From positions 1 through 46,114 of the IMG/VR virus record IMGVR_UViG_3300049595_002240: a stretch of 46,114 bases of DNA. One strand, 5' to 3'. Below are positions 1 through 46,114 of this stretch, piece after piece (within the stretch, counting starts at the first letter, position 1; each line of letters begins with the position of its first letter). The position numbers and the translations under genes are program-made. The stretch is from a virus. Under the pieces are notes generated by a model. That model searched no databases. It saw only the letters and a program-made list of their open reading frames with translations, and was not told the origin of the DNA.

Positions 1-759
1 CGTGACAGTTGCAACATCAGAACCCTTATCACAGATTGACCAAAGTTTGTTTGAATCAAAGAAGAACGCCGCAGAGGCTAAAGGATATTTGGTAGCAACT
101 AAATCAGGATTAGACACAGTATCTTCACCAATGAACTTAGCGAAGTTTGTATAGTTTTGTTTACCAGTCAACTGGATATATCCTCTTCCACGGAATTTAA
201 AACCTTCACCTGTTGACTCATCACCATTACCCATTCTACTTCCATAAACACGTGAAGCAATCTTTTCAGGTTGACGAGCATATGACTCGTTTAAGTTACC
301 AGGGAAATACTTACCAAAGATTTTCTTAAGTCCGTCAGCAGAATAGTTAAGGTTCTCAGAAACAGCTTTAAACCCACCTGACTCGTGTCCACACTGAGCC
401 AAGAAATGAGCTAATCTTAATGGGTTAGTGATATTGAATTTTTTAGCAGTTTCAGGGATTTGAGCAATCACTGCGTCAGGAATATGTCCTTTTAGATTTT
501 GTAATTTGAACTCAGAACTTGTTGGAATAACAACATCTTCTTTAACCACTTGTGCTGGTTGAACAGGTTGAGTTGTCGCTCCGAACATTTTAGACCAAGT
601 TCCTGGCCCAACGATTCCGTCAGCGGTTATTCCGTTAGCCGCTTGCCATTCTTTAACTTTTTTCTCTGTGTTAGGACCGAATGAACCATCGGCAGTTAAT
701 CCTAATTTTGCTTGGAGTTGTTTAACGTCTTCTCCTTTAGACCCAACTTTTAGTAACAT
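1..759 (-). CDS. GH19 chitinase-type endolysin with N-terminal peptidoglycan-binding domain (3' end cut by window edge)
   Basis: The first 253 codons are visible; there is no stop before the window edge, so the C-terminus is missing. Residues 1-60 form a PG_binding_1 domain, with KVGSKGEDVKQLQAKLGL followed by two TADG(S/I)xGPxT units. After a Pro/Gln-rich linker, the GH19 lysozyme/chitinase-like domain starts near residue 85 with FLAQCGHESGGF, where the Glu is the expected general acid, and continues with FRGRGYIQLTGKQNY, a hallmark of phage GH19 lysins. The predicted role is peptidoglycan cleavage for lysis. The ATG at 759 is the natural start because the binding domain begins immediately. 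No signal peptide is seen, so a holin is probably needed for export. Family identity is clear; substrate is inferred. Confidence 0.93.
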   Translation of the reverse strand, partial: MLLKVGSKGEDVKQLQAKLGLTADGSFGPNTEKKVKEWQAANGITADGIVGPGTWSKMFGATTQPVQPAQVVKEDVVIPTSSEFKLQNLKGHIPDAVIAQIPETAKKFNITNPLRLAHFLAQCGHESGGFKAVSENLNYSADGLKKIFGKYFPGNLNESYARQPEKIASRVYGSRMGNGDESTGEGFKFRGRGYIQLTGKQNYTNFAKFIGEDTVSNPDLVATKYPLASAAFFFDSNKLWSICDKGSDVATVT

Positions 760-799
760 AATTTATAATTTTATTATAAATATGTTTAAAGTCAGGAAA

Positions 800-985
800 T
801 TAAACGGTTATAATCCAAGTCAAGAGTGAAGCAAATATAAAAAAGAATAAAACCCCAATCCACAGAACACCAGAATTAAAATTTTCTTTCTGTTTATTTT
901 TGTGATAATATTTTCTAACTTCTTCACCTAACTCGTAATTGTTTGGGTATTTGTTAACTAATTCTTTAATCTCTTTAGGTATCAT
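800..985 (-). CDS. Small tail-anchored membrane protein upstream of the endolysin gene
   Basis: This 61-residue protein has a charged N-terminal half (residues 1-36, many Lys, Glu and Tyr) and one strong hydrophobic segment at about 40-60 (GVLWIGVLFFFIFASLLTWI) that reaches the C-terminus. It lies directly upstream of the GH19 endolysin gene and 2 nt downstream of the 74-residue gene, so the three are probably co-transcribed. A single membrane segment next to an endolysin is compatible with a holin or other lysis accessory, but there is no family match to support that. It may simply be a small membrane protein. Confidence 0.65.
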   Translation of the reverse strand: MIPKEIKELVNKYPNNYELGEEVRKYYHKNKQKENFNSGVLWIGVLFFFIFASLLTWIITV

Positions 986-987
986 GA

Positions 988-1212
988 TTACTTTTTTGTA
1001 TAAATATAAAAGTGTTCACCAATATCTACAGTGTATCTTTCCATAAACTTACCCTGACAAGCTTCTTTAAGTTTTGGTGTTAAAGCAAAATGTTCATCTT
1101 CATCCAAAGTAGGTTGAAGTCTAATCTCATACTCCATCTTATATGGTAGTTCCTTTTGTGTTACCACCGCCCATGATGGTAATACCTCTTTAAGATTTTC
1201 TAATATTGTCAT
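988..1212 (-). CDS. Hypothetical protein, 74 aa
   Basis: I do not recognise the family. The protein is mixed charged/hydrophobic, without membrane segment, Cys motif or signal peptide, and looks like a small alpha/beta fold: a helix at the N-terminus (MTILENLKEVLPSW) followed by likely strands (YKMEYEIRLQ, YTVDIGEHFYIYT). It is the first gene downstream of the terminator at 1234-1256 and probably starts the short operon that leads into the endolysin. A TATAAACT sequence ends just upstream of the ATG, a poor match to the TATAAATA motif used elsewhere. Confidence 0.6.
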   Translation of the reverse strand: MTILENLKEVLPSWAVVTQKELPYKMEYEIRLQPTLDEDEHFALTPKLKEACQGKFMERYTVDIGEHFYIYTKK

Positions 1213-1233
1213 AGTTTATAAGTATCTATAAAT

Positions 1234-1256
1234 AAAAAAACCCGTCAATTGACAGG
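1234..1256 (-). terminator. Intrinsic terminator ending the large noncoding RNA
   Basis: Read on the minus strand, CCTGTC-AATT-GACGGG forms a 6-bp stem (one U-G pair) followed at once by seven T. It lies at the 3' end of the gene-free structured region and upstream of the 74-aa gene, so it marks the RNA 3' end and separates it from the lysis genes. Confidence 0.85.
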
Positions 1257-2201
1257 TCAGATTAGAAAAGCCTGAGATTACAGCTTATGTTAAGAAACTT
1301 TTGAAGGATTATTGTTTCCCTTCGTATCCACCACCTTTTGGGTAGTATTTCTTAGTGACGGTATTTTAGGTGTACCACTCCTTGAGGTTTGAATTACTCT
1401 ATCAGTACTTAACTCTTTCCGAGGTTGCCACCCCAGTTCGTCCTTGCGGGACTAAAGGTTTTTCTTAACAATACACATTGACTTGGGGTCTCTGTATGCA
1501 ATGAACGGCTCATTACTATGTAGTCACCTTTCACTCAAACCTGATGGACACTTTTCCTTTGTTATTTTGTAATAATTTTAGGGTTGTGTTGTAGATGTGT
1601 CAGAGTAGTGGTCCAACATAAGCTCTGTCTCCTTTTGAGCGACAGAATACTAAACTACTCCGTGAAGTGTCCCCACCTCCATATTTCAAGATTACTTCAT
1701 AAAGAGACCTTGGTAGGTCTTCCTTAGGGATAGTAGCGACACCACTCGTTCTCCATCTTACCTTTCGGTTTTAAGTCCTCTATCATATTGGGACCCGCAA
1801 TAGTGTAACTGGATGGTCACATTTCTTACAGAGTTCCTATGGGTTATTCTTATCGTTCTTCCGAACTCAACTTGAGAATCTACTTTCCCAAGTCACCCAA
1901 CCATTTTCCCTACGAAGTTATCCTCGGTACTTACGGTGTGGTGATATCCCACTTGTGTACTTGAGTTCAATTCCCCTTACGGGGTTTCAAACCGCAGTCT
2001 CCTCAACACAGGGGAGACCACTTTATCCTACTTTCGTAGTTTATTTAAGGACCATACACGGCCCATTATCGTTTATCAGTTACACTCAAGCTGCGGACTT
2101 TCTGCCATTTACTCGGTGGATAATATCACCGACACTTTGTGTTTCCTGAACGGATAATCTTTTTGTTTCAAAGAACGCTTTTTCAAAAAGAGAAGAAGGA
2201 G

Positions 2202-2372
2202 GAATCTTTACAACCTACCGAAGTAGGAATCTTTACAACCTCTTCATCTCAAATCTTTTACAAACTTACGACTTTTTTTTCTTTCTGTCAAGTAGTTTGT
2301 GAACTTTTTTTTTGATTTAACTACCGAGTATCTTTCATCCCCTATGAGTGTTAAATCTTTTACAAACTTACG
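2202..2372 (-). repeat. Four-copy direct repeat at the 5' end of the large ncRNA
   Basis: A 20-base unit (plus strand AAATCTTTTACAAACTTACG) occurs exactly at 2251-2270 and 2353-2372. A related 15-base unit (GAATCTTTACAACCT) occurs exactly at 2202-2216 and 2227-2241, flanking the UUCG hairpin. On the RNA strand all four carry a GTAAA(A)GATT core. They lie in the A-rich leader before the compact part of the RNA. Confidence 0.85.
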
Positions 2373-2411
2373 GCGAATATTCCGTAGTGTCAAATAAATA
2401 TATCAAAAAAA

Positions 2412-2822
2412 TCAAAAGTTTAACACATCAGTTAAAACTTCCTTAATACCTGATGACATATTAAGTCCTTTAATTTCTTCTAAAGTCATATAAGCGCACT
2501 CTGTGTGTTCAAAACCATCCGCTGCTCCATCTAAATCCGGAATGATTTCAGTATCGGTTTTAAAAATAAAGACATGTAAAATTGTTTTTACCTGTCCTAA
2601 CTTATTATAACGATTAATTCTAGATAAAGGTTTAATGACACCATCAACACTAACACCCATCTCTTCATAGAACTCTCTATACGCAGCATCCTTTGGGTCT
2701 TCACCTTCTTCTATACCACCCATAGGTATTGCCCATTTTGATGGTTCATTAATTTCGACAGCTCTCTTACAAACTAAACATCTGTTATTTACTTTTACAA
2801 TTATTCCTGCACTTTGTTTCAT
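2412..2822 (-). CDS. Nudix hydrolase
   Basis: This 136-residue protein carries a complete Nudix box at about residues 35-57: GGIEEGEDPKDAAYREFYEEMG, matching G-x5-E-x7-R-E-U-x-E-E-x-G. The metal-binding glutamates of REFYEE are intact. A CxxC-like pair (CLVCKR) lies at about 16-21. The length is normal for a single-domain Nudix enzyme hydrolysing nucleoside diphosphate derivatives; T4 itself encodes one (NudE). The exact substrate (dinucleoside polyphosphate, ADP-ribose, oxidised dNTP or NAD-capped RNA) cannot be told. The gene ends just upstream of the large ncRNA and is divergent from the DUF192 gene. A TATAAATA box precedes its ATG, and its first 12 codons are duplicated near 3203-3237. 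Confidence 0.93.
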   Translation of the reverse strand: MKQSAGIIVKVNNRCLVCKRAVEINEPSKWAIPMGGIEEGEDPKDAAYREFYEEMGVSVDGVIKPLSRINRYNKLGQVKTILHVFIFKTDTEIIPDLDGAADGFEHTECAYMTLEEIKGLNMSSGIKEVLTDVLNF

Positions 2823-2827
2823 AATAC

Positions 2828-2835
2828 TATTTATA
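2828..2835 (-). promoter_or_regulatory. TATAAATA late-type promoter box for the Nudix gene
   Basis: An exact minus-strand TATAAATA ends six bases before the Nudix ATG. T4 late promoters use this octamer as their sole -10 determinant. The spacing implies a very short or absent leader, so a random A+T-rich match cannot be excluded. Confidence 0.4.
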
Positions 2836-2842
2836 TATAACT

Positions 2843-3196
2843 ATGTTTGTAATAATAAATAAAGAAATTTTTAAAGTCAAAGTTTGTAAAACCAAATCTG
2901 AAACTCAAAGAGGGATGATAGGTCGTGAATTTATCGGATTTGATGGTATGCTATTTTTAATGGGTAAAGGTGAACACAGTTTTTGGATGATGAACTGTAT
3001 TATTCCTTTGGATATTATCTTTATAGATGAAAACTATAAGATAACAAAAATACACCACAACTGTGAACCATGTGAAGATGAACTTTGTCAAAGTTACGAA
3101 GGTTCTGGAACCTATGTTTTAGAAATAGAAGGTGGTCGTTGTCAAGATGAAAATATTGAAGAAGGTGATATCTGTAAGTTTTTAATTAAAGTTTAA
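2843..3196 (+). CDS. DUF192 family protein
   Basis: The 117-residue protein matches DUF192 (COG1430) in order: TQRGMIGRE near residue 22, FDGMLFLM near 34, the signature HSFWMMNCIIPLDIIFID at about 46-63, then a Cys cluster (CEPCEDELC) and YVLEIEGG near 92-99. The family is a small beta-barrel of unknown biochemical function, usually secreted or periplasmic in bacteria. Here there is no signal peptide, so this is a cytoplasmic version. It is one of few plus-strand genes in the window and lies between the Nudix gene and a remnant of a second Nudix gene, which suggests insertion or rearrangement at this spot. Confidence 0.9.
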   Translation: MFVIINKEIFKVKVCKTKSETQRGMIGREFIGFDGMLFLMGKGEHSFWMMNCIIPLDIIFIDENYKITKIHHNCEPCEDELCQSYEGSGTYVLEIEGGRCQDENIEEGDICKFLIKV

Positions 3197-3236
3197 ACTT
3201 TCTTACTTTTACAATTATTCCCGCACTTTGTTTCAT
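3186..3236 (-). pseudogene. Remnant of a second Nudix gene (N-terminal fragment only)
   Basis: The 35 bases at 3203-3237 repeat 2789-2823, the start of the intact Nudix gene, with one difference. Read on the minus strand it encodes MKQSAGIIVKV exactly as in the Nudix gene, and the single base change (GCA to GCG, Ala) is synonymous. The frame then runs into unrelated sequence and stops after 16 codons. A synonymous change means the copy was once under protein-level selection or was swapped in from a close relative, so this looks like the stump of a duplicated or displaced Nudix gene. Confidence 0.75.
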
Positions 3237-3249
3237 ATATACTTATATT

Positions 3250-3257
3250 TATAAATA
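3250..3257 (+). promoter_or_regulatory. TATAAATA late-type promoter box for the GNAT gene
   Basis: An exact plus-strand TATAAATA lies 15 bases before the ATG at 3273, with spacing compatible with a start site a few bases upstream of the codon. It matches the T4 late promoter octamer. The gene it serves has a capsid-targeting-like N-terminus, which fits late expression. Confidence 0.55.
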
Positions 3258-3272
3258 GGTGAAAACTAACTA

Positions 3273-3764
3273 ATGAAAAGACTTTCTCAAATTTCTATTT
3301 TAAAAAAATTGGTTCTTGAGTCGATTAACCAACCTGAAATTATTTTTGAGGGCGATTTGAGTGTAAGTCCAGGTTTAAGAATATGTCTTTACGATAAGGA
3401 CAAAAATATGATTGGTAGTACTAATGTACTTGACTATGATTCATCAATTGGGTTGGACCCTGATATTAATAGATTTAATAATAAAAAGACGGAATATTGT
3501 AGAGAGATGTGTGACGATAATTTTTTTAATGGTAAAAACTCCGTTTATTTACATAGTTTATTTGTGGATGAAAATCATAGAAACAGAGGATATGCCGACA
3601 TTCTAAAAAATGAATGTCATGAAATTGCCAAATCTAGGGGTTTTGATTACGCAACTTCAATAGTCAGTTTAAAAAATGAGGCATCACAAGAGTTAAACAA
3701 AAAACATGGGTACAAAGTACACCAAACAAATGGGTTTAAGGATTTTTTCTATAAAAAATTGTGA
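3273..3764 (+). CDS. GNAT-family N-acetyltransferase with capsid-targeting-like N-terminus
   Basis: The 163-residue protein has a GNAT acetyl-CoA motif at about 93-110, LFVDENHRNRGYADIL, containing the R-x-x-G-x-A pyrophosphate-binding turn, followed by the usual helix and a C-terminal strand-rich part with LNKKHGYKV. The enzyme should transfer an acetyl group to an unknown amine. The first 17 residues, MKRLSQISILKKLVLES, resemble T4 internal-protein targeting peptides, with a possible gp21-type cleavage after LVLE, and the same style of start occurs in two other proteins of this window (15516-16868 and 34267-35766). If processed, the enzyme would travel in the capsid and be injected. That is inference. 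Confidence 0.82.
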   Translation: MKRLSQISILKKLVLESINQPEIIFEGDLSVSPGLRICLYDKDKNMIGSTNVLDYDSSIGLDPDINRFNNKKTEYCREMCDDNFFNGKNSVYLHSLFVDENHRNRGYADILKNECHEIAKSRGFDYATSIVSLKNEASQELNKKHGYKVHQTNGFKDFFYKKL

Positions 3765-3769
3765 ATAAC

Positions 3770-5176
3770 TCAATTCTTTGAAGACTCAATTTTTTCTTGT
3801 AGGACACTAACAAATCTATTCTGTAACATCTTTAAGAATTTAATATAAGGTGAATCTTCTTTTTCAGACTCATACTTGTACTTACCTTGTGGTGGTCTCT
3901 TACTTCTTCCAATATAGTTTAATCCTGATATATTTGTAATACACTTGTGTCCACCTGAATTGGCTTGGATAACTTCCCATACAGGAACGGTAACACCATC
4001 TAAAACACTCCATTCTTCTTCAGTCAGTTCAGTTGATTTCTTTTCCATCAAAGATTTAATATCCATAAGTGTTTTAACACCATCTTTCTCATCCAAGTAT
4101 TTGTCTCCGTATATTGCAGCAAAATCCTTAAAGGTAAATCCAACTGATTCTTCTTTCGCAGCAGTTTCAGAAACCCACTTGATTGTTGATAATGGGACTT
4201 GTTTTTCTTTTAATTGTGATTCCCAATGTCCCAATACTTCTTGAGCAATCTCTCCCAAGTTAACACCTTTAAGTTCTCTTTCTTTTTTAAAAGGGTTACA
4301 TGATGCCTGTAATAAACCAAGTGGCCAAGCAATAACAAGGAAGTCAGCATCAGGGTTGTTTCTAAATGGGGTATATCTATCATATGAACCAGGTCTCATC
4401 ATACTTCCACCACCATACTGAACGATGATATTATCTTTAACCTGAACATTCTTATGTCCTTTCATTGTCTGAACGTAATCTTCTTTGTTTTTCTCTAATG
4501 AAGATATATCAGCATATCTGTTTGTCTTCATTAATTCCTTAATCTTATTGAAGATTGAAAGAAGTGAAGGTTTACAATCTAATACTAATGTCTCTAAAAA
4601 TCCTGGTTTACTTTTGAAAGCCAACAATAATTTGTTGGTAACCAAACCTAATAACATTCTATTTTCTTTAGCACTCTTTTCTTTTGATGTACCATAAACA
4701 TAATTCATCACCATTTCAGGTGTAATGTTTTTGGAAGCGTAATCAGCACTATCAACCATAGATATTGTCGCAACATCTTCTGGTGTGAAAATTTCAGAAG
4801 CCGGGACAATCTGTGAAAGAGTTTCAACATTTGAACGAGCCCCTCTGAACTGAGTTGACTTAGTTTCGTCAGCTCCGGCTTGTCTGTCGTGGTGGTCGGT
4901 ATGAACCACGAACATTGGTTTTCCGTGAGCAAAGTCAACAAGAACTGGCATAATTTCACCTTCAGCATCCGCCTTCTTAACCGCAAATTCTTTATCTCCG
5001 TATTGGATTACTTCAACATCAACAACTTTAATTCCATTGTCTTCCAAATACTTTTTCATTGCTAATGCAGTTGCAACACCATCTAAATCTTGGTGAAAGT
5101 ATATCTTCGCTTTGCTGTATCTATTAGAAAGTTCTTTTATGTTTCTAATACCACCTTCAGAAATTATCTTTTTCAT
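3770..5176 (-). CDS. DHH-family phosphoesterase (nanoRNase/RecJ-like superfamily)
   Basis: In this 468-residue protein DHH motifs appear in order: FHQDLDGVATAL (about 27-38, motif I/II DxDG), VDFAHG (about 80), HTDHHDRQ (about 92-99, the DHH signature) and MVDSADY (about 140). Near the C-terminus SGGHKC resembles the GGH of the DHHA1 substrate-binding domain. The family comprises Mn-dependent phosphodiesterases and exonucleases acting on short RNAs, single-stranded DNA, cyclic dinucleotides or inorganic pyrophosphate. The long middle section (about 160-400) has no domain I recognise. Possible jobs are nucleotide salvage, oligonucleotide clearance or destruction of a host signalling nucleotide. 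It converges with the GNAT gene (5-nt gap). Confidence 0.85.
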   Translation of the reverse strand: MKKIISEGGIRNIKELSNRYSKAKIYFHQDLDGVATALAMKKYLEDNGIKVVDVEVIQYGDKEFAVKKADAEGEIMPVLVDFAHGKPMFVVHTDHHDRQAGADETKSTQFRGARSNVETLSQIVPASEIFTPEDVATISMVDSADYASKNITPEMVMNYVYGTSKEKSAKENRMLLGLVTNKLLLAFKSKPGFLETLVLDCKPSLLSIFNKIKELMKTNRYADISSLEKNKEDYVQTMKGHKNVQVKDNIIVQYGGGSMMRPGSYDRYTPFRNNPDADFLVIAWPLGLLQASCNPFKKERELKGVNLGEIAQEVLGHWESQLKEKQVPLSTIKWVSETAAKEESVGFTFKDFAAIYGDKYLDEKDGVKTLMDIKSLMEKKSTELTEEEWSVLDGVTVPVWEVIQANSGGHKCITNISGLNYIGRSKRPPQGKYKYESEKEDSPYIKFLKMLQNRFVSVLQEKIESSKN

Positions 5177-5195
5177 TAATAATAAATATTATAAC

Positions 5196-5223
5196 AAAAA
5201 AAAAGTTCATCATTACGATGAAC
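5196..5223 (-). terminator. Intrinsic terminator downstream of the Dps-like gene
   Basis: On the minus strand GTTCATC-GTAAT-GATGAAC forms a perfect 7-bp stem followed by nine T. It separates the Dps-like gene from the DHH phosphoesterase gene. Confidence 0.9.
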
Positions 5224-5250
5224 CTTTTAAAGTAAAAAAGTAATATACCT

Positions 5251-5622
5251 CTATTTTAAAGTTAACAAGTATTTCAACTGGTTAATTTCCGCTAACATTT
5301 CGTCTCTAATGTTTAATAAATCTGAGTCCATCTTTGGGTCGTAGCTTTCAGACAATCCCACCAAGTATTCACATACTAAATTAATAAACTCAGTTAACTC
5401 AAGTTCTTCAATATCTCTACCCGCTAATGTATAACCGCCTGTAAAACTAGGTCTTCCGTGTTTACCCATACAAACTTCAACAAACTTATCAATCAAATCA
5501 TCAAGTGAATCATAAATACGCCCATAAGCCTCATGTCTTGAGAATGATTTTGTTTGCCAGTGTAGTATTCTAAACTGAGTTTGTGTTTCTAGTAAAAATT
5601 TAACAACTTCCGAATTTTTCAT
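5251..5622 (-). CDS. Dps/ferritin-like small phage protein (DUF5856-like)
   Basis: The 123-residue, largely helical protein contains LHWQTKSFSRHEAYGRIYDSLDD at about 19-41, close to the metal-site helix region of Dps and ferritin-like proteins (HW near the start of helix 1, H and E/D later). Similar short proteins are common in T4-like and other environmental phages (DUF5856). True Dps proteins are about 150-170 residues, so this is a shortened version, and Dps-like oxidation of iron is only a possibility. It is a single-gene unit closed by the terminator at 5196-5223. Confidence 0.8.
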   Translation of the reverse strand: MKNSEVVKFLLETQTQFRILHWQTKSFSRHEAYGRIYDSLDDLIDKFVEVCMGKHGRPSFTGGYTLAGRDIEELELTEFINLVCEYLVGLSESYDPKMDSDLLNIRDEMLAEINQLKYLLTLK

Positions 5623-5653
5623 AATAACATTTAATTATAAATATACAAATAAA

Positions 5654-5681
5654 TAAAAAAACGGAGTTTATTGGACTCCGT
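5654..5681 (-). terminator. Intrinsic terminator overlapping the end of the methyltransferase gene
   Basis: On the minus strand ACGGAGT-CCAATAA-ACTCCGT is a perfect 7-bp hairpin followed by seven T. The hairpin starts inside the last codons of the methyltransferase gene and its loop contains the TAA stop. Confidence 0.9.
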
Positions 5682-6525
5682 TTTCAAATTGTAACTTCTG
5701 TTGGTTCTTTTGGTCAACAAAACTTTGTATTCGTTGTTTAGCAATTTCACAATAGTTTTCACTCAATTCAATACCAACCCATCTTCTGTCATGAACAACT
5801 GCTGCCACACAACTGGTTCCTGAACCATTGAAAGGGTCTAAAACAATATCATTTCTATATGATAATATCTTAATTGCCTTTTCGGGAATATCCATCGAGA
5901 ACGTTGCCTTTGTTAATGAACGAGTGTCAGCAAAGTATTTCCATTGTCCAAACACCAATTCCATGAACTCTTTCTTATCTTGTTCAGAATAAGCAACTTT
6001 GTTCTTTCCCTCTTCAGTTAGATAAGGTTCACCTTTCCATTGTGGTTCACCTTTAATTTTCTTAATATGAACTTTCTTATAAGCAAGAATAACACACTCT
6101 TTTGGGTTATAAATGTAAGGTGCCGATGGACTCATCCAAGAACCCCAAGCAGTTGTCTTACTTCTATGTGGCGAGTCTTCTTCAAGGTCAACAATACCGT
6201 AGAACTTAAACCCAACTTTTTTCATCACCTGATATATCTCAGAGGCAAAGAATACTCTACCACCACGAGCTTGTACATTTACCTCATATGGTATGTTAAT
6301 AGCCATTCTTCCATCGTCTTTAAGTAAACGATAAGCCTCCGTTAACCATTTTTCAGACCAATCCCAATATTCATCCATAACAATCTCATCATTATGTGTG
6401 TCGTATTGGATACCCACATTATATGGTGGTGACGTTACAACTAAATCAACCCAACCTTCAGGCATCTCTTTCATTACATCAATGGTGTCACCATTGATTA
6501 CCTTATTAATATAATTCTCAATCAT
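5668..6525 (-). CDS. Beta-class DNA amino-methyltransferase (N6-adenine or N4-cytosine)
   Basis: The 285-residue protein has catalytic motif IV near the N-terminus, DLVVTSPPYNVGI (about 29-41), and the SAM-binding motif I near the C-terminus, VLDPFNGSGTSCVAA (about 227-241), followed by RRWVGIELSENYC. The IV-before-I order is the beta class. The length suits a full enzyme. No restriction partner is adjacent, so it may protect phage DNA from host restriction or alter gene expression. Its start overlaps the 3' end of the DUF3310 gene by 8 nt. Target sequence is unknown. Confidence 0.93.
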   Translation of the reverse strand: MIENYINKVINGDTIDVMKEMPEGWVDLVVTSPPYNVGIQYDTHNDEIVMDEYWDWSEKWLTEAYRLLKDDGRMAINIPYEVNVQARGGRVFFASEIYQVMKKVGFKFYGIVDLEEDSPHRSKTTAWGSWMSPSAPYIYNPKECVILAYKKVHIKKIKGEPQWKGEPYLTEEGKNKVAYSEQDKKEFMELVFGQWKYFADTRSLTKATFSMDIPEKAIKILSYRNDIVLDPFNGSGTSCVAAVVHDRRWVGIELSENYCEIAKQRIQSFVDQKNQQKLQFENGVQ

Positions 6526-6745
6526 TCTGTAATTTTTCTATCTTTTTTTCAATATACCATATAGCTTTCTTCAGGTCCTGAACCACATTGTCTTTCTTAC
6601 CAGCACGTGATAGGTATTTGACCGCATTACCCAAATAAAAATCTTTATCTAAACCCCAAGCATCAATGACTTTGATAGCTTCATATGGATTATCTTCACC
6701 ACCATAGTGTGATGGGTGATTAACCATTTCTTTTTGTTCTGACAT
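6518..6745 (-). CDS. DUF3310 family phage protein
   Basis: The 75-residue protein matches DUF3310 strongly: VNHPSHYGGEDNPYEAIKVI near the N-terminus, then GNAVKYLSRAGKKD and LKKAIWYIEK. The family is widespread in phages; its function is not settled, though the conserved His and Arg residues suggest nucleotide or nucleic-acid handling. The frame stays open to a GTG at 6787 and another ATG at 6760, but the ATG at 6745 leaves the normal short lead before HPSHY. It overlaps the upstream gene by 26 nt and is translationally linked to the methyltransferase gene. Confidence 0.9.
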   Translation of the reverse strand: MSEQKEMVNHPSHYGGEDNPYEAIKVIDAWGLDKDFYLGNAVKYLSRAGKKDNVVQDLKKAIWYIEKKIEKLQND

Positions 6746-6920
6746 AATATTCTTTTCCATATTTACTTTCTTCAAGTATACCCTCACTTACAAGTTTTTC
6801 AATTCGTTTTCTTGTTTCGTCGATTCCAACTCGTAGGATATAATCACAAATGTAATTGATATGAACTGGTTTTTCAAGTTTTCTTAACAGAACTTCATAC
6901 GGGTCTATATTGTTTCTCAT
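6720..6920 (-). CDS. Small winged-helix-like protein
   Basis: Starting at the ATG (MRNNIDPYEVLL), this is 66 residues; a TTG at 6941 would add seven. The pattern of three helices followed by a hairpin (HINYICDYI, DETRKRIEKLVSEGILEESK, then YGKEYYVRTK) resembles a compact winged helix, with 'GILEES...YYV' typical of the wing. A DNA-binding or regulatory role is inferred from fold prediction by eye only. It overlaps both neighbours in other frames, typical of this compact operon. Confidence 0.65.
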   Translation of the reverse strand: MRNNIDPYEVLLRKLEKPVHINYICDYILRVGIDETRKRIEKLVSEGILEESKYGKEYYVRTKRNG

Positions 6921-7056
6921 ACTCTTTAAATTTTTTGGCAACGTCGTTATTTGTGAAAATGATTGAATCGGCTTTGAGATAATGATTAATAATAGTTAAA
7001 TCTTTTTCTAAACTTTTGATTTGTTCTTCTCCTATTATTTTTTTGTTGAATCCCAT
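6895..7056 (-). CDS. Small hypothetical protein, 53 aa
   Basis: The ATG at 7056 opens a 53-codon frame, MGFNKKIIGEEQIKSLEKDL to QYRPV, ending TGA at 6895-6897 and overlapping the winged-helix gene by 26 nt. It is Lys/Glu-rich and probably helical, with no recognisable domain. It fills what would otherwise be an odd 150-base gap in a tightly packed operon, and its codon use resembles its neighbours, which supports it being real. Confidence 0.65.
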   Translation of the reverse strand: MGFNKKIIGEEQIKSLEKDLTIINHYLKADSIIFTNNDVAKKFKEYEKQYRPV

Positions 7057-7068
7057 ATAACAAATATA

Positions 7069-7830
7069 TTAATCTTTTTTTAGATTTACAATTGTTTTTT
7101 TCTGAACTATGTAACTTAATACCTTTCTTTTAAAGATTGGTAGGAGTGTATTTTCAAATGGTAGGTCGTTGGAAGACATTAATTCAAAGATGGGTAAACT
7201 TATATCTTGTGTTAATTCATTTAATATTGTTCTAATTACCTTTTTACTTTCCCCATCAAATATCAACTGAACCGCAAATTTACTGTCGTGTTTAACCGTA
7301 TCAATACCACCAGTTGTATACTTCCAAATCCTTTTGTTGTTCCCGTTAAGTGTGAAGAAGTAACCTCTTTCTAAATCCTGTTTCTTATTTTCGTTGGTGT
7401 GTTTGATTGAAACCGAGTCGTATGTTAATGTCCAAAGAGCTTTGATGACATTGAAATATTCAAAAAACTTTGGTCCGGCATATTTTAATACCTTATTTAA
7501 TTCTTCCAACTCATCATCATTTAATTTTGGGATGGGTGTGAATTTAAGTTCATTGATTAGTATTTCATCATCAATAACTTCAAACTTCTTATTAACAACG
7601 ATGTATTTGAATTCCGAAGACATCACTTGTAGATTAGCCAAGTGTAATGACATTTCACTAAATAATGGATATAACTCAAACTTCTCAATCTTATCGTCAC
7701 AGAACTTTAAAAAGTCCATCAACATATAATATTTGTGTTCGTAGTCAATTGGTTCTGTTAATAACCAGTCGGTTGTTAATCTGAAATGATTATTTTTTTT
7801 CGTTCTTCTTTTTCTTGATTTGGTTTCCAT
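7069..7830 (-). CDS. Hypothetical protein, 253 aa
   Basis: I do not recognise a domain. The N-terminus is strongly basic (KSRKRRTKKNN at about 4-14) and could bind nucleic acid or be disordered. The rest looks like a globular alpha/beta protein, with aromatic-rich segments such as FFEYFNVIKALWTLTYDS near 122-139. No membrane segments or Cys motifs are seen. It follows the 432-residue gene with a 1-nt gap, so they are probably translated together. Proteins with this general look occur in other T4-like phages of Bacteroidetes, but I cannot name a role. Confidence 0.75.
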   Translation of the reverse strand: METKSRKRRTKKNNHFRLTTDWLLTEPIDYEHKYYMLMDFLKFCDDKIEKFELYPLFSEMSLHLANLQVMSSEFKYIVVNKKFEVIDDEILINELKFTPIPKLNDDELEELNKVLKYAGPKFFEYFNVIKALWTLTYDSVSIKHTNENKKQDLERGYFFTLNGNNKRIWKYTTGGIDTVKHDSKFAVQLIFDGESKKVIRTILNELTQDISLPIFELMSSNDLPFENTLLPIFKRKVLSYIVQKKTIVNLKKD

Positions 7831-7831
7831 T

Positions 7832-9130
7832 TTACCCTTCTATTTGTAAAATGTAATATGTTTCATCATTAAATTCAATAGTATCGTAATCACCATCGTA
7901 AGAGTTCAGTGTGTGACCAATACCGTCAGTTTGAATTAACCCTTCTTTAAATCCTTTTATATCTATAAAGTTTTCAATATTCAAACCATATTCTTCAATT
8001 ACGTTCGCAGGGTCATCAACCAAATCATTAATTAAATCTTCAACCTTTTCCTCAATTAAATTTTCAGGGACAGTTTTATCACTATCTCTTAACTCATCAA
8101 GTTCTTCATTTAATTCATCTTTTTTTTCTTGGTCTATTTCAGAATCTTCTAAAAACAATTCAATTTCATCAATCCTTTCTTGAACTGCCGGGTCGGAATA
8201 TTCAAAATCTTCCTCGTCAAAAAAGTCTTCAAGGTTTTCTCTAACATTATTTTCTTCATCGTCTCTAAAAGTTTCCTTAAGTTCTTCAATATCAATATAA
8301 TCTTCAACAAAACTAGAATTAAAACCTTTTATTCCGATATCATCAATCAATTCATCAATTCTTTCATATGCCGACATGTGGGTTCTATAATTATCACCAA
8401 CCGCCCATCTTTCTTTTGATTCTTCTAATTCGTCAGTTAACAAATAAAAAGTTCTCATACTATAATATTTGTAATCATAAACCAAATTATATAAGTCAAT
8501 TCTTTTTTCAAGTTCTTCAATTTCTTCTTCAACCGCTTCTAAATCCATCAGATTTTCATTATCTTCTGTTTCTTTCTCAATTTCCTCCATTCTTTCTTTT
8601 GCAGTATAAAGTTCCTGTAACCTTGCATCATGATTAGGTTCTTTAGCCTCATAAAGACCAAAAGATGAAGTCAGATACTCAAATAAAACATTTGCCAAAA
8701 TCGCAATCTCACTAGTCGCAGTTTCTAAATTCCATTCGTCCTCTTGTCGTAAATCGTTTTGTTTGGCTAATTCAATCTGTCTTTGTTTTTTGATTTGAAT
8801 TTTTTCATACGGTGTTCCATATGTTGAAATATTATTGTATATAAGACCCTCAAGAGAGTTAATTTGAGTGTATGATAAATCTAAACCACCATTAACTGTG
8901 ATATTTGTAATGTTATTAGCATCCGTATTTCTCAAACTTAAGTCACCATCAATAACAATTCGTTTACCTCTGAATTGTTTCATATTTTGAACCAATTTAC
9001 CGTTATAGTTAGTAAACTTTAATAAGTCAATATATTGCTCAGGTGTTATAACAACACTCTCTTGTCCTTCTTCCTCAACCAACATCTGAACAACCTTTTG
9101 TATTTGTGATATATCTATATTAACTCTCAT
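7832..9130 (-). CDS. Acidic hypothetical protein with N-terminal repeat-like strands, 432 aa
   Basis: Residues 55-95 contain short repeat-like strands (VIDGDLSLRNTDANN, ITVNGGLDLSYTQINSLEGL) resembling the 'GDLDLSxTxIxSLPxGL' solenoids of phage LRR-like proteins. The middle (about 105-400) is extremely rich in Glu and Asp and probably forms long helices or coiled coils (EEEIEELEKRIDLYN, EIDQEKKDELNEELDELRD). The C-terminal 30 residues end in a compact strand pair (DTIEFNDETYYILQI). The high negative charge could suit a DNA mimic or an internal scaffold-like protein, but neither is shown. The gene begins the minus-strand run that continues to the methyltransferase. Confidence 0.75.
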   Translation of the reverse strand: MRVNIDISQIQKVVQMLVEEEGQESVVITPEQYIDLLKFTNYNGKLVQNMKQFRGKRIVIDGDLSLRNTDANNITNITVNGGLDLSYTQINSLEGLIYNNISTYGTPYEKIQIKKQRQIELAKQNDLRQEDEWNLETATSEIAILANVLFEYLTSSFGLYEAKEPNHDARLQELYTAKERMEEIEKETEDNENLMDLEAVEEEIEELEKRIDLYNLVYDYKYYSMRTFYLLTDELEESKERWAVGDNYRTHMSAYERIDELIDDIGIKGFNSSFVEDYIDIEELKETFRDDEENNVRENLEDFFDEEDFEYSDPAVQERIDEIELFLEDSEIDQEKKDELNEELDELRDSDKTVPENLIEEKVEDLINDLVDDPANVIEEYGLNIENFIDIKGFKEGLIQTDGIGHTLNSYDGDYDTIEFNDETYYILQIEG

Positions 9131-9220
9131 GATAAAAATTATATTAATAAATATTAAAATAACTATATTATTTACTATTAAATCACATGTGGTAAATATT
9201 TATAATAAAATACCAACAAT

Positions 9221-9346
9221 ATGGGATGTGGATGTAAAAAACAAAGTGCGTCACCTGAACAGGTGAAAAAGTTAAGAACTGAGAGTATCAGAACAGCAAT
9301 TCAAAGTACTATTGATAAGTACTACAACAAAAACAAGAAAAAGTAA
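9221..9346 (+). CDS. Small Cys/Gly-start protein (MGCGCKKQ...), 41 aa
   Basis: The ATG at 9221 opens a 41-codon frame on the plus strand, starting MGCGCKKQSASPEQVKKL and ending in a Lys/Asn-rich tail, with TAA at 9344-9346 followed by a second in-frame TAA. A Gly-Cys-Gly-Cys-Lys-Lys head followed by a helical basic tail suggests metal binding or acylation at the Cys pair, but this is speculation. A second tiny peptide with the same GCGCGK theme follows 24 nt later, and a shared terminator closes the unit. Confidence 0.65.
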   Translation: MGCGCKKQSASPEQVKKLRTESIRTAIQSTIDKYYNKNKKK

Positions 9347-9370
9347 TAAACCTCTAATAAATTAAAAACA

Positions 9371-9412
9371 ATGAAGAACAACAACGGTGGTGGTTGCGGA
9401 TGTGGAAAATAA
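9371..9412 (+). CDS. Putative 13-residue Cys/Gly micropeptide
   Basis: ATG at 9371 to TAA at 9410-9412 encodes MKNNNGGGCGCGK. It is too short to be supported by length, but the CGCGK ending echoes the MGCGCKK head of the preceding gene, it sits in the same transcription unit, and it is followed by a strong terminator. It could be a real micropeptide or the remnant of a longer paralogue. Confidence 0.35.
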   Translation: MKNNNGGGCGCGK

Positions 9413-9436
9413 TCTTTCCCGCAACATAAGAAAACT

Positions 9437-9462
9437 AAAAGGGGAATTTTTCCCCTTTTTTT
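9437..9462 (+). terminator. Intrinsic terminator after the Cys/Gly peptide genes
   Basis: AAAAGGGGAA-TTT-TTCCCCTTTT followed by T-rich sequence forms a long perfect stem with a T tract on the plus strand. The flanking A and T runs would also permit termination on the minus strand. It isolates the small-peptide unit from the 370-residue gene starting at 9475. Confidence 0.9.
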
Positions 9463-9474
9463 ATATTTATCATT

Positions 9475-10587
9475 ATGGAATTTAAAATTTTCAAAAACTT
9501 AAACGAAGAAGAGGAAAAACCCGTACTAACAGCTTTCCAAAATAAGTTAGTAAAACTTATTACTCTATTCCAAAACGGAGATGTTACTGAAGAGGATATT
9601 GAAAACACCATAGGTGGTTTTGATAAATTTTTTGAGTTAATAATTAAAAATAATTTAACACATTACATTGACCCTTTTAATAATGACTGGTCGGATTATC
9701 AAAATAAAATAATTTATCAGTTAATACAAAAAGACCCAAATTACATCTATAAGATGATGGAAATGGAATTTTCAGATATAACTGAAATTGATGGGAAATA
9801 TTATGTTGATTTAGAAGATTCTGGTGAACTGGCACAATTCTTTAGTAGTGGTAGAAACGATATTAGTGAAGATAGAATTGCCGAAATATTAAATGGGGAT
9901 TATGATGGTTATTTATATGATGACGTAACAGGTGATGAGTTCAAAGATATTTATGAAGAACTAGAACCAAAATACCAAGAAGAAATTAGAGGTTATATCA
10001 AAGAAGATTTACTTAAAATTGGTAATTTATCTATCGAACATCTAACTCCTGAATTAATAGAAGATTTAGCAATAGAACAAGGTGATGAGTCGAATTTAAA
10101 ATTAAATGAAGAGATAATCACTAAACTTTTACAAGATAATGATTGTGTTGAATACTTTATAATGAACTTAGGATTAGATATAAGAAGTGAATTATATTCA
10201 TTATACTCAAATTGTTATGGGTCGGTTTATGCTAACGAATTGTATGACTCACTTATAGGACAATTAGTCGGTGAGGTTATTGATAGTAAAAAATCAGAAG
10301 AGTATAAATACAAAAAACACGACTACAATAAAAGTACATCAACAGAAAGATGGGGTGTAAGATATGAAGTTACAAAAACTGCTCATAATAATATTAAACT
10401 TTGGTTTGAAAGTAACGTAAATAACCCATATGAAAATTTAAATTATTACGGAGGTTACATCAACCTACTTAAAAGTTTATTTGAAAATGGTGATTTAAAT
10501 TGGTTGAGTTCTGGAAGAGTTCCTGACTACCCCGATTTAGGTGACGTTAAAAAATGTCTTAATATTGAATTTAATAGTTATTTCTAA
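9475..10587 (+). CDS. Acidic hypothetical protein, 370 aa
   Basis: The protein is strongly acidic in its middle (SGRNDISEDRIAEILNGDYD, DDVTGDEFKDIYEELEP), largely helical by composition, with an aromatic-rich C-terminal domain (ERWGVRYEV, NPYENLNYYGGYINLLKSLF). No domain, signal peptide or metal motif is recognised. It resembles the 432-residue minus-strand protein in composition rather than in alignable sequence. It starts 12 nt after the terminator tract and is followed by a second plus-strand gene after 56 nt, so the two likely form one unit. Confidence 0.75.
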   Translation: MEFKIFKNLNEEEEKPVLTAFQNKLVKLITLFQNGDVTEEDIENTIGGFDKFFELIIKNNLTHYIDPFNNDWSDYQNKIIYQLIQKDPNYIYKMMEMEFSDITEIDGKYYVDLEDSGELAQFFSSGRNDISEDRIAEILNGDYDGYLYDDVTGDEFKDIYEELEPKYQEEIRGYIKEDLLKIGNLSIEHLTPELIEDLAIEQGDESNLKLNEEIITKLLQDNDCVEYFIMNLGLDIRSELYSLYSNCYGSVYANELYDSLIGQLVGEVIDSKKSEEYKYKKHDYNKSTSTERWGVRYEVTKTAHNNIKLWFESNVNNPYENLNYYGGYINLLKSLFENGDLNWLSSGRVPDYPDLGDVKKCLNIEFNSYF

Positions 10588-10643
10588 TAACACAAAAAAT
10601 TATTTACACTTTAACCTTTAAAATTTTAGTTCTAAAATTGGAC

Positions 10644-11270
10644 ATGGAAAAAGAGAGTTGTATTTTAAATCAAGAATTTGTTAATAAGTTTGCAGATTTC
10701 TTATGTCAAGAAATAAGTGATAATAACACTTATAAAACAAAACTATCAGTTGTTGATTGTAATAGTTTATTTATTATCAAAGGTTATACAAAGAATCCAA
10801 AAATATATGGATGTTACAATCTGACAGATAAGTTCATAGAACAAGAACAAAATAACTATTCTGATTTAACAGCTCTTAATCTTAAAACATTGGACATCAT
10901 AGATTATGATACCAAAGACACAAACTTTGAGGATACAAAATTCGTATTTGAATATCCTGAAACTTTCACAACAAACAATCTATCATCAATAACCATACAA
11001 TCAACATTCCCTCACGGTTATTCTAAAAACTATTTAGGTAATCTTTATTCTTACCTTTATAAAATCTCGGAGAAATCACAACCGTACTTTAAGTTCAGAA
11101 ACATTAAATTGGAATTTGAAAGTAATGAAGGTAACCTGAAATTCACAAAGGTAAAATCAGATAGTTACTATAGTTCAGAACTTCTCCTATCGATATTAAA
11201 CGACAACTTTGAAGGTAAGGTATCAGATGACTACCAACTACCGTCCAAATTGTTCCTGAACGTTATTTAA
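10644..11270 (+). CDS. Hypothetical protein, 208 aa
   Basis: I do not recognise a family. The ATG at 10644 (MEKESCILNQEFVNKFADFL) is preferred over an in-frame TTG six bases upstream. The sequence alternates strand-like and helical stretches, is rich in Asn, Ser, Tyr and Phe, and ends in a likely strand (SKLFLNVI). The plus-strand gene overlaps the converging minus-strand gene by four bases, so neither has room for a dedicated terminator between them. Confidence 0.72.
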   Translation: MEKESCILNQEFVNKFADFLCQEISDNNTYKTKLSVVDCNSLFIIKGYTKNPKIYGCYNLTDKFIEQEQNNYSDLTALNLKTLDIIDYDTKDTNFEDTKFVFEYPETFTTNNLSSITIQSTFPHGYSKNYLGNLYSYLYKISEKSQPYFKFRNIKLEFESNEGNLKFTKVKSDSYYSSELLLSILNDNFEGKVSDDYQLPSKLFLNVI

Positions 11271-11794
11271 ACACGTTTAGAATAACCAACGATTTGGTAG
11301 AAGTCTCTATCACCATCAATATACCCCTTAACCATCACCAATAGGTTTCTAAACATGAACGCATCTGGTGTTTGTTTTTCACACTTGGAGAACAACTCAA
11401 CAAAAGAAATTAAAACTTCAACAGAATAATAACCACATCCTTGTAACTCAAGATACTTTGATGTGAGTTTATTAACATACTGTAACTTGTAGGTATCCCT
11501 TGATGTCTCACAATTAAATGGTTCGGTCTCATCATAGATTTTTATCAGGTCATCAATAAAACCCTTAATAACATTCGGAGCACATTGTTTCTTAGCAATC
11601 AAATCAACAATCCAATGTGTATGTGATGGTGTCCGTAATCTCTTACCTTCCTCCTTATGTTTTACTATGAAATCCAAATCAGGACGAGCCCCTCTTCCAC
11701 CTTGATAGATAGCAATCTTTGATGTTGGGTCAACTTGCCAAAATGTCAAAGGGGTATGAACTACCCCTTTCTTTTTAAATGTTAGTTCCTTCAT
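11267..11794 (-). CDS. Hypothetical protein, 175 aa
   Basis: The basic N-terminal half contains an unusual Gly/Arg-rich turn (YQGGRGARPDLDFIVKHKEE at about 30-49) and HTHW near residue 60; the C-terminal half is helical, with CGYY and SKCEKQ cysteines. No named domain is recognised. A good host-type -7 box (TAGTTTTG) ends only 5 nt before the ATG, implying a very short leader and transcription by host RNA polymerase. The gene converges on the plus-strand 208-residue gene. Confidence 0.72.
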   Translation of the reverse strand: MKELTFKKKGVVHTPLTFWQVDPTSKIAIYQGGRGARPDLDFIVKHKEEGKRLRTPSHTHWIVDLIAKKQCAPNVIKGFIDDLIKIYDETEPFNCETSRDTYKLQYVNKLTSKYLELQGCGYYSVEVLISFVELFSKCEKQTPDAFMFRNLLVMVKGYIDGDRDFYQIVGYSKRV

Positions 11795-11798
11795 GGAA

Positions 11799-11830
11799 CA
11801 AAACTACAAAATATTTTTTATAATTCCAAC
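11799..11830 (-). promoter_or_regulatory. Host-type (Bacteroidetes sigma) promoter for the 175-aa gene
   Basis: Minus-strand GTTG, then 20 bases, then TAGTTTTG matches the Bacteroidetes TTTG-N19/21-TAnnTTTG consensus with one -33 mismatch. The boxes lie within the 3' end of the glutaredoxin gene. Confidence 0.6.
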
Positions 11831-12076
11831 AGCTTCGTTTATATCTTGGAAATCTCTGTCGGGAGCGAATAACTTAGCATCTTCTGTTACAGTATCCACA
11901 ATCATAAATGCCGGAACAAAATCATTACCAGTGACTTCAACAAAAAGGTTATACTCCTCTTCGTATTTTTCAATGTCTCGTTCCTTAAACTTAATCTTAT
12001 TTTCTTTAAGTTGTTTTTTAAACTCCGTACACCAATGACAACCTTTCATTGTATATGCAACCAATAAATTAGCCAT
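11804..12076 (-). CDS. Glutaredoxin-like protein
   Basis: The 90-residue protein has the CxxC redox site CHWC at residues 13-16 in the usual place (YTMKGCHWCTEFKKQL), a single glutaredoxin/thioredoxin-fold domain, and VPAFMIVD with the cis-proline near residue 54. It would reduce disulfides, most likely to recycle ribonucleotide reductase as T4 NrdC does, although no reductase gene lies in this window. Its ATG overlaps the stop of the thioredoxin gene, so the two redox proteins are translationally coupled. Confidence 0.92.
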   Translation of the reverse strand: MANLLVAYTMKGCHWCTEFKKQLKENKIKFKERDIEKYEEEYNLFVEVTGNDFVPAFMIVDTVTEDAKLFAPDRDFQDINEAVGIIKNIL

Positions 12077-12381
12077 TAGTTCTCAATGTGTTCAGTGATT
12101 AATGATGATACCATATCAGCAGGTTTTAAACCAACCATCGTGTGAGTATCAACACCTTCTTTATAGAATTTTAAAACTGGTACATTTCTAACACCCAAAC
12201 TCTTTGAGAAATTAATATCACTCTCAACATCAAACTCATAGATTGACACATCAGTTGTGATTTTCTTTAATTCTTCTGTTAATTGTTTACAGGGACCACA
12301 CCATGTGGCATACATCTTTAATATAAAATCTTCCCCGTTGTTAATTTTTTCCTGTATCTGACTACTTGTTAATTGTTCCAT
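12076..12381 (-). CDS. Thioredoxin
   Basis: The 101-residue protein has the classic thioredoxin active site MYATWCGPCKQL at about 24-35, a cis-Pro loop GVRNVPVLKFYKEG near 64-77, and the normal thioredoxin length. It has no signal peptide, so it acts in the cytoplasm as a disulfide reductant, possibly for a phage ribonucleotide reductase or as a polymerase cofactor. Pairing with the neighbouring glutaredoxin (stop/start overlap) is a two-gene redox cassette. Confidence 0.95.
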   Translation of the reverse strand: MEQLTSSQIQEKINNGEDFILKMYATWCGPCKQLTEELKKITTDVSIYEFDVESDINFSKSLGVRNVPVLKFYKEGVDTHTMVGLKPADMVSSLITEHIEN

Positions 12382-12385
12382 ACTT

Positions 12386-12727
12386 TTAAATATTTTTACT
12401 TTCCTTTTTTTGTTTCAAAAGTTGAGTTAAGAAGAACTTAACCTCACTCAACTTGTCAGCGTTATAATATAATTTTACTTTATACTCAACCCCATCTGCT
12501 TTAGATAAATAAATAAAACTACCGTTGGGTAGTTTACATATTAAATCGGAGTAAACCTCACCATCACTATACATGATTGAGTTGATAAAAACTTTTTCTA
12601 TGTTATCTCTTTTCAAAAAATCATTAGGTAAAAGATTGTGTCCATCAGATAACTGAAGAATTGATAAAAGTCCTTCTTTATCCAACAGTCTATCCTCAAA
12701 TAGAAATATCTTTTTTTCGTTTACCAT
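12386..12727 (-). CDS. Hypothetical protein, 113 aa
   Basis: There is no recognised domain. The sequence suggests a small beta-rich domain (VFINSIMYSDGEVYSDLIC, GSFIYLSKADGVEYKVKLYY) ending in a helix (LSEVKFFLTQLLKQKKESK). It sits between the PcfJ-like gene, whose end it overlaps by 7 nt, and the thioredoxin gene, and is probably co-transcribed with both. Confidence 0.7.
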   Translation of the reverse strand: MVNEKKIFLFEDRLLDKEGLLSILQLSDGHNLLPNDFLKRDNIEKVFINSIMYSDGEVYSDLICKLPNGSFIYLSKADGVEYKVKLYYNADKLSEVKFFLTQLLKQKKESKNI

Positions 12728-14400
12728 TCAAAGTCAATGTAAGGTAAATCATCTCCAATGTCAATTGAATTTGTTAAATGTCCCCAGTTAAGTTGTCCGT
12801 CTTTATCAAAAATAAAGTTGTATTCTTTTCTTCCACCACCAGTAACAAACTCAGCTATAGGATTACCCCACACTTCATTAGAGATACTTTTTAATCTATT
12901 ATCCAATATAGAAATCGCATCATCCCAACTATCATCCAATAAACCATTAAATCTTCCAAGTGTCTGAACTCGTTTGAATATAACAGGTTGATTATTATTC
13001 GTACCGATTGAAGGTCTGTATTCAATTGACGCTCTCTCCCCATCTTCCTTACGAAGTGATATAATTAATGATGAAGGTCTATCTTGATAAGTTCTTACAC
13101 AATTAGATTGGTGTACTGACTCATCAACATATTCTTCACTACTTTGTAGTACAAGAGGGTTAAATACCATTTTATCACTTGTTATGATTGGTTTTGATAC
13201 TTGTTCAACAAATTCATTAGAGTATTGTCTTGAGTATTTCCCTGTGGTGTAAAAGTCAACTTTATCTGACCAAGTACTATGTTCAGCATTAAATTCTTTC
13301 AAAGTTTTAGACATCCATTTAATCGGCTCGTTTCTTGATAGAATATCAAAAAATCTTACGTGGTCGTAAAAAGTATGAGTAGATAAATTATGGTCGGTTT
13401 TAGATAATAAGTAAATCTGATAACAATTACTCATATCCCTTTTACCGAAATTTTCAAAATAATGTCTTACAGGTTGAAATGGTGATTCGTCAATTTTAGT
13501 GTTAAAAATAATACACAATTCTTCTTCAGGTCTTTGTAAAATAAAATCTCTCCCAAAGACATCCATCAACATTTTAATACTTTTGAAACAAGGATTTTGG
13601 ACTTTATGTAATACTTTTTTAATTTTCTCTGAACTTACATCGTTTAATTTCATATAAGCATCAACCATCTTAAATCCGTATTTCTTATAGTCTTTTTTAA
13701 TTGGTTTTGGATATACATTGTAATACCCTCTCCAATTATCAGGTTTCTTAACCCCTTGTTTGTCCAACAAGCATCCAAATAAAGACATCGGTAACTCAAT
13801 GTAGTTTAAAACTTTTTCAGCTCCAATTTTAGATAAAAACACATTAATACCTTCGGTAATTTTTAAATTATATGTTTTGGTATCATCTAACCCATTCATA
13901 AATGAATGATAACCATCCGTAGTTAACGATATCGGAAATGAGTTTCTTCTAACAACACTACCTTTACCCTTACCTCTTTTCTTATGGTATTCAGTGTTTT
14001 TACCAACCGTAAAAATATTGGTTTTCTTATTAAATGTAATGTAGTTCAGTTTGGTACTTTTACGAAAAAATACTTCACCAGCCTTTCTGTGTTTTCCACA
14101 ATAGAATACTTTTAAACAAACCTTATCTTCATTCTCCTCAACAACAAAAGTACTTCTAAAAACAGTTACATCACAAAGAGGATTACCATAATTTTTTTCA
14201 AACTCCTCTTTATCGTTATTAACTGATTTATCAAATGTATAAACATAATGCTTACCGTCAAAAGACTCTCTCGCATGATATTTATTTTTCAAACCAAATG
14301 GTTCTACAAGAATACTATCAGTAATCTCCCCCACCGAATTGTAGGGGAGATAGTGACCGACATAATATTTTTCGTTGATGAGTGTGAATAGGTTGTCCAT
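12721..14400 (-). CDS. PcfJ-like domain protein, 559 aa
   Basis: The C-terminal third (about 410-500) carries the PcfJ pattern: SVHQSNCVRTYQDRPSSLII, then LRKEDGERASIEYRP, then VQTLGRFNG, i.e. a Cys-containing 'm..NCv..Y' motif, a strand with R/E, and a Q-GxxN turn. The family is common in phages and conjugative plasmids; its biochemical role is uncertain. The N-terminal 400 residues are rich in Lys and aromatics (including KKRGKGKGSVVRR near 143-155), which would suit nucleic-acid binding. The ATG at 14400 overlaps the TAA of the DUF932 gene (TAATG), indicating coupling. Confidence 0.75.
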   Translation of the reverse strand: MDNLFTLINEKYYVGHYLPYNSVGEITDSILVEPFGLKNKYHARESFDGKHYVYTFDKSVNNDKEEFEKNYGNPLCDVTVFRSTFVVEENEDKVCLKVFYCGKHRKAGEVFFRKSTKLNYITFNKKTNIFTVGKNTEYHKKRGKGKGSVVRRNSFPISLTTDGYHSFMNGLDDTKTYNLKITEGINVFLSKIGAEKVLNYIELPMSLFGCLLDKQGVKKPDNWRGYYNVYPKPIKKDYKKYGFKMVDAYMKLNDVSSEKIKKVLHKVQNPCFKSIKMLMDVFGRDFILQRPEEELCIIFNTKIDESPFQPVRHYFENFGKRDMSNCYQIYLLSKTDHNLSTHTFYDHVRFFDILSRNEPIKWMSKTLKEFNAEHSTWSDKVDFYTTGKYSRQYSNEFVEQVSKPIITSDKMVFNPLVLQSSEEYVDESVHQSNCVRTYQDRPSSLIISLRKEDGERASIEYRPSIGTNNNQPVIFKRVQTLGRFNGLLDDSWDDAISILDNRLKSISNEVWGNPIAEFVTGGGRKEYNFIFDKDGQLNWGHLTNSIDIGDDLPYIDFEW

Positions 14401-15146
14401 TAGCAAAATGTTTCAGCTAGTTCCCAAAGTTTTGTGTTAATCATGTTATCCATATTCAAGGATTGGATACCCTTTACTGAACGAGTGTTACGTCCTTGTT
14501 GTTTGATGAACCCTCCACGGATTAACTTCTCTTGTACTACGTTGAAGGTTGTCCAAAGGTTATCATCACTATCACCATCACGAAGTGGGTCAATGATTGT
14601 CTCCAAAGTTAGAGTTGAAATATCCTCGGTGTTCTTCCAACGGATACCAACCGCCTTAGATACGAAGTCAATCTTTCTTTCAGTATCCATAGTAACTTCC
14701 ATCATACGGGTTACTGACTTTTGGATTTTTGGAGTGTTTAATACGAACTGCTCAGTAATCAATTCAACATCACTCATACTCAAGTTCAAGTGTGTTTGTT
14801 TCATATCTCCGAAAGTTGATACAGGAACAGTCAAACCGTTACTACATACAAGTCGGAATAAACCTGCACCTACTTGAAGAGTTGAACTTCCGTTGTGTGA
14901 GTTGGTGATTACCGCCTCTAATAACGAGTCACCTACTTGTGGAAGTTCTGCGTTACGAAGACGAACTTGGTGTTTACCAAATGAGCTCTTACCCACTTGT
15001 TTTGCTCCACTTACTTGCCATCCGTTTTGGATGAACTTGTCAACTACATCAATGGTAGGAACCATGGTGTAACGGTCAGATAATTTTGAAAGTTTTTCAG
15101 TTTGGAATAATGCTGGTACTGTTGTTTTTAAATCTTGTAGGTTCAT
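14400..15146 (-). CDS. DUF932 family phage/plasmid protein
   Basis: From the ATG at 15146 this is 248 residues. It shows DUF932 features: SSFGKHQVRLRN and a conserved LFRLVCSNGLTVP segment near 106-118, followed by a long helical part and LWTTFNVVQEKLIRGG near 204-219. DUF932 proteins accompany DNA-metabolism genes in phages and plasmids; the function is unknown. Base composition is more G+C-rich and codon use more even than its neighbours, suggesting strong expression. A perfect host-type promoter lies directly upstream, and the gene is coupled to the PcfJ-like gene. Confidence 0.88.
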   Translation of the reverse strand: MNLQDLKTTVPALFQTEKLSKLSDRYTMVPTIDVVDKFIQNGWQVSGAKQVGKSSFGKHQVRLRNAELPQVGDSLLEAVITNSHNGSSTLQVGAGLFRLVCSNGLTVPVSTFGDMKQTHLNLSMSDVELITEQFVLNTPKIQKSVTRMMEVTMDTERKIDFVSKAVGIRWKNTEDISTLTLETIIDPLRDGDSDDNLWTTFNVVQEKLIRGGFIKQQGRNTRSVKGIQSLNMDNMINTKLWELAETFC

Positions 15147-15168
15147 AGTGTTTATTTGTTTATGACTA

Positions 15169-15200
15169 CAAATATACAACACTTTCTTAGTTAAGCCAAA
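15169..15200 (-). promoter_or_regulatory. Perfect Bacteroidetes-type promoter for DUF932-PcfJ operon
   Basis: On the minus strand TTTG, exactly 20 bases, then TATATTTG match the TTTG-N19/21-TAnnTTTG consensus in every position. The -7 box ends 22 nt before the DUF932 ATG, and the -33 box lies at the tail of the upstream gene. This is one of the strongest host-identity signals in the window. Confidence 0.85.
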
Positions 15201-15477
15201 TAATTCCGTAATTTGTTTTGATAACAGGTGTTTTTATTTCTAATGGTTTAACAGTTTTGTTTGTCTCATCGTACATACCTACAACAATATCAATAAGTTG
15301 TTGCTGGGTAAGGATAAGTTCCAAACCATTATCAAGGTTTTCGTAAACTTTTTCTTTAACCCTTTCGTAGAAAGTATTTTTCTTAAGTTTCCCGATTAAG
15401 TCAATCAAATCGTTGGGGTTCTTTTCGAAGAACCCTATCAACTGATTTAAGTAAATTTCCGCATCTACATTTTTCAT
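15187..15477 (-). CDS. Hypothetical protein, 96 aa
   Basis: A helical N-terminal two thirds (EIYLNQLIGFFEKNPNDLID, ERVKEKVYENLDNGLEL, LTQQQLIDIVVGMYDE) precedes a short strand-like tail. No family is recognised. A perfect -7 box (TATCTTTG, 15497-15504) lies 19 nt upstream of the ATG, so the gene is probably transcribed early by host polymerase. Its last codons contain the -33 box of the next promoter. Confidence 0.72.
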   Translation of the reverse strand: MKNVDAEIYLNQLIGFFEKNPNDLIDLIGKLKKNTFYERVKEKVYENLDNGLELILTQQQLIDIVVGMYDETNKTVKPLEIKTPVIKTNYGIIWLN

Positions 15478-15496
15478 AGGCAGTAAGATTAGGAAA

Positions 15497-15504
15497 CAAA
15501 GATA
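15497..15504 (-). promoter_or_regulatory. Host-type -7 box for the 96-aa gene
   Basis: Minus-strand TATCTTTG matches TAnnTTTG exactly, at 19 nt from the ATG. No good TTTG is found at the expected -33 distance, so the promoter is partial. Confidence 0.5.
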
Positions 15505-15515
15505 TAACTAATTTA

Positions 15516-16868
15516 TTAAACTACATAATAATAACCATCACCTTCCTCATGTAAAACATCTTTAAGTTCTTCAGGAAGTTTAACATTACTTCCACTTACA
15601 TTTAAGAAACCTAACATAGGTAAATCTTTAATACACGTTGGGATAGTCGTTAACTGAGGGTTGTTTGGTAAAGCAAGTAATAGTAAACTTGTCAAATTAC
15701 AAATACTATCAGGAACAGATTTAACCATACCACCTAATAAAAGTGTTTGTAACTTATCAAATCTTCCAATACTTTCAGGAACCTCAAGAGCAATTGTTTC
15801 TTTAATGTTTTTTGAAGTTTGGATAATTAATTGCTCCAAGTCATCTGGTAGGTTGTCAAATAATTCTTTAAATCCATATAATCCAACGAACTTACCTGCT
15901 GAAGATTCAGGATAAACAATATCAACTCTCTTACCATTCTCTTTTGCCAATCCTTTAGCAAATTCAGGTTTGAAGAATTCTTTAAGTTCCGCCAACTTAC
16001 CTTGTAACATTTCAACAATATTCACATTTCTATCGTTTCTATCCATAAACTGATTAGACTGAAAGTGCCATTGGTATCTTTCAACAGGTAGACCTGATTT
16101 CTTACCCAAATCAGAACTTTGATTAGGTAGAATTACATATAATGGTCCTTGTTTGATATAAGTGTTAAAGTAACTTAAACCAGGTGAAGATGTACACCAT
16201 CTTGTTTCACCCATATCAGGTTCGTGATAACCACCAAAGAAACAAGCCGCGTTTTTACCAAGTTCAGTTTGGTCTTCAATTTTAACAACAGTCCAGTTTG
16301 GTCCTTTAAATGCAATCGTTGAACCAGGGTATTGGTAAGTTGATTTAGCTTCTTCTTTTTCTTGTTTTGTTCCTTTTGTTTTTTCTAACTTAAAGTCCTT
16401 AACCGCATCAAATAATGTATCAACAGTCAATTTATTAATATCTCTTTTGTCAGCTTCTAATTGACCTTTGAATCTCTCAAACTTCTTTAAGTCGTCAGTA
16501 ACCTTGTATAAATCCTCAAGGTATAAGTCACGATATCTTTTAACTAATTGTTTATATTCAGGTGAACCAACTTCAACATCCGCTCTTTCATCACTAAATG
16601 ATGGTTTCAAGAAATTCTTTAATATCCAGTTAGTATACTTACCAACCTTAACAATTTCCATTTGTTCAGGTGTTAGACTATCAATATTTTGAAGTAAGCT
16701 TTGCGGAGCTCTTGTAGTAGGGTCAGCAAAGATAATAGTTCTCAATGTTTCAAAAGGGATTTTACCAGGTTCAGGTTTTCTACCACCTTTGTCAACTAAT
16801 TTATCATATAGAAGATTAAATCTTGAATCTTCTAAGATAATGTTTTTTAAGATATTAGTAAATTTCAT
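15516..16868 (-). CDS. Leucine-rich-repeat protein with capsid-targeting-like N-terminus
   Basis: This is a 450-residue protein. Residues 1-14 (MKFTNILKNIILED) form a short amphipathic segment ending in ILE, like T4 capsid-targeting peptides cleaved after (I/L)xE. A central domain (about 170-300) has WTVVKIED, GETRWCTSSPG, YFNTYIKQGPLYVILP and YQWHFQSNQFMDRND, a pattern I associate with phage proteins of unknown function. The C-terminus (about 330-440) has LRRs such as LPDDLEQLIIQTS, FDKLQTLLLGGMVKSVPDSI and LPMLGFLNVSGS. LRRs usually bind proteins. If the peptide is processed, the protein may be packaged and injected to act on the host; otherwise it may be a virion component. Confidence 0.8.
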   Translation of the reverse strand: MKFTNILKNIILEDSRFNLLYDKLVDKGGRKPEPGKIPFETLRTIIFADPTTRAPQSLLQNIDSLTPEQMEIVKVGKYTNWILKNFLKPSFSDERADVEVGSPEYKQLVKRYRDLYLEDLYKVTDDLKKFERFKGQLEADKRDINKLTVDTLFDAVKDFKLEKTKGTKQEKEEAKSTYQYPGSTIAFKGPNWTVVKIEDQTELGKNAACFFGGYHEPDMGETRWCTSSPGLSYFNTYIKQGPLYVILPNQSSDLGKKSGLPVERYQWHFQSNQFMDRNDRNVNIVEMLQGKLAELKEFFKPEFAKGLAKENGKRVDIVYPESSAGKFVGLYGFKELFDNLPDDLEQLIIQTSKNIKETIALEVPESIGRFDKLQTLLLGGMVKSVPDSICNLTSLLLLALPNNPQLTTIPTCIKDLPMLGFLNVSGSNVKLPEELKDVLHEEGDGYYYVV

Positions 16869-16892
16869 TTCTAAAGTTTTTATATAAATATA

Positions 16893-17735
16893 TCAATAAT
16901 TCATAATTAATAGTTCTTCCCCCATATTTTGTACCTTTCCTTTCTTTGCTGCCGCGGCTTTAGCAAATTCTTTCTTCTCCCATTTGTATTCCTCCTTTGG
17001 GAACCACTCATTCAACAACTGAAAATCGTAGTAAGATAAACTAAACTTACCTTTAATACCTTTCAAACAATCAGCCAATCTTTCGTGGTCTTCCCTATCA
17101 AAATCGTGGTTTGAGTAATAGTTCTCGGTTTTCCAGTACGGCGGGTCAACATAAAAGTATGTTGTTGGACTATCAAACTCTTTAATAACATCTTCAAAAT
17201 CACCCAATCTAAACTCTGATATTCTATTGAAATGTTCCACCCATTCAGGTTTAGATAATTTATCTCTAAAGGTAAGATATTTTGACTTATACTTTCCCTT
17301 TAAATCAATAAAACTTGATGTCTCAGGTTTTGAACCACTGAAAACCTGTGTCAGAACATAAGCATACTTCGCAGCAACACCATAATCAGGATAGTTAATT
17401 GTTAAACCATGAGAGAAAATTTCCTTTTGAAACTCATTAAATTGTTCTTTATAAACTGGTGGTGTTACTTCCACACCTTGTTGTTGACATGGGATACTAT
17501 TAATTGAGGATAACAGAGTCTCAGGGTCCTGAAGACACATAAACAAATTATAGTTCAAAGGATTAAAGTCGTTATAAACAACTCTTTTTAAATTAGGATA
17601 TTGTTTTAAATCCATGTTGAAGAAACACCAAAACATACCACCAAATGTTTCAACATACGTTTCCATATCTGTTGGGTAGAATGGGACAATCCACTTACCT
17701 ATCTTACTCTTACCTCCAATATATGATAATGCCAT
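16893..17735 (-). CDS. dam: Dam-type (D12 class) DNA N6-adenine methyltransferase
   Basis: The 280-residue protein has the alpha/D12 order: SYIGGKSKIGKWI at the N-terminus, SAM motif YVETFGGMFWCFFN (about 27-40), VVYNDFN (about 52), and catalytic DPPYWKTENYY (about 197-207) preceded by TYFYV. The length is typical of Dam and T4 Dam. It would methylate adenine in a short site, probably to protect phage DNA from host nucleases. No endonuclease partner is adjacent. The Ala/Lys-rich segment AKAAAAKKGK near the C-terminus is unusual for the family and may be a flexible loop. Confidence 0.93.
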   Translation of the reverse strand: MALSYIGGKSKIGKWIVPFYPTDMETYVETFGGMFWCFFNMDLKQYPNLKRVVYNDFNPLNYNLFMCLQDPETLLSSINSIPCQQQGVEVTPPVYKEQFNEFQKEIFSHGLTINYPDYGVAAKYAYVLTQVFSGSKPETSSFIDLKGKYKSKYLTFRDKLSKPEWVEHFNRISEFRLGDFEDVIKEFDSPTTYFYVDPPYWKTENYYSNHDFDREDHERLADCLKGIKGKFSLSYYDFQLLNEWFPKEEYKWEKKEFAKAAAAKKGKVQNMGEELLIMNY

Positions 17736-17761
17736 AAAATAATTTTTATCTAAATATAATT

Positions 17762-17899
17762 CTAATCTTGGTAGATATCAACCTTCTTAAGTTTTTTACG
17801 CGAATACTCCTTGCCGCATGGTACAACTTTTGTAATCATATTTCGTCTCACAATTTGAGCGACGTGACGTAAGTTAAGTGGTAGTATTTCCTGTTTCAT
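17762..17899 (-). CDS. Small basic hypothetical protein, 45 aa
   Basis: ATG at 17899 to TAG at 17762-17764 encodes 45 residues from MKQEILPLNLRHVAQIVRRN to VDIYQD, rich in Lys and Arg (net strongly positive). A perfect host-type -7 box (TATCTTTG) ends 4 nt upstream of the start, so transcription by host polymerase is likely. Small basic early proteins often act on host machinery, but nothing here shows a function. Confidence 0.65.
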   Translation of the reverse strand: MKQEILPLNLRHVAQIVRRNMITKVVPCGKEYSRKKLKKVDIYQD

Positions 17900-17903
17900 A
17901 CGA

Positions 17904-17911
17904 CAAAGATA
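17904..17911 (-). promoter_or_regulatory. Host-type -7 box for the 45-aa gene
   Basis: Minus-strand TATCTTTG is an exact TAnnTTTG box ending 4 nt before the ATG. No TTTG at the expected -33 spacing is seen. An exact TATAAATA is also present on the same strand at 17955-17962, about 55 nt upstream of the ATG. Confidence 0.5.
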
Positions 17912-17989
17912 TGTCAAAAAAAGTTTAAAATATATTTTTTTATTCGGGATATTCTATTTATATTTGTATTCAAGTTAAACGAATGGGGT

Positions 17990-18113
17990 CAACTTAATAA
18001 CCCAACCAAATCATTAAGTCGGAATTGAACCCCGGTGTGTTCAAAGGCAAAAGCCTCAACCGTTAGGTGAAAAAGATAGAAACCCTCATTACATCGGATG
18101 TTTTGGGGGTTTT
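17990..18113 (-). other. Structured noncoding segment with tRNA-like D- and T-arm sequences
   Basis: The 217 bases between 17899 and 18117 carry no protein gene. On the minus strand CACCTAACGGTTGAGG resembles a tRNA D arm and GGGGTTCAATTCC a T arm in the right order, with AGGC-TTTT-GCCT between them. No 7-bp acceptor stem or proper T stem forms, so this is not an intact tRNA. The ends can pair (AACCC-CCAAA with TTTGG-TT-GGGTT), enclosing about 115 nt, and ACAT-CCG-ATGT forms a further hairpin. It could be a decayed tRNA or a small structured RNA. Confidence 0.35.
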
Positions 18114-18115
18114 TA
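18081..18115 (+). terminator. Possible terminator facing the plus strand
   Basis: AACCC, a 21-base spacer that can form an internal ACATC/GATGT stem, then GGGTT and a T run could terminate plus-strand transcription and converge on the 128-aa gene. The same bases also take part in the structured tRNA-like segment, so the assignment is uncertain. Confidence 0.3.
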
Positions 18116-18116
18116 T

Positions 18117-18503
18117 TTATACGTAAATTTGGAAATCGTTTTTACCAGTTGTGTAAAATCTTTTCTTACGTATGGTAGTGACAATATTAATTTGAAAATT
18201 ATAACAATCTTGTTCTTCTAAATTGGTAATAACATTCAGGAATGGATAATCTTTTTGTGAAACTACTATTGATGAATCTTGTCCTAACTCTCCCTCTTTA
18301 ATACCTCTTAATATTTCAGGTAGTCCAAGGTTTAATAAACTTAAGATTTCATCATTAGTAATTACTTCATCTTTACCATGTCTATACCTTTGTGTATTTC
18401 CGTGCGCCGAGTTTTCAATAGATACTTTAACTTTAATATCTCCAAAAAGCTTTCCAATCCTTTCTTCATTTATTATTTTTACTATACAACTTAAAAGGTT
18501 CAT
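18117..18503 (-). CDS. Hypothetical protein, possibly phage barnase/EndoU-like nuclease fold
   Basis: The ATG at 18503 gives 128 residues; a GTG further upstream is less likely. The pattern SAHGNTQRYRHGKDEVITNDEI near 28-49, then LNLGLPEILRGI, then YPFLNVITNLEE and INIVTTIRKKRFYT, recalls small phage domains of the barnase/EndoU/RelE group (conserved H...R....H, a helix, then 'lNvv' and a final strand). That resemblance is weak and by eye only. It is divergent from the 53-aa plus-strand gene, with start codons about 20 nt apart. Confidence 0.6.
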   Translation of the reverse strand: MNLLSCIVKIINEERIGKLFGDIKVKVSIENSAHGNTQRYRHGKDEVITNDEILSLLNLGLPEILRGIKEGELGQDSSIVVSQKDYPFLNVITNLEEQDCYNFQINIVTTIRKKRFYTTGKNDFQIYV

Positions 18504-18506
18504 AAT

Positions 18507-18514
18507 TATAAATA
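18507..18514 (+). promoter_or_regulatory. TATAAATA late-type promoter box for the 53-aa membrane protein
   Basis: An exact plus-strand TATAAATA ends nine bases before the ATG at 18524. If it acts like a T4 late promoter, the transcript would be nearly leaderless. Confidence 0.5.
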
Positions 18515-18523
18515 ACACAGAAT

Positions 18524-18685
18524 ATGGAAAATTTAAAAAAAACCGAAGAAAAAAAATGTACTAAATGTGATAAAATGAAACAAAGTATCGTTCCTCAAGT
18601 CGCAATTGGGGTGTTAGTATTTAGTTTCACTATCTATGGTATAGTTGAATTTGTTAAAGACATTATTGAATTACTTACCAAGTAA
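18524..18685 (+). CDS. Small CxxC membrane protein, 53 aa
   Basis: ATG at 18524 to TAA at 18683-18685. The N-terminal 20 residues are charged with a KCTKCDK CxxC motif that could bind zinc, followed by one membrane segment (VAIGVLVFSFTIYGIVEFV) and an amphipathic tail. The gene is on the plus strand, has its own TATAAATA box, and its last 15 bases overlap the end of the large glycosyltransferase gene on the other strand. Function is unknown; the topology suggests a cytoplasmic CxxC head at the inner membrane. Confidence 0.7.
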   Translation: MENLKKTEEKKCTKCDKMKQSIVPQVAIGVLVFSFTIYGIVEFVKDIIELLTK

Positions 18686-20803
18686 TTCAATAATTTTATC
18701 TTTTACCATCTCAGATGTTATCTTTTTAGAACATTCAAACATTTTATCATTCCCCTTATTTATTGGACACCAATTCCAATCACCTGGGTCTAATCTAAAC
18801 TTATTTGCACATCCTCTACAAGTATTTTCAGGTGCACTAACTTTATAAACATTATCATAAGGTTCGTTAAACTCTTCAGTAAATCCTGAAATCAATACTG
18901 TTGGGATATCCAAAGCCCAAGTAACCCATGAAATACCACTTGATATTCCAATAAAGAATTCACAGGTAGATAACTCTTCAATCAGTTTATAGATTGAGCC
19001 AGAAGGGTTTTGTTTAGCACCTTTAGGATAAAAATTACCCATATACCCATCTTCCTCTTTTGAATAAATGATTACCTCATAACCAAGAGATATAAGATAA
19101 TCAGTAATTTCTTGCCATCCTTTTGGGTTATTCCAATATTTGGATTGAGCGGTTGAATGAATACCCAATCCAACTCGTTTTTTCTTTAACTTGTTAGGGT
19201 TTTTAATTAAAGGTTTTACTTCCTTATATTCCAAACCTAAAATGTCTGTCGCGGTTTTTTGTAATGGACCTAATTTAAAGTCACTTGGGTGTCTATCAGT
19301 TTTAACATTATCACCATCGTAAAACCAACCTATCTCATACATTGCGTATAGGTTATCAACCGTACTGCCAGGGGGGACAAATTGTATTTCAGGATATTGT
19401 TTTACAAACAAATCGTTAAAGAATGTTGAACAGATAACCTTACAATTATGTTTTTTTCTAAATTCCTCAGCGTAAGGTGCCCAAGCGAATGTATCACCTA
19501 AAGATTTAGAATCTAAAGCGATATATACTCGTTTGTTCTCCGCATTATATTTCTTTTCACTAATTAAATTACCTTCAGAGTAAATTTTTAAAGTATACTC
19601 ATCAAAATATTTCTTACTTAATCTGACCCACATATTACAACCAATCTCCTCACGATATTCACAGTCACCACTCTGATTCCAAAACTCAACCAAATATCGT
19701 TTATCACTATTACCCTTAATTTCAACTAACGCTCCGTTGATATAATGATTAATTACTTCAATTTTTTCAACCATCTCTTTTGGTTTTATTTCAGTATTTT
19801 CAAATACTTTATCAAATCTTTGTTTTGTCTCAAGACTATTCAAATTTTTTCTACTGTTAATAAGGTCTTCATAAATTCTAACCATCCTTTTAGTAATAAC
19901 ACTCCAATCGTATTTTTGTCTATCTAATTCAGTGTTATTTAAATATAAATCATAATTGTCAATTACTTGTTTAATACCACTAACTATTTGATTTACATCT
20001 CTTTCAACTATAACCATTCCTTCTATTGTTTGTGAACCCAAATAAGTACCAACAACGGGTATATTACAAGATACCGCCTCTAATAATGTTAGGTTTGGAT
20101 GTCCGGCTTCCAACATAGATGGATGTAAGAAGATTGAATGACTTTTATATAGTTCTAATATTTGTTCTTCATTTGGATTTGAGAACATTAAAGTTAACTT
20201 ATCGTAATTTAATAAGTCATTGTGATGTTCAAAGAATATTCTGTTATTTTCAGGACCAGCAACAGTAATAGGTAAATCTAATTTGATTGCGGATTCAATC
20301 GCATATCTAAATCCTTTTCTATCGTAGGTTGAATCACCACCAATACCATTGTTTGCTAAACACAATAATTTATGTTCAGTTCTTTTTGGATTGTCATTTT
20401 TAAAGAAATCAGTATTAACACCATGTGATAGATAGAACAACTTATCTGTCTCATCAAAGTAATCAACTAAAAACTCAGCGTGGGTGAAAGATATCACAGA
20501 CCTTTTAATTGCTTCTAAATTTTGTTGGTAGTTAGATGACTCCTTACCGTAATAAACAACGTGGTGGTCATGTAATGAGAAGATATAAGGGATACCTCTA
20601 TTTGCCGCTTCAATAGCCAAATTAGCCATATGAATATGAATAATATCACTACTGTTAGTATCTACCTCATTAAGATATTTTATATCACATTGGTGTCCTA
20701 ACTCTTTAATATTGTTGTAATATTCCCATATTACTTTTTCAACCGCCCCCCAACCATTTGGTGGTATTGTAATAATTCCAGGTGTTACTTGTGTAATTCT
20801 CAT
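18671..20803 (-). CDS. Fusion of GT4-type glycosyltransferase and TibC-like (autotransporter) heptosyltransferase, 710 aa
   Basis: The N-terminal half (about 1-320) is a GT-B glycosyltransferase of the GT4 type: ITIPPNGWGAVEKVIWEYY, then SIFLHPSMLEAGHPNLTLLE and IPVVGTYLGS near the nucleotide-sugar site. After a beta linker, the C-terminal half (about 415-710) matches the TibC/Aah O-heptosyltransferase family: YIALDSKSLGDTFAWAPYAE, RVGLGIHSTAQSKYW, FFIGISSGISWVTWAL, and the end WNWCPINKG...FECSKKIT. Four Cys (about 662, 665, 679, 691) correspond to the iron-binding finger of that family. TibC-type enzymes glycosylate Ser on surface proteins, so this protein may glycosylate a protein rather than a lipid. 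It is the last gene of the island. Confidence 0.88.
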   Translation of the reverse strand: MRITQVTPGIITIPPNGWGAVEKVIWEYYNNIKELGHQCDIKYLNEVDTNSSDIIHIHMANLAIEAANRGIPYIFSLHDHHVVYYGKESSNYQQNLEAIKRSVISFTHAEFLVDYFDETDKLFYLSHGVNTDFFKNDNPKRTEHKLLCLANNGIGGDSTYDRKGFRYAIESAIKLDLPITVAGPENNRIFFEHHNDLLNYDKLTLMFSNPNEEQILELYKSHSIFLHPSMLEAGHPNLTLLEAVSCNIPVVGTYLGSQTIEGMVIVERDVNQIVSGIKQVIDNYDLYLNNTELDRQKYDWSVITKRMVRIYEDLINSRKNLNSLETKQRFDKVFENTEIKPKEMVEKIEVINHYINGALVEIKGNSDKRYLVEFWNQSGDCEYREEIGCNMWVRLSKKYFDEYTLKIYSEGNLISEKKYNAENKRVYIALDSKSLGDTFAWAPYAEEFRKKHNCKVICSTFFNDLFVKQYPEIQFVPPGSTVDNLYAMYEIGWFYDGDNVKTDRHPSDFKLGPLQKTATDILGLEYKEVKPLIKNPNKLKKKRVGLGIHSTAQSKYWNNPKGWQEITDYLISLGYEVIIYSKEEDGYMGNFYPKGAKQNPSGSIYKLIEELSTCEFFIGISSGISWVTWALDIPTVLISGFTEEFNEPYDNVYKVSAPENTCRGCANKFRLDPGDWNWCPINKGNDKMFECSKKITSEMVKDKIIELLGK

Positions 20804-21486
20804 ATTAAACTAAAATTTTCATTTTTTCTTTTATCATAAGTTTCCCTATCTGTTGAAGCATATTTTTCATTCTCAATATCTAGTTCATCCATTGACCCTG
20901 GGTTAAAATAATAATGTTTATGTAAATAAATAAAATCACCAATATATGTTATTTTATTTAAAATTTTACCGACTTGAGTAAGTTCATCATCACAGTAAAA
21001 AGAATAATAAATAGGGTTAAATATATAACCAAATCTTTCATAATATTTTCTACCCATAACAGGATGTGTACAAATTAATTCATTTTGTATACCATCAGGA
21101 AAATGTAAAATACCGTCTAAATCAGGGTAAAACTCTAACATATATTTTCTAATATGTAAATCAATATTTTCTTTAGGAAATTCAAAATCGTCAGCAATAT
21201 TCATAACAATATCCCAATCAGATATTTTATTAATATTATAATTTGTGGCAATTATTTTACCTTTAGAGTCCGATGAAAATACTTTTATAATACTTGAATA
21301 TCTATGATTTAAAATAAAATTTTTAATTTCATCTGAATTCATTGTATCATCGTCATTATCTATTGAGACTAAAATTATACAATTTTCATAATCGTATAAT
21401 TTATCACATAACTCATTAATTACATTAATAAATTTTTTAGGTCTACTCCTTGTTGCAAAATTAAATAGGATTTTTAAATTTTTCAT
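20800..21486 (-). CDS. Glycosyltransferase-like protein (GT-A fold), 228 aa
   Basis: The start MKNLKILFNFATRSRPKKFI resembles phage and environmental GT2-like proteins. The region IILVSIDNDDDTMN (about 37-50) and WDIVMNIADDFEFP (about 91-104) supply Asp-rich DxD-like motifs for a metal-bound nucleotide sugar, and a later HKHYYFNPGS segment could complete the acceptor site. The sugar and acceptor are unknown. The stop codon overlaps the start of the 710-residue gene by 4 nt, so they are coupled. Confidence 0.78.
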   Translation of the reverse strand: MKNLKILFNFATRSRPKKFINVINELCDKLYDYENCIILVSIDNDDDTMNSDEIKNFILNHRYSSIIKVFSSDSKGKIIATNYNINKISDWDIVMNIADDFEFPKENIDLHIRKYMLEFYPDLDGILHFPDGIQNELICTHPVMGRKYYERFGYIFNPIYYSFYCDDELTQVGKILNKITYIGDFIYLHKHYYFNPGSMDELDIENEKYASTDRETYDKRKNENFSLI

Positions 21487-21487
21487 A

Positions 21488-22207
21488 CTATTTTGTAAAA
21501 ACTTTATATTCTTTATCTATAAATGACTCACCATCTACTTGAGTTGTTATTCTTTTATTTAAAACACCCATGGTCAATCTTTGTTCTGAACATATTATAT
21601 TGAAAAACGTGTCAGCACAATCCCATCTATGTGTTCTCAACTGGTTCATTATTGTTTTACGTGATTTCTTTGAAAACATTATACATTGTAAACCAATTAT
21701 TTTATTTGTAATAAACAATAAATCTTGATTTGGTATTTCCCTAACCACATCAGATTGGTGCCATCCATAATCTAAGGTTTTAGTATCACCGAATGAAAAA
21801 TAAGAAATGTCTTCCTGATTAACAATACTACACACCTGATTAACTTTATCTATAAACTCCTCAATCGGAACTTCTATAATACAATCACCTTCACAGACAA
21901 TTAAGAAATCTAAATCATTATCAAATTCAGATAAGATACCTATTTTAAATGCTTCAAAACATCCGTAGTGAGCCGGTGTTAAAGCGTTACCATATTCAGG
22001 GTCATTAACATCTTCATACTTACCCATTCTAACATTATGTGGTCTAACACTAGTATGAATTGGAGGTAAAGAAGCATATAACTCGTTCTGATGTAAAACA
22101 TATTCAATACCATAAGGGATTACCTGTTGTACAGATTTTCTTGATTCTTTTTCTCTATGTTCATTCTGTGTTGTCTGTAAATGAACTAATTTAATCTTAT
22201 AATTCAT
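21488..22207 (-). CDS. Glycosyltransferase-like protein, 239 aa
   Basis: From MNYKIKLVHLQTTQNEHREK (ATG at 22207; an ATG at 22228 would add seven residues and overlap the upstream gene). The segments NALTPAHYGCFEAFKIGILS and LDFLIVCEGDCIIEVP resemble GT25/GT-A enzymes, with ExD as the metal site (EGDCII). YFSFGDTKTLDYGWHQSDVV and GLQCIMFSKKSRKTIMNQL follow as in similar phage proteins. It probably transfers a sugar in the same pathway as its neighbours. It lies 1 nt upstream of the 228-residue gene. Confidence 0.72.
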   Translation of the reverse strand: MNYKIKLVHLQTTQNEHREKESRKSVQQVIPYGIEYVLHQNELYASLPPIHTSVRPHNVRMGKYEDVNDPEYGNALTPAHYGCFEAFKIGILSEFDNDLDFLIVCEGDCIIEVPIEEFIDKVNQVCSIVNQEDISYFSFGDTKTLDYGWHQSDVVREIPNQDLLFITNKIIGLQCIMFSKKSRKTIMNQLRTHRWDCADTFFNIICSEQRLTMGVLNKRITTQVDGESFIDKEYKVFTK

Positions 22208-22215
22208 ATGATTTT

Positions 22216-23811
22216 TTACGGTCTCCATAATCCAATACCACCAAACCCTTGTGAGTGTTGACCATTTAATTTAACATTACCAGATGACTTAGTACATACT
22301 AAATTAATTTTTGTACCTTCATCTAAATCTTGCCAAAATTTATAAACCTGACCGGCGTAACTATCGGCGAATATATGGTTAGGGTCAATGTCGTGGAAAC
22401 CAATCACACCACGTGGTGATAATAAATTTTTATATAATTCAAAATCATGTTTAACACCATCATATGTGTGGTCACCATCAATAAAAATAAAATCGTATTT
22501 TGGACAAAAATCTTTTACTTGTTCAAACATATCTTTAGTATGTGAGTCCCCTTGGAAGAATTTCCAATCTTCTCCGTGCATAAAATGATGTATAATTGAT
22601 TGTCTTGGTTCAATATCTACTGAAACTTTCTTACCCGTTGATAGTTTTGACATCAACCAAAAGGTACTACCCATTGTCCCAATTTCTAATATATTATGAG
22701 GTTTAAACCCTCCTAGCCAATAGGATAATGTTAATATTTCTTCATACACCTGCATGAAAATACATTTTTCCATCAAATCAAAATCCAAACAATAATCCAC
22801 TAACTCTTTTGGTTCATTAGTTTTTATAATATTTGTTTTTGTTGATTTAGAAAGTTGTTTAGATAATAAATTCACTATTGAATCGTAATAACGAATATGG
22901 TGATTATTATTACATAGTTTAGATGTGTCAACTAATCCATCAGGTAGTGTATAGTCTTTAGTCCAATCCAAATATTCAATAAAACCAATTTTATTTTTCC
23001 AATATGTATCGAATAATTTAAAACAAAGTTTTCTATCATCTTCAGTTCCTAATATATATTCATATAAAAATCCATCTCTCATCGGTGGATTAGGTGACAA
23101 TATAACAATACGATTATTATAAATTTCTTTAATTTTTAAAATTGAATTAAAGTAACTATCCATCAACTCTAAACAAGCTTCTTTTAAAGTAATGTTCTTG
23201 TTTTCACAATGTTTATGAATTGTGTATCTGAAATCTATCTCACCCAAATAGAACACTAAAACATCTTTTTCTTGTATCGGAAGAGAATCAAGTAACCCTA
23301 AGAAGTCACCATTAACAAATCGATTTAAACTTAATGAAGTCTGACTAACCCTTATAGGTACATGTCTCCCTACCCTATCAAATTTATTATTAGTATCGCC
23401 AAAACTAGCCCAAGCGTTTGAATCCCCTATAATCCAAGCTCTTTTAAGATATTCAGGATTAGATAAAGAATGATTACGCATTTCAAAAGATTTATGGTGA
23501 GTCTTAATTACCTCATCATATATTATTTGATTAGTACTTAAATCTTCAACTTTAATTCTAACACCAAATTTTAAATTAGGTTTTTCATTATTATCAATTT
23601 CATCAACACTAAATCGAGTCCAAAAATTAATATTATTTGGAATTGTAACAGTGTCCGAACCTGGTATGTATTCGATATTAAAAAATGGGTCTAGTATAGT
23701 TAATTTTATAGTACTTTCATTACTGATTGGATTTTCAACACTATAATGTATTTCACAAACAGATTCTGTAATTAATCGTTTTTCTTCCAATCTAATTAAA
23801 TTAAACTTCAT
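22216..23811 (-). CDS. Fusion of beta-domain, SGNH-like hydrolase and class I SAM methyltransferase, 531 aa
   Basis: Residues 1-115 look like a beta-sandwich. Next comes an SGNH/GDSL-like domain (about 125-325): WIIGDSNAWASFGD supplies block I with the nucleophile Ser, FYLGEIDFRY resembles the later G block, and the terminal NNNHHIRYY may supply the His. Residues 370-531 form a SAM methyltransferase of the Methyltransf_24 type: ILEIGTMGSTFWLM, then FIFIDGDHTYDGVKHD and GVIGFHDIDP. Together they could acylate or deacylate and methylate a sugar. The fusion order is unusual. Its ends overlap or nearly touch both neighbours, so it is an integral part of the island. Confidence 0.82.
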   Translation of the reverse strand: MKFNLIRLEEKRLITESVCEIHYSVENPISNESTIKLTILDPFFNIEYIPGSDTVTIPNNINFWTRFSVDEIDNNEKPNLKFGVRIKVEDLSTNQIIYDEVIKTHHKSFEMRNHSLSNPEYLKRAWIIGDSNAWASFGDTNNKFDRVGRHVPIRVSQTSLSLNRFVNGDFLGLLDSLPIQEKDVLVFYLGEIDFRYTIHKHCENKNITLKEACLELMDSYFNSILKIKEIYNNRIVILSPNPPMRDGFLYEYILGTEDDRKLCFKLFDTYWKNKIGFIEYLDWTKDYTLPDGLVDTSKLCNNNHHIRYYDSIVNLLSKQLSKSTKTNIIKTNEPKELVDYCLDFDLMEKCIFMQVYEEILTLSYWLGGFKPHNILEIGTMGSTFWLMSKLSTGKKVSVDIEPRQSIIHHFMHGEDWKFFQGDSHTKDMFEQVKDFCPKYDFIFIDGDHTYDGVKHDFELYKNLLSPRGVIGFHDIDPNHIFADSYAGQVYKFWQDLDEGTKINLVCTKSSGNVKLNGQHSQGFGGIGLWRP

Positions 23812-23815
23812 ATTA

Positions 23816-24613
23816 TTATTCTGATTTATTTATTGTATAAGCACTTGTTGATGGTTCAAAACCTAAATTGATAATGTGGAATCTTTTATGACATAAAGAT
23901 TTATATTTTTTTGACCACCTTTCAGCAAATTCCAATTCAACTTTAGTTTCATTTGGATTGAATGTTGTTGAAAATTCCCCTATTGACAATAGTTTTTTGA
24001 CATTATGAACACCAGGTCTTAATGAAAAACTTGGCCAGTTAATATATGTTAACCATAAGTCAGGTGTTTGAACTACTTGTAATGCCGAAACATCATCATA
24101 AAATAAATTACAATTCAATGGTAAATTTGGGTCATAGTACCACTCCCAATAATTTTCATATTCAACAGGTTTGATATTATCAGGAAATTTTTTAAAACTC
24201 TGAGAATATCCAAAATAAGCATAACCATTATTTAAACTTAACGCATCTATCGCTTCAGTAATCTTGAATAAATCCATAAAAAGATAATCATCCTCCAATA
24301 AAAAACAATAATCAGAATCAGTCTCGATTAATTTATCTCTCCAAGAATTTAATACTCTAGCGTGTCTAAAATTATCAGGAAATGAATTCGGGTAAAAGTG
24401 AGTGATGATTTTGTTTGTATTTGGAAAATAATCATTTAGTAATTTTTCCATTTCTCTTTTATCGTCATTATTAGATGAGTCGTCAAAGAAAATTATATCA
24501 TCTATTATTTCCGTATCTAAACAAAAAACAGAAAATGCTTTAATAACACGTCTTAAGAAATGTAGTCTTTTACAAGACATTATTGTTAAAGATATTTTTT
24601 TATTATTATACAT
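23816..24613 (-). CDS. GT2-like glycosyltransferase, 265 aa
   Basis: The N-terminus KISLTIMSCKRLHFLRRVIK and FFDDSSNNDDKREMEKLL (about 42-59) fit the nucleotide-binding half of a GT-A fold. YCFLLEDDYLF (about 101-111) gives the DxD-type metal motif as EDD. RPGVHNVKKLL and a C-terminal aromatic segment follow. Similar short glycosyltransferases occur in polysaccharide loci. Sugar and acceptor cannot be predicted. The gene is separated by 4 nt from the fusion gene downstream. Confidence 0.8.
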   Translation of the reverse strand: MYNNKKISLTIMSCKRLHFLRRVIKAFSVFCLDTEIIDDIIFFDDSSNNDDKREMEKLLNDYFPNTNKIITHFYPNSFPDNFRHARVLNSWRDKLIETDSDYCFLLEDDYLFMDLFKITEAIDALSLNNGYAYFGYSQSFKKFPDNIKPVEYENYWEWYYDPNLPLNCNLFYDDVSALQVVQTPDLWLTYINWPSFSLRPGVHNVKKLLSIGEFSTTFNPNETKVELEFAERWSKKYKSLCHKRFHIINLGFEPSTSAYTINKSE

Positions 24614-24629
24614 TTTTTAAATTTTAAAA

Positions 24630-26366
24630 TTAAGAAAATACCACATAATCAAGAATATTTTCATTTATAATATCGTATAAAAATTCATTTGTCTGAGTGT
24701 CATATACCGATACTTTTTTAATTTCACTATTAAAAATATTAAATGACCAATGACCATAATTTTCCAAAGTATAATAATAAGTTTCATTACTATCATCTAA
24801 AAAATTAACAATTATTTTTCTTTCTGATTTAAAATTATTGTAATTATACGATAATACCATTTTAGAATCTTGTCCTAAAATATTATAAATTTTAATTGAG
24901 CATCCGTTAAACTTTGATGATATATTACTAACTGTCGTTTCAGTATTCCAAATCGTACCCACAAAATCTTCATTCATGGATATTTCACCATTTTTTCTAA
25001 TCAAAAATCCATTATCTTTTTGATTAATATTGTGATAAAGATATTTTTCAACATTAATAAAATCAGTACCAAATCCATTATTTTGTAAATAATTTTTATA
25101 ATCTTCCTCACAATTAATCCTATTAATTATCTGTTGGAAGTATTCTATTTCACAATAAAAATAATGGAACGAAACATCTCTACCTTCATTAAAATAAAAC
25201 ATTCCCTTTTTGTTTTGAGTAGAACAAATCACTGGTACAGTTGTCATATATTCATAACCTTCTTCACTATATAAATCATCAACTTCAATTCTTTGGAAAT
25301 GTGTAAACCCAAATGACTTACACAAATCTAATGAGTTAAACAAATTAACCATAACAGGTAATCCATGTTTTTGTATTGTATTTGTAACTTCATGAGTTGT
25401 TAATGAACCAAGGTTTTTCCAAAAAATAACTGGTTCGGAATTAGTGTATTCACCTTCAAAAAGAATGTTATTTGAGTTATATAAATGATAATCAACAATT
25501 TTTAATATATGTTCAGGAACAATAGTATTAGACACAAGAAGTATTGTATGGTTATACTTTTTTAAGTTATTAATACATAACTCCAACTTATTTAAAACAT
25601 TTTCATTATGGATAAAACAATCGACTATTGTTATTGTTTTAAATTCATCTTTAATATTTTGTCTTTTGAGTTCATTAGAAACTATTATGTTTTTTTTGTT
25701 TTTTTCTTCTTCCGAAATATTTGAAAACATACCATCATTTGATATTCGATAAATTCCCCCACATTTATGAATACACTTAATTAAACCGTGTTTACTAATT
25801 TCATAATTAAGCGGCCAATCAACATAAGGTAAATTTGTAAAATAATCTTTAATTAAATTTGGTATGTTTCTAAATACCCTCGCAAAAGATGCATGATTAA
25901 TAGTTAATAAATCATCTGTAGTTATATCGTCAAGAAATGAACTAATAAACAATTCAGGAACTGTAGGTATCTTGGTACCATCGGGATGCAAATATCTTGT
26001 TCCTGTACAAACCATACTATAATTTGGACTGTTCTCTAAAAATTCAACTTCTTCATTTAAGATTGTATAATTATCAAAATAATCATCTCCGTCAATATAA
26101 GCAATGTATTTTGTTTTACAGTAATTTAATAAAGTTCTAATATTTTCAAAACCTCCTAAATTAGTATCACCATTTAAAATTATTAAATTAGGGTATTTTT
26201 CTTTTAATTTAATTAAAACATCTTTAGTATTATCTGTCGACCCATCATCCCTTACTATCACATCAAACCCATAATTAATTTTTTGAGAGTATATTGAATC
26301 AATACACTCTTCAATATATTTTTCAAAATTATAAGATGGTACTACTACCGTAAGTATTTTTTTCAT
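24630..26366 (-). CDS. GT2 family glycosyltransferase with long C-terminal extension, 578 aa
   Basis: Residues 1-210 are a classic GT2 domain: LTVVVPSYNFEKYIEECIDS, VIVRDDGSTDNTKDVL, and IAYIDGDDYFDN with the DxD metal site. Residues 230-420 appear to form a second domain, possibly GT-like (TITIVDCFIHNENVLN, FQRIEVDDLYSEEGYEY). Residues about 450-578 are strand-rich and may be a carbohydrate-binding or linker module. Base composition is even more A+T-rich than in most flanking genes, which fits recent acquisition of this part of the island. Confidence 0.88.
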   Translation of the reverse strand: MKKILTVVVPSYNFEKYIEECIDSIYSQKINYGFDVIVRDDGSTDNTKDVLIKLKEKYPNLIILNGDTNLGGFENIRTLLNYCKTKYIAYIDGDDYFDNYTILNEEVEFLENSPNYSMVCTGTRYLHPDGTKIPTVPELFISSFLDDITTDDLLTINHASFARVFRNIPNLIKDYFTNLPYVDWPLNYEISKHGLIKCIHKCGGIYRISNDGMFSNISEEEKNKKNIIVSNELKRQNIKDEFKTITIVDCFIHNENVLNKLELCINNLKKYNHTILLVSNTIVPEHILKIVDYHLYNSNNILFEGEYTNSEPVIFWKNLGSLTTHEVTNTIQKHGLPVMVNLFNSLDLCKSFGFTHFQRIEVDDLYSEEGYEYMTTVPVICSTQNKKGMFYFNEGRDVSFHYFYCEIEYFQQIINRINCEEDYKNYLQNNGFGTDFINVEKYLYHNINQKDNGFLIRKNGEISMNEDFVGTIWNTETTVSNISSKFNGCSIKIYNILGQDSKMVLSYNYNNFKSERKIIVNFLDDSNETYYYTLENYGHWSFNIFNSEIKKVSVYDTQTNEFLYDIINENILDYVVFS

Positions 26367-26378
26367 TATTTATCCCTA

Positions 26379-26747
26379 TTATTTTTTTAGAATTATTGCA
26401 TTCCCCTCAATTAAAATTTCATCATCTTTAAAAATTATTGTTTTTAAAAAAAACTTATTTCCGTCTTTTTTATCAAGTTCTACAATCACCTCAATTTCAT
26501 CATTAATAAAACAAGGGTTTTTAAAAATCAAATTTTGTTGTAGATATATTGAACCCTTACCAGGATATACTTCAGATATCAATCTTGAAAAAAAGGAACT
26601 TAATAACATCCCGTGAGCAACTCTTTTACCAAAAATAGTTGATTTAGCGTATTCCTCATCTAAGTGTATTGGGTTTTTATCTCCTGATAACTCAGAGAAA
26701 TCTTTAACCATATCTTCAGAAATTAAAATTTTTTCAGATACTCGCAT
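26379..26747 (-). CDS. MaoC-like hotdog dehydratase
   Basis: The 122-residue protein carries the hydratase-2 motif FSELSGDKNPIHLDEEYA (about 17-34), with the catalytic Asp and His, followed by GKRVAHGMLLSSFFSRLI (about 44-61). This matches (R)-specific enoyl-CoA hydratases and related MaoC proteins at normal single-hotdog length. Within a glycan locus it may supply a 3-hydroxyacyl group, for instance for acylating an amino sugar, with the neighbouring hexapeptide transferase as partner. That link is inferred from position only. It overlaps the acyltransferase gene by 25 nt. Confidence 0.88.
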   Translation of the reverse strand: MRVSEKILISEDMVKDFSELSGDKNPIHLDEEYAKSTIFGKRVAHGMLLSSFFSRLISEVYPGKGSIYLQQNLIFKNPCFINDEIEVIVELDKKDGNKFFLKTIIFKDDEILIEGNAIILKK

Positions 26748-27286
26748 TCTAAATTTATTATATTTTTTTTTCTATCCTTTATTTCTTTAGCCGGTATTCC
26801 AACCGCAATTTTAGACTCAGATATGTTTTTATTTACTAATGATAAACTACCTATAGCACTATAATCTTCAATCTCAACATTTGGTAATATTATAGTACCC
26901 GCACCAATAATAACATGTTTACCTAATATGACTTTACCTGAAATCACATTTGTAAATTCTTTATTAACTGTGGGATTTGTCATGAATTCCCCACTATAAT
27001 CATCTGTTGATGTATATATGGATACTCTAGAAGATAGTCCTGAAAAATCTTTCATTACAATTTCTTCATTACCCATTAAACTACAGAAAATTGCAATATG
27101 GACATTATTACCTAACTTAATTCCTCCATTACCAGCACTTATCACACAAAAATCATCAATTCTAACATTATTACCCAATTCAATATTTTTAGGATTATAA
27201 ATTGAACATCTATTAGAAATTAAAACATTATCCCCAATAGATTTGAAACCTATTTCGACCAACTCATTTTTACTATAAAATCCCAT
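26723..27286 (-). CDS. Left-handed beta-helix (hexapeptide) acyltransferase
   Basis: The 187-residue protein consists of hexapeptide repeats ([LIV]-G-x4): IGDNVLI, IELGNNVRI, IKLGNNVHI, VILGKHVIIGAGTIILPNVEI, and IGSLSLVN, closing with the typical AVGIPAKEIKDRKK exit. The family transfers acetyl or other acyl groups from CoA to a sugar hydroxyl or amino group. With the DegT-like gene directly upstream (27286, touching) and the MaoC gene downstream, it resembles the acyl-transfer step for an amino-deoxy sugar such as Fuc3NAc or Qui3NAc. The exact product is not determined. Confidence 0.9.
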   Translation of the reverse strand: MGFYSKNELVEIGFKSIGDNVLISNRCSIYNPKNIELGNNVRIDDFCVISAGNGGIKLGNNVHIAIFCSLMGNEEIVMKDFSGLSSRVSIYTSTDDYSGEFMTNPTVNKEFTNVISGKVILGKHVIIGAGTIILPNVEIEDYSAIGSLSLVNKNISESKIAVGIPAKEIKDRKKNIINLECEYLKKF

Positions 27287-27939
27287 TATTTTTTATATAT
27301 TTCAAATTTTGATAAGTCAGGATATGGTAGTTCCAAATCTTCATTATGTTTAGGTGTACCATCCATGTTATAAAATTGATTCATAAGTAATAAACCTCTT
27401 GAAGCAATTTCAGGCATCATGTAAAAATTCCATCCTAACATATCAAAATTATCATCATGATACGATACTTCATTCCTACCTGAATATCTCGCTCGTTTAA
27501 ACCACTTGTAAGCCTCAAAATCGTCAGTTAAGATTGCACCACCTTTACCAAGTTTTAAGTGTTTATATGGGCCTGTAAATGATAAACACATATGTGTTCC
27601 TGGTATATACATATCACTTGTAAATCTTAATGCCGAATCCCAAACATTTGTTGGTGATAGTTGATACGCTCCTTTTAATGTTGACCCATAAACAGGTTCA
27701 AACTCGACTTTACCTCCAGCGTGGATAATCTCGCAAGGTACTGACGGGTATGTTCTACTTGGTATTTTAATTGTTTTACCATTAATTTTCTCATAATACA
27801 ACGCTAAAAATAAAGCGTTACTTTGATTATCAACTGTAACAGCATATGGTGCACCAGCATATTCAGCTAATTGTTCTTCAAATTTTTTTGTGACATCGTA
27901 AACCGATGATGACAATGTACCAGGTGTTCTTAATTTCAT
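27286..27939 (-). CDS. Short DegT/DnrJ-type sugar aminotransferase, 217 aa
   Basis: The protein aligns by eye with the N-terminal two thirds of DegT/DnrJ/EryC1/StrS PLP enzymes: FEEQLAEYAGAPYAVTVDNQ, KIPSRTYPSVPCEIIHAGG, WDSALRF (the Asp that contacts the PLP ring), and CLSFTGPYKHLKLGKGGAIL, which contains the expected PLP lysine. Full-length members have about 360-400 residues, so the C-terminal small domain is missing. The reading frame is intact and flush with its neighbours, so this looks like a natural short form rather than a fresh frameshift. It may be a reduced enzyme, or inactive. Confidence 0.82.
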   Translation of the reverse strand: MKLRTPGTLSSSVYDVTKKFEEQLAEYAGAPYAVTVDNQSNALFLALYYEKINGKTIKIPSRTYPSVPCEIIHAGGKVEFEPVYGSTLKGAYQLSPTNVWDSALRFTSDMYIPGTHMCLSFTGPYKHLKLGKGGAILTDDFEAYKWFKRARYSGRNEVSYHDDNFDMLGWNFYMMPEIASRGLLLMNQFYNMDGTPKHNEDLELPYPDLSKFEIYKK

Positions 27940-27940
27940 A

Positions 27941-30547
27941 TTATTTTATTTTTTTAGCAATATAATTATCAGTTGTTGTATGCGTAATTGTAAATCCAAA
28001 TTCATGTAGTTTTTGTATTATTTTTTGATTACTATTTTCATCATTAGTTTTTTCAACACACAATAATCTACATTTTTTTAATTTATTTTGTATTTCATCT
28101 ATTACAATTAATTCATGCCCTTCAACGTCAATATTAATGAAATCATAGGTATCTTTTTCTAAATCATAATATTCAACAATATCATTAAAATTGTATACTA
28201 TTATTTGATTTTCTTTCCAACTCATTCCAATAAATCTTTCTTTATTTTCAGGATGTATAGTAGATAATATTCCCTGCGGAGCATCGCTCACATCCCAGTT
28301 CAAACTTTCATGTATATTTATCACATCTGTTTTATTTGAAACACCCGCATTAATACATTTAATATTTTTATTTTTTTTATATAAATTCTGTAATTTTAAA
28401 AAAGCAGTTTGGGTAGGTTCAACACAAACTCCATCCCATCCTAATAATGCAAGCGCGTGTGTATTTGAAAATGTTTTACCGTCATTCGCACCAATATCTA
28501 AAAATTTATTTGTTTTTGGGTCTTCCCCATCAAAAAATGATAGAATTATTTCCTGTTCATTGTTTTGTGAAAAATCTAAAATGTCATTGTTAACTTTATT
28601 TTTAGGTTTAGCAAAGATTACTCCATGTTTAGCGTTTTTATCCGCTTTAGTTTTACGTCCCATTTCATAAATGATAATATCATATTCAAAATCATTTTTT
28701 TCAAGTTTTTCAAGTATGATATTAATTTGTCCATTGGTATTTTCATGAAACTCAATCATAAATCTATCCACCAATCCAATCTGTTCATCAGTAATTGATT
28801 CAAAAATTGGGTATTCACCACCCTCAATATCACATTTAAATAATGATATTCTACCATAGTCATTATCTTTGTAGATATCATCAATAGTAATAGTGTCACA
28901 ACTAATTAAATTGTTAAGTTGACCATATTCTCCCACATTACCGTCAAAAACATTTGACCCAATAGTTGAATTTTCTTTTGAAAATCTGAAATCAATCTTG
29001 GTATGTTCCTTGTAAACAGGGTTCATATAAATGGTTGATTTAGATAAATCACCATCTAAATGATATTCAATACTTTCCCTTAGGTATGGATTTGCCTCAA
29101 CTAAAATAACTTTTTTAGCATTTATGGTATACATGTACTTAGCGAATAACCCAACATTAGCACCAATATCAATTACAGTATCAAGATTTTCTAACTTTAA
29201 ATCATCAAAACATCTATCAACAAAAAACTCATAATAGTTAATGTAATTACAATCCAAAGGTTTAAATTTAAATTCAGGTATTCTTGGGTAGAAATTAGGA
29301 TTAACAATTAACTCTTGACCAAAAACTAATTCGTTTGTTTCCACATCATAGAACTCAACTAAAAATCCTCTAAAGTTAGGATTGTCTTTGAATTTTTTAA
29401 TATGAATTGGGATAGGCATTGTCCAATAAAATATTGGGTATTCCAAAGGTAAATTAAACCAATACATCGGAGCCTTTGAAGTTATGTCTCTAATACTAAC
29501 ATTAAAATCAAACTTTTTATTGCCGGTATAGTTAATGGTAATCTGATTATTATCACCATTAAAATCAAAACTGAAAAGAGAGTCAATACCCCCAACATTT
29601 AATACATCCATCATATTATTTACATCTTTATCTATATCTCCAGTTAAAAATGTAACTTGAGGTAGTTTATCATATTTTCCACAATACACATCCAAATTAT
29701 ACATCATCATAGGAATACCATATTCAATAGCCTCCTTAATGGCAATTGGATTTAATTCTTTATTATTTCTATCCCCTTTTGATGGGAACATAAACAAATC
29801 GGACGCTTCCAAAAATTCATTTACATTATCCTTTTCACCCCAAATAATACAGTTTTCAGGTTTGTTATTCATCAGTGGTTCCCAATAACTTCTAAAGTTA
29901 TCTGCCTGATTTCCAATGAAATGAAATTTAATTTTACTATTTTCTAACTTACGAGCAATTTCAAAAATGTATTTTTGATTTTTTCTTTCAGTGAATAACC
30001 CAACATTAACAACATGTTTCCACCCTTTATCGAACCCAAGTTTTTCTTGGAGCATGTTCTTTCTTTTTTCTCTGTTTTCAATAGGATACTCAATTACCTC
30101 ATAAGGTATGTCAAACATTGAATACTGAATAGCATTAAACACACTAACAAAGATAAACTTGTCAGGAAACCAAACCTTAGATGTTGGTTTAAAACTTGAA
30201 TCGTGCGTGGTTTCAAATATTTTATATGGACGATTTTGTCTATAAATTTGTCTTGTAATGTTATTATCCATGAAAAATTCAGGGAACTCCTCCATTGATA
30301 TAATGTCAGGTTGGAAATCGTTAATAACATCAATTAAAACATTCTTATCATCCCATAGAGTAATAAGATTGTCCTCACCAATCATATTTTTAATTCTGTT
30401 CTTCTGAACAACAAAATCCCAAGAATAACACCCGTATTCAACACACTTTATAATATAATCGTCTTTAAGAAGTTGAATCTTATTCGTAGTAACCTGTGGT
30501 AGTCCCCCAGTAGATAGGTGTGGGACTATAAATAATATTTTCTTCAT
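27941..30547 (-). CDS. Triple fusion: GT4 glycosyltransferase plus two FkbM-type methyltransferases, 868 aa
   Basis: The ATG at 30547 (MKKILFIVPHLSTGGLPQVT) is chosen over an upstream TTG. Residues 1-330 are a GT4/GT-B enzyme (VVNVGLFTERKNQKYIFEIA, ASDLFMFPSKGDRNNKELNP). A beta linker (about 340-450) follows. The first FkbM methyltransferase (about 455-650) has TVIDIGANVGLFAKYM, VILVEANP and LFKCDIEGGEYPIFES. The second (about 675-868) has KFLDIGANDGKTF, VCVEPTQTAF and FINIDVEGHELIVIDE. FkbM enzymes methylate sugar hydroxyls. Two copies could methylate two positions or two sugars added by the same protein. It is the first gene of the island, so transcription probably enters here from the divergent intergenic region at 30548-30618. 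Confidence 0.9.
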   Translation of the reverse strand: MKKILFIVPHLSTGGLPQVTTNKIQLLKDDYIIKCVEYGCYSWDFVVQKNRIKNMIGEDNLITLWDDKNVLIDVINDFQPDIISMEEFPEFFMDNNITRQIYRQNRPYKIFETTHDSSFKPTSKVWFPDKFIFVSVFNAIQYSMFDIPYEVIEYPIENREKRKNMLQEKLGFDKGWKHVVNVGLFTERKNQKYIFEIARKLENSKIKFHFIGNQADNFRSYWEPLMNNKPENCIIWGEKDNVNEFLEASDLFMFPSKGDRNNKELNPIAIKEAIEYGIPMMMYNLDVYCGKYDKLPQVTFLTGDIDKDVNNMMDVLNVGGIDSLFSFDFNGDNNQITINYTGNKKFDFNVSIRDITSKAPMYWFNLPLEYPIFYWTMPIPIHIKKFKDNPNFRGFLVEFYDVETNELVFGQELIVNPNFYPRIPEFKFKPLDCNYINYYEFFVDRCFDDLKLENLDTVIDIGANVGLFAKYMYTINAKKVILVEANPYLRESIEYHLDGDLSKSTIYMNPVYKEHTKIDFRFSKENSTIGSNVFDGNVGEYGQLNNLISCDTITIDDIYKDNDYGRISLFKCDIEGGEYPIFESITDEQIGLVDRFMIEFHENTNGQINIILEKLEKNDFEYDIIIYEMGRKTKADKNAKHGVIFAKPKNKVNNDILDFSQNNEQEIILSFFDGEDPKTNKFLDIGANDGKTFSNTHALALLGWDGVCVEPTQTAFLKLQNLYKKNKNIKCINAGVSNKTDVINIHESLNWDVSDAPQGILSTIHPENKERFIGMSWKENQIIVYNFNDIVEYYDLEKDTYDFINIDVEGHELIVIDEIQNKLKKCRLLCVEKTNDENSNQKIIQKLHEFGFTITHTTTDNYIAKKIK

Positions 30548-30618
30548 ACCTAAAAAAAATAACAATATTTATTTCATAAATCCATAGAATATAGTATCTT
30601 TACAAAAAAATATACACA

Positions 30619-31005
30619 ATGAAAAAATTTATCTTATCAGTCTTTTTAGTTCTTTCAACACTATTATCATTCTCTCAAGAAGTAGGTTTTGCTAAAGCCG
30701 TAGAACTCTATACAGGTTATAGAGACACAAATAACGAAATCGTATGGAATGGTTCACCAACATCAGTGGATATTCTAATCAAGTTAGAAGACGACAAAGT
30801 AACCATCTTTAGTCAACAAACCCAAGTATATCGTGTAGTAACCAAACTAAGTGACGAAGATTCATATATCACTTACAGAATGTTAGATTCACAAGGTGGT
30901 AACTGTAACTTCCATATGGGTCCATCTGAAACTCAAGGTTATATATTCATCGCAATTGAATACAACGATTATGCTTGGATGTATCTAACAGAGATAGACG
31001 AATAA
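30619..31005 (+). CDS. Secreted or periplasmic hypothetical protein with flavobacterial signal peptide
   Basis: The 128-residue protein begins MKKFILSVFLVLSTLLSFSQ, a signal peptide typical of Flavobacteriia in ending with a hydrophobic core and SFSQ before the cleavage point. The mature part (about 108 residues, EVGFAKAVELYTGY onward) is strand-rich with an Asp/Glu-rich C-terminus and one Cys. No domain is known. A near-consensus -7 box (TATCTTTA, 30595-30602) precedes the start. It is a single plus-strand gene converging with dnaJ, like a moron. It may modify the host envelope, e.g. against superinfection, but this is inference. Confidence 0.78.
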   Translation: MKKFILSVFLVLSTLLSFSQEVGFAKAVELYTGYRDTNNEIVWNGSPTSVDILIKLEDDKVTIFSQQTQVYRVVTKLSDEDSYITYRMLDSQGGNCNFHMGPSETQGYIFIAIEYNDYAWMYLTEIDE

Positions 31006-31007
31006 AT

Positions 31008-31928
31008 CTACCCCCTCTTGTGTTTAACGTACATATTAACATAGAAATCACCAATACCGTCATTTTTAAAACCCTTACCTTTAACACGTAGGGGTTTTGT
31101 TGTATCTATCTCTTCAGGTAATTTAATATTTAGACTACCTGATGGATGTGGGACATCTAAAGTATCTTTATTAAAATCATCTAACGACATTTGATAATTG
31201 TATACTAAGTCGTTGTTTACCTTATCAAAACCATCCTGTGGTGTTATTTTAACTTTTAATATTAAATCACCAAACAAACCATTATGATAATCACCCATAG
31301 ATGATGCTTTAATCAATTGACCATCAGATATACCATGAGGTAAATTGATATTAATAGTTTCAAACTTATTATTTTTACCTTCACCAGCACAGGAGAAACA
31401 AACATTCTTTAATGAATATCCCTTACCTTGACATGAGTTACATGTTGTCTGTAAAATATTTGAGAAGAAAGAATTACCAACTCTTTGTACTATTCTACCT
31501 GAACCATTACAAGTGTTACAAGTAATTCTATCCCCACCCTGTCCATTACAGGTGTTACAATTAACTTTTCGACTAAACTGAACATCTATATTATGAGCTA
31601 AAAAAGAATCAATTGTACCTATATTTAAATCAACTACTTTATCAGGTGCTCTTTTCTGTTTTGGACCCGCCATATTATTAAACAAATCGTTAAACATACT
31701 AAATGGGTCTGAGTCAAACCCTCCAAACGGATTACTACCACCTAAATCATATTGTCTTCTTTTTTCATCATCACCCAAAGTATCATACGCTTGAGAAATT
31801 TTCTTAAATGTCTCTTCATTACCACCTTTATCAGGGTGATGTTCAACTGCTAATTTTCGATACGCCTTTTTAATTTCATCTTGTGTTGATGACCTATCGA
31901 CTCCAAGTATTTCGTAAAAATTTTCCAA
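31008..31928 (-). CDS. dnaJ: DnaJ (Hsp40) co-chaperone, type I, shortened
   Basis: The J domain occupies residues 1-65 ([27 protein letters not shown] with the HPD motif). A short G/F region ([16 protein letters not shown]) follows. The zinc-finger domain has four CxxCxGxG repeats: [24 protein letters not shown] and CFSCAGEG (about 120-195). The substrate domain ends near residue 306. Bacterial type I DnaJ has about 370-380 residues, so linker and C-terminal dimerisation parts are trimmed. It should recruit host DnaK to phage proteins, perhaps in virion assembly or replication. No phage DnaK or GrpE is nearby. Confidence 0.96.
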
Positions 31929-31965
31929 CTATTTTAATTTTTTATAAATTTATTATCATTACTCT

Positions 31966-32595
31966 ATGGATTCAAAATACCATATAATTTTATTTAAAAA
32001 TAACAAGAAAAAAAAGAAACTTAAATCCTTTGTTAGAGAAAATCTTGCAAATGAATATTATAAAAATTTAATATCAAAGTCAAATGAAATTATTTTTGAT
32101 AAGAAATTTGAAAATGGTTATGAGTGTCAGTTTTTCCTTGGTATTGTATCTGACAAATATGTCGATAATAATATTCATTATTTAGATGAGTTTGGTAGGA
32201 ATAAATCAATCGACCCTAAGATTGACAATAACAACTATATACAAAAAATTAACGTGTATAGATTAGAAGAAAGTCTTTTTGATGTAAAAAATGATAATAA
32301 GATTAGTGTCGACTACTTTATTAAGAATTATATAAAAGATAAATTGTATCTTATCTCACAAATTAAAAATAAATTTGTTTTACAAAATGATGACGATTTT
32401 TCATTATTTAGTTTAAAGAATGAAGAAGATTGTGAAAGATTTTTAACAATACTGAGTACTTTGGAAGTTAAATCAAAACTAATGATTGTTAGAGATGTCT
32501 CTCAGTCACAGAGAAAATACCTATACAACTTATTGATTGAGAAAGGATTTAATAAAAAGTTCTTGTATACAAGTTTTACTACTTATCCAAGATAA
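31966..32595 (+). CDS. Hypothetical Lys-rich protein, 209 aa
   Basis: There is no recognised domain. The N-terminus (residues 1-30) is very basic (FKNNKKKKKLKSFVREN). The middle alternates helical and strand-like stretches with many Asn and Asp, and the end has SQRKYLYNLLIEKGFNKKFL. The gene is on the plus strand, divergent from dnaJ, and its last bases overlap the converging minus-strand 73-aa gene by 17 nt. A TATAAATT sequence upstream of the ATG is one base from the TATAAATA motif. Confidence 0.7.
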   Translation: MDSKYHIILFKNNKKKKKLKSFVRENLANEYYKNLISKSNEIIFDKKFENGYECQFFLGIVSDKYVDNNIHYLDEFGRNKSIDPKIDNNNYIQKINVYRLEESLFDVKNDNKISVDYFIKNYIKDKLYLISQIKNKFVLQNDDDFSLFSLKNEEDCERFLTILSTLEVKSKLMIVRDVSQSQRKYLYNLLIEKGFNKKFLYTSFTTYPR

Positions 32596-32800
32596 AAATA
32601 AAATCAGTCCCTGAAATATCTACTTTAAATTGTTCAGCCTCGCTATCTTTACCAGTATTAAATGTTGATAACGATGTTTCAAATTCTTCCAAAGGTAACT
32701 CAAATATAATTGTAACTTTACCTTTTAATAAAGTCTGTGAAGCGTCAGCAATAATCGCCAATTTACTTAGAAATTCATCACTTTCCTTATTCTCTGCCAT
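32579..32800 (-). CDS. Hypothetical acidic protein, 73 aa
   Basis: Starts MAENKESDEFLSKLAIIADA and has a probable helix followed by strands (KVTIIFELPLEEF, KVDISGTDFIFIL). It carries no known motif. The start lies inside the preceding 63-aa gene, in another frame. It is the last gene of a chain of five small overlapping genes (32579-33694) that includes the H1-like gene. Confidence 0.62.
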   Translation of the reverse strand: MAENKESDEFLSKLAIIADASQTLLKGKVTIIFELPLEEFETSLSTFNTGKDSEAEQFKVDISGTDFIFILDK

Positions 32801-32958
32801 AATGTTAATTTTTTTTCAGGTTTAAAGAAATCTTCTTTTTTGAACTGTTTGAACAATTCCGCCATTTCTTTTTTTTGTCTTTCTAAATCATCTTTATCCT
32901 TCTTCTGCGATGATGCTAGGGAGTTCAATAACTTCTGAGTTTGGTCTAGATTTAACAT
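32767..32958 (-). CDS. Hypothetical helical protein, 63 aa
   Basis: A continuous amphipathic, Lys/Glu-rich helix is predicted (LLNSLASSQKKDKDDLERQK to FKQFKKEDFF), ending KLTLWQRIRKVMNF. It overlaps the upstream 147-aa gene by 65 nt and the downstream gene by 34 nt. Its own ATG and clean stop support it as real, but function is unknown. Confidence 0.55.
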   Translation of the reverse strand: MLNLDQTQKLLNSLASSQKKDKDDLERQKKEMAELFKQFKKEDFFKPEKKLTLWQRIRKVMNF

Positions 32959-33337
32959 CGTTTAAACTTATTTTTTTATTAATATCAAATTTAAAATTTT
33001 TAAGATTATCTAATGACTCTTTATCAAAAATAGTTTTTAATTCATTAATCTTAGATTCCAATAGTCTTTCTTTCTCCTCTCGCTCTAAATTATAATTAAT
33101 AATATTCAAGATGTTTTCCTGAATAAGATTAATATTTTTTTCATCATATTCACTAACAAATGATAAATTCAATAAGTCATTTGCAGTACCGTTATTAACA
33201 AACTTATCCTCAATTATGTGTTTTTTTAACATTTTCCAAGTCATCGGGAAAGCAACATCAAAAACTAAGTAATTTTCTAATTTCCTAATTTGTGTTAAAT
33301 AATTTATAATTGGTGTTAATTCTTTATATATACTCAT
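32894..33337 (-). CDS. Hypothetical helical protein, 147 aa
   Basis: The protein is mostly helical (ELTPIINYLTQIRKLENYL, INLIQENILNIINYNLEREE, SKINELKTIFDKESLDNL). No domain is recognised. It could be a small structural or assembly protein given its place upstream of the virion-core-like genes in the same direction. It overlaps its neighbours at both ends. Confidence 0.68.
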   Translation of the reverse strand: MSIYKELTPIINYLTQIRKLENYLVFDVAFPMTWKMLKKHIIEDKFVNNGTANDLLNLSFVSEYDEKNINLIQENILNIINYNLEREEKERLLESKINELKTIFDKESLDNLKNFKFDINKKISLNDVKSRPNSEVIELPSIIAEEG

Positions 33338-33525
33338 GATAAATCAATAATGTAGGTTATAATATAACTTAAAGTTAAATAGAAAGTTAAGAGGTCCCTA
33401 CCACTTAACTTTAACCTTTCGGGTGAAGTTTGTAGTAGGGCTCTTAAAAAAATAAATGAAATTCTAAACACATTTAAAATGCTAAGAACAAAGAAAAATA
33501 AAAATATTGACGTTATATTAAGCAT
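33334..33525 (-). CDS. Small membrane protein, 63 aa
   Basis: Two hydrophobic segments (residues 5-28, FLFFFVLSILNVFRISFIFL; and about 46-61, LLTFYLTLSYIITYI) flank a short polar loop containing TSPERLKLSGRD. No motif is recognised; it may be a small two-span membrane protein. Its ATG overlaps the last codons of the H1-like gene, and its stop overlaps the start of the next gene by 4 nt. Confidence 0.62.
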   Translation of the reverse strand: MLNITSIFLFFFVLSILNVFRISFIFLRALLQTSPERLKLSGRDLLTFYLTLSYIITYIIDLS

Positions 33526-33694
33526 CCTTCTTTTTACCTTCTAAAATTTCTCCTCTAAATTGTTGTAATAACGCCTTTAACTCTTGAGCACTTTTTCTAG
33601 CTCGAGTTCCAGCACTTTTATTACCGTTATAGAATTTTCCGGCATCAACAGAAAGTAATTCAGTTAATTCTTTGATTTTTTCTACAGTCTCCAT
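33518..33694 (-). CDS. Histone H1-like DNA-binding protein (Bacteroidetes Hc1 type), 58 aa
   Basis: ATG at 33694 to TAA at 33518. The sequence KIKELTELLSVDAGKFYNGN then KSAGTRARKSAQELKALLQQ matches the compact histone H1-like proteins of Bacteroidetes (pattern 'DAxKFYxxxNKAAGTRxRKxxQxLKxLxQxxRxEI'). The length (58) is normal for that family. It should bind DNA non-specifically and could compact phage or host DNA or regulate transcription. It is clearly recognisable as host-derived, and is embedded in a run of small overlapping genes. Confidence 0.9.
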   Translation of the reverse strand: METVEKIKELTELLSVDAGKFYNGNKSAGTRARKSAQELKALLQQFRGEILEGKKKDA

Positions 33695-33748
33695 TTAATT
33701 AAAAATTAAAAATTGTTTATTATAATATCAAGAATAAAGGTTTTTAAA

Positions 33749-34222
33749 TTATTGTAAATTTACTTTGACATTTTTTTCTAATGATTTATACAAAGTAGTT
33801 AACAAATCTAAATCAGATTTAGTAAAGATTGTATCCATATTAAAAACTTCAGAGAAAAACTTAACTAAAGACATTCTAACCTCAGTAACTTTTTGAGAAT
33901 AAAAAGTTTCATCTAAAAAACTTCTTATAAAAGTTTTGTGTTCACCATCATATTCAAAAAATACACCTTCTTTATTAAAATTTTTAATGGTTTTTTCCCA
34001 ACACCAATCAAAGTGTTTTAAATCATCTTCTTCAGTTATTTTAATATTTGTTTCCATAGTTGTTTCATGACCAAGATATGTACTGTAAACCAAATTTACT
34101 AAGGATATAACAAAATCTTGGAACAACTCCATTTTCAAATAACATATATTATTTGAATCAACCCAAAAATCAAACTCTTCGTCGTCAACGGGTTTAGATA
34201 TATATAAAAAAAAATTCTCCAT
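33749..34222 (-). CDS. Hypothetical protein, 157 aa
   Basis: A soluble protein rich in Phe, Asp and Glu (PVDDEEFDFWVDSNN, LKHFDWCWEKTIKNFNKEG) with predicted helices at the C-terminus (LDLLTTLYKSLEKNVKVNL). No signal peptide or known domain is recognised. It is upstream of the H1-like gene and downstream of the probable internal-protein gene in the same direction. Confidence 0.72.
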   Translation of the reverse strand: MENFFLYISKPVDDEEFDFWVDSNNICYLKMELFQDFVISLVNLVYSTYLGHETTMETNIKITEEDDLKHFDWCWEKTIKNFNKEGVFFEYDGEHKTFIRSFLDETFYSQKVTEVRMSLVKFFSEVFNMDTIFTKSDLDLLTTLYKSLEKNVKVNLQ

Positions 34223-34266
34223 ATTTCTATAGAGAATTATAAATTAAATTATTATAAAGTAACTAA

Positions 34267-35766
34267 TTATTTTTTGTATTGATACCCAATAAGTTTTTTC
34301 ATGTTTTCCATTTCCTCATTAAGCAACGAACTTTTTTCATTTAAAATTGATTCGTCAACATTATCTAAAACTTTTTGAGCTTTAGCGGCTGATGAACTTT
34401 TCTTACTTTTTAATCCACCCTTTTGAGTTACTTCACCAGCAACCTCAACAGGTTGTGATTGTCTCTTATAAGACGCCTCTAACTGTTCTGCACCATATAA
34501 ATTATCCTTGTAGTTCTTATACATCTTTTCACCTAACTTACTTGGAACAACATTACCTAGTGGGTTTCCGTCCTCATCTAATTCAGCGTTACCTGTTAGT
34601 TTATTACCTTTAAGGTACATCTCAATTTTTTTATCATCAGGTTTAATCTCATCAAATACTATATTAGTTTGACCTGGGTATGCAAATGCGTCAACATACT
34701 CATCAACATACTCAGATGCAGTATAAGCCTTTTTATCCATTTTTGCAAGTTCTCCATTACCTTTTGGGAACATAACAGGATTAGATTTAAACGTATCTTT
34801 AGAACCCGCTTTAACATATTCAGACATCTTTTTAAAAGATTCTTTATTTGCCTTTGAGTTCTGTTCTTTATCTTTTTTAGAAACTCTATCGTATTGAACC
34901 AAACCAGCCGGTTTACCTGTCTTTTTTAAATTATCTTTAACTTTTTCTTCAGTGACAAGTTCTTCAATCATATCAACTAATTCAGATTCAGATAAATCAA
35001 GAAAATCACCATCAGACATTTTAACTCGATAATTAATAGGTTCTTCATTATCAGAAACAAAATCAACCTCTTGGTCAATTTCTGGATAGTTTCTCATATA
35101 CTTTTTCTTTAGTGATTGAACTCTTGGATTTTCATCGTCAGATAGATTAATATCTTCAAATTCATCATGTCCCATACCTAAACCCATACCACCTAAATCT
35201 TCATCAAGTTCAGAGTTATCAGTATAAGTTTTACCACCTAATTTAAATTTACCACCTTTTGGCGTGTCTTTTAATTTTTTAGTAAAAGCGTTACCTTCTT
35301 CTACTTCTTCTTCCATTTTTTGTAATTTTAAAAAATCCGCTTTAGTCAGTTTACCTTTAGGTTCTGCAACATCTAATTTTTTTTGACCACCATGTAGTCT
35401 TTCAGTTGTTTCACTTCTCGCATCTTTAGAACCCATCGCTAATGCCAAATCTTCAAGACCTGCATTATCATCTTCTTTAATTCTTTTTTTCATATTTGCT
35501 ATTTTTTTTTCTCCAAAGGCGACATCACCACCTTGTTTATTTCTTTTAAAATGAAACGGTCCATGTGATGAATGTTTACCTCTTCTCATAAACGTATAAT
35601 CCTCATCCTCATCATCAAAACCATAATCAGTACCAACTTCTAAGTCGTACTTATCAACGTCTTCCATTGTTTCAACCTTTTCCTTAATTTTTTTTGTAAT
35701 TTCTTCAGCCTTTTCATTTAAACTTTCATTTAAAATTTTACTGAATAATTTTTGGTTTTGGTTCAT
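34267..35766 (-). CDS. Probable virion core or internal protein with capsid-targeting-like ends, 499 aa
   Basis: The first 15 residues, MNQNQKLFSKILNES, resemble a T4 capsid-targeting peptide with a (I/L)xE cleavage site (ILNE). The C-terminus repeats the theme (SILNEKSSLLNEEMENMKKL). Between them the sequence is low-complexity, Lys/Glu/Asp-rich, with Gly/Lys segments (KGGKFKLGGKTY), consistent with a scaffolding or core protein cut by a prohead protease. No enzyme motif is seen. It is followed by a 181-aa protein with related Gly/Ser motifs, and the two probably belong to the head/internal-protein module. Confidence 0.72.
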   Translation of the reverse strand: MNQNQKLFSKILNESLNEKAEEITKKIKEKVETMEDVDKYDLEVGTDYGFDDEDEDYTFMRRGKHSSHGPFHFKRNKQGGDVAFGEKKIANMKKRIKEDDNAGLEDLALAMGSKDARSETTERLHGGQKKLDVAEPKGKLTKADFLKLQKMEEEVEEGNAFTKKLKDTPKGGKFKLGGKTYTDNSELDEDLGGMGLGMGHDEFEDINLSDDENPRVQSLKKKYMRNYPEIDQEVDFVSDNEEPINYRVKMSDGDFLDLSESELVDMIEELVTEEKVKDNLKKTGKPAGLVQYDRVSKKDKEQNSKANKESFKKMSEYVKAGSKDTFKSNPVMFPKGNGELAKMDKKAYTASEYVDEYVDAFAYPGQTNIVFDEIKPDDKKIEMYLKGNKLTGNAELDEDGNPLGNVVPSKLGEKMYKNYKDNLYGAEQLEASYKRQSQPVEVAGEVTQKGGLKSKKSSSAAKAQKVLDNVDESILNEKSSLLNEEMENMKKLIGYQYKK

Positions 35767-35788
35767 TTTTGTTTTTTATAATAAATAC

Positions 35789-36334
35789 TTATTTTTTTAG
35801 ATTTTTTAGTATTTCTTCATTAATCATTTTAGTAATTGTTGTTTCACTTAAATTATATTCTTTAGATAATTTACCAACAATATTTTCAAATATATCAGTT
35901 TCAGAAAGTTTTAAAGCATTAATATCACCTTGGTTACAGTAAGGGTACTTTTGACATTTCTTTTTAATTTTAACAAACTTTCCACCTTTATATAAAGGTT
36001 TTGACGCACCTCTCCAATCTTTCTTACTTGATGACTTAGCCAAAAATGAAGGTCCTTCATATGAACCAGATGAGCTAGAACCTGTCGCTTCAGTTGCTTC
36101 AACTTTTTTAATACCATCACAACTACATTCAGATTTAGTTTTATCACAAACATCACAATGTTCTTCTTCTGATAACGGTCCAACAAACGCTCCTACTGAG
36201 CCTGAACTAGTTGCTTCTTTAGTTTCTAATGCTTTTGAATACTTATTCAAATCTTCCGCAGCATCTGCACCTGATTGACCAAGTTGTCCATACTGTTTTC
36301 TAATACTATTCATTAAAGATTGTCCTAAGTTCAT
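35789..36334 (-). CDS. Cys- and Gly/Ser-rich probable virion-associated protein, 181 aa
   Basis: The protein has a twice-repeated Ala-Thr/Gly-Ser motif (KEATSSGSVGAFVGPLS and TEATGSSSSGSYEGPSF) that I associate with structural proteins of T4-like phages. It also has two Cys clusters: CDVCDKTKSECSC (about 59-71), which could bind a metal, and KKCQKYPYCNQGD (about 131-143). A C-terminal helix (LSKEYNLSETTITKMINEEI) ends the protein. No catalytic motif is seen. The neighbouring 499-aa gene suggests a role in the head or core. Confidence 0.68.
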   Translation of the reverse strand: MNLGQSLMNSIRKQYGQLGQSGADAAEDLNKYSKALETKEATSSGSVGAFVGPLSEEEHCDVCDKTKSECSCDGIKKVEATEATGSSSSGSYEGPSFLAKSSSKKDWRGASKPLYKGGKFVKIKKKCQKYPYCNQGDINALKLSETDIFENIVGKLSKEYNLSETTITKMINEEILKNLKK

Positions 36335-36337
36335 ATT

Positions 36338-36580
36338 TTATCTTTTTAATCTATCTCCCCAAATATTTCTTGATGTAAATAAATACTCATAAAAATCTTG
36401 TAATGATTTGGTTACAATTAATTTTATATCTTTATTTATACCACCCTTCTTAACTTCAGATGATATAATATCAATAAGTTTAGTTTCAAATTGTTTTAAA
36501 GTGTTTGATTCAAGAAATCCTTTCACTTCTTTTTTAACAATTTTTTCTATTTCGTTTTTTTCAGATTGATTGAAAGCCAT
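36338..36580 (-). CDS. Hypothetical helical protein, 80 aa
   Basis: From the ATG at 36580 (MAFNQSEKNEIEKIVKKEVK); an upstream TTG is disregarded. It is a mainly helical protein with charged N-terminal and amphipathic central helices (LKQFETKLIDIISSEVKKGG) and an aromatic C-terminus (SLQDFYEYLFTSRNIW). It may be a small structural protein. It is 1 nt downstream of the preceding gene and 3 nt upstream of the 181-aa gene. Confidence 0.65.
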   Translation of the reverse strand: MAFNQSEKNEIEKIVKKEVKGFLESNTLKQFETKLIDIISSEVKKGGINKDIKLIVTKSLQDFYEYLFTSRNIWGDRLKR

Positions 36581-36581
36581 T

Positions 36582-37004
36582 TTAAAACGCAAGTATTAAT
36601 AATAAAAGTGTTAATCCTCCACCAGCATAGGTTCCGACTTTCCACCATTTAGTTTTATCGTTATTGGTTTTAATCTCATCCTTTAAATCATCAGTCATAT
36701 CAACATATAAACCAATTTGTTTGTCTTTCTCACCAATAATAATTTGATTGTTTTTATCTTTCTCTTCTAAAATTTCAATTTTCTTATCTTTATCACCTTC
36801 CCTCTTTTCCAATAAAGAAATTTTAGAATATAATTGTTGGTTTTCTTCAATACAACCATCCAACCTAATCAAATCTTTAGCAATCTTTCTAGCAACCTCA
36901 GAACTGATAACAACCTTAGTAGTGTCTTTACTTACCGTATTTGTCTGTGAAAAAATGTTGAAGGTCATCATTACCGAGATTATCAACAGAAGCAACTTTT
37001 TCAT
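36582..37004 (-). CDS. Exported coiled-coil protein with C-terminal membrane anchor (spanin-like partner)
   Basis: The 140-residue protein begins with a flavobacterial signal peptide (MKKLLLLIISVMMTFNIFSQ, ends IFSQ), continues into a helical periplasmic part (SSEVARKIAKDLIRLDGC, then LEKREGDKDKKIEILEEKD as coiled coil) and ends in one hydrophobic segment (WKVGTYAGGGLTLLLLILAF). Its first 77 bases overlap the 3' end of the upstream coiled-coil gene, the arrangement seen for phage Rz/Rz1 spanin pairs. Unlike Rz1 it is not an obvious lipoprotein. A lysis role is inferred from topology and gene overlap. Confidence 0.65.
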   Translation of the reverse strand: MKKLLLLIISVMMTFNIFSQTNTVSKDTTKVVISSEVARKIAKDLIRLDGCIEENQQLYSKISLLEKREGDKDKKIEILEEKDKNNQIIIGEKDKQIGLYVDMTDDLKDEIKTNNDKTKWWKVGTYAGGGLTLLLLILAF

Positions 37005-37272
37005 TTGTTTTCTTTTTAATTACGTTTATGTTGTTATCAACCAATTGTATTTCTTGGGTTATTTCTAATATATTTGTATCGAGTTCCGCTAATTTATTAT
37101 CTAATTCTTTATTCAAAATTGAGACTGAATCAATCTTTGTTTGGATACTATCAATTGATGTTTGATATTTTTTAACATCAGTTTTAATTTGATTTGTTGT
37201 AATAATATTATACACAAACAAACCGATAATAATTAAAAATAAAATTCCAATTATATTATTCTTATTGTTCAT
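36928..37272 (-). CDS. Inner-membrane-anchored coiled-coil protein (i-spanin-like)
   Basis: From ATG at 37272 this is 114 residues: MNNKNNIIGILFLIIIGLFV is a single N-terminal membrane segment, followed by a long heptad-like periplasmic coiled coil (KYQTSIDSIQTKIDSVSILN, LAELDTNILEITQEIQLVDN) and a C-terminal tip LGNDDLQHFFTDKYGK. This topology matches inner-membrane spanins (Rz). It overlaps the following exported protein by 77 nt in another frame and the upstream 201-aa gene by 11 nt. An amidase-like gene lies just beyond. The alternative is a structural anchor. Confidence 0.65.
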   Translation of the reverse strand: MNNKNNIIGILFLIIIGLFVYNIITTNQIKTDVKKYQTSIDSIQTKIDSVSILNKELDNKLAELDTNILEITQEIQLVDNNINVIKKKTNEKVASVDNLGNDDLQHFFTDKYGK

Positions 37273-37867
37273 TTGTCTCAGGTTTTGTTTTCTTTCTACT
37301 AGCAAGAACTTTAGCCCATTTTGACTTAAATTTCTCATAGAAAGTTTGAAGTTTATTAATACCATCTAAAAAGTTTTCATCAACTTTTACCATATCACCT
37401 GAAATGTAGATACCATTACTTTCACCTATAGTGAAATAAAAATTTAAATCAAAATCAACAATCTTACCACTCCAATCAACATTACTCTGATAAACATTTA
37501 ATTGACCAAAATTCACCAAATCAGAAACTTCGGAAACAAACTCGTCCATCGTTTCTTGGAAATTTTTCTTATCATCAGTTGTTAATTCAACATCTTGAGT
37601 GCTATTACCATGTAAAACTAATAATCCACCTGAAATACGATATCCCTGTTCAAATTCACTACTTTTACCATCAGTGTCTTCAATTTCATCTTCAACCGCA
37701 CCTGGTACATTATACCTATCATTAATATTAGGAGTATCTCTAATTGCGTCCTCAACTAAATAAGTTTTCTTTATTTCACTAATGTGTTCAGATATATTAG
37801 GATTTTTACTATTAATTAAATCTCTAATTATATTAATCTGATTTTTGATGTCTTGGTTATCCTTCAT
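37262..37867 (-). CDS. Hypothetical protein, 201 aa
   Basis: The start (MKDNQDIKNQINIIRDLINS) looks like the short amphipathic head found in several virion proteins of T4-like phages. The centre (about 60-110) is acidic, followed by a beta-rich part (NVDWSGKIVDFDLNFYFTIG, GIYISGDMVKVD) and a basic tail (KSKWAKVLASRKKTKPE). No known domain is present. Its neighbours are an amidase-like gene upstream (11-nt overlap) and the spanin-like pair downstream. Confidence 0.7.
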   Translation of the reverse strand: MKDNQDIKNQINIIRDLINSKNPNISEHISEIKKTYLVEDAIRDTPNINDRYNVPGAVEDEIEDTDGKSSEFEQGYRISGGLLVLHGNSTQDVELTTDDKKNFQETMDEFVSEVSDLVNFGQLNVYQSNVDWSGKIVDFDLNFYFTIGESNGIYISGDMVKVDENFLDGINKLQTFYEKFKSKWAKVLASRKKTKPETNEQ

Positions 37868-38456
37868 TTTCTATATTGTTTTTAAAATATTCATAATTAA
37901 AAGATGGGCTTAAATCAGTAAATCGATTGTTGAAATTACTTTTACAAACAATCCCATTAAACAATTTTACACCCTCAACTTTTGTGTTGTGTCCAATAAA
38001 TCTATTATCTATTGAAAACTTACTCAAAAGTTTTTTTGATAATCCAACAAGAGAATCAATCTGTTCTAATGGGTATGGTTCCCACCAAATCTTATCTCTC
38101 CATTTTTTTTCAAAAATATCTTTACTATAAATATCACCAATCCAATTAGAATATGATATTCCTAAAGGAGTTTTTTTTAACCATCCTAAATTCTCCAAAC
38201 AAATGACAATAGAATTTCTATTTATCTCCGTATCAGTAAAAATATTTGAATAAGAATCGTCAGGTATTAGACTTATGATATCACCTTTTTTATTTATAAA
38301 ATAGTTTGGTATTCTATCAAAATTACCATTATTTCGATTCTTTAATGACGTTAGATATTCATTCTGAGGCCTAAAACTATGACAAAGAATTATTTGCTTT
38401 TTGTTTTTGTTTTTTTCAAACTTAGGAAATTTACCATATTTTTTAATATTAAGCAT
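37857..38456 (-). CDS. N-acetylmuramoyl-L-alanine amidase-like protein (Amidase_2 fold)
   Basis: The 199-residue protein shows the Amidase_2/PGRP layout: IILCHSFRP (about 22-30, first zinc-ligand His), RIPNYFINKKGDIISLIPDD (about 48-67), IVICLENLGW, and FIGHNTKVEG near 152-161 with a second His. In canonical enzymes the metal is bound by two His and a Cys or His. Here the first and second His and a Cys (IVCKSN near 169) are present, so activity is possible but not certain. It may cut peptidoglycan during entry or lysis. It starts inside the end of the 314-aa gene (8-nt overlap). Confidence 0.78.
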   Translation of the reverse strand: MLNIKKYGKFPKFEKNKNKKQIILCHSFRPQNEYLTSLKNRNNGNFDRIPNYFINKKGDIISLIPDDSYSNIFTDTEINRNSIVICLENLGWLKKTPLGISYSNWIGDIYSKDIFEKKWRDKIWWEPYPLEQIDSLVGLSKKLLSKFSIDNRFIGHNTKVEGVKLFNGIVCKSNFNNRFTDLSPSFNYEYFKNNIENEG

Positions 38457-39393
38457 CCCTTTTCAAATAGTTTAAAACCTTGTAATCTTGAGTCGATTCG
38501 ACATTTTCATCATTTTTTTTTTCAACCTCTTCAGGTTGTATTTCTTCTTCTTTTTTAAGTAAACCCATATAAACCGTATTGTCATACTGATTTTCCTCAG
38601 TAATTGTTTTAACTTCTTCTACAGGTTCTTCAACAACGTCTTCAGTTATTACCTCATTGTTCTCATTAATATTTTCTTTAACAATTTCAGTATAACCATT
38701 TAAAACTTCTTCAATCTTACGTAAATCTTCTTCTGATGGTCGATATGGGTCATTTTTAGGTTCCTCTTTAACCGGATAATTATTTTTTAATATTTCCTCT
38801 AACTGATTTAGTTGTTCTTGATTAGGTTCCCATTTTTTAGGTTCCTCAGTTTTTTTCGTTTCATCAAAAACTATTTTAATTTCTTCTCTCACCGGAATAG
38901 TTTCAACATCTTTCTCAATAACTTCTTTGTTCTTTTCAGTGAACTTAACCAACATGTGAGCAAATGTAAGAGAGATGATTGGTAGTAATCCGCCAGTTAG
39001 GAATGCTAAAACTGTTTTATGACTGTTTAAATCAGTCTTTTCAATACCCATATTTTCAAGTAATCCACCAACCATTGAAATCCAATCTTGGAATGTCTGT
39101 GATGTTTCATCAATGTATGTAAACGAAAAGAATATGTTTCCCAACATTTGAATAAATGTTACGATTAAAAACGGAAAATAAACAAATCTACCCATGTTAA
39201 CTGATACGGCAGCTAAGGCAGATAATGCAGCAATTTCAATACCTACTGAAAGATATATAGCCCAAGTAAAAGGATTAGATAAACCATAAAAACTCGTAAC
39301 GTGTGATATTGACACAAACGCTACGAGTAATATTGGAATAACAAAGGCTAAAGAAATTATGTTTGTTAAATTTCTACTAAACCAATTTTTCAT
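38449..39393 (-). CDS. Membrane protein with long acidic cytoplasmic tail, 314 aa
   Basis: Residues 1-155 contain four hydrophobic segments (IISLAFVIPILLVAFVSISH, FTWAIYLSVGIEIAALSALA, FVYFPFLIVTFIQMLGNIFF and VLAFLTGGLLPIISLTFAHM). Residues 160-314 are highly charged (Glu/Lys/Asn) and probably disordered or coiled, with repeated PxxEELxxIEEVL-like segments. No known domain. Topology would put the tail in the cytoplasm. It could be an inner-membrane anchor for phage machinery or a superinfection-exclusion factor; neither is shown. Confidence 0.72.
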   Translation of the reverse strand: MKNWFSRNLTNIISLAFVIPILLVAFVSISHVTSFYGLSNPFTWAIYLSVGIEIAALSALAAVSVNMGRFVYFPFLIVTFIQMLGNIFFSFTYIDETSQTFQDWISMVGGLLENMGIEKTDLNSHKTVLAFLTGGLLPIISLTFAHMLVKFTEKNKEVIEKDVETIPVREEIKIVFDETKKTEEPKKWEPNQEQLNQLEEILKNNYPVKEEPKNDPYRPSEEDLRKIEEVLNGYTEIVKENINENNEVITEDVVEEPVEEVKTITEENQYDNTVYMGLLKKEEEIQPEEVEKKNDENVESTQDYKVLNYLKRDA

Positions 39394-39668
39394 TGTCCCA
39401 ACTCATTCTTGTAATGGTTTATGGGCATATGGTTCTTATCCGACAATTCTTCAATTTCTAAAGTCTTCCAACTTGGAGTTTCTTTAATGATAGTAATTAG
39501 TTTATCCTGAGATACTACGATAGTACTTAAAGAGTCAACTTTCTTTGTTAATAACTCAATCTGTTTTTCAGTCGTTTTGACTTGGGTTGAGGTTCCACAT
39601 CCTTTAAAGAAGGATAATAATACGATTACCAAAATCGCGGGGATAAAGTATTTCTGTAATTTTTCCAT
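39390..39668 (-). CDS. Single-pass membrane protein with extracytoplasmic coiled coil, 92 aa
   Basis: One N-terminal membrane segment (FIPAILVIVLLSFFKGCG; the Cys could be lipidated only if this were a signal peptide, and LSFFKGCG is a poor lipobox), then a short coiled coil (KTTEKQIELLTKKVDSLSTI) and a polar tail. It overlaps the start of the 314-aa membrane protein by 4 nt, so the two membrane proteins are coupled and may interact. Its topology also resembles a small inner-membrane spanin. Confidence 0.68.
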   Translation of the reverse strand: MEKLQKYFIPAILVIVLLSFFKGCGTSTQVKTTEKQIELLTKKVDSLSTIVVSQDKLITIIKETPSWKTLEIEELSDKNHMPINHYKNELGQ

Positions 39669-39718
39669 AATGTTTTTTTATCTAATTTAAAATTAAATTT
39701 ATAACAATAAATAGTTGA

Positions 39719-40519
39719 TTACATATAATCAAACAAGGTAACACTTTCATTTCGTAACTTACGAAGAGCTTTTTCTTTAATTTGTCTTACTCTTTCCTTA
39801 GTTAAACTGAAATCTGAACCAATATCTTCAAGTGTTCTTGGGGTTCCTGAGATACCATAATAGTCTTCAATAATCTGTCTTTCACGTTCATCCAAAATAT
39901 TCATAATACTGAATAATCCGTCTTTAAGTTGTTCCCCATTATTGAATATCTCATCAGGCATATCACTGTCTTTGTTCACAATCAAATCAATCAATGTATC
40001 ACCATCCTCATTAATCTGAGTTTGTAGGTTAATCGTTGATGGTAGGTTAGCAAATCGGTCATCAATTCTCTCACCTGTCTTGTCTGTACGTTTCTTTTCT
40101 TTATATAAATCTTGGATAACATTCACAGGGATACGGATTGTTCTTGAGTGTTCATTCAAAGACTGTAGAATAGATTGTCTAATCCACCACACTGCATATG
40201 ATATAAAACGAAGGTTCTTTGTCCAATCAAAACTCTGAATTGCCTTCATAAGCCCTATATTCCCTTCCGCAACTAAATCACTAAAATCAACACCTTGTCC
40301 CTGATACTGTTTAGCGACAGTAATGACAAATCGTAGGTTACCCTCTAACAATTCTTTACAGATGCCAGCCTTTTCACTATCAGGTGTCTCTGGGTTTTGC
40401 ATCGTAGCTGACAGTTCCCTTTCTCTTTCAGGAGTCATTACCTTAATACGTCTAAGTTCTTTAAGGTAGATTTGTACTTCGTCTTGATTAATCGGGATAA
40501 CTTGGTTTTTTTCCATCAT
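39719..40519 (-). CDS. Sigma-70 family RNA polymerase sigma factor (RpoD/SigA-like)
   Basis: The 266-residue protein contains region 1.2 (DEVQIYLKELRRIKVMTPER), region 2 (LLEGNLRFVITVAKQYQGQG, DLVAEGNIGLMKAIQSFDW, ISYAVWWIRQSILQSL for -10 recognition), region 3 (TIRIPVNVIQ) and region 4 (ILDERERQIIEDYYGISG, TLEDIGSDFSLTKERVRQIK, KALRKLR for -35 recognition). It looks like a primary sigma factor of Bacteroidetes without region 1.1, unlike the minimal T4 late factor gp55, which lacks region 4. It may replace gp55 and read the TATAAATA boxes, or prolong use of host-type promoters. The gene lies next to gp46, as gene 55 lies near 46/47 in T4. It is read from a perfect host-type promoter upstream of the preceding gene. 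Confidence 0.95.
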   Translation of the reverse strand: MMEKNQVIPINQDEVQIYLKELRRIKVMTPERERELSATMQNPETPDSEKAGICKELLEGNLRFVITVAKQYQGQGVDFSDLVAEGNIGLMKAIQSFDWTKNLRFISYAVWWIRQSILQSLNEHSRTIRIPVNVIQDLYKEKKRTDKTGERIDDRFANLPSTINLQTQINEDGDTLIDLIVNKDSDMPDEIFNNGEQLKDGLFSIMNILDERERQIIEDYYGISGTPRTLEDIGSDFSLTKERVRQIKEKALRKLRNESVTLFDYM

Positions 40520-41064
40520 ATTATTTGTTTTGAGTAAATTTCTAATTGTTTTAATTGAATTTCTGACAAACTATCTATACCTTTTTCTTTTATCTTATCC
40601 AATAAATCATTAAGTGTCATAACTGGTACATCTTGAATAACTTCTTCATTAAGAATTTTAAGAATATCATCAAAAGGACTACCCCTGTGAATATGTATAC
40701 CCTTTAAAAATTCAGGAACTCCTGTATTATCACTTACGTATCTAGTCTGATTTAATTCTTCTTTTTCTGTCAAAATGTCAGTGTTTTCAAACAAATGTTT
40801 TTTAATATCTTCGTCCATAGAATATATCATGTCAGATTCAATAGGGAAAACAAAATACATTGCCGTTAATTTAACAATATTTTTTTTCATATAGTCGTCT
40901 ATATCTTCCCAATCCAACTTCGTGCCAAATGTTATTATGACACCACTGTCTCCATGTTGGAATTTTATCTCACCTTTTGATATTTGTGATACCGTTTCAG
41001 TTAAAAGGTTTAAAGCCTGTGGGTTTTCTTTATATTCCCCGAATGCAAATAATATATAATTCAT
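40516..41064 (-). CDS. Hypothetical protein upstream of the sigma factor, 182 aa
   Basis: From ATG at 41064 (MNYILFAFGEYKENPQALNL); the frame runs to an ATG two codons upstream and to a TTG further out. An N-terminal alpha/beta part (SGVIITFGTKLDWEDIDDYM, YFVFPIESDMIYSMDEDI) is followed by a helical C-terminus (LNDLLDKIKEKGIDSLSEIQ). No family is recognised. The stop overlaps the sigma gene start (4 nt), so the two are translated together, and a regulatory partner such as an anti-sigma or co-activator is conceivable but not shown. Confidence 0.72.
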   Translation of the reverse strand: MNYILFAFGEYKENPQALNLLTETVSQISKGEIKFQHGDSGVIITFGTKLDWEDIDDYMKKNIVKLTAMYFVFPIESDMIYSMDEDIKKHLFENTDILTEKEELNQTRYVSDNTGVPEFLKGIHIHRGSPFDDILKILNEEVIQDVPVMTLNDLLDKIKEKGIDSLSEIQLKQLEIYSKQII

Positions 41065-41077
41065 AATCATAGTCTTA

Positions 41078-41108
41078 CAAAGATAATACAATTTTTTAAT
41101 TTACCAAA
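41078..41108 (-). promoter_or_regulatory. Perfect Bacteroidetes-type promoter for the sigma-factor operon
   Basis: On the minus strand TTTG, 19 bases, then TATCTTTG match every consensus position of TTTG-N19/21-TAnnTTTG. The -7 box ends 13 nt before the ATG at 41064. This implies that the phage sigma gene is transcribed by the unmodified host polymerase early in infection. Confidence 0.85.
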
Positions 41109-41109
41109 C

Positions 41110-43437
41110 TTAATGTGAAATTTTTGAAATGTTGTCAGTTTTCGTAATCTTGATAATGTTATCAGACCAGTTTGAAATCATAGGGTTGTGAGTAATAACA
41201 AGTATGTTTTCAAAGTATTCTTTAATCTTAATAAAGAACTCATAAACCATTTCCAAGTTATCGTTAGAAATCTTACCAAATACTTCATCAAATACTGTAA
41301 TATTTGGTTTAGGTAATGAACACACTTTAGCCATCACCGCTCTTAGTGCCAGTGAAGCAATTGTCTTCTCATATCCCGAACCTGAAGTCATTAACTTTTC
41401 AATTTGAGTATTATTGTCTATCATCCAAAATTCTACCTCATTCTTTTCACTAATACGAATTTCCAATCTAAAATAACATGAGTCCTGTAATAGTCGTTGA
41501 AGTTCAGAGTTAATCAAAGGCATCATACTCTTCATAATTCTTTTTGAAATACCGTTCTTACCAAACAACTCTAAATAAACTTTATACTTAACTTCCTTTT
41601 GTTGTTCCTCAGAAATCTTAATGATTAAACTGTTATTAGAATTAATCTTTTCAAGGTTATTAGTTATCTTAAATCTTGAATTGGTTATTTCCTGTTGAAC
41701 AAGTTGTTCCTCTCGTTTTAAATCTTCCAATCGTAAGTTAGCCTTAATGATTTGACTTTCAATCTGTTCGTTAGATTTAATAACATCTTGTACATCATCA
41801 TATCTTTTCAACTTATCTAATAAACTTTCCTTTTTTAACTCAAAGTTTTCAATTGTAGCTTGGTATTTTTCATAGACAAGTTTGTTTCTTTCGTACTCAT
41901 CAAAGTCTTTTTTAAGTTTAACAAAACCTTGTTCTTTGTCCGATAATTCTTGTATTAAACCTTCAATCTTGGTTTTTTGCCCAATAAGTCCGTCAAGTTC
42001 AGCAATTCTTGATTGTGTAATTGCCGCATTCATAAGTTCAATACCACAGTGCTCACACTTTATACCACCACTTACTGAACTCTTTAACTTTTGGATGGAT
42101 GATATGTTAGTATCTAACTCAACCTTTTGTTTGTAAGTCTTTTGGTACTCTTCCTTAACCTTATCATGTTCATTTTCATAATAAAACTCAGAAGGTTCAA
42201 CAATCTTAACACCATCTCTTAACTGAACATTCTGTTTGATTTGATATTCAAAAGTTTCAACTTCTTTTTTTGTGTTTTCAGGATTAAGTAATGAAATTTC
42301 TCTATCAACGACAACTTTTGATTTCAAAAGGTTATCACGATATTCTTGTCCTTTAACAATCCTACCTCTAACATCTTCAATTTTAAATTCACTTTCTACA
42401 ATATTCTTATCAAACTCTTGGTTTTTAACCAATAGTTCTTCGTTCTCATTCTTCAATGTTTCAGTATTGTAAATGTTTGAAATCATTGACTTGGAGAACT
42501 CTGAATAGATTTCTTTACCAGTCTCTTCTTTTCTTTTAAGAAAATCTAATCCTAAAAATCTTGATAAGACTTGTCCACGAGCTGTTGGTTTTGCTTCCAA
42601 CAAGTCCTCAAGGTTAGTACCAGTGGTTAATATCGTCATCAAGAAGTCTTCATAACTACCAATGGATGTCTTAATAAACTTTTCAGTTTCACGTCGTTGT
42701 TCACCCGTAAATTTAACCAATGAACCATCAGGAAACTTCTTAAAGAAGTCTAACTCTGTTTTAACATTCCATTCACCTGATTTAGATTTCTTACGTTCAA
42801 GTTCACGAACAATAATGTAATCTTCACCATCAATAATAATCTCTCCTCTAACAGATACTTTATCTTTGTCAGAATATCTGTTGAATATCTCCTCAGCTTT
42901 GTTTGTCTTTGTTGTTGTATTGAAAAACAAGAACATTAACAAATCCACCGACAACACAGTCTTACCTCCAAAGTTAGGTGGGTCCGATTCAATTACGGTA
43001 ATCCCACCCAACTTTTCAAAGTTTATATGTTGGTTTTCACCATAAGATAGAAAGTTAGAAAACTCAATCTTCTTAATATACCACTTCTTAAATGAAGCAA
43101 TCTCATCTTGTTCGGCAATCATCTTATTGTTCACCGCTGAGTCAATCTTCAGTATATCTTCGTAAAGGTTTTCTTGGGATTTAGATTGAAGGATGGACTT
43201 AATCAAATCGTGTTGATAGTTCTCGTCCATAATGTTGATAGTTACATCAACATTGTCTTGTACCTCTTCTGTTTTTTTTAACTTGGTAATAACATTTACG
43301 CTTGTAGTTGAATACTTTTTTTGAAAGTACGCTTTCACACTTTTTAACTTTTCTTGTGTAAAATTCTCTGGGGTATCTTCCCATACTACTTGTACGTAAG
43401 GATTCTCAAGTTTTGAAAAATCTAAATCTTTTATCAT
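41110..43437 (-). CDS. 46: gp46-like recombination endonuclease subunit (Rad50/SbcC-type ATPase)
   Basis: From MIKDLDFSKLENPYVQVVWE (ATG at 43437; an ATG at 43479 would add 14 residues and overlap the previous gene), about 775 residues. Motifs in order: FLSYGENQHINFE, Walker A region DPPNFGGKTVLSVDLLMF (about 155-172), long coiled coils, the zinc hook KCEHCGIEL (CxxC, near the middle), second coil, ABC signature TSGSGYEKTIASLALRAVM, Walker B ITVFDEVFG and H-loop ILVITHNP. It partners the gp47-like nuclease (44428-45207) in processing DNA ends, recombination-dependent replication and host DNA breakdown. An N-terminal extension of about 140 residues precedes the ATPase start, longer than usual. 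Confidence 0.95.
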   Translation of the reverse strand: MIKDLDFSKLENPYVQVVWEDTPENFTQEKLKSVKAYFQKKYSTTSVNVITKLKKTEEVQDNVDVTINIMDENYQHDLIKSILQSKSQENLYEDILKIDSAVNNKMIAEQDEIASFKKWYIKKIEFSNFLSYGENQHINFEKLGGITVIESDPPNFGGKTVLSVDLLMFLFFNTTTKTNKAEEIFNRYSDKDKVSVRGEIIIDGEDYIIVRELERKKSKSGEWNVKTELDFFKKFPDGSLVKFTGEQRRETEKFIKTSIGSYEDFLMTILTTGTNLEDLLEAKPTARGQVLSRFLGLDFLKRKEETGKEIYSEFSKSMISNIYNTETLKNENEELLVKNQEFDKNIVESEFKIEDVRGRIVKGQEYRDNLLKSKVVVDREISLLNPENTKKEVETFEYQIKQNVQLRDGVKIVEPSEFYYENEHDKVKEEYQKTYKQKVELDTNISSIQKLKSSVSGGIKCEHCGIELMNAAITQSRIAELDGLIGQKTKIEGLIQELSDKEQGFVKLKKDFDEYERNKLVYEKYQATIENFELKKESLLDKLKRYDDVQDVIKSNEQIESQIIKANLRLEDLKREEQLVQQEITNSRFKITNNLEKINSNNSLIIKISEEQQKEVKYKVYLELFGKNGISKRIMKSMMPLINSELQRLLQDSCYFRLEIRISEKNEVEFWMIDNNTQIEKLMTSGSGYEKTIASLALRAVMAKVCSLPKPNITVFDEVFGKISNDNLEMVYEFFIKIKEYFENILVITHNPMISNWSDNIIKITKTDNISKISH

Positions 43438-43453
43438 TCTAACTTTTGTGAAA

Positions 43454-43636
43454 TTAATTTGCGGGCTGAACAGGTTCATTTGTTTCTACTTCTTCTGTCT
43501 TTTCAGAAGCGGTTTGTCTCATCTTTTCAAACAAATCTGACATTGTTCTTTGATAGCGTCTTTCAGCATGGATGTTTCTTAATTTCCACGCAGCAACCTT
43601 CTGCTTGTGGTTTGGTCTTAATCTTGACTTTGGCAT
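43454..43636 (-). CDS. Small basic hypothetical protein, 60 aa
   Basis: A very basic first half (PKSRLRPNHKQKVAAWKLRN, AERRYQRTMSDLF) followed by an acidic tail (TASEKTEEVETNEPVQP). It could bind nucleic acid, and it sits between gp46 and gp47 in the recombination cluster. There is no known family; length and clear start support it. Confidence 0.65.
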   Translation of the reverse strand: MPKSRLRPNHKQKVAAWKLRNIHAERRYQRTMSDLFEKMRQTASEKTEEVETNEPVQPAN

Positions 43637-43656
43637 ATATTTATTTGGTTTTTAAA

Positions 43657-44007
43657 TTAATCTATTTTAGCTGGTCGGTTTACTTCAAACCATTCAATGA
43701 AAGCGTTGATAGCCCATACTGCCCCTGATGCAAATAACCCATCAAAGAACCATGAAATGTATGGACTTGTTCCGAAAAACTGATAAGTCGGTGAGAATAA
43801 AACTGTTCCTAAGAAGAACCCTATCCAAGTGGAACAACACATCATACAGGATAAAATACCTGAAATGAAATTGAATGTGTTTGAAAAAATTAAATCGGAG
43901 TTTCCATAAGCTTTGATGAAATCTCTCATTCCTTTGAAGATGGTTCCATAAACCATAATTGTTGAAAACCCGTAGGCTAAAATCATAAATAATACTAACT
44001 GTGTCAT
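43657..44007 (-). CDS. Membrane protein, 116 aa
   Basis: Three probable membrane segments: residues 3-24 (QLVLFMILAYGFSTIMVYGT), about 46-73 (FISGILSCMMCCSTWIGFFL) and about 85-105 (WFFDGLFASGAVWAINAFIE). The middle one contains a CMMCC cysteine cluster. No family is assigned. Multi-span small membrane proteins in T4-like phages include holin-like and superinfection-exclusion proteins, but nothing specific is visible. The start overlaps the previous gene by 4 nt. Confidence 0.72.
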   Translation of the reverse strand: MTQLVLFMILAYGFSTIMVYGTIFKGMRDFIKAYGNSDLIFSNTFNFISGILSCMMCCSTWIGFFLGTVLFSPTYQFFGTSPYISWFFDGLFASGAVWAINAFIEWFEVNRPAKID

Positions 44008-44456
44008 ATTCTGTTTTTTAAGTTTGAATTCTGTAGGTAGAAAGCATAAGAAGTTTTTGTCATATCTTCAAGCTCATTTACCTTTCTTGTTAATTCTTTT
44101 ATTGTGTTATTTTTATCACTTAATTGTCTGTTTAGTTCAAAAAGGGTTTCTTGTAGTTTTCCACACTCCACTTCCTTTTTATCTTCCAATTTACCTTTAA
44201 GAATGTAAATTTCATTTTGTAGTTCTTCAATCTTTGAGTTATCTTCAACAATAACTTCCTTCTCAAATTCTCTGTCAATTACATCAGGTAAGTTCCCTTG
44301 GTTAAGTAATCCATATTTTTCAATATAGTATCCTTTACGGAAACATAGTTTAACAAAACCATTAGGGTCAGTTATTTCATTAATCTTACAGAACGAGTTG
44401 AAATCCTCAACATCCTGTTTAGATAACTCAATAGTTAACGAATTTTTCTGTTCCAT
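44004..44456 (-). CDS. Ribbon-helix-helix-like and coiled-coil protein, 150 aa
   Basis: From ATG at 44456. The first 45 residues (NSLTIELSKQDVEDFNSFCK, DPNGFVKLCFRKGYYIEKYG) resemble a strand plus two helices, as in ribbon-helix-helix DNA-binding proteins. The rest is a long coiled coil (SKIEELQNEIYILKGKLEDK, LFELNRQLSDKNNTIKELTR). It may dimerise and bind DNA. It overlaps the gp47 gene end (29 nt), so it is likely expressed with the recombination genes. Confidence 0.68.
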   Translation of the reverse strand: MEQKNSLTIELSKQDVEDFNSFCKINEITDPNGFVKLCFRKGYYIEKYGLLNQGNLPDVIDREFEKEVIVEDNSKIEELQNEIYILKGKLEDKKEVECGKLQETLFELNRQLSDKNNTIKELTRKVNELEDMTKTSYAFYLQNSNLKNRI

Positions 44457-45207
44457 TTTCAATATCTTCGTATGAGTTTATTCTAAATGATATGAAAGGT
44501 TTTGGGTTGAATAAATCCACGGTTGTATACTCATCTTTTTCCACATCATAAATTCCATATCCGTGTTTGGTTACCGTTTCACCATAATTCTGCCCAATGG
44601 TTGAACCAATCATATAAGCCTTCTTACCACCAGGTATATCAAAGATTTGTCTCTTGTGAATATCACCACATAATACCAAGTCACATCCATCAAACTTTGA
44701 TGTTTCAAACCCATCTTCAAACTTAAATCCTAAGTTGGTTGTAAGTCCCTGAACTGGTCCGTGAAATAATCCAATTTTAACTCTATCAGATTTTTCAATC
44801 GTAGGTGGGATGTTATGGTCCATAAGTGAATACACACACCAATCAATATTTTCATCCTGATATACACCTCTGTTCTTGTAGTAAACCACCATATCATTTT
44901 TAAGTGAGTCAACCACAGGTGTTAAAGCGTCCAATCGTTCCATATTGTTTTCAAGGAAGTCGTGATTACCAGGTATTAATATTGTTTTAGCAATCTTTGA
45001 ACACTCCGTCAATACCCAAGCGATGAACTCAACAAGTTCAGGTGTCATTTGATTTTTTGAGTGAACCAAATCCCCCGTGAATACAATTCTATCAGGAGCA
45101 ATATCTTTCCATTGTTTAAAAGCTTCTTCTAAAATTGACTTATATAGTTGGTGGTCTTTAAACAACCTAACGTGTAAATCAGAGAAATGAACTAACTTTT
45201 TTATCAT
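44428..45207 (-). CDS. 47: gp47-like recombination nuclease subunit (Mre11/SbcD-type metallophosphoesterase)
   Basis: The 259-residue protein has all metallophosphoesterase motifs: HFSDLHVRL (D and H ligands), VFTGDLVHS, LIPGNHDFLE, GLFHGPVQG and LVLCGDIHKRQIF. Length is somewhat below T4 gp47 (about 340), with a shorter C-terminal cap. It is the Mn-dependent nuclease partner of gp46 in DNA-end resection and recombination-dependent replication. Three small genes lie between the pair. It overlaps the zinc-ribbon gene upstream by 4 nt. Confidence 0.95.
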   Translation of the reverse strand: MIKKLVHFSDLHVRLFKDHQLYKSILEEAFKQWKDIAPDRIVFTGDLVHSKNQMTPELVEFIAWVLTECSKIAKTILIPGNHDFLENNMERLDALTPVVDSLKNDMVVYYKNRGVYQDENIDWCVYSLMDHNIPPTIEKSDRVKIGLFHGPVQGLTTNLGFKFEDGFETSKFDGCDLVLCGDIHKRQIFDIPGGKKAYMIGSTIGQNYGETVTKHGYGIYDVEKDEYTTVDLFNPKPFISFRINSYEDIENGTEKFVNY

Positions 45208-45437
45208 AGTTCTAATTTCGGAGATTCAATGTGAAATGGGTTTAATTCTTCATTAACATTACCACAAGCCAAACAAGCGTATGTTGGGAATGGAACAACG
45301 GTATCGTCAGGTGAACCAGTTAATAACTTTGGTACTCGTTTTAGATACGTAATTTCTTTGAACTCGTTATGTTCACATTTGTCACAGACAATAAAGTCCA
45401 TGTCTCTTAAATTAATTTTTGGTTTTTCTAATTGCAT
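45204..45437 (-). CDS. Zinc-ribbon protein, 77 aa
   Basis: Two CxxC pairs, IVCDKCEH near residues 17-24 and YACLACGN near 53-60, spaced about 32 residues apart, form a zinc-ribbon pattern with a hydrophobic middle (EITYLKRVPKLL). Similar small proteins bind DNA, RNA polymerase or other proteins. It is directly upstream of gp47 (4-nt overlap) and 1 nt downstream of the preceding gene. A role in replication or transcription is possible; the specific function is unknown. Confidence 0.75.
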   Translation of the reverse strand: MQLEKPKINLRDMDFIVCDKCEHNEFKEITYLKRVPKLLTGSPDDTVVPFPTYACLACGNVNEELNPFHIESPKLEL

Positions 45438-45438
45438 A

Positions 45439-45636
45439 TTATTCTTCTATAAACATTATTGTATTACTAATCGGTACTCTAAGTACTGGTTTAGATTTCT
45501 CATCAGTTTTAGTCATTACTTCGTAGTAACCTTCTCTCACCTGTACTGTTGATACGTTTAAGTAATCCTCAAAATGAAGTTGACCTAAATCAACGCTTAC
45601 TGTTTTTTCTGTTGTGTTAAATGTTAGTTTTATCAT
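45439..45636 (-). CDS. Hypothetical beta-rich protein, 65 aa
   Basis: The sequence reads as six or seven short strands (IKLTFNTTEKTVSVDLG, YYEVMTKTDEKSKPVLRVPI, TIMFIEE), suggesting a small beta-barrel or ribbon. No family is recognised. It is the first gene of the gp47-containing run; a TATATTTA sequence upstream is one base from a host -7 box. Confidence 0.65.
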   Translation of the reverse strand: MIKLTFNTTEKTVSVDLGQLHFEDYLNVSTVQVREGYYEVMTKTDEKSKPVLRVPISNTIMFIEE

Positions 45637-45713
45637 AATTTTTAAATATATAACTTTTTAAGGTGATTGTCAAATTTGGGGATATAAAACCTTTTAATTG
45701 ATAAATTTAAGGT

Positions 45714-46114
45714 TTAATGATTGTTTAATAATTTTTCAATTTTAAATATTGATTGGTTAAAGTAATTTTCATCTATCTCACAACCTAAAAAAAGTCTGTT
45801 GTTATTTATACAAGATATTGCTAAAGAACCGCTACCCATAAAAGGGTCAACTATAATATCTAATTCATTTGTACAGGATAATACTAACCTGTCAATTAGT
45901 TTTAAAGGTTTTTCAGTAGGATGAATTTTGTTTTCTTTCGGGATATAAAAATTTATATCATCAAAAACATCTGTAACACCCATAGGTAAATTAAAAGTAT
46001 AAACTAAATCTTCGTACTTGGGTAATCCACCAAATAAAACGCTTAACTTTTCCCAATCTTCTTTTGTTGGTTCTTGTAATTTTTTTTGTTTTTTACCTGC
46101 AATTGAGGACCATG
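45714..46114 (-). CDS. Beta-class DNA amino-methyltransferase (5' end cut by window edge)
   Basis: The frame is open from the right edge (WSSIAGKKQKK...) to a stop at 45714, giving the last 133 residues. It has KIHPTEKPLKLIDRLVLSCT, the SAM motif I IIVDPFMGSGSLAISCINNN and FLGCEIDENYF, as in phage and restriction-modification N6A/N4C methyltransferases. The catalytic S/DPPY motif would lie upstream outside the window, making this a beta-class enzyme like the one at 5668. An internal ATG at 45983 would drop the conserved upstream part and is not the start. It is at least the third DNA methyltransferase in the window. Confidence 0.9.
   Translation of the reverse strand, partial: WSSIAGKKQKKLQEPTKEDWEKLSVLFGGLPKYEDLVYTFNLPMGVTDVFDDINFYIPKENKIHPTEKPLKLIDRLVLSCTNELDIIVDPFMGSGSLAISCINNNRLFLGCEIDENYFNQSIFKIEKLLNNH

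What the first reader, a model, noticed from the sequence alone, without database searches (positions are those of the whole stretch)
33518..33694. Phage-encoded histone H1-like protein
The 58-residue protein is close to the H1-like (Hc1) proteins of Bacteroidetes. A phage copy could compact injected or packaged DNA, silence host transcription or compete with the host nucleoid. It is also a strong pointer to host phylum.
Basis: partly seen in the sequence, partly recalled or inferred. Interest (0 to 1): 0.55.

Follow-up and report, generated by a model that had tools for sequence, protein, structure and literature searches.

The report
Core Hc1-domain protein of aquatic jumbo phages
A large phage carries a tiny protein of the bacterial 'histone H1-like' family, and its relatives keep it as one of their best-conserved genes, but it lacks the DNA-gripping tail of the best-studied family member, so what it does is still untested.

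Summary
ORF 33518-33694 (-) encodes 58 residues that match Pfam Hc1 (PF07432) at E 4.5e-20 over the whole model. Phage copies are already in print: four complete 'moraphages' (PMC12619734), with compaction at packaging suggested there. (1) It is not a recent host capture. In 80 contigs chosen by a different gene, it is present in all 76 that reach its place, always 3.3-5.0 kb from that gene. Both trees put the phage rows outside the main Bacteroidota clade, though AU tests do not formally exclude nesting (p 0.134 and 0.053). (2) It is only the N-terminal part of chlamydial HctA/Hc1; the lysine-rich DNA-binding tail is absent. (3) It is a weak host marker: Fibrobacterota, Planctomycetota, Rhodothermota, a cyanophage and two huge phages carry the family too. 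New here: it is among the slowest-evolving genes of its 13-kb neighbourhood, overlaps or abuts a following ORF (91 of 91 distinct loci), has a conserved upstream ATAAAC element, and is predicted to be a helical hairpin with an invariant basic motif. Best guess: a small, probably dimeric nucleic-acid-binding architectural protein of phage DNA. DNA binding, timing and virion location are untested.

The parts
33518..33694 (-). 58-aa Hc1-domain (PF07432) protein; predicted helical hairpin, helices 2-22 and 26-57, with GNKSAGTRARK motif at residues 24-34
33715..33721 (-). AATAAAC upstream element; its core ATAAAC starts 20-31 nt before the ATG in 58 of 93 distinct upstreams; promoter-like by position, function inferred
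   Evidence: AATAAAC as such is not enriched in the window as a whole (28 found, 26.1 expected)
33334..33525 (-). 63-aa hydrophobic ORF whose start overlaps the end of the Hc1 gene by 8 nt; likely translationally coupled (inferred)
   Evidence: found by tblastn in 68 of 80 loci; an ORF of at least 45 codons starts from 29 nt before to 4 nt after the end of the Hc1 gene in 91 of 91 distinct loci, exactly 8 nt before it in 51
32894..33337 (-). 147-aa conserved syntenic ORF, unknown function, next in the same run of genes
   Evidence: 79 of 80 loci; no Pfam or PHROGs family at E 0.01
32767..32958 (-). 63-aa conserved syntenic ORF, unknown function
   Evidence: 53 of 80 loci
32579..32800 (-). 73-aa conserved syntenic ORF, unknown function
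   Evidence: 71 of 80 loci
33749..34222 (-). 157-aa conserved syntenic ORF directly upstream of the Hc1 gene, unknown function
   Evidence: 80 of 80 loci
31008..31928 (-). DnaJ (syntenic neighbour)
   Evidence: Pfam DnaJ E 2.4e-24; 78 of 80 loci

Best explanation
A tail-less Hc1-family protein that is an old core gene of a lineage of T4-like (gp23-type capsid) jumbo phages, probably the moraphages or close kin, which are predicted to infect Bacteroidota. SHOWN: family membership, fixed gene position, single copy in each of 18 contigs checked, strong conservation, absence of a C-terminal tail, confident helical-hairpin model, invariant basic turn and helix start (GN[K/N]xAGTRxRK, plus R47), overlap with or abutment to a following ORF, conserved upstream element. 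INFERRED: the hairpin dimerises (as the N-terminal part of chlamydial Hc1 does), which puts two basic motifs on one particle; these hold DNA or RNA backbone and bridge or organise phage DNA, most likely during replication or before packaging. It acts as an abundant low-specificity architectural protein beside the host's own Hc1, rather than as a compactor through a lysine-rich tail.
For: PF07432 E 4.5e-20. Present in 76 of 76 contigs that reach the place, out of 80 chosen by the 201-aa neighbour; mean identity to the window 74%, against 39-63% for most neighbours, 72% for the sigma factor and 70% for the SbcC-like protein. Lowest pN/pS, 0.28. One copy in 18 of 18 related contigs; gp23-type capsid gene in 15 of those 18. 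Invariant N25 A28 G29 T30 R31 R33 R47 in 79 phage and bacterial sequences. AlphaFold2 mean pLDDT 95.8, two helices. pI 9.4, net +3. ATAAAC in the last 60 nt of 62 of 93 distinct upstreams, 58 of them starting at -20 to -31, and also shortly upstream of the capsid gene in 6 of the 8 contigs seen.
Against: Nothing here shows DNA or RNA binding, dimerisation, expression or presence in virions. A net charge of +3 is modest for a DNA compactor, and 86 distinct phage proteins have a median of +2 (a few of these rows are truncated). In chlamydial Hc1 the lysine-rich C-terminus, absent here, is the DNA-binding part (PMC2848022 passages); and in Chlamydia itself nucleoid condensation persisted when both histone genes were knocked down together (PMC13317200 passage). 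The late-promoter lead is weak: ATAAAC precedes 21 of 184 ORFs in capsid-region stretches, against 16 for the next-best permutation of its letters, and several of the 21 are orthologues; two of the 8 capsid-gene upstreams seen lack it; and two of 25 other gene families compared also have it fairly often, 0.44 and 0.25.
Confidence: 0.45

Rival explanations
1. Host-nucleoid poison: the phage subunit pairs with the host's own short Hc1 through the shared hairpin and so displaces, silences or inactivates the host nucleoid protein during takeover.
For: The family is common in Bacteroidota (117 of 198 genomes), the likely host phylum, and the motif is shared while the helices differ. Position in a run of small ORFs of unknown function fits a takeover module.
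Against: An interference protein would be expected to turn over and vary with host; this one is among the most conserved genes of the region and present in 76 of 76 contigs. Copies in a cyanophage and in huge phages of unknown host may need no Hc1-bearing host. The upstream element recurs before the capsid gene in 6 of 8 contigs seen, which hints weakly at late rather than early expression.
Confidence: 0.2
2. Virion protein: the protein is packaged with phage DNA and helps condense or release it; PMC12619734 suggested compaction during packaging for moraphages.
For: Small, basic, conserved; weak late-type upstream element shared with the capsid gene in 6 of 8 contigs seen.
Against: No proteomics. 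In the window it lies among dnaJ, an amidase gene and the sigma-factor gene, and in the large contigs it is far from the capsid gene (positions).
Confidence: 0.2
3. Not a nucleic-acid protein: a protein adaptor (helical-hairpin dimer) that binds a phage or host partner, for instance RNA polymerase or the product of the overlapping hydrophobic ORF.
For: The hairpin fold is generic; weak fold neighbours include small helical proteins such as CDK2AP1, D-63 and Aqs1 (all E above 0.3; that these are protein-binding dimers is recalled). Tail absent. Overlap with a following ORF.
Against: Invariant R31, R33, R47 and near-invariant K26 and K34 in proteins of several phyla that should have different partners fit a phosphate-binding surface better; fold matches are not significant.
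Confidence: 0.15
4. Recent capture of a Bacteroidota host gene.
For: The phylum carries the family; the AU test does not reject phage plus Flavobacteriaceae as one clade (p 0.134; p 0.053).
Against: Present in 76 of 76 contigs at one place; bacterial rows only 38-54% identical; the main Bacteroidota rows form a separate clade at 100/99 and 100/100.
Confidence: 0.05

Closest known systems
Histone H1-like protein (PF07432) of moraphages (PMC12619734, Arch Virol 2025)
   Same: Same Pfam family in large, mostly freshwater phages with Bacteroidota as predicted hosts; some encode DnaJ; the same gene may well be meant.
   Different: The paper reports it in four complete genomes and suggests packaging; in the passages and sections read it gives no synteny, conservation, tail or motif analysis of this protein. 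Membership of this contig in the moraphages was not tested.
Short Hc1 proteins (about 58 aa) of Bacteroidota, Fibrobacterota, Planctomycetota
   Same: Length, hairpin motif GNKxAGTRxRK, family
   Different: 38-54% identical; main Bacteroidota rows in a separate clade; no window neighbours beside the gene in 80 bacterial loci except one weak methylase match in L113
Chlamydia HctA/Hc1
   Same: N-terminal half is similar (NCBIfam NF051889 positions 5-59)
   Different: 18.3 bits against a cut-off of 100; no lysine-rich C-terminal DNA-binding domain
'Histone H1' of Synechococcus phage S-SRM01 and Hc1 in uncultured huge phages LR756500 and LR745206
   Same: PF07432 member confirmed by Pfam for S-SRM01; the other two were found by tblastn
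   Different: 37.5-51% identical; no window neighbour found within 6-8 kb, so probably separate acquisitions
Eukaryotic linker histone H1
   Same: The name, by way of chlamydial Hc1
   Different: H1's winged-helix core (recalled) is not seen; the model here is a two-helix hairpin, and none of the 50 PDB matches displayed of 180 is a linker histone by its description

Membership tests
Pfam Hc1 PF07432 | Score over the curated cut-off across the full model | tested here: met
   71.7 bits against 23.5, positions 1-57/57
Pfam Hc1 PF07432 | GN.xAGTRxRK turn (signature derived here, not a published definition) | tested here: met
   N25 A28 G29 T30 R31 R33 R47 invariant in 79 sequences
HctA equivalog (NCBIfam NF051889) | Score over the curated cut-off of 100 bits, 121 positions | tested here: not met
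   18.3 bits, positions 5-59 only
Chlamydial Hc1 | Lysine-rich C-terminal nucleic-acid-binding domain | tested here: not met
   Protein ends at residue 58; 86 distinct phage relatives are at most 65 aa, median 59; domain role from PMC2848022 passages
Chlamydial Hc1 | Dimerisation through the N-terminal part | not testable with these tools
   Only monomer prediction is available
Chlamydial Hc1 | DNA binding and compaction | not testable with these tools
   Needs purified protein
Recently captured Bacteroidota gene | Phage rows nested inside the Bacteroidota clade | tested here: inconclusive
   Not nested in either best tree; AU p 0.134 and 0.053, 60 columns
Moraphages | Marker-gene (MCP, TerL, PolB) clade of PMC12619734 | not tested
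   I did not look for the named genomes and made no marker tree; shared traits only (gp23-type MCP in 15 of 18 related contigs; DnaJ and a sigma factor)
Eukaryotic linker histone H1 | Winged-helix globular domain (recalled) | tested here: not met
   Two-helix hairpin, pLDDT 95.8

The most novel reading that the evidence does not exclude
A minimal, tail-less Hc1 hairpin is an indispensable chromatin protein of a whole lineage of T4-like jumbo phages: it coats or bridges phage DNA late in infection in hosts that use their own version of the same protein, so that phage and host compete with two variants of one nucleoid protein. The short Hc1 motif GNKxAGTRxRK would then define a DNA-binding unit that works without the chlamydial tail.
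Probability: 0.22. Interest if true: 0.6.

Novelty: new member of a known kind. Interest (0 to 1): 0.32.

Why it matters
Short Hc1 proteins are widespread in Bacteroidota and occur in neighbouring phyla. My searches of the held library found no functional study of them: the only paper naming PF07432 is the moraphage paper; a search with Hc1, Bacteroides and related terms listed six papers, none about short Hc1 proteins by title; and 'histone H1-like protein' with Bacteroidota gave only the moraphage paper. A phage lineage that keeps one, nearly unchanged, in every contig that reaches its place says the short form does something important and gives a simple system for finding out what. It also warns against using such genes alone for host calls or as signs of recent gene capture.

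Tried and rejected
Hairpin downstream of the gene (33372-33456, minus strand): folds well (z -3.98), but it lies largely inside a conserved small ORF, and an exact pattern from it matched only the window's own stretch L001 among the 161 loci then held; no Rfam family there at gathering threshold. Not pursued as an RNA.

ATAAAC as a proven late promoter: only weakly enriched upstream of capsid-region ORFs (21 of 184 against 16 for the next permutation), and absent from 2 of the 8 capsid-gene upstreams seen; kept as a lead. T4-type TATAAAT stands in only 0.13 of Hc1 upstreams.

Solved-structure relatives: none by sequence (best E 0.15, chain 5tgw_A; profile best E 1.5). Foldseek matches are generic hairpins with no E at or below 0.001. 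Fold comparison cannot decide function for a 58-residue hairpin.

PHROGs: no family at E 0.01; the identical protein in L002 matched one family of unknown function, at E 0.028.

Recent host capture: rejected as the most likely origin (synteny, identity, trees), but not formally excluded by the AU tests.

Papers: PMC177758 and PMC1217221 (Hc1 domain studies) are not held, so the domain statement rests on passages of PMC2848022 that cite them. For PMC12619734 I saw search listings, passages, the whole of section 12 and part 1 of 2 of section 11; for PMC13317200, passages; for all others, listings only.

Rows dropped: of 243 loci searched for Hc1, 4 gave none because the contig ends first. For the first tree, rows under 45 aa, rows without an ATG start, rows with X or a stop, and duplicates were dropped, leaving 159 rows; phage rows more than 90% identical were thinned from 83 to 57, leaving 133. 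For the second tree ten long-branch rows were dropped and phage rows were cut at random to 34 plus the window, leaving 102. The structure alignment used 76 of those sequences.

Full report
What is there. On the minus strand, 33518-33694 is an ATG-started ORF of 58 codons. It matches Pfam Hc1 (PF07432) over the full model at E 4.5e-20, 71.7 bits against a cut-off of 23.5, once in this 46,114-base virus record. No PHROGs family matches at E 0.01. The gene has 33% GC, against 30% for the window.

Relatives. One scan of IMG/VR with the protein gave 239 confirmed relatives, of which 80 were kept (L002-L081; identity 74-100%). Among 50,697 GenBank phage records only four match at E 0.01: Synechococcus phage S-SRM01 in two records (annotated 'histone H1', 41%) and two uncultured huge phages. 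In 198 genomes drawn from one phylum (centre G001, a Pedobacter, so Bacteroidota), 117 carry the family.

Core gene, not a passenger. To avoid choosing by Hc1 itself, I took 80 contigs by a different neighbour, the 201-aa ORF at 37262-37867. Hc1 is found in 76 of 80; the other four contigs end before its place. It lies always 3.3-5.0 kb from that neighbour. In the Hc1-chosen set the surrounding genes keep place and strand: the 157-aa ORF in 80 of 80 loci, the 147-aa ORF in 79, the 499-aa ORF in 79, DnaJ in 78 and an opposite-strand 209-aa ORF in 78. In the neighbour-chosen set Hc1's mean identity to the window is 74%; the sigma factor has 72%, the SbcC-like protein 70%, and most other neighbours 39-63% (two poorly sampled rows, a 128-aa ORF in 13 loci and an 89-aa ORF in 19, read 81% and 73%). 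Median pN/pS is 0.28, the lowest of the families tabulated, next to 0.29 and 0.30 for sigma and SbcC-like (pS is near saturation, so read it as a ranking). Eighteen contigs, 16 of them 185-326 kb and two 55 kb, carry exactly one copy each, and 15 of these 18 have a gp23-type capsid gene (the three without are the two 55-kb contigs and the 185-kb one), so this is a T4-like jumbo-phage lineage. The capsid protein of one of them (L274) has as nearest records Microcystis phage Mel-JY01, an uncultured huge phage and Flavobacterium phage immuto, 40-45% over 56-66% of its length.

Is it a host gene? In a tree of 133 rows and 60 columns the 58 phage rows are one side of a branch (83/85, not strong) and the 51 main Bacteroidota rows are another (100/99); Fibrobacterota, Rhodothermota, Planctomycetota, a few further Bacteroidota-labelled rows and the other three phage copies form the rest. 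Without ten long branches the Bacteroidota core is again one side (100/100), the rest another (100/99), and the phage rows lie between them, no longer one clean side (2 changes). So the phage proteins are not nested in Bacteroidota, but direction and date cannot be read: forcing phage plus Flavobacteriaceae together is not rejected (p 0.134; p 0.053). S-SRM01 and the two huge phages carry Hc1 among unrelated genes: no window neighbour was found within 6-8 kb of it, which points to separate acquisitions. Hc1 is therefore a weak host pointer. Other hints do favour Bacteroidota: 0 of 42 ORFs of 80 aa or more have a Shine-Dalgarno-like core (that Bacteroidota lack it is recalled), and the moraphage paper predicts Bacteroidota for 23 of 25 genomes.

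Anatomy. AlphaFold2 on 76 aligned sequences gives helices 2-22 and 26-57 at mean pLDDT 95.8, pTM 0.74. Across 79 phage and bacterial sequences N25, A28, G29, T30, R31, R33 and R47 are invariant, and G24, K26, A32 and K34 nearly so. The turn and the start of helix 2 thus carry a fixed basic motif. pI is 9.4 and net charge +3. NCBIfam's HctA model aligns only at positions 5-59 of 121, 18.3 bits against a cut-off of 100: the C-terminal half is missing, and the relatives measured are short too (86 distinct phage proteins up to 65 aa, 74 bacterial up to 63, three other phage copies up to 71). Even in Chlamydia the role in compaction is less simple than the name suggests: nucleoid condensation persisted when both histone genes were knocked down together (PMC13317200, passage).

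Gene arrangement. In 91 of 91 distinct phage loci an ORF of at least 45 codons begins between 29 nt before and 4 nt after the end of the Hc1 gene, in 51 of them with the same 8-nt overlap. In the window it is the hydrophobic 63-aa ORF 33334-33525. Upstream, ATAAAC occurs in the last 60 nt of 62 of 93 distinct sequences, 58 of them starting 20-31 nt before the ATG. In the zone 11-36 nt before the ATG it is in 0.63 of 90 Hc1 upstreams, 0-0.17 for 23 of 25 other gene families, 0.44 and 0.25 for two. It also stands shortly before the capsid gene in 6 of the 8 contigs seen; G009 and G011 lack it. Over capsid-region ORFs in general the enrichment is small (21 of 184, next permutation 16), and AATAAAC as such is not enriched in the window (28 found, 26.1 expected). 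I read it as a promoter-like element of the Hc1 transcription unit, possibly late; this is inference.

Mechanism. Most likely a homodimeric hairpin that presents two GNKSAGTRARK motifs and R47 to nucleic-acid backbone and so bridges or organises phage DNA. Shown: membership, synteny, conservation, missing tail, overlap with the next ORF, motif, monomer model. Inferred: dimer, binding, timing. The rivals (host Hc1 poisoning, packaged virion protein, protein adaptor) remain open; none can be settled by sequence.

Novelty. Phage-encoded PF07432 proteins are in print: PMC12619734 reports them in four complete moraphages and suggests compaction at packaging (passages); database entries named 'histone H1' exist for other phages. 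My searches found no other paper naming PF07432 and none joining H1-like proteins with Bacteroidota phages beyond that one. This is a new member of a known kind. What is added: lineage-wide synteny, rank in conservation, separation from Bacteroidota, absence of the DNA-binding tail, the overlapping ORF and the upstream element. Whether this contig is a moraphage in the strict sense was not tested.

Noticed in passing
window 1269-1662 (-): A full-length GOLLD RNA (RF02032, 322 bits, gathering 150), the giant ornate non-coding RNA, in the same phage contig.
   Followed up: no
window 33334-33525 (-), hairpin 33372-33456: A very stable predicted hairpin (z -3.98) lies largely inside the small hydrophobic ORF that follows Hc1; the ORF is found in 68 of 80 loci, an exact pattern from the hairpin only in the window's own stretch among 161 loci.
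   Followed up: partly
window 24630-30565 (-): A block that reads like glycosyltransferase and sugar-related genes (my reading of the translations; no family search was run on them) is present in only 4-5 of 80 related loci, whose flanks reach about 8 kb, beside genes that nearly all share: probably a swapped island, perhaps for surface or virion glycans.
   Followed up: no
window 5668-6525 (-) and 16893-17735 (-): Two DNA methylases (N6_N4_Mtase and D12 adenine class).
   Followed up: no
window 44004-44462 (-): A 152-aa ORF family whose upstream regions also often carry ATAAAC (0.44 of 32): a possible second gene with the same control element as Hc1.
   Followed up: no
L297:12281-12742 (+) and equivalents in L295, L299, L302: A conserved ORF of about 154 aa (starts MKKGK, contains YGTVDS), about 2.5-3.6 kb upstream of the capsid gene, with the ATAAAC element at -23 to -27 in four contigs; its only PHROGs match is weak (E 0.052) and of unknown function.
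   Followed up: partly
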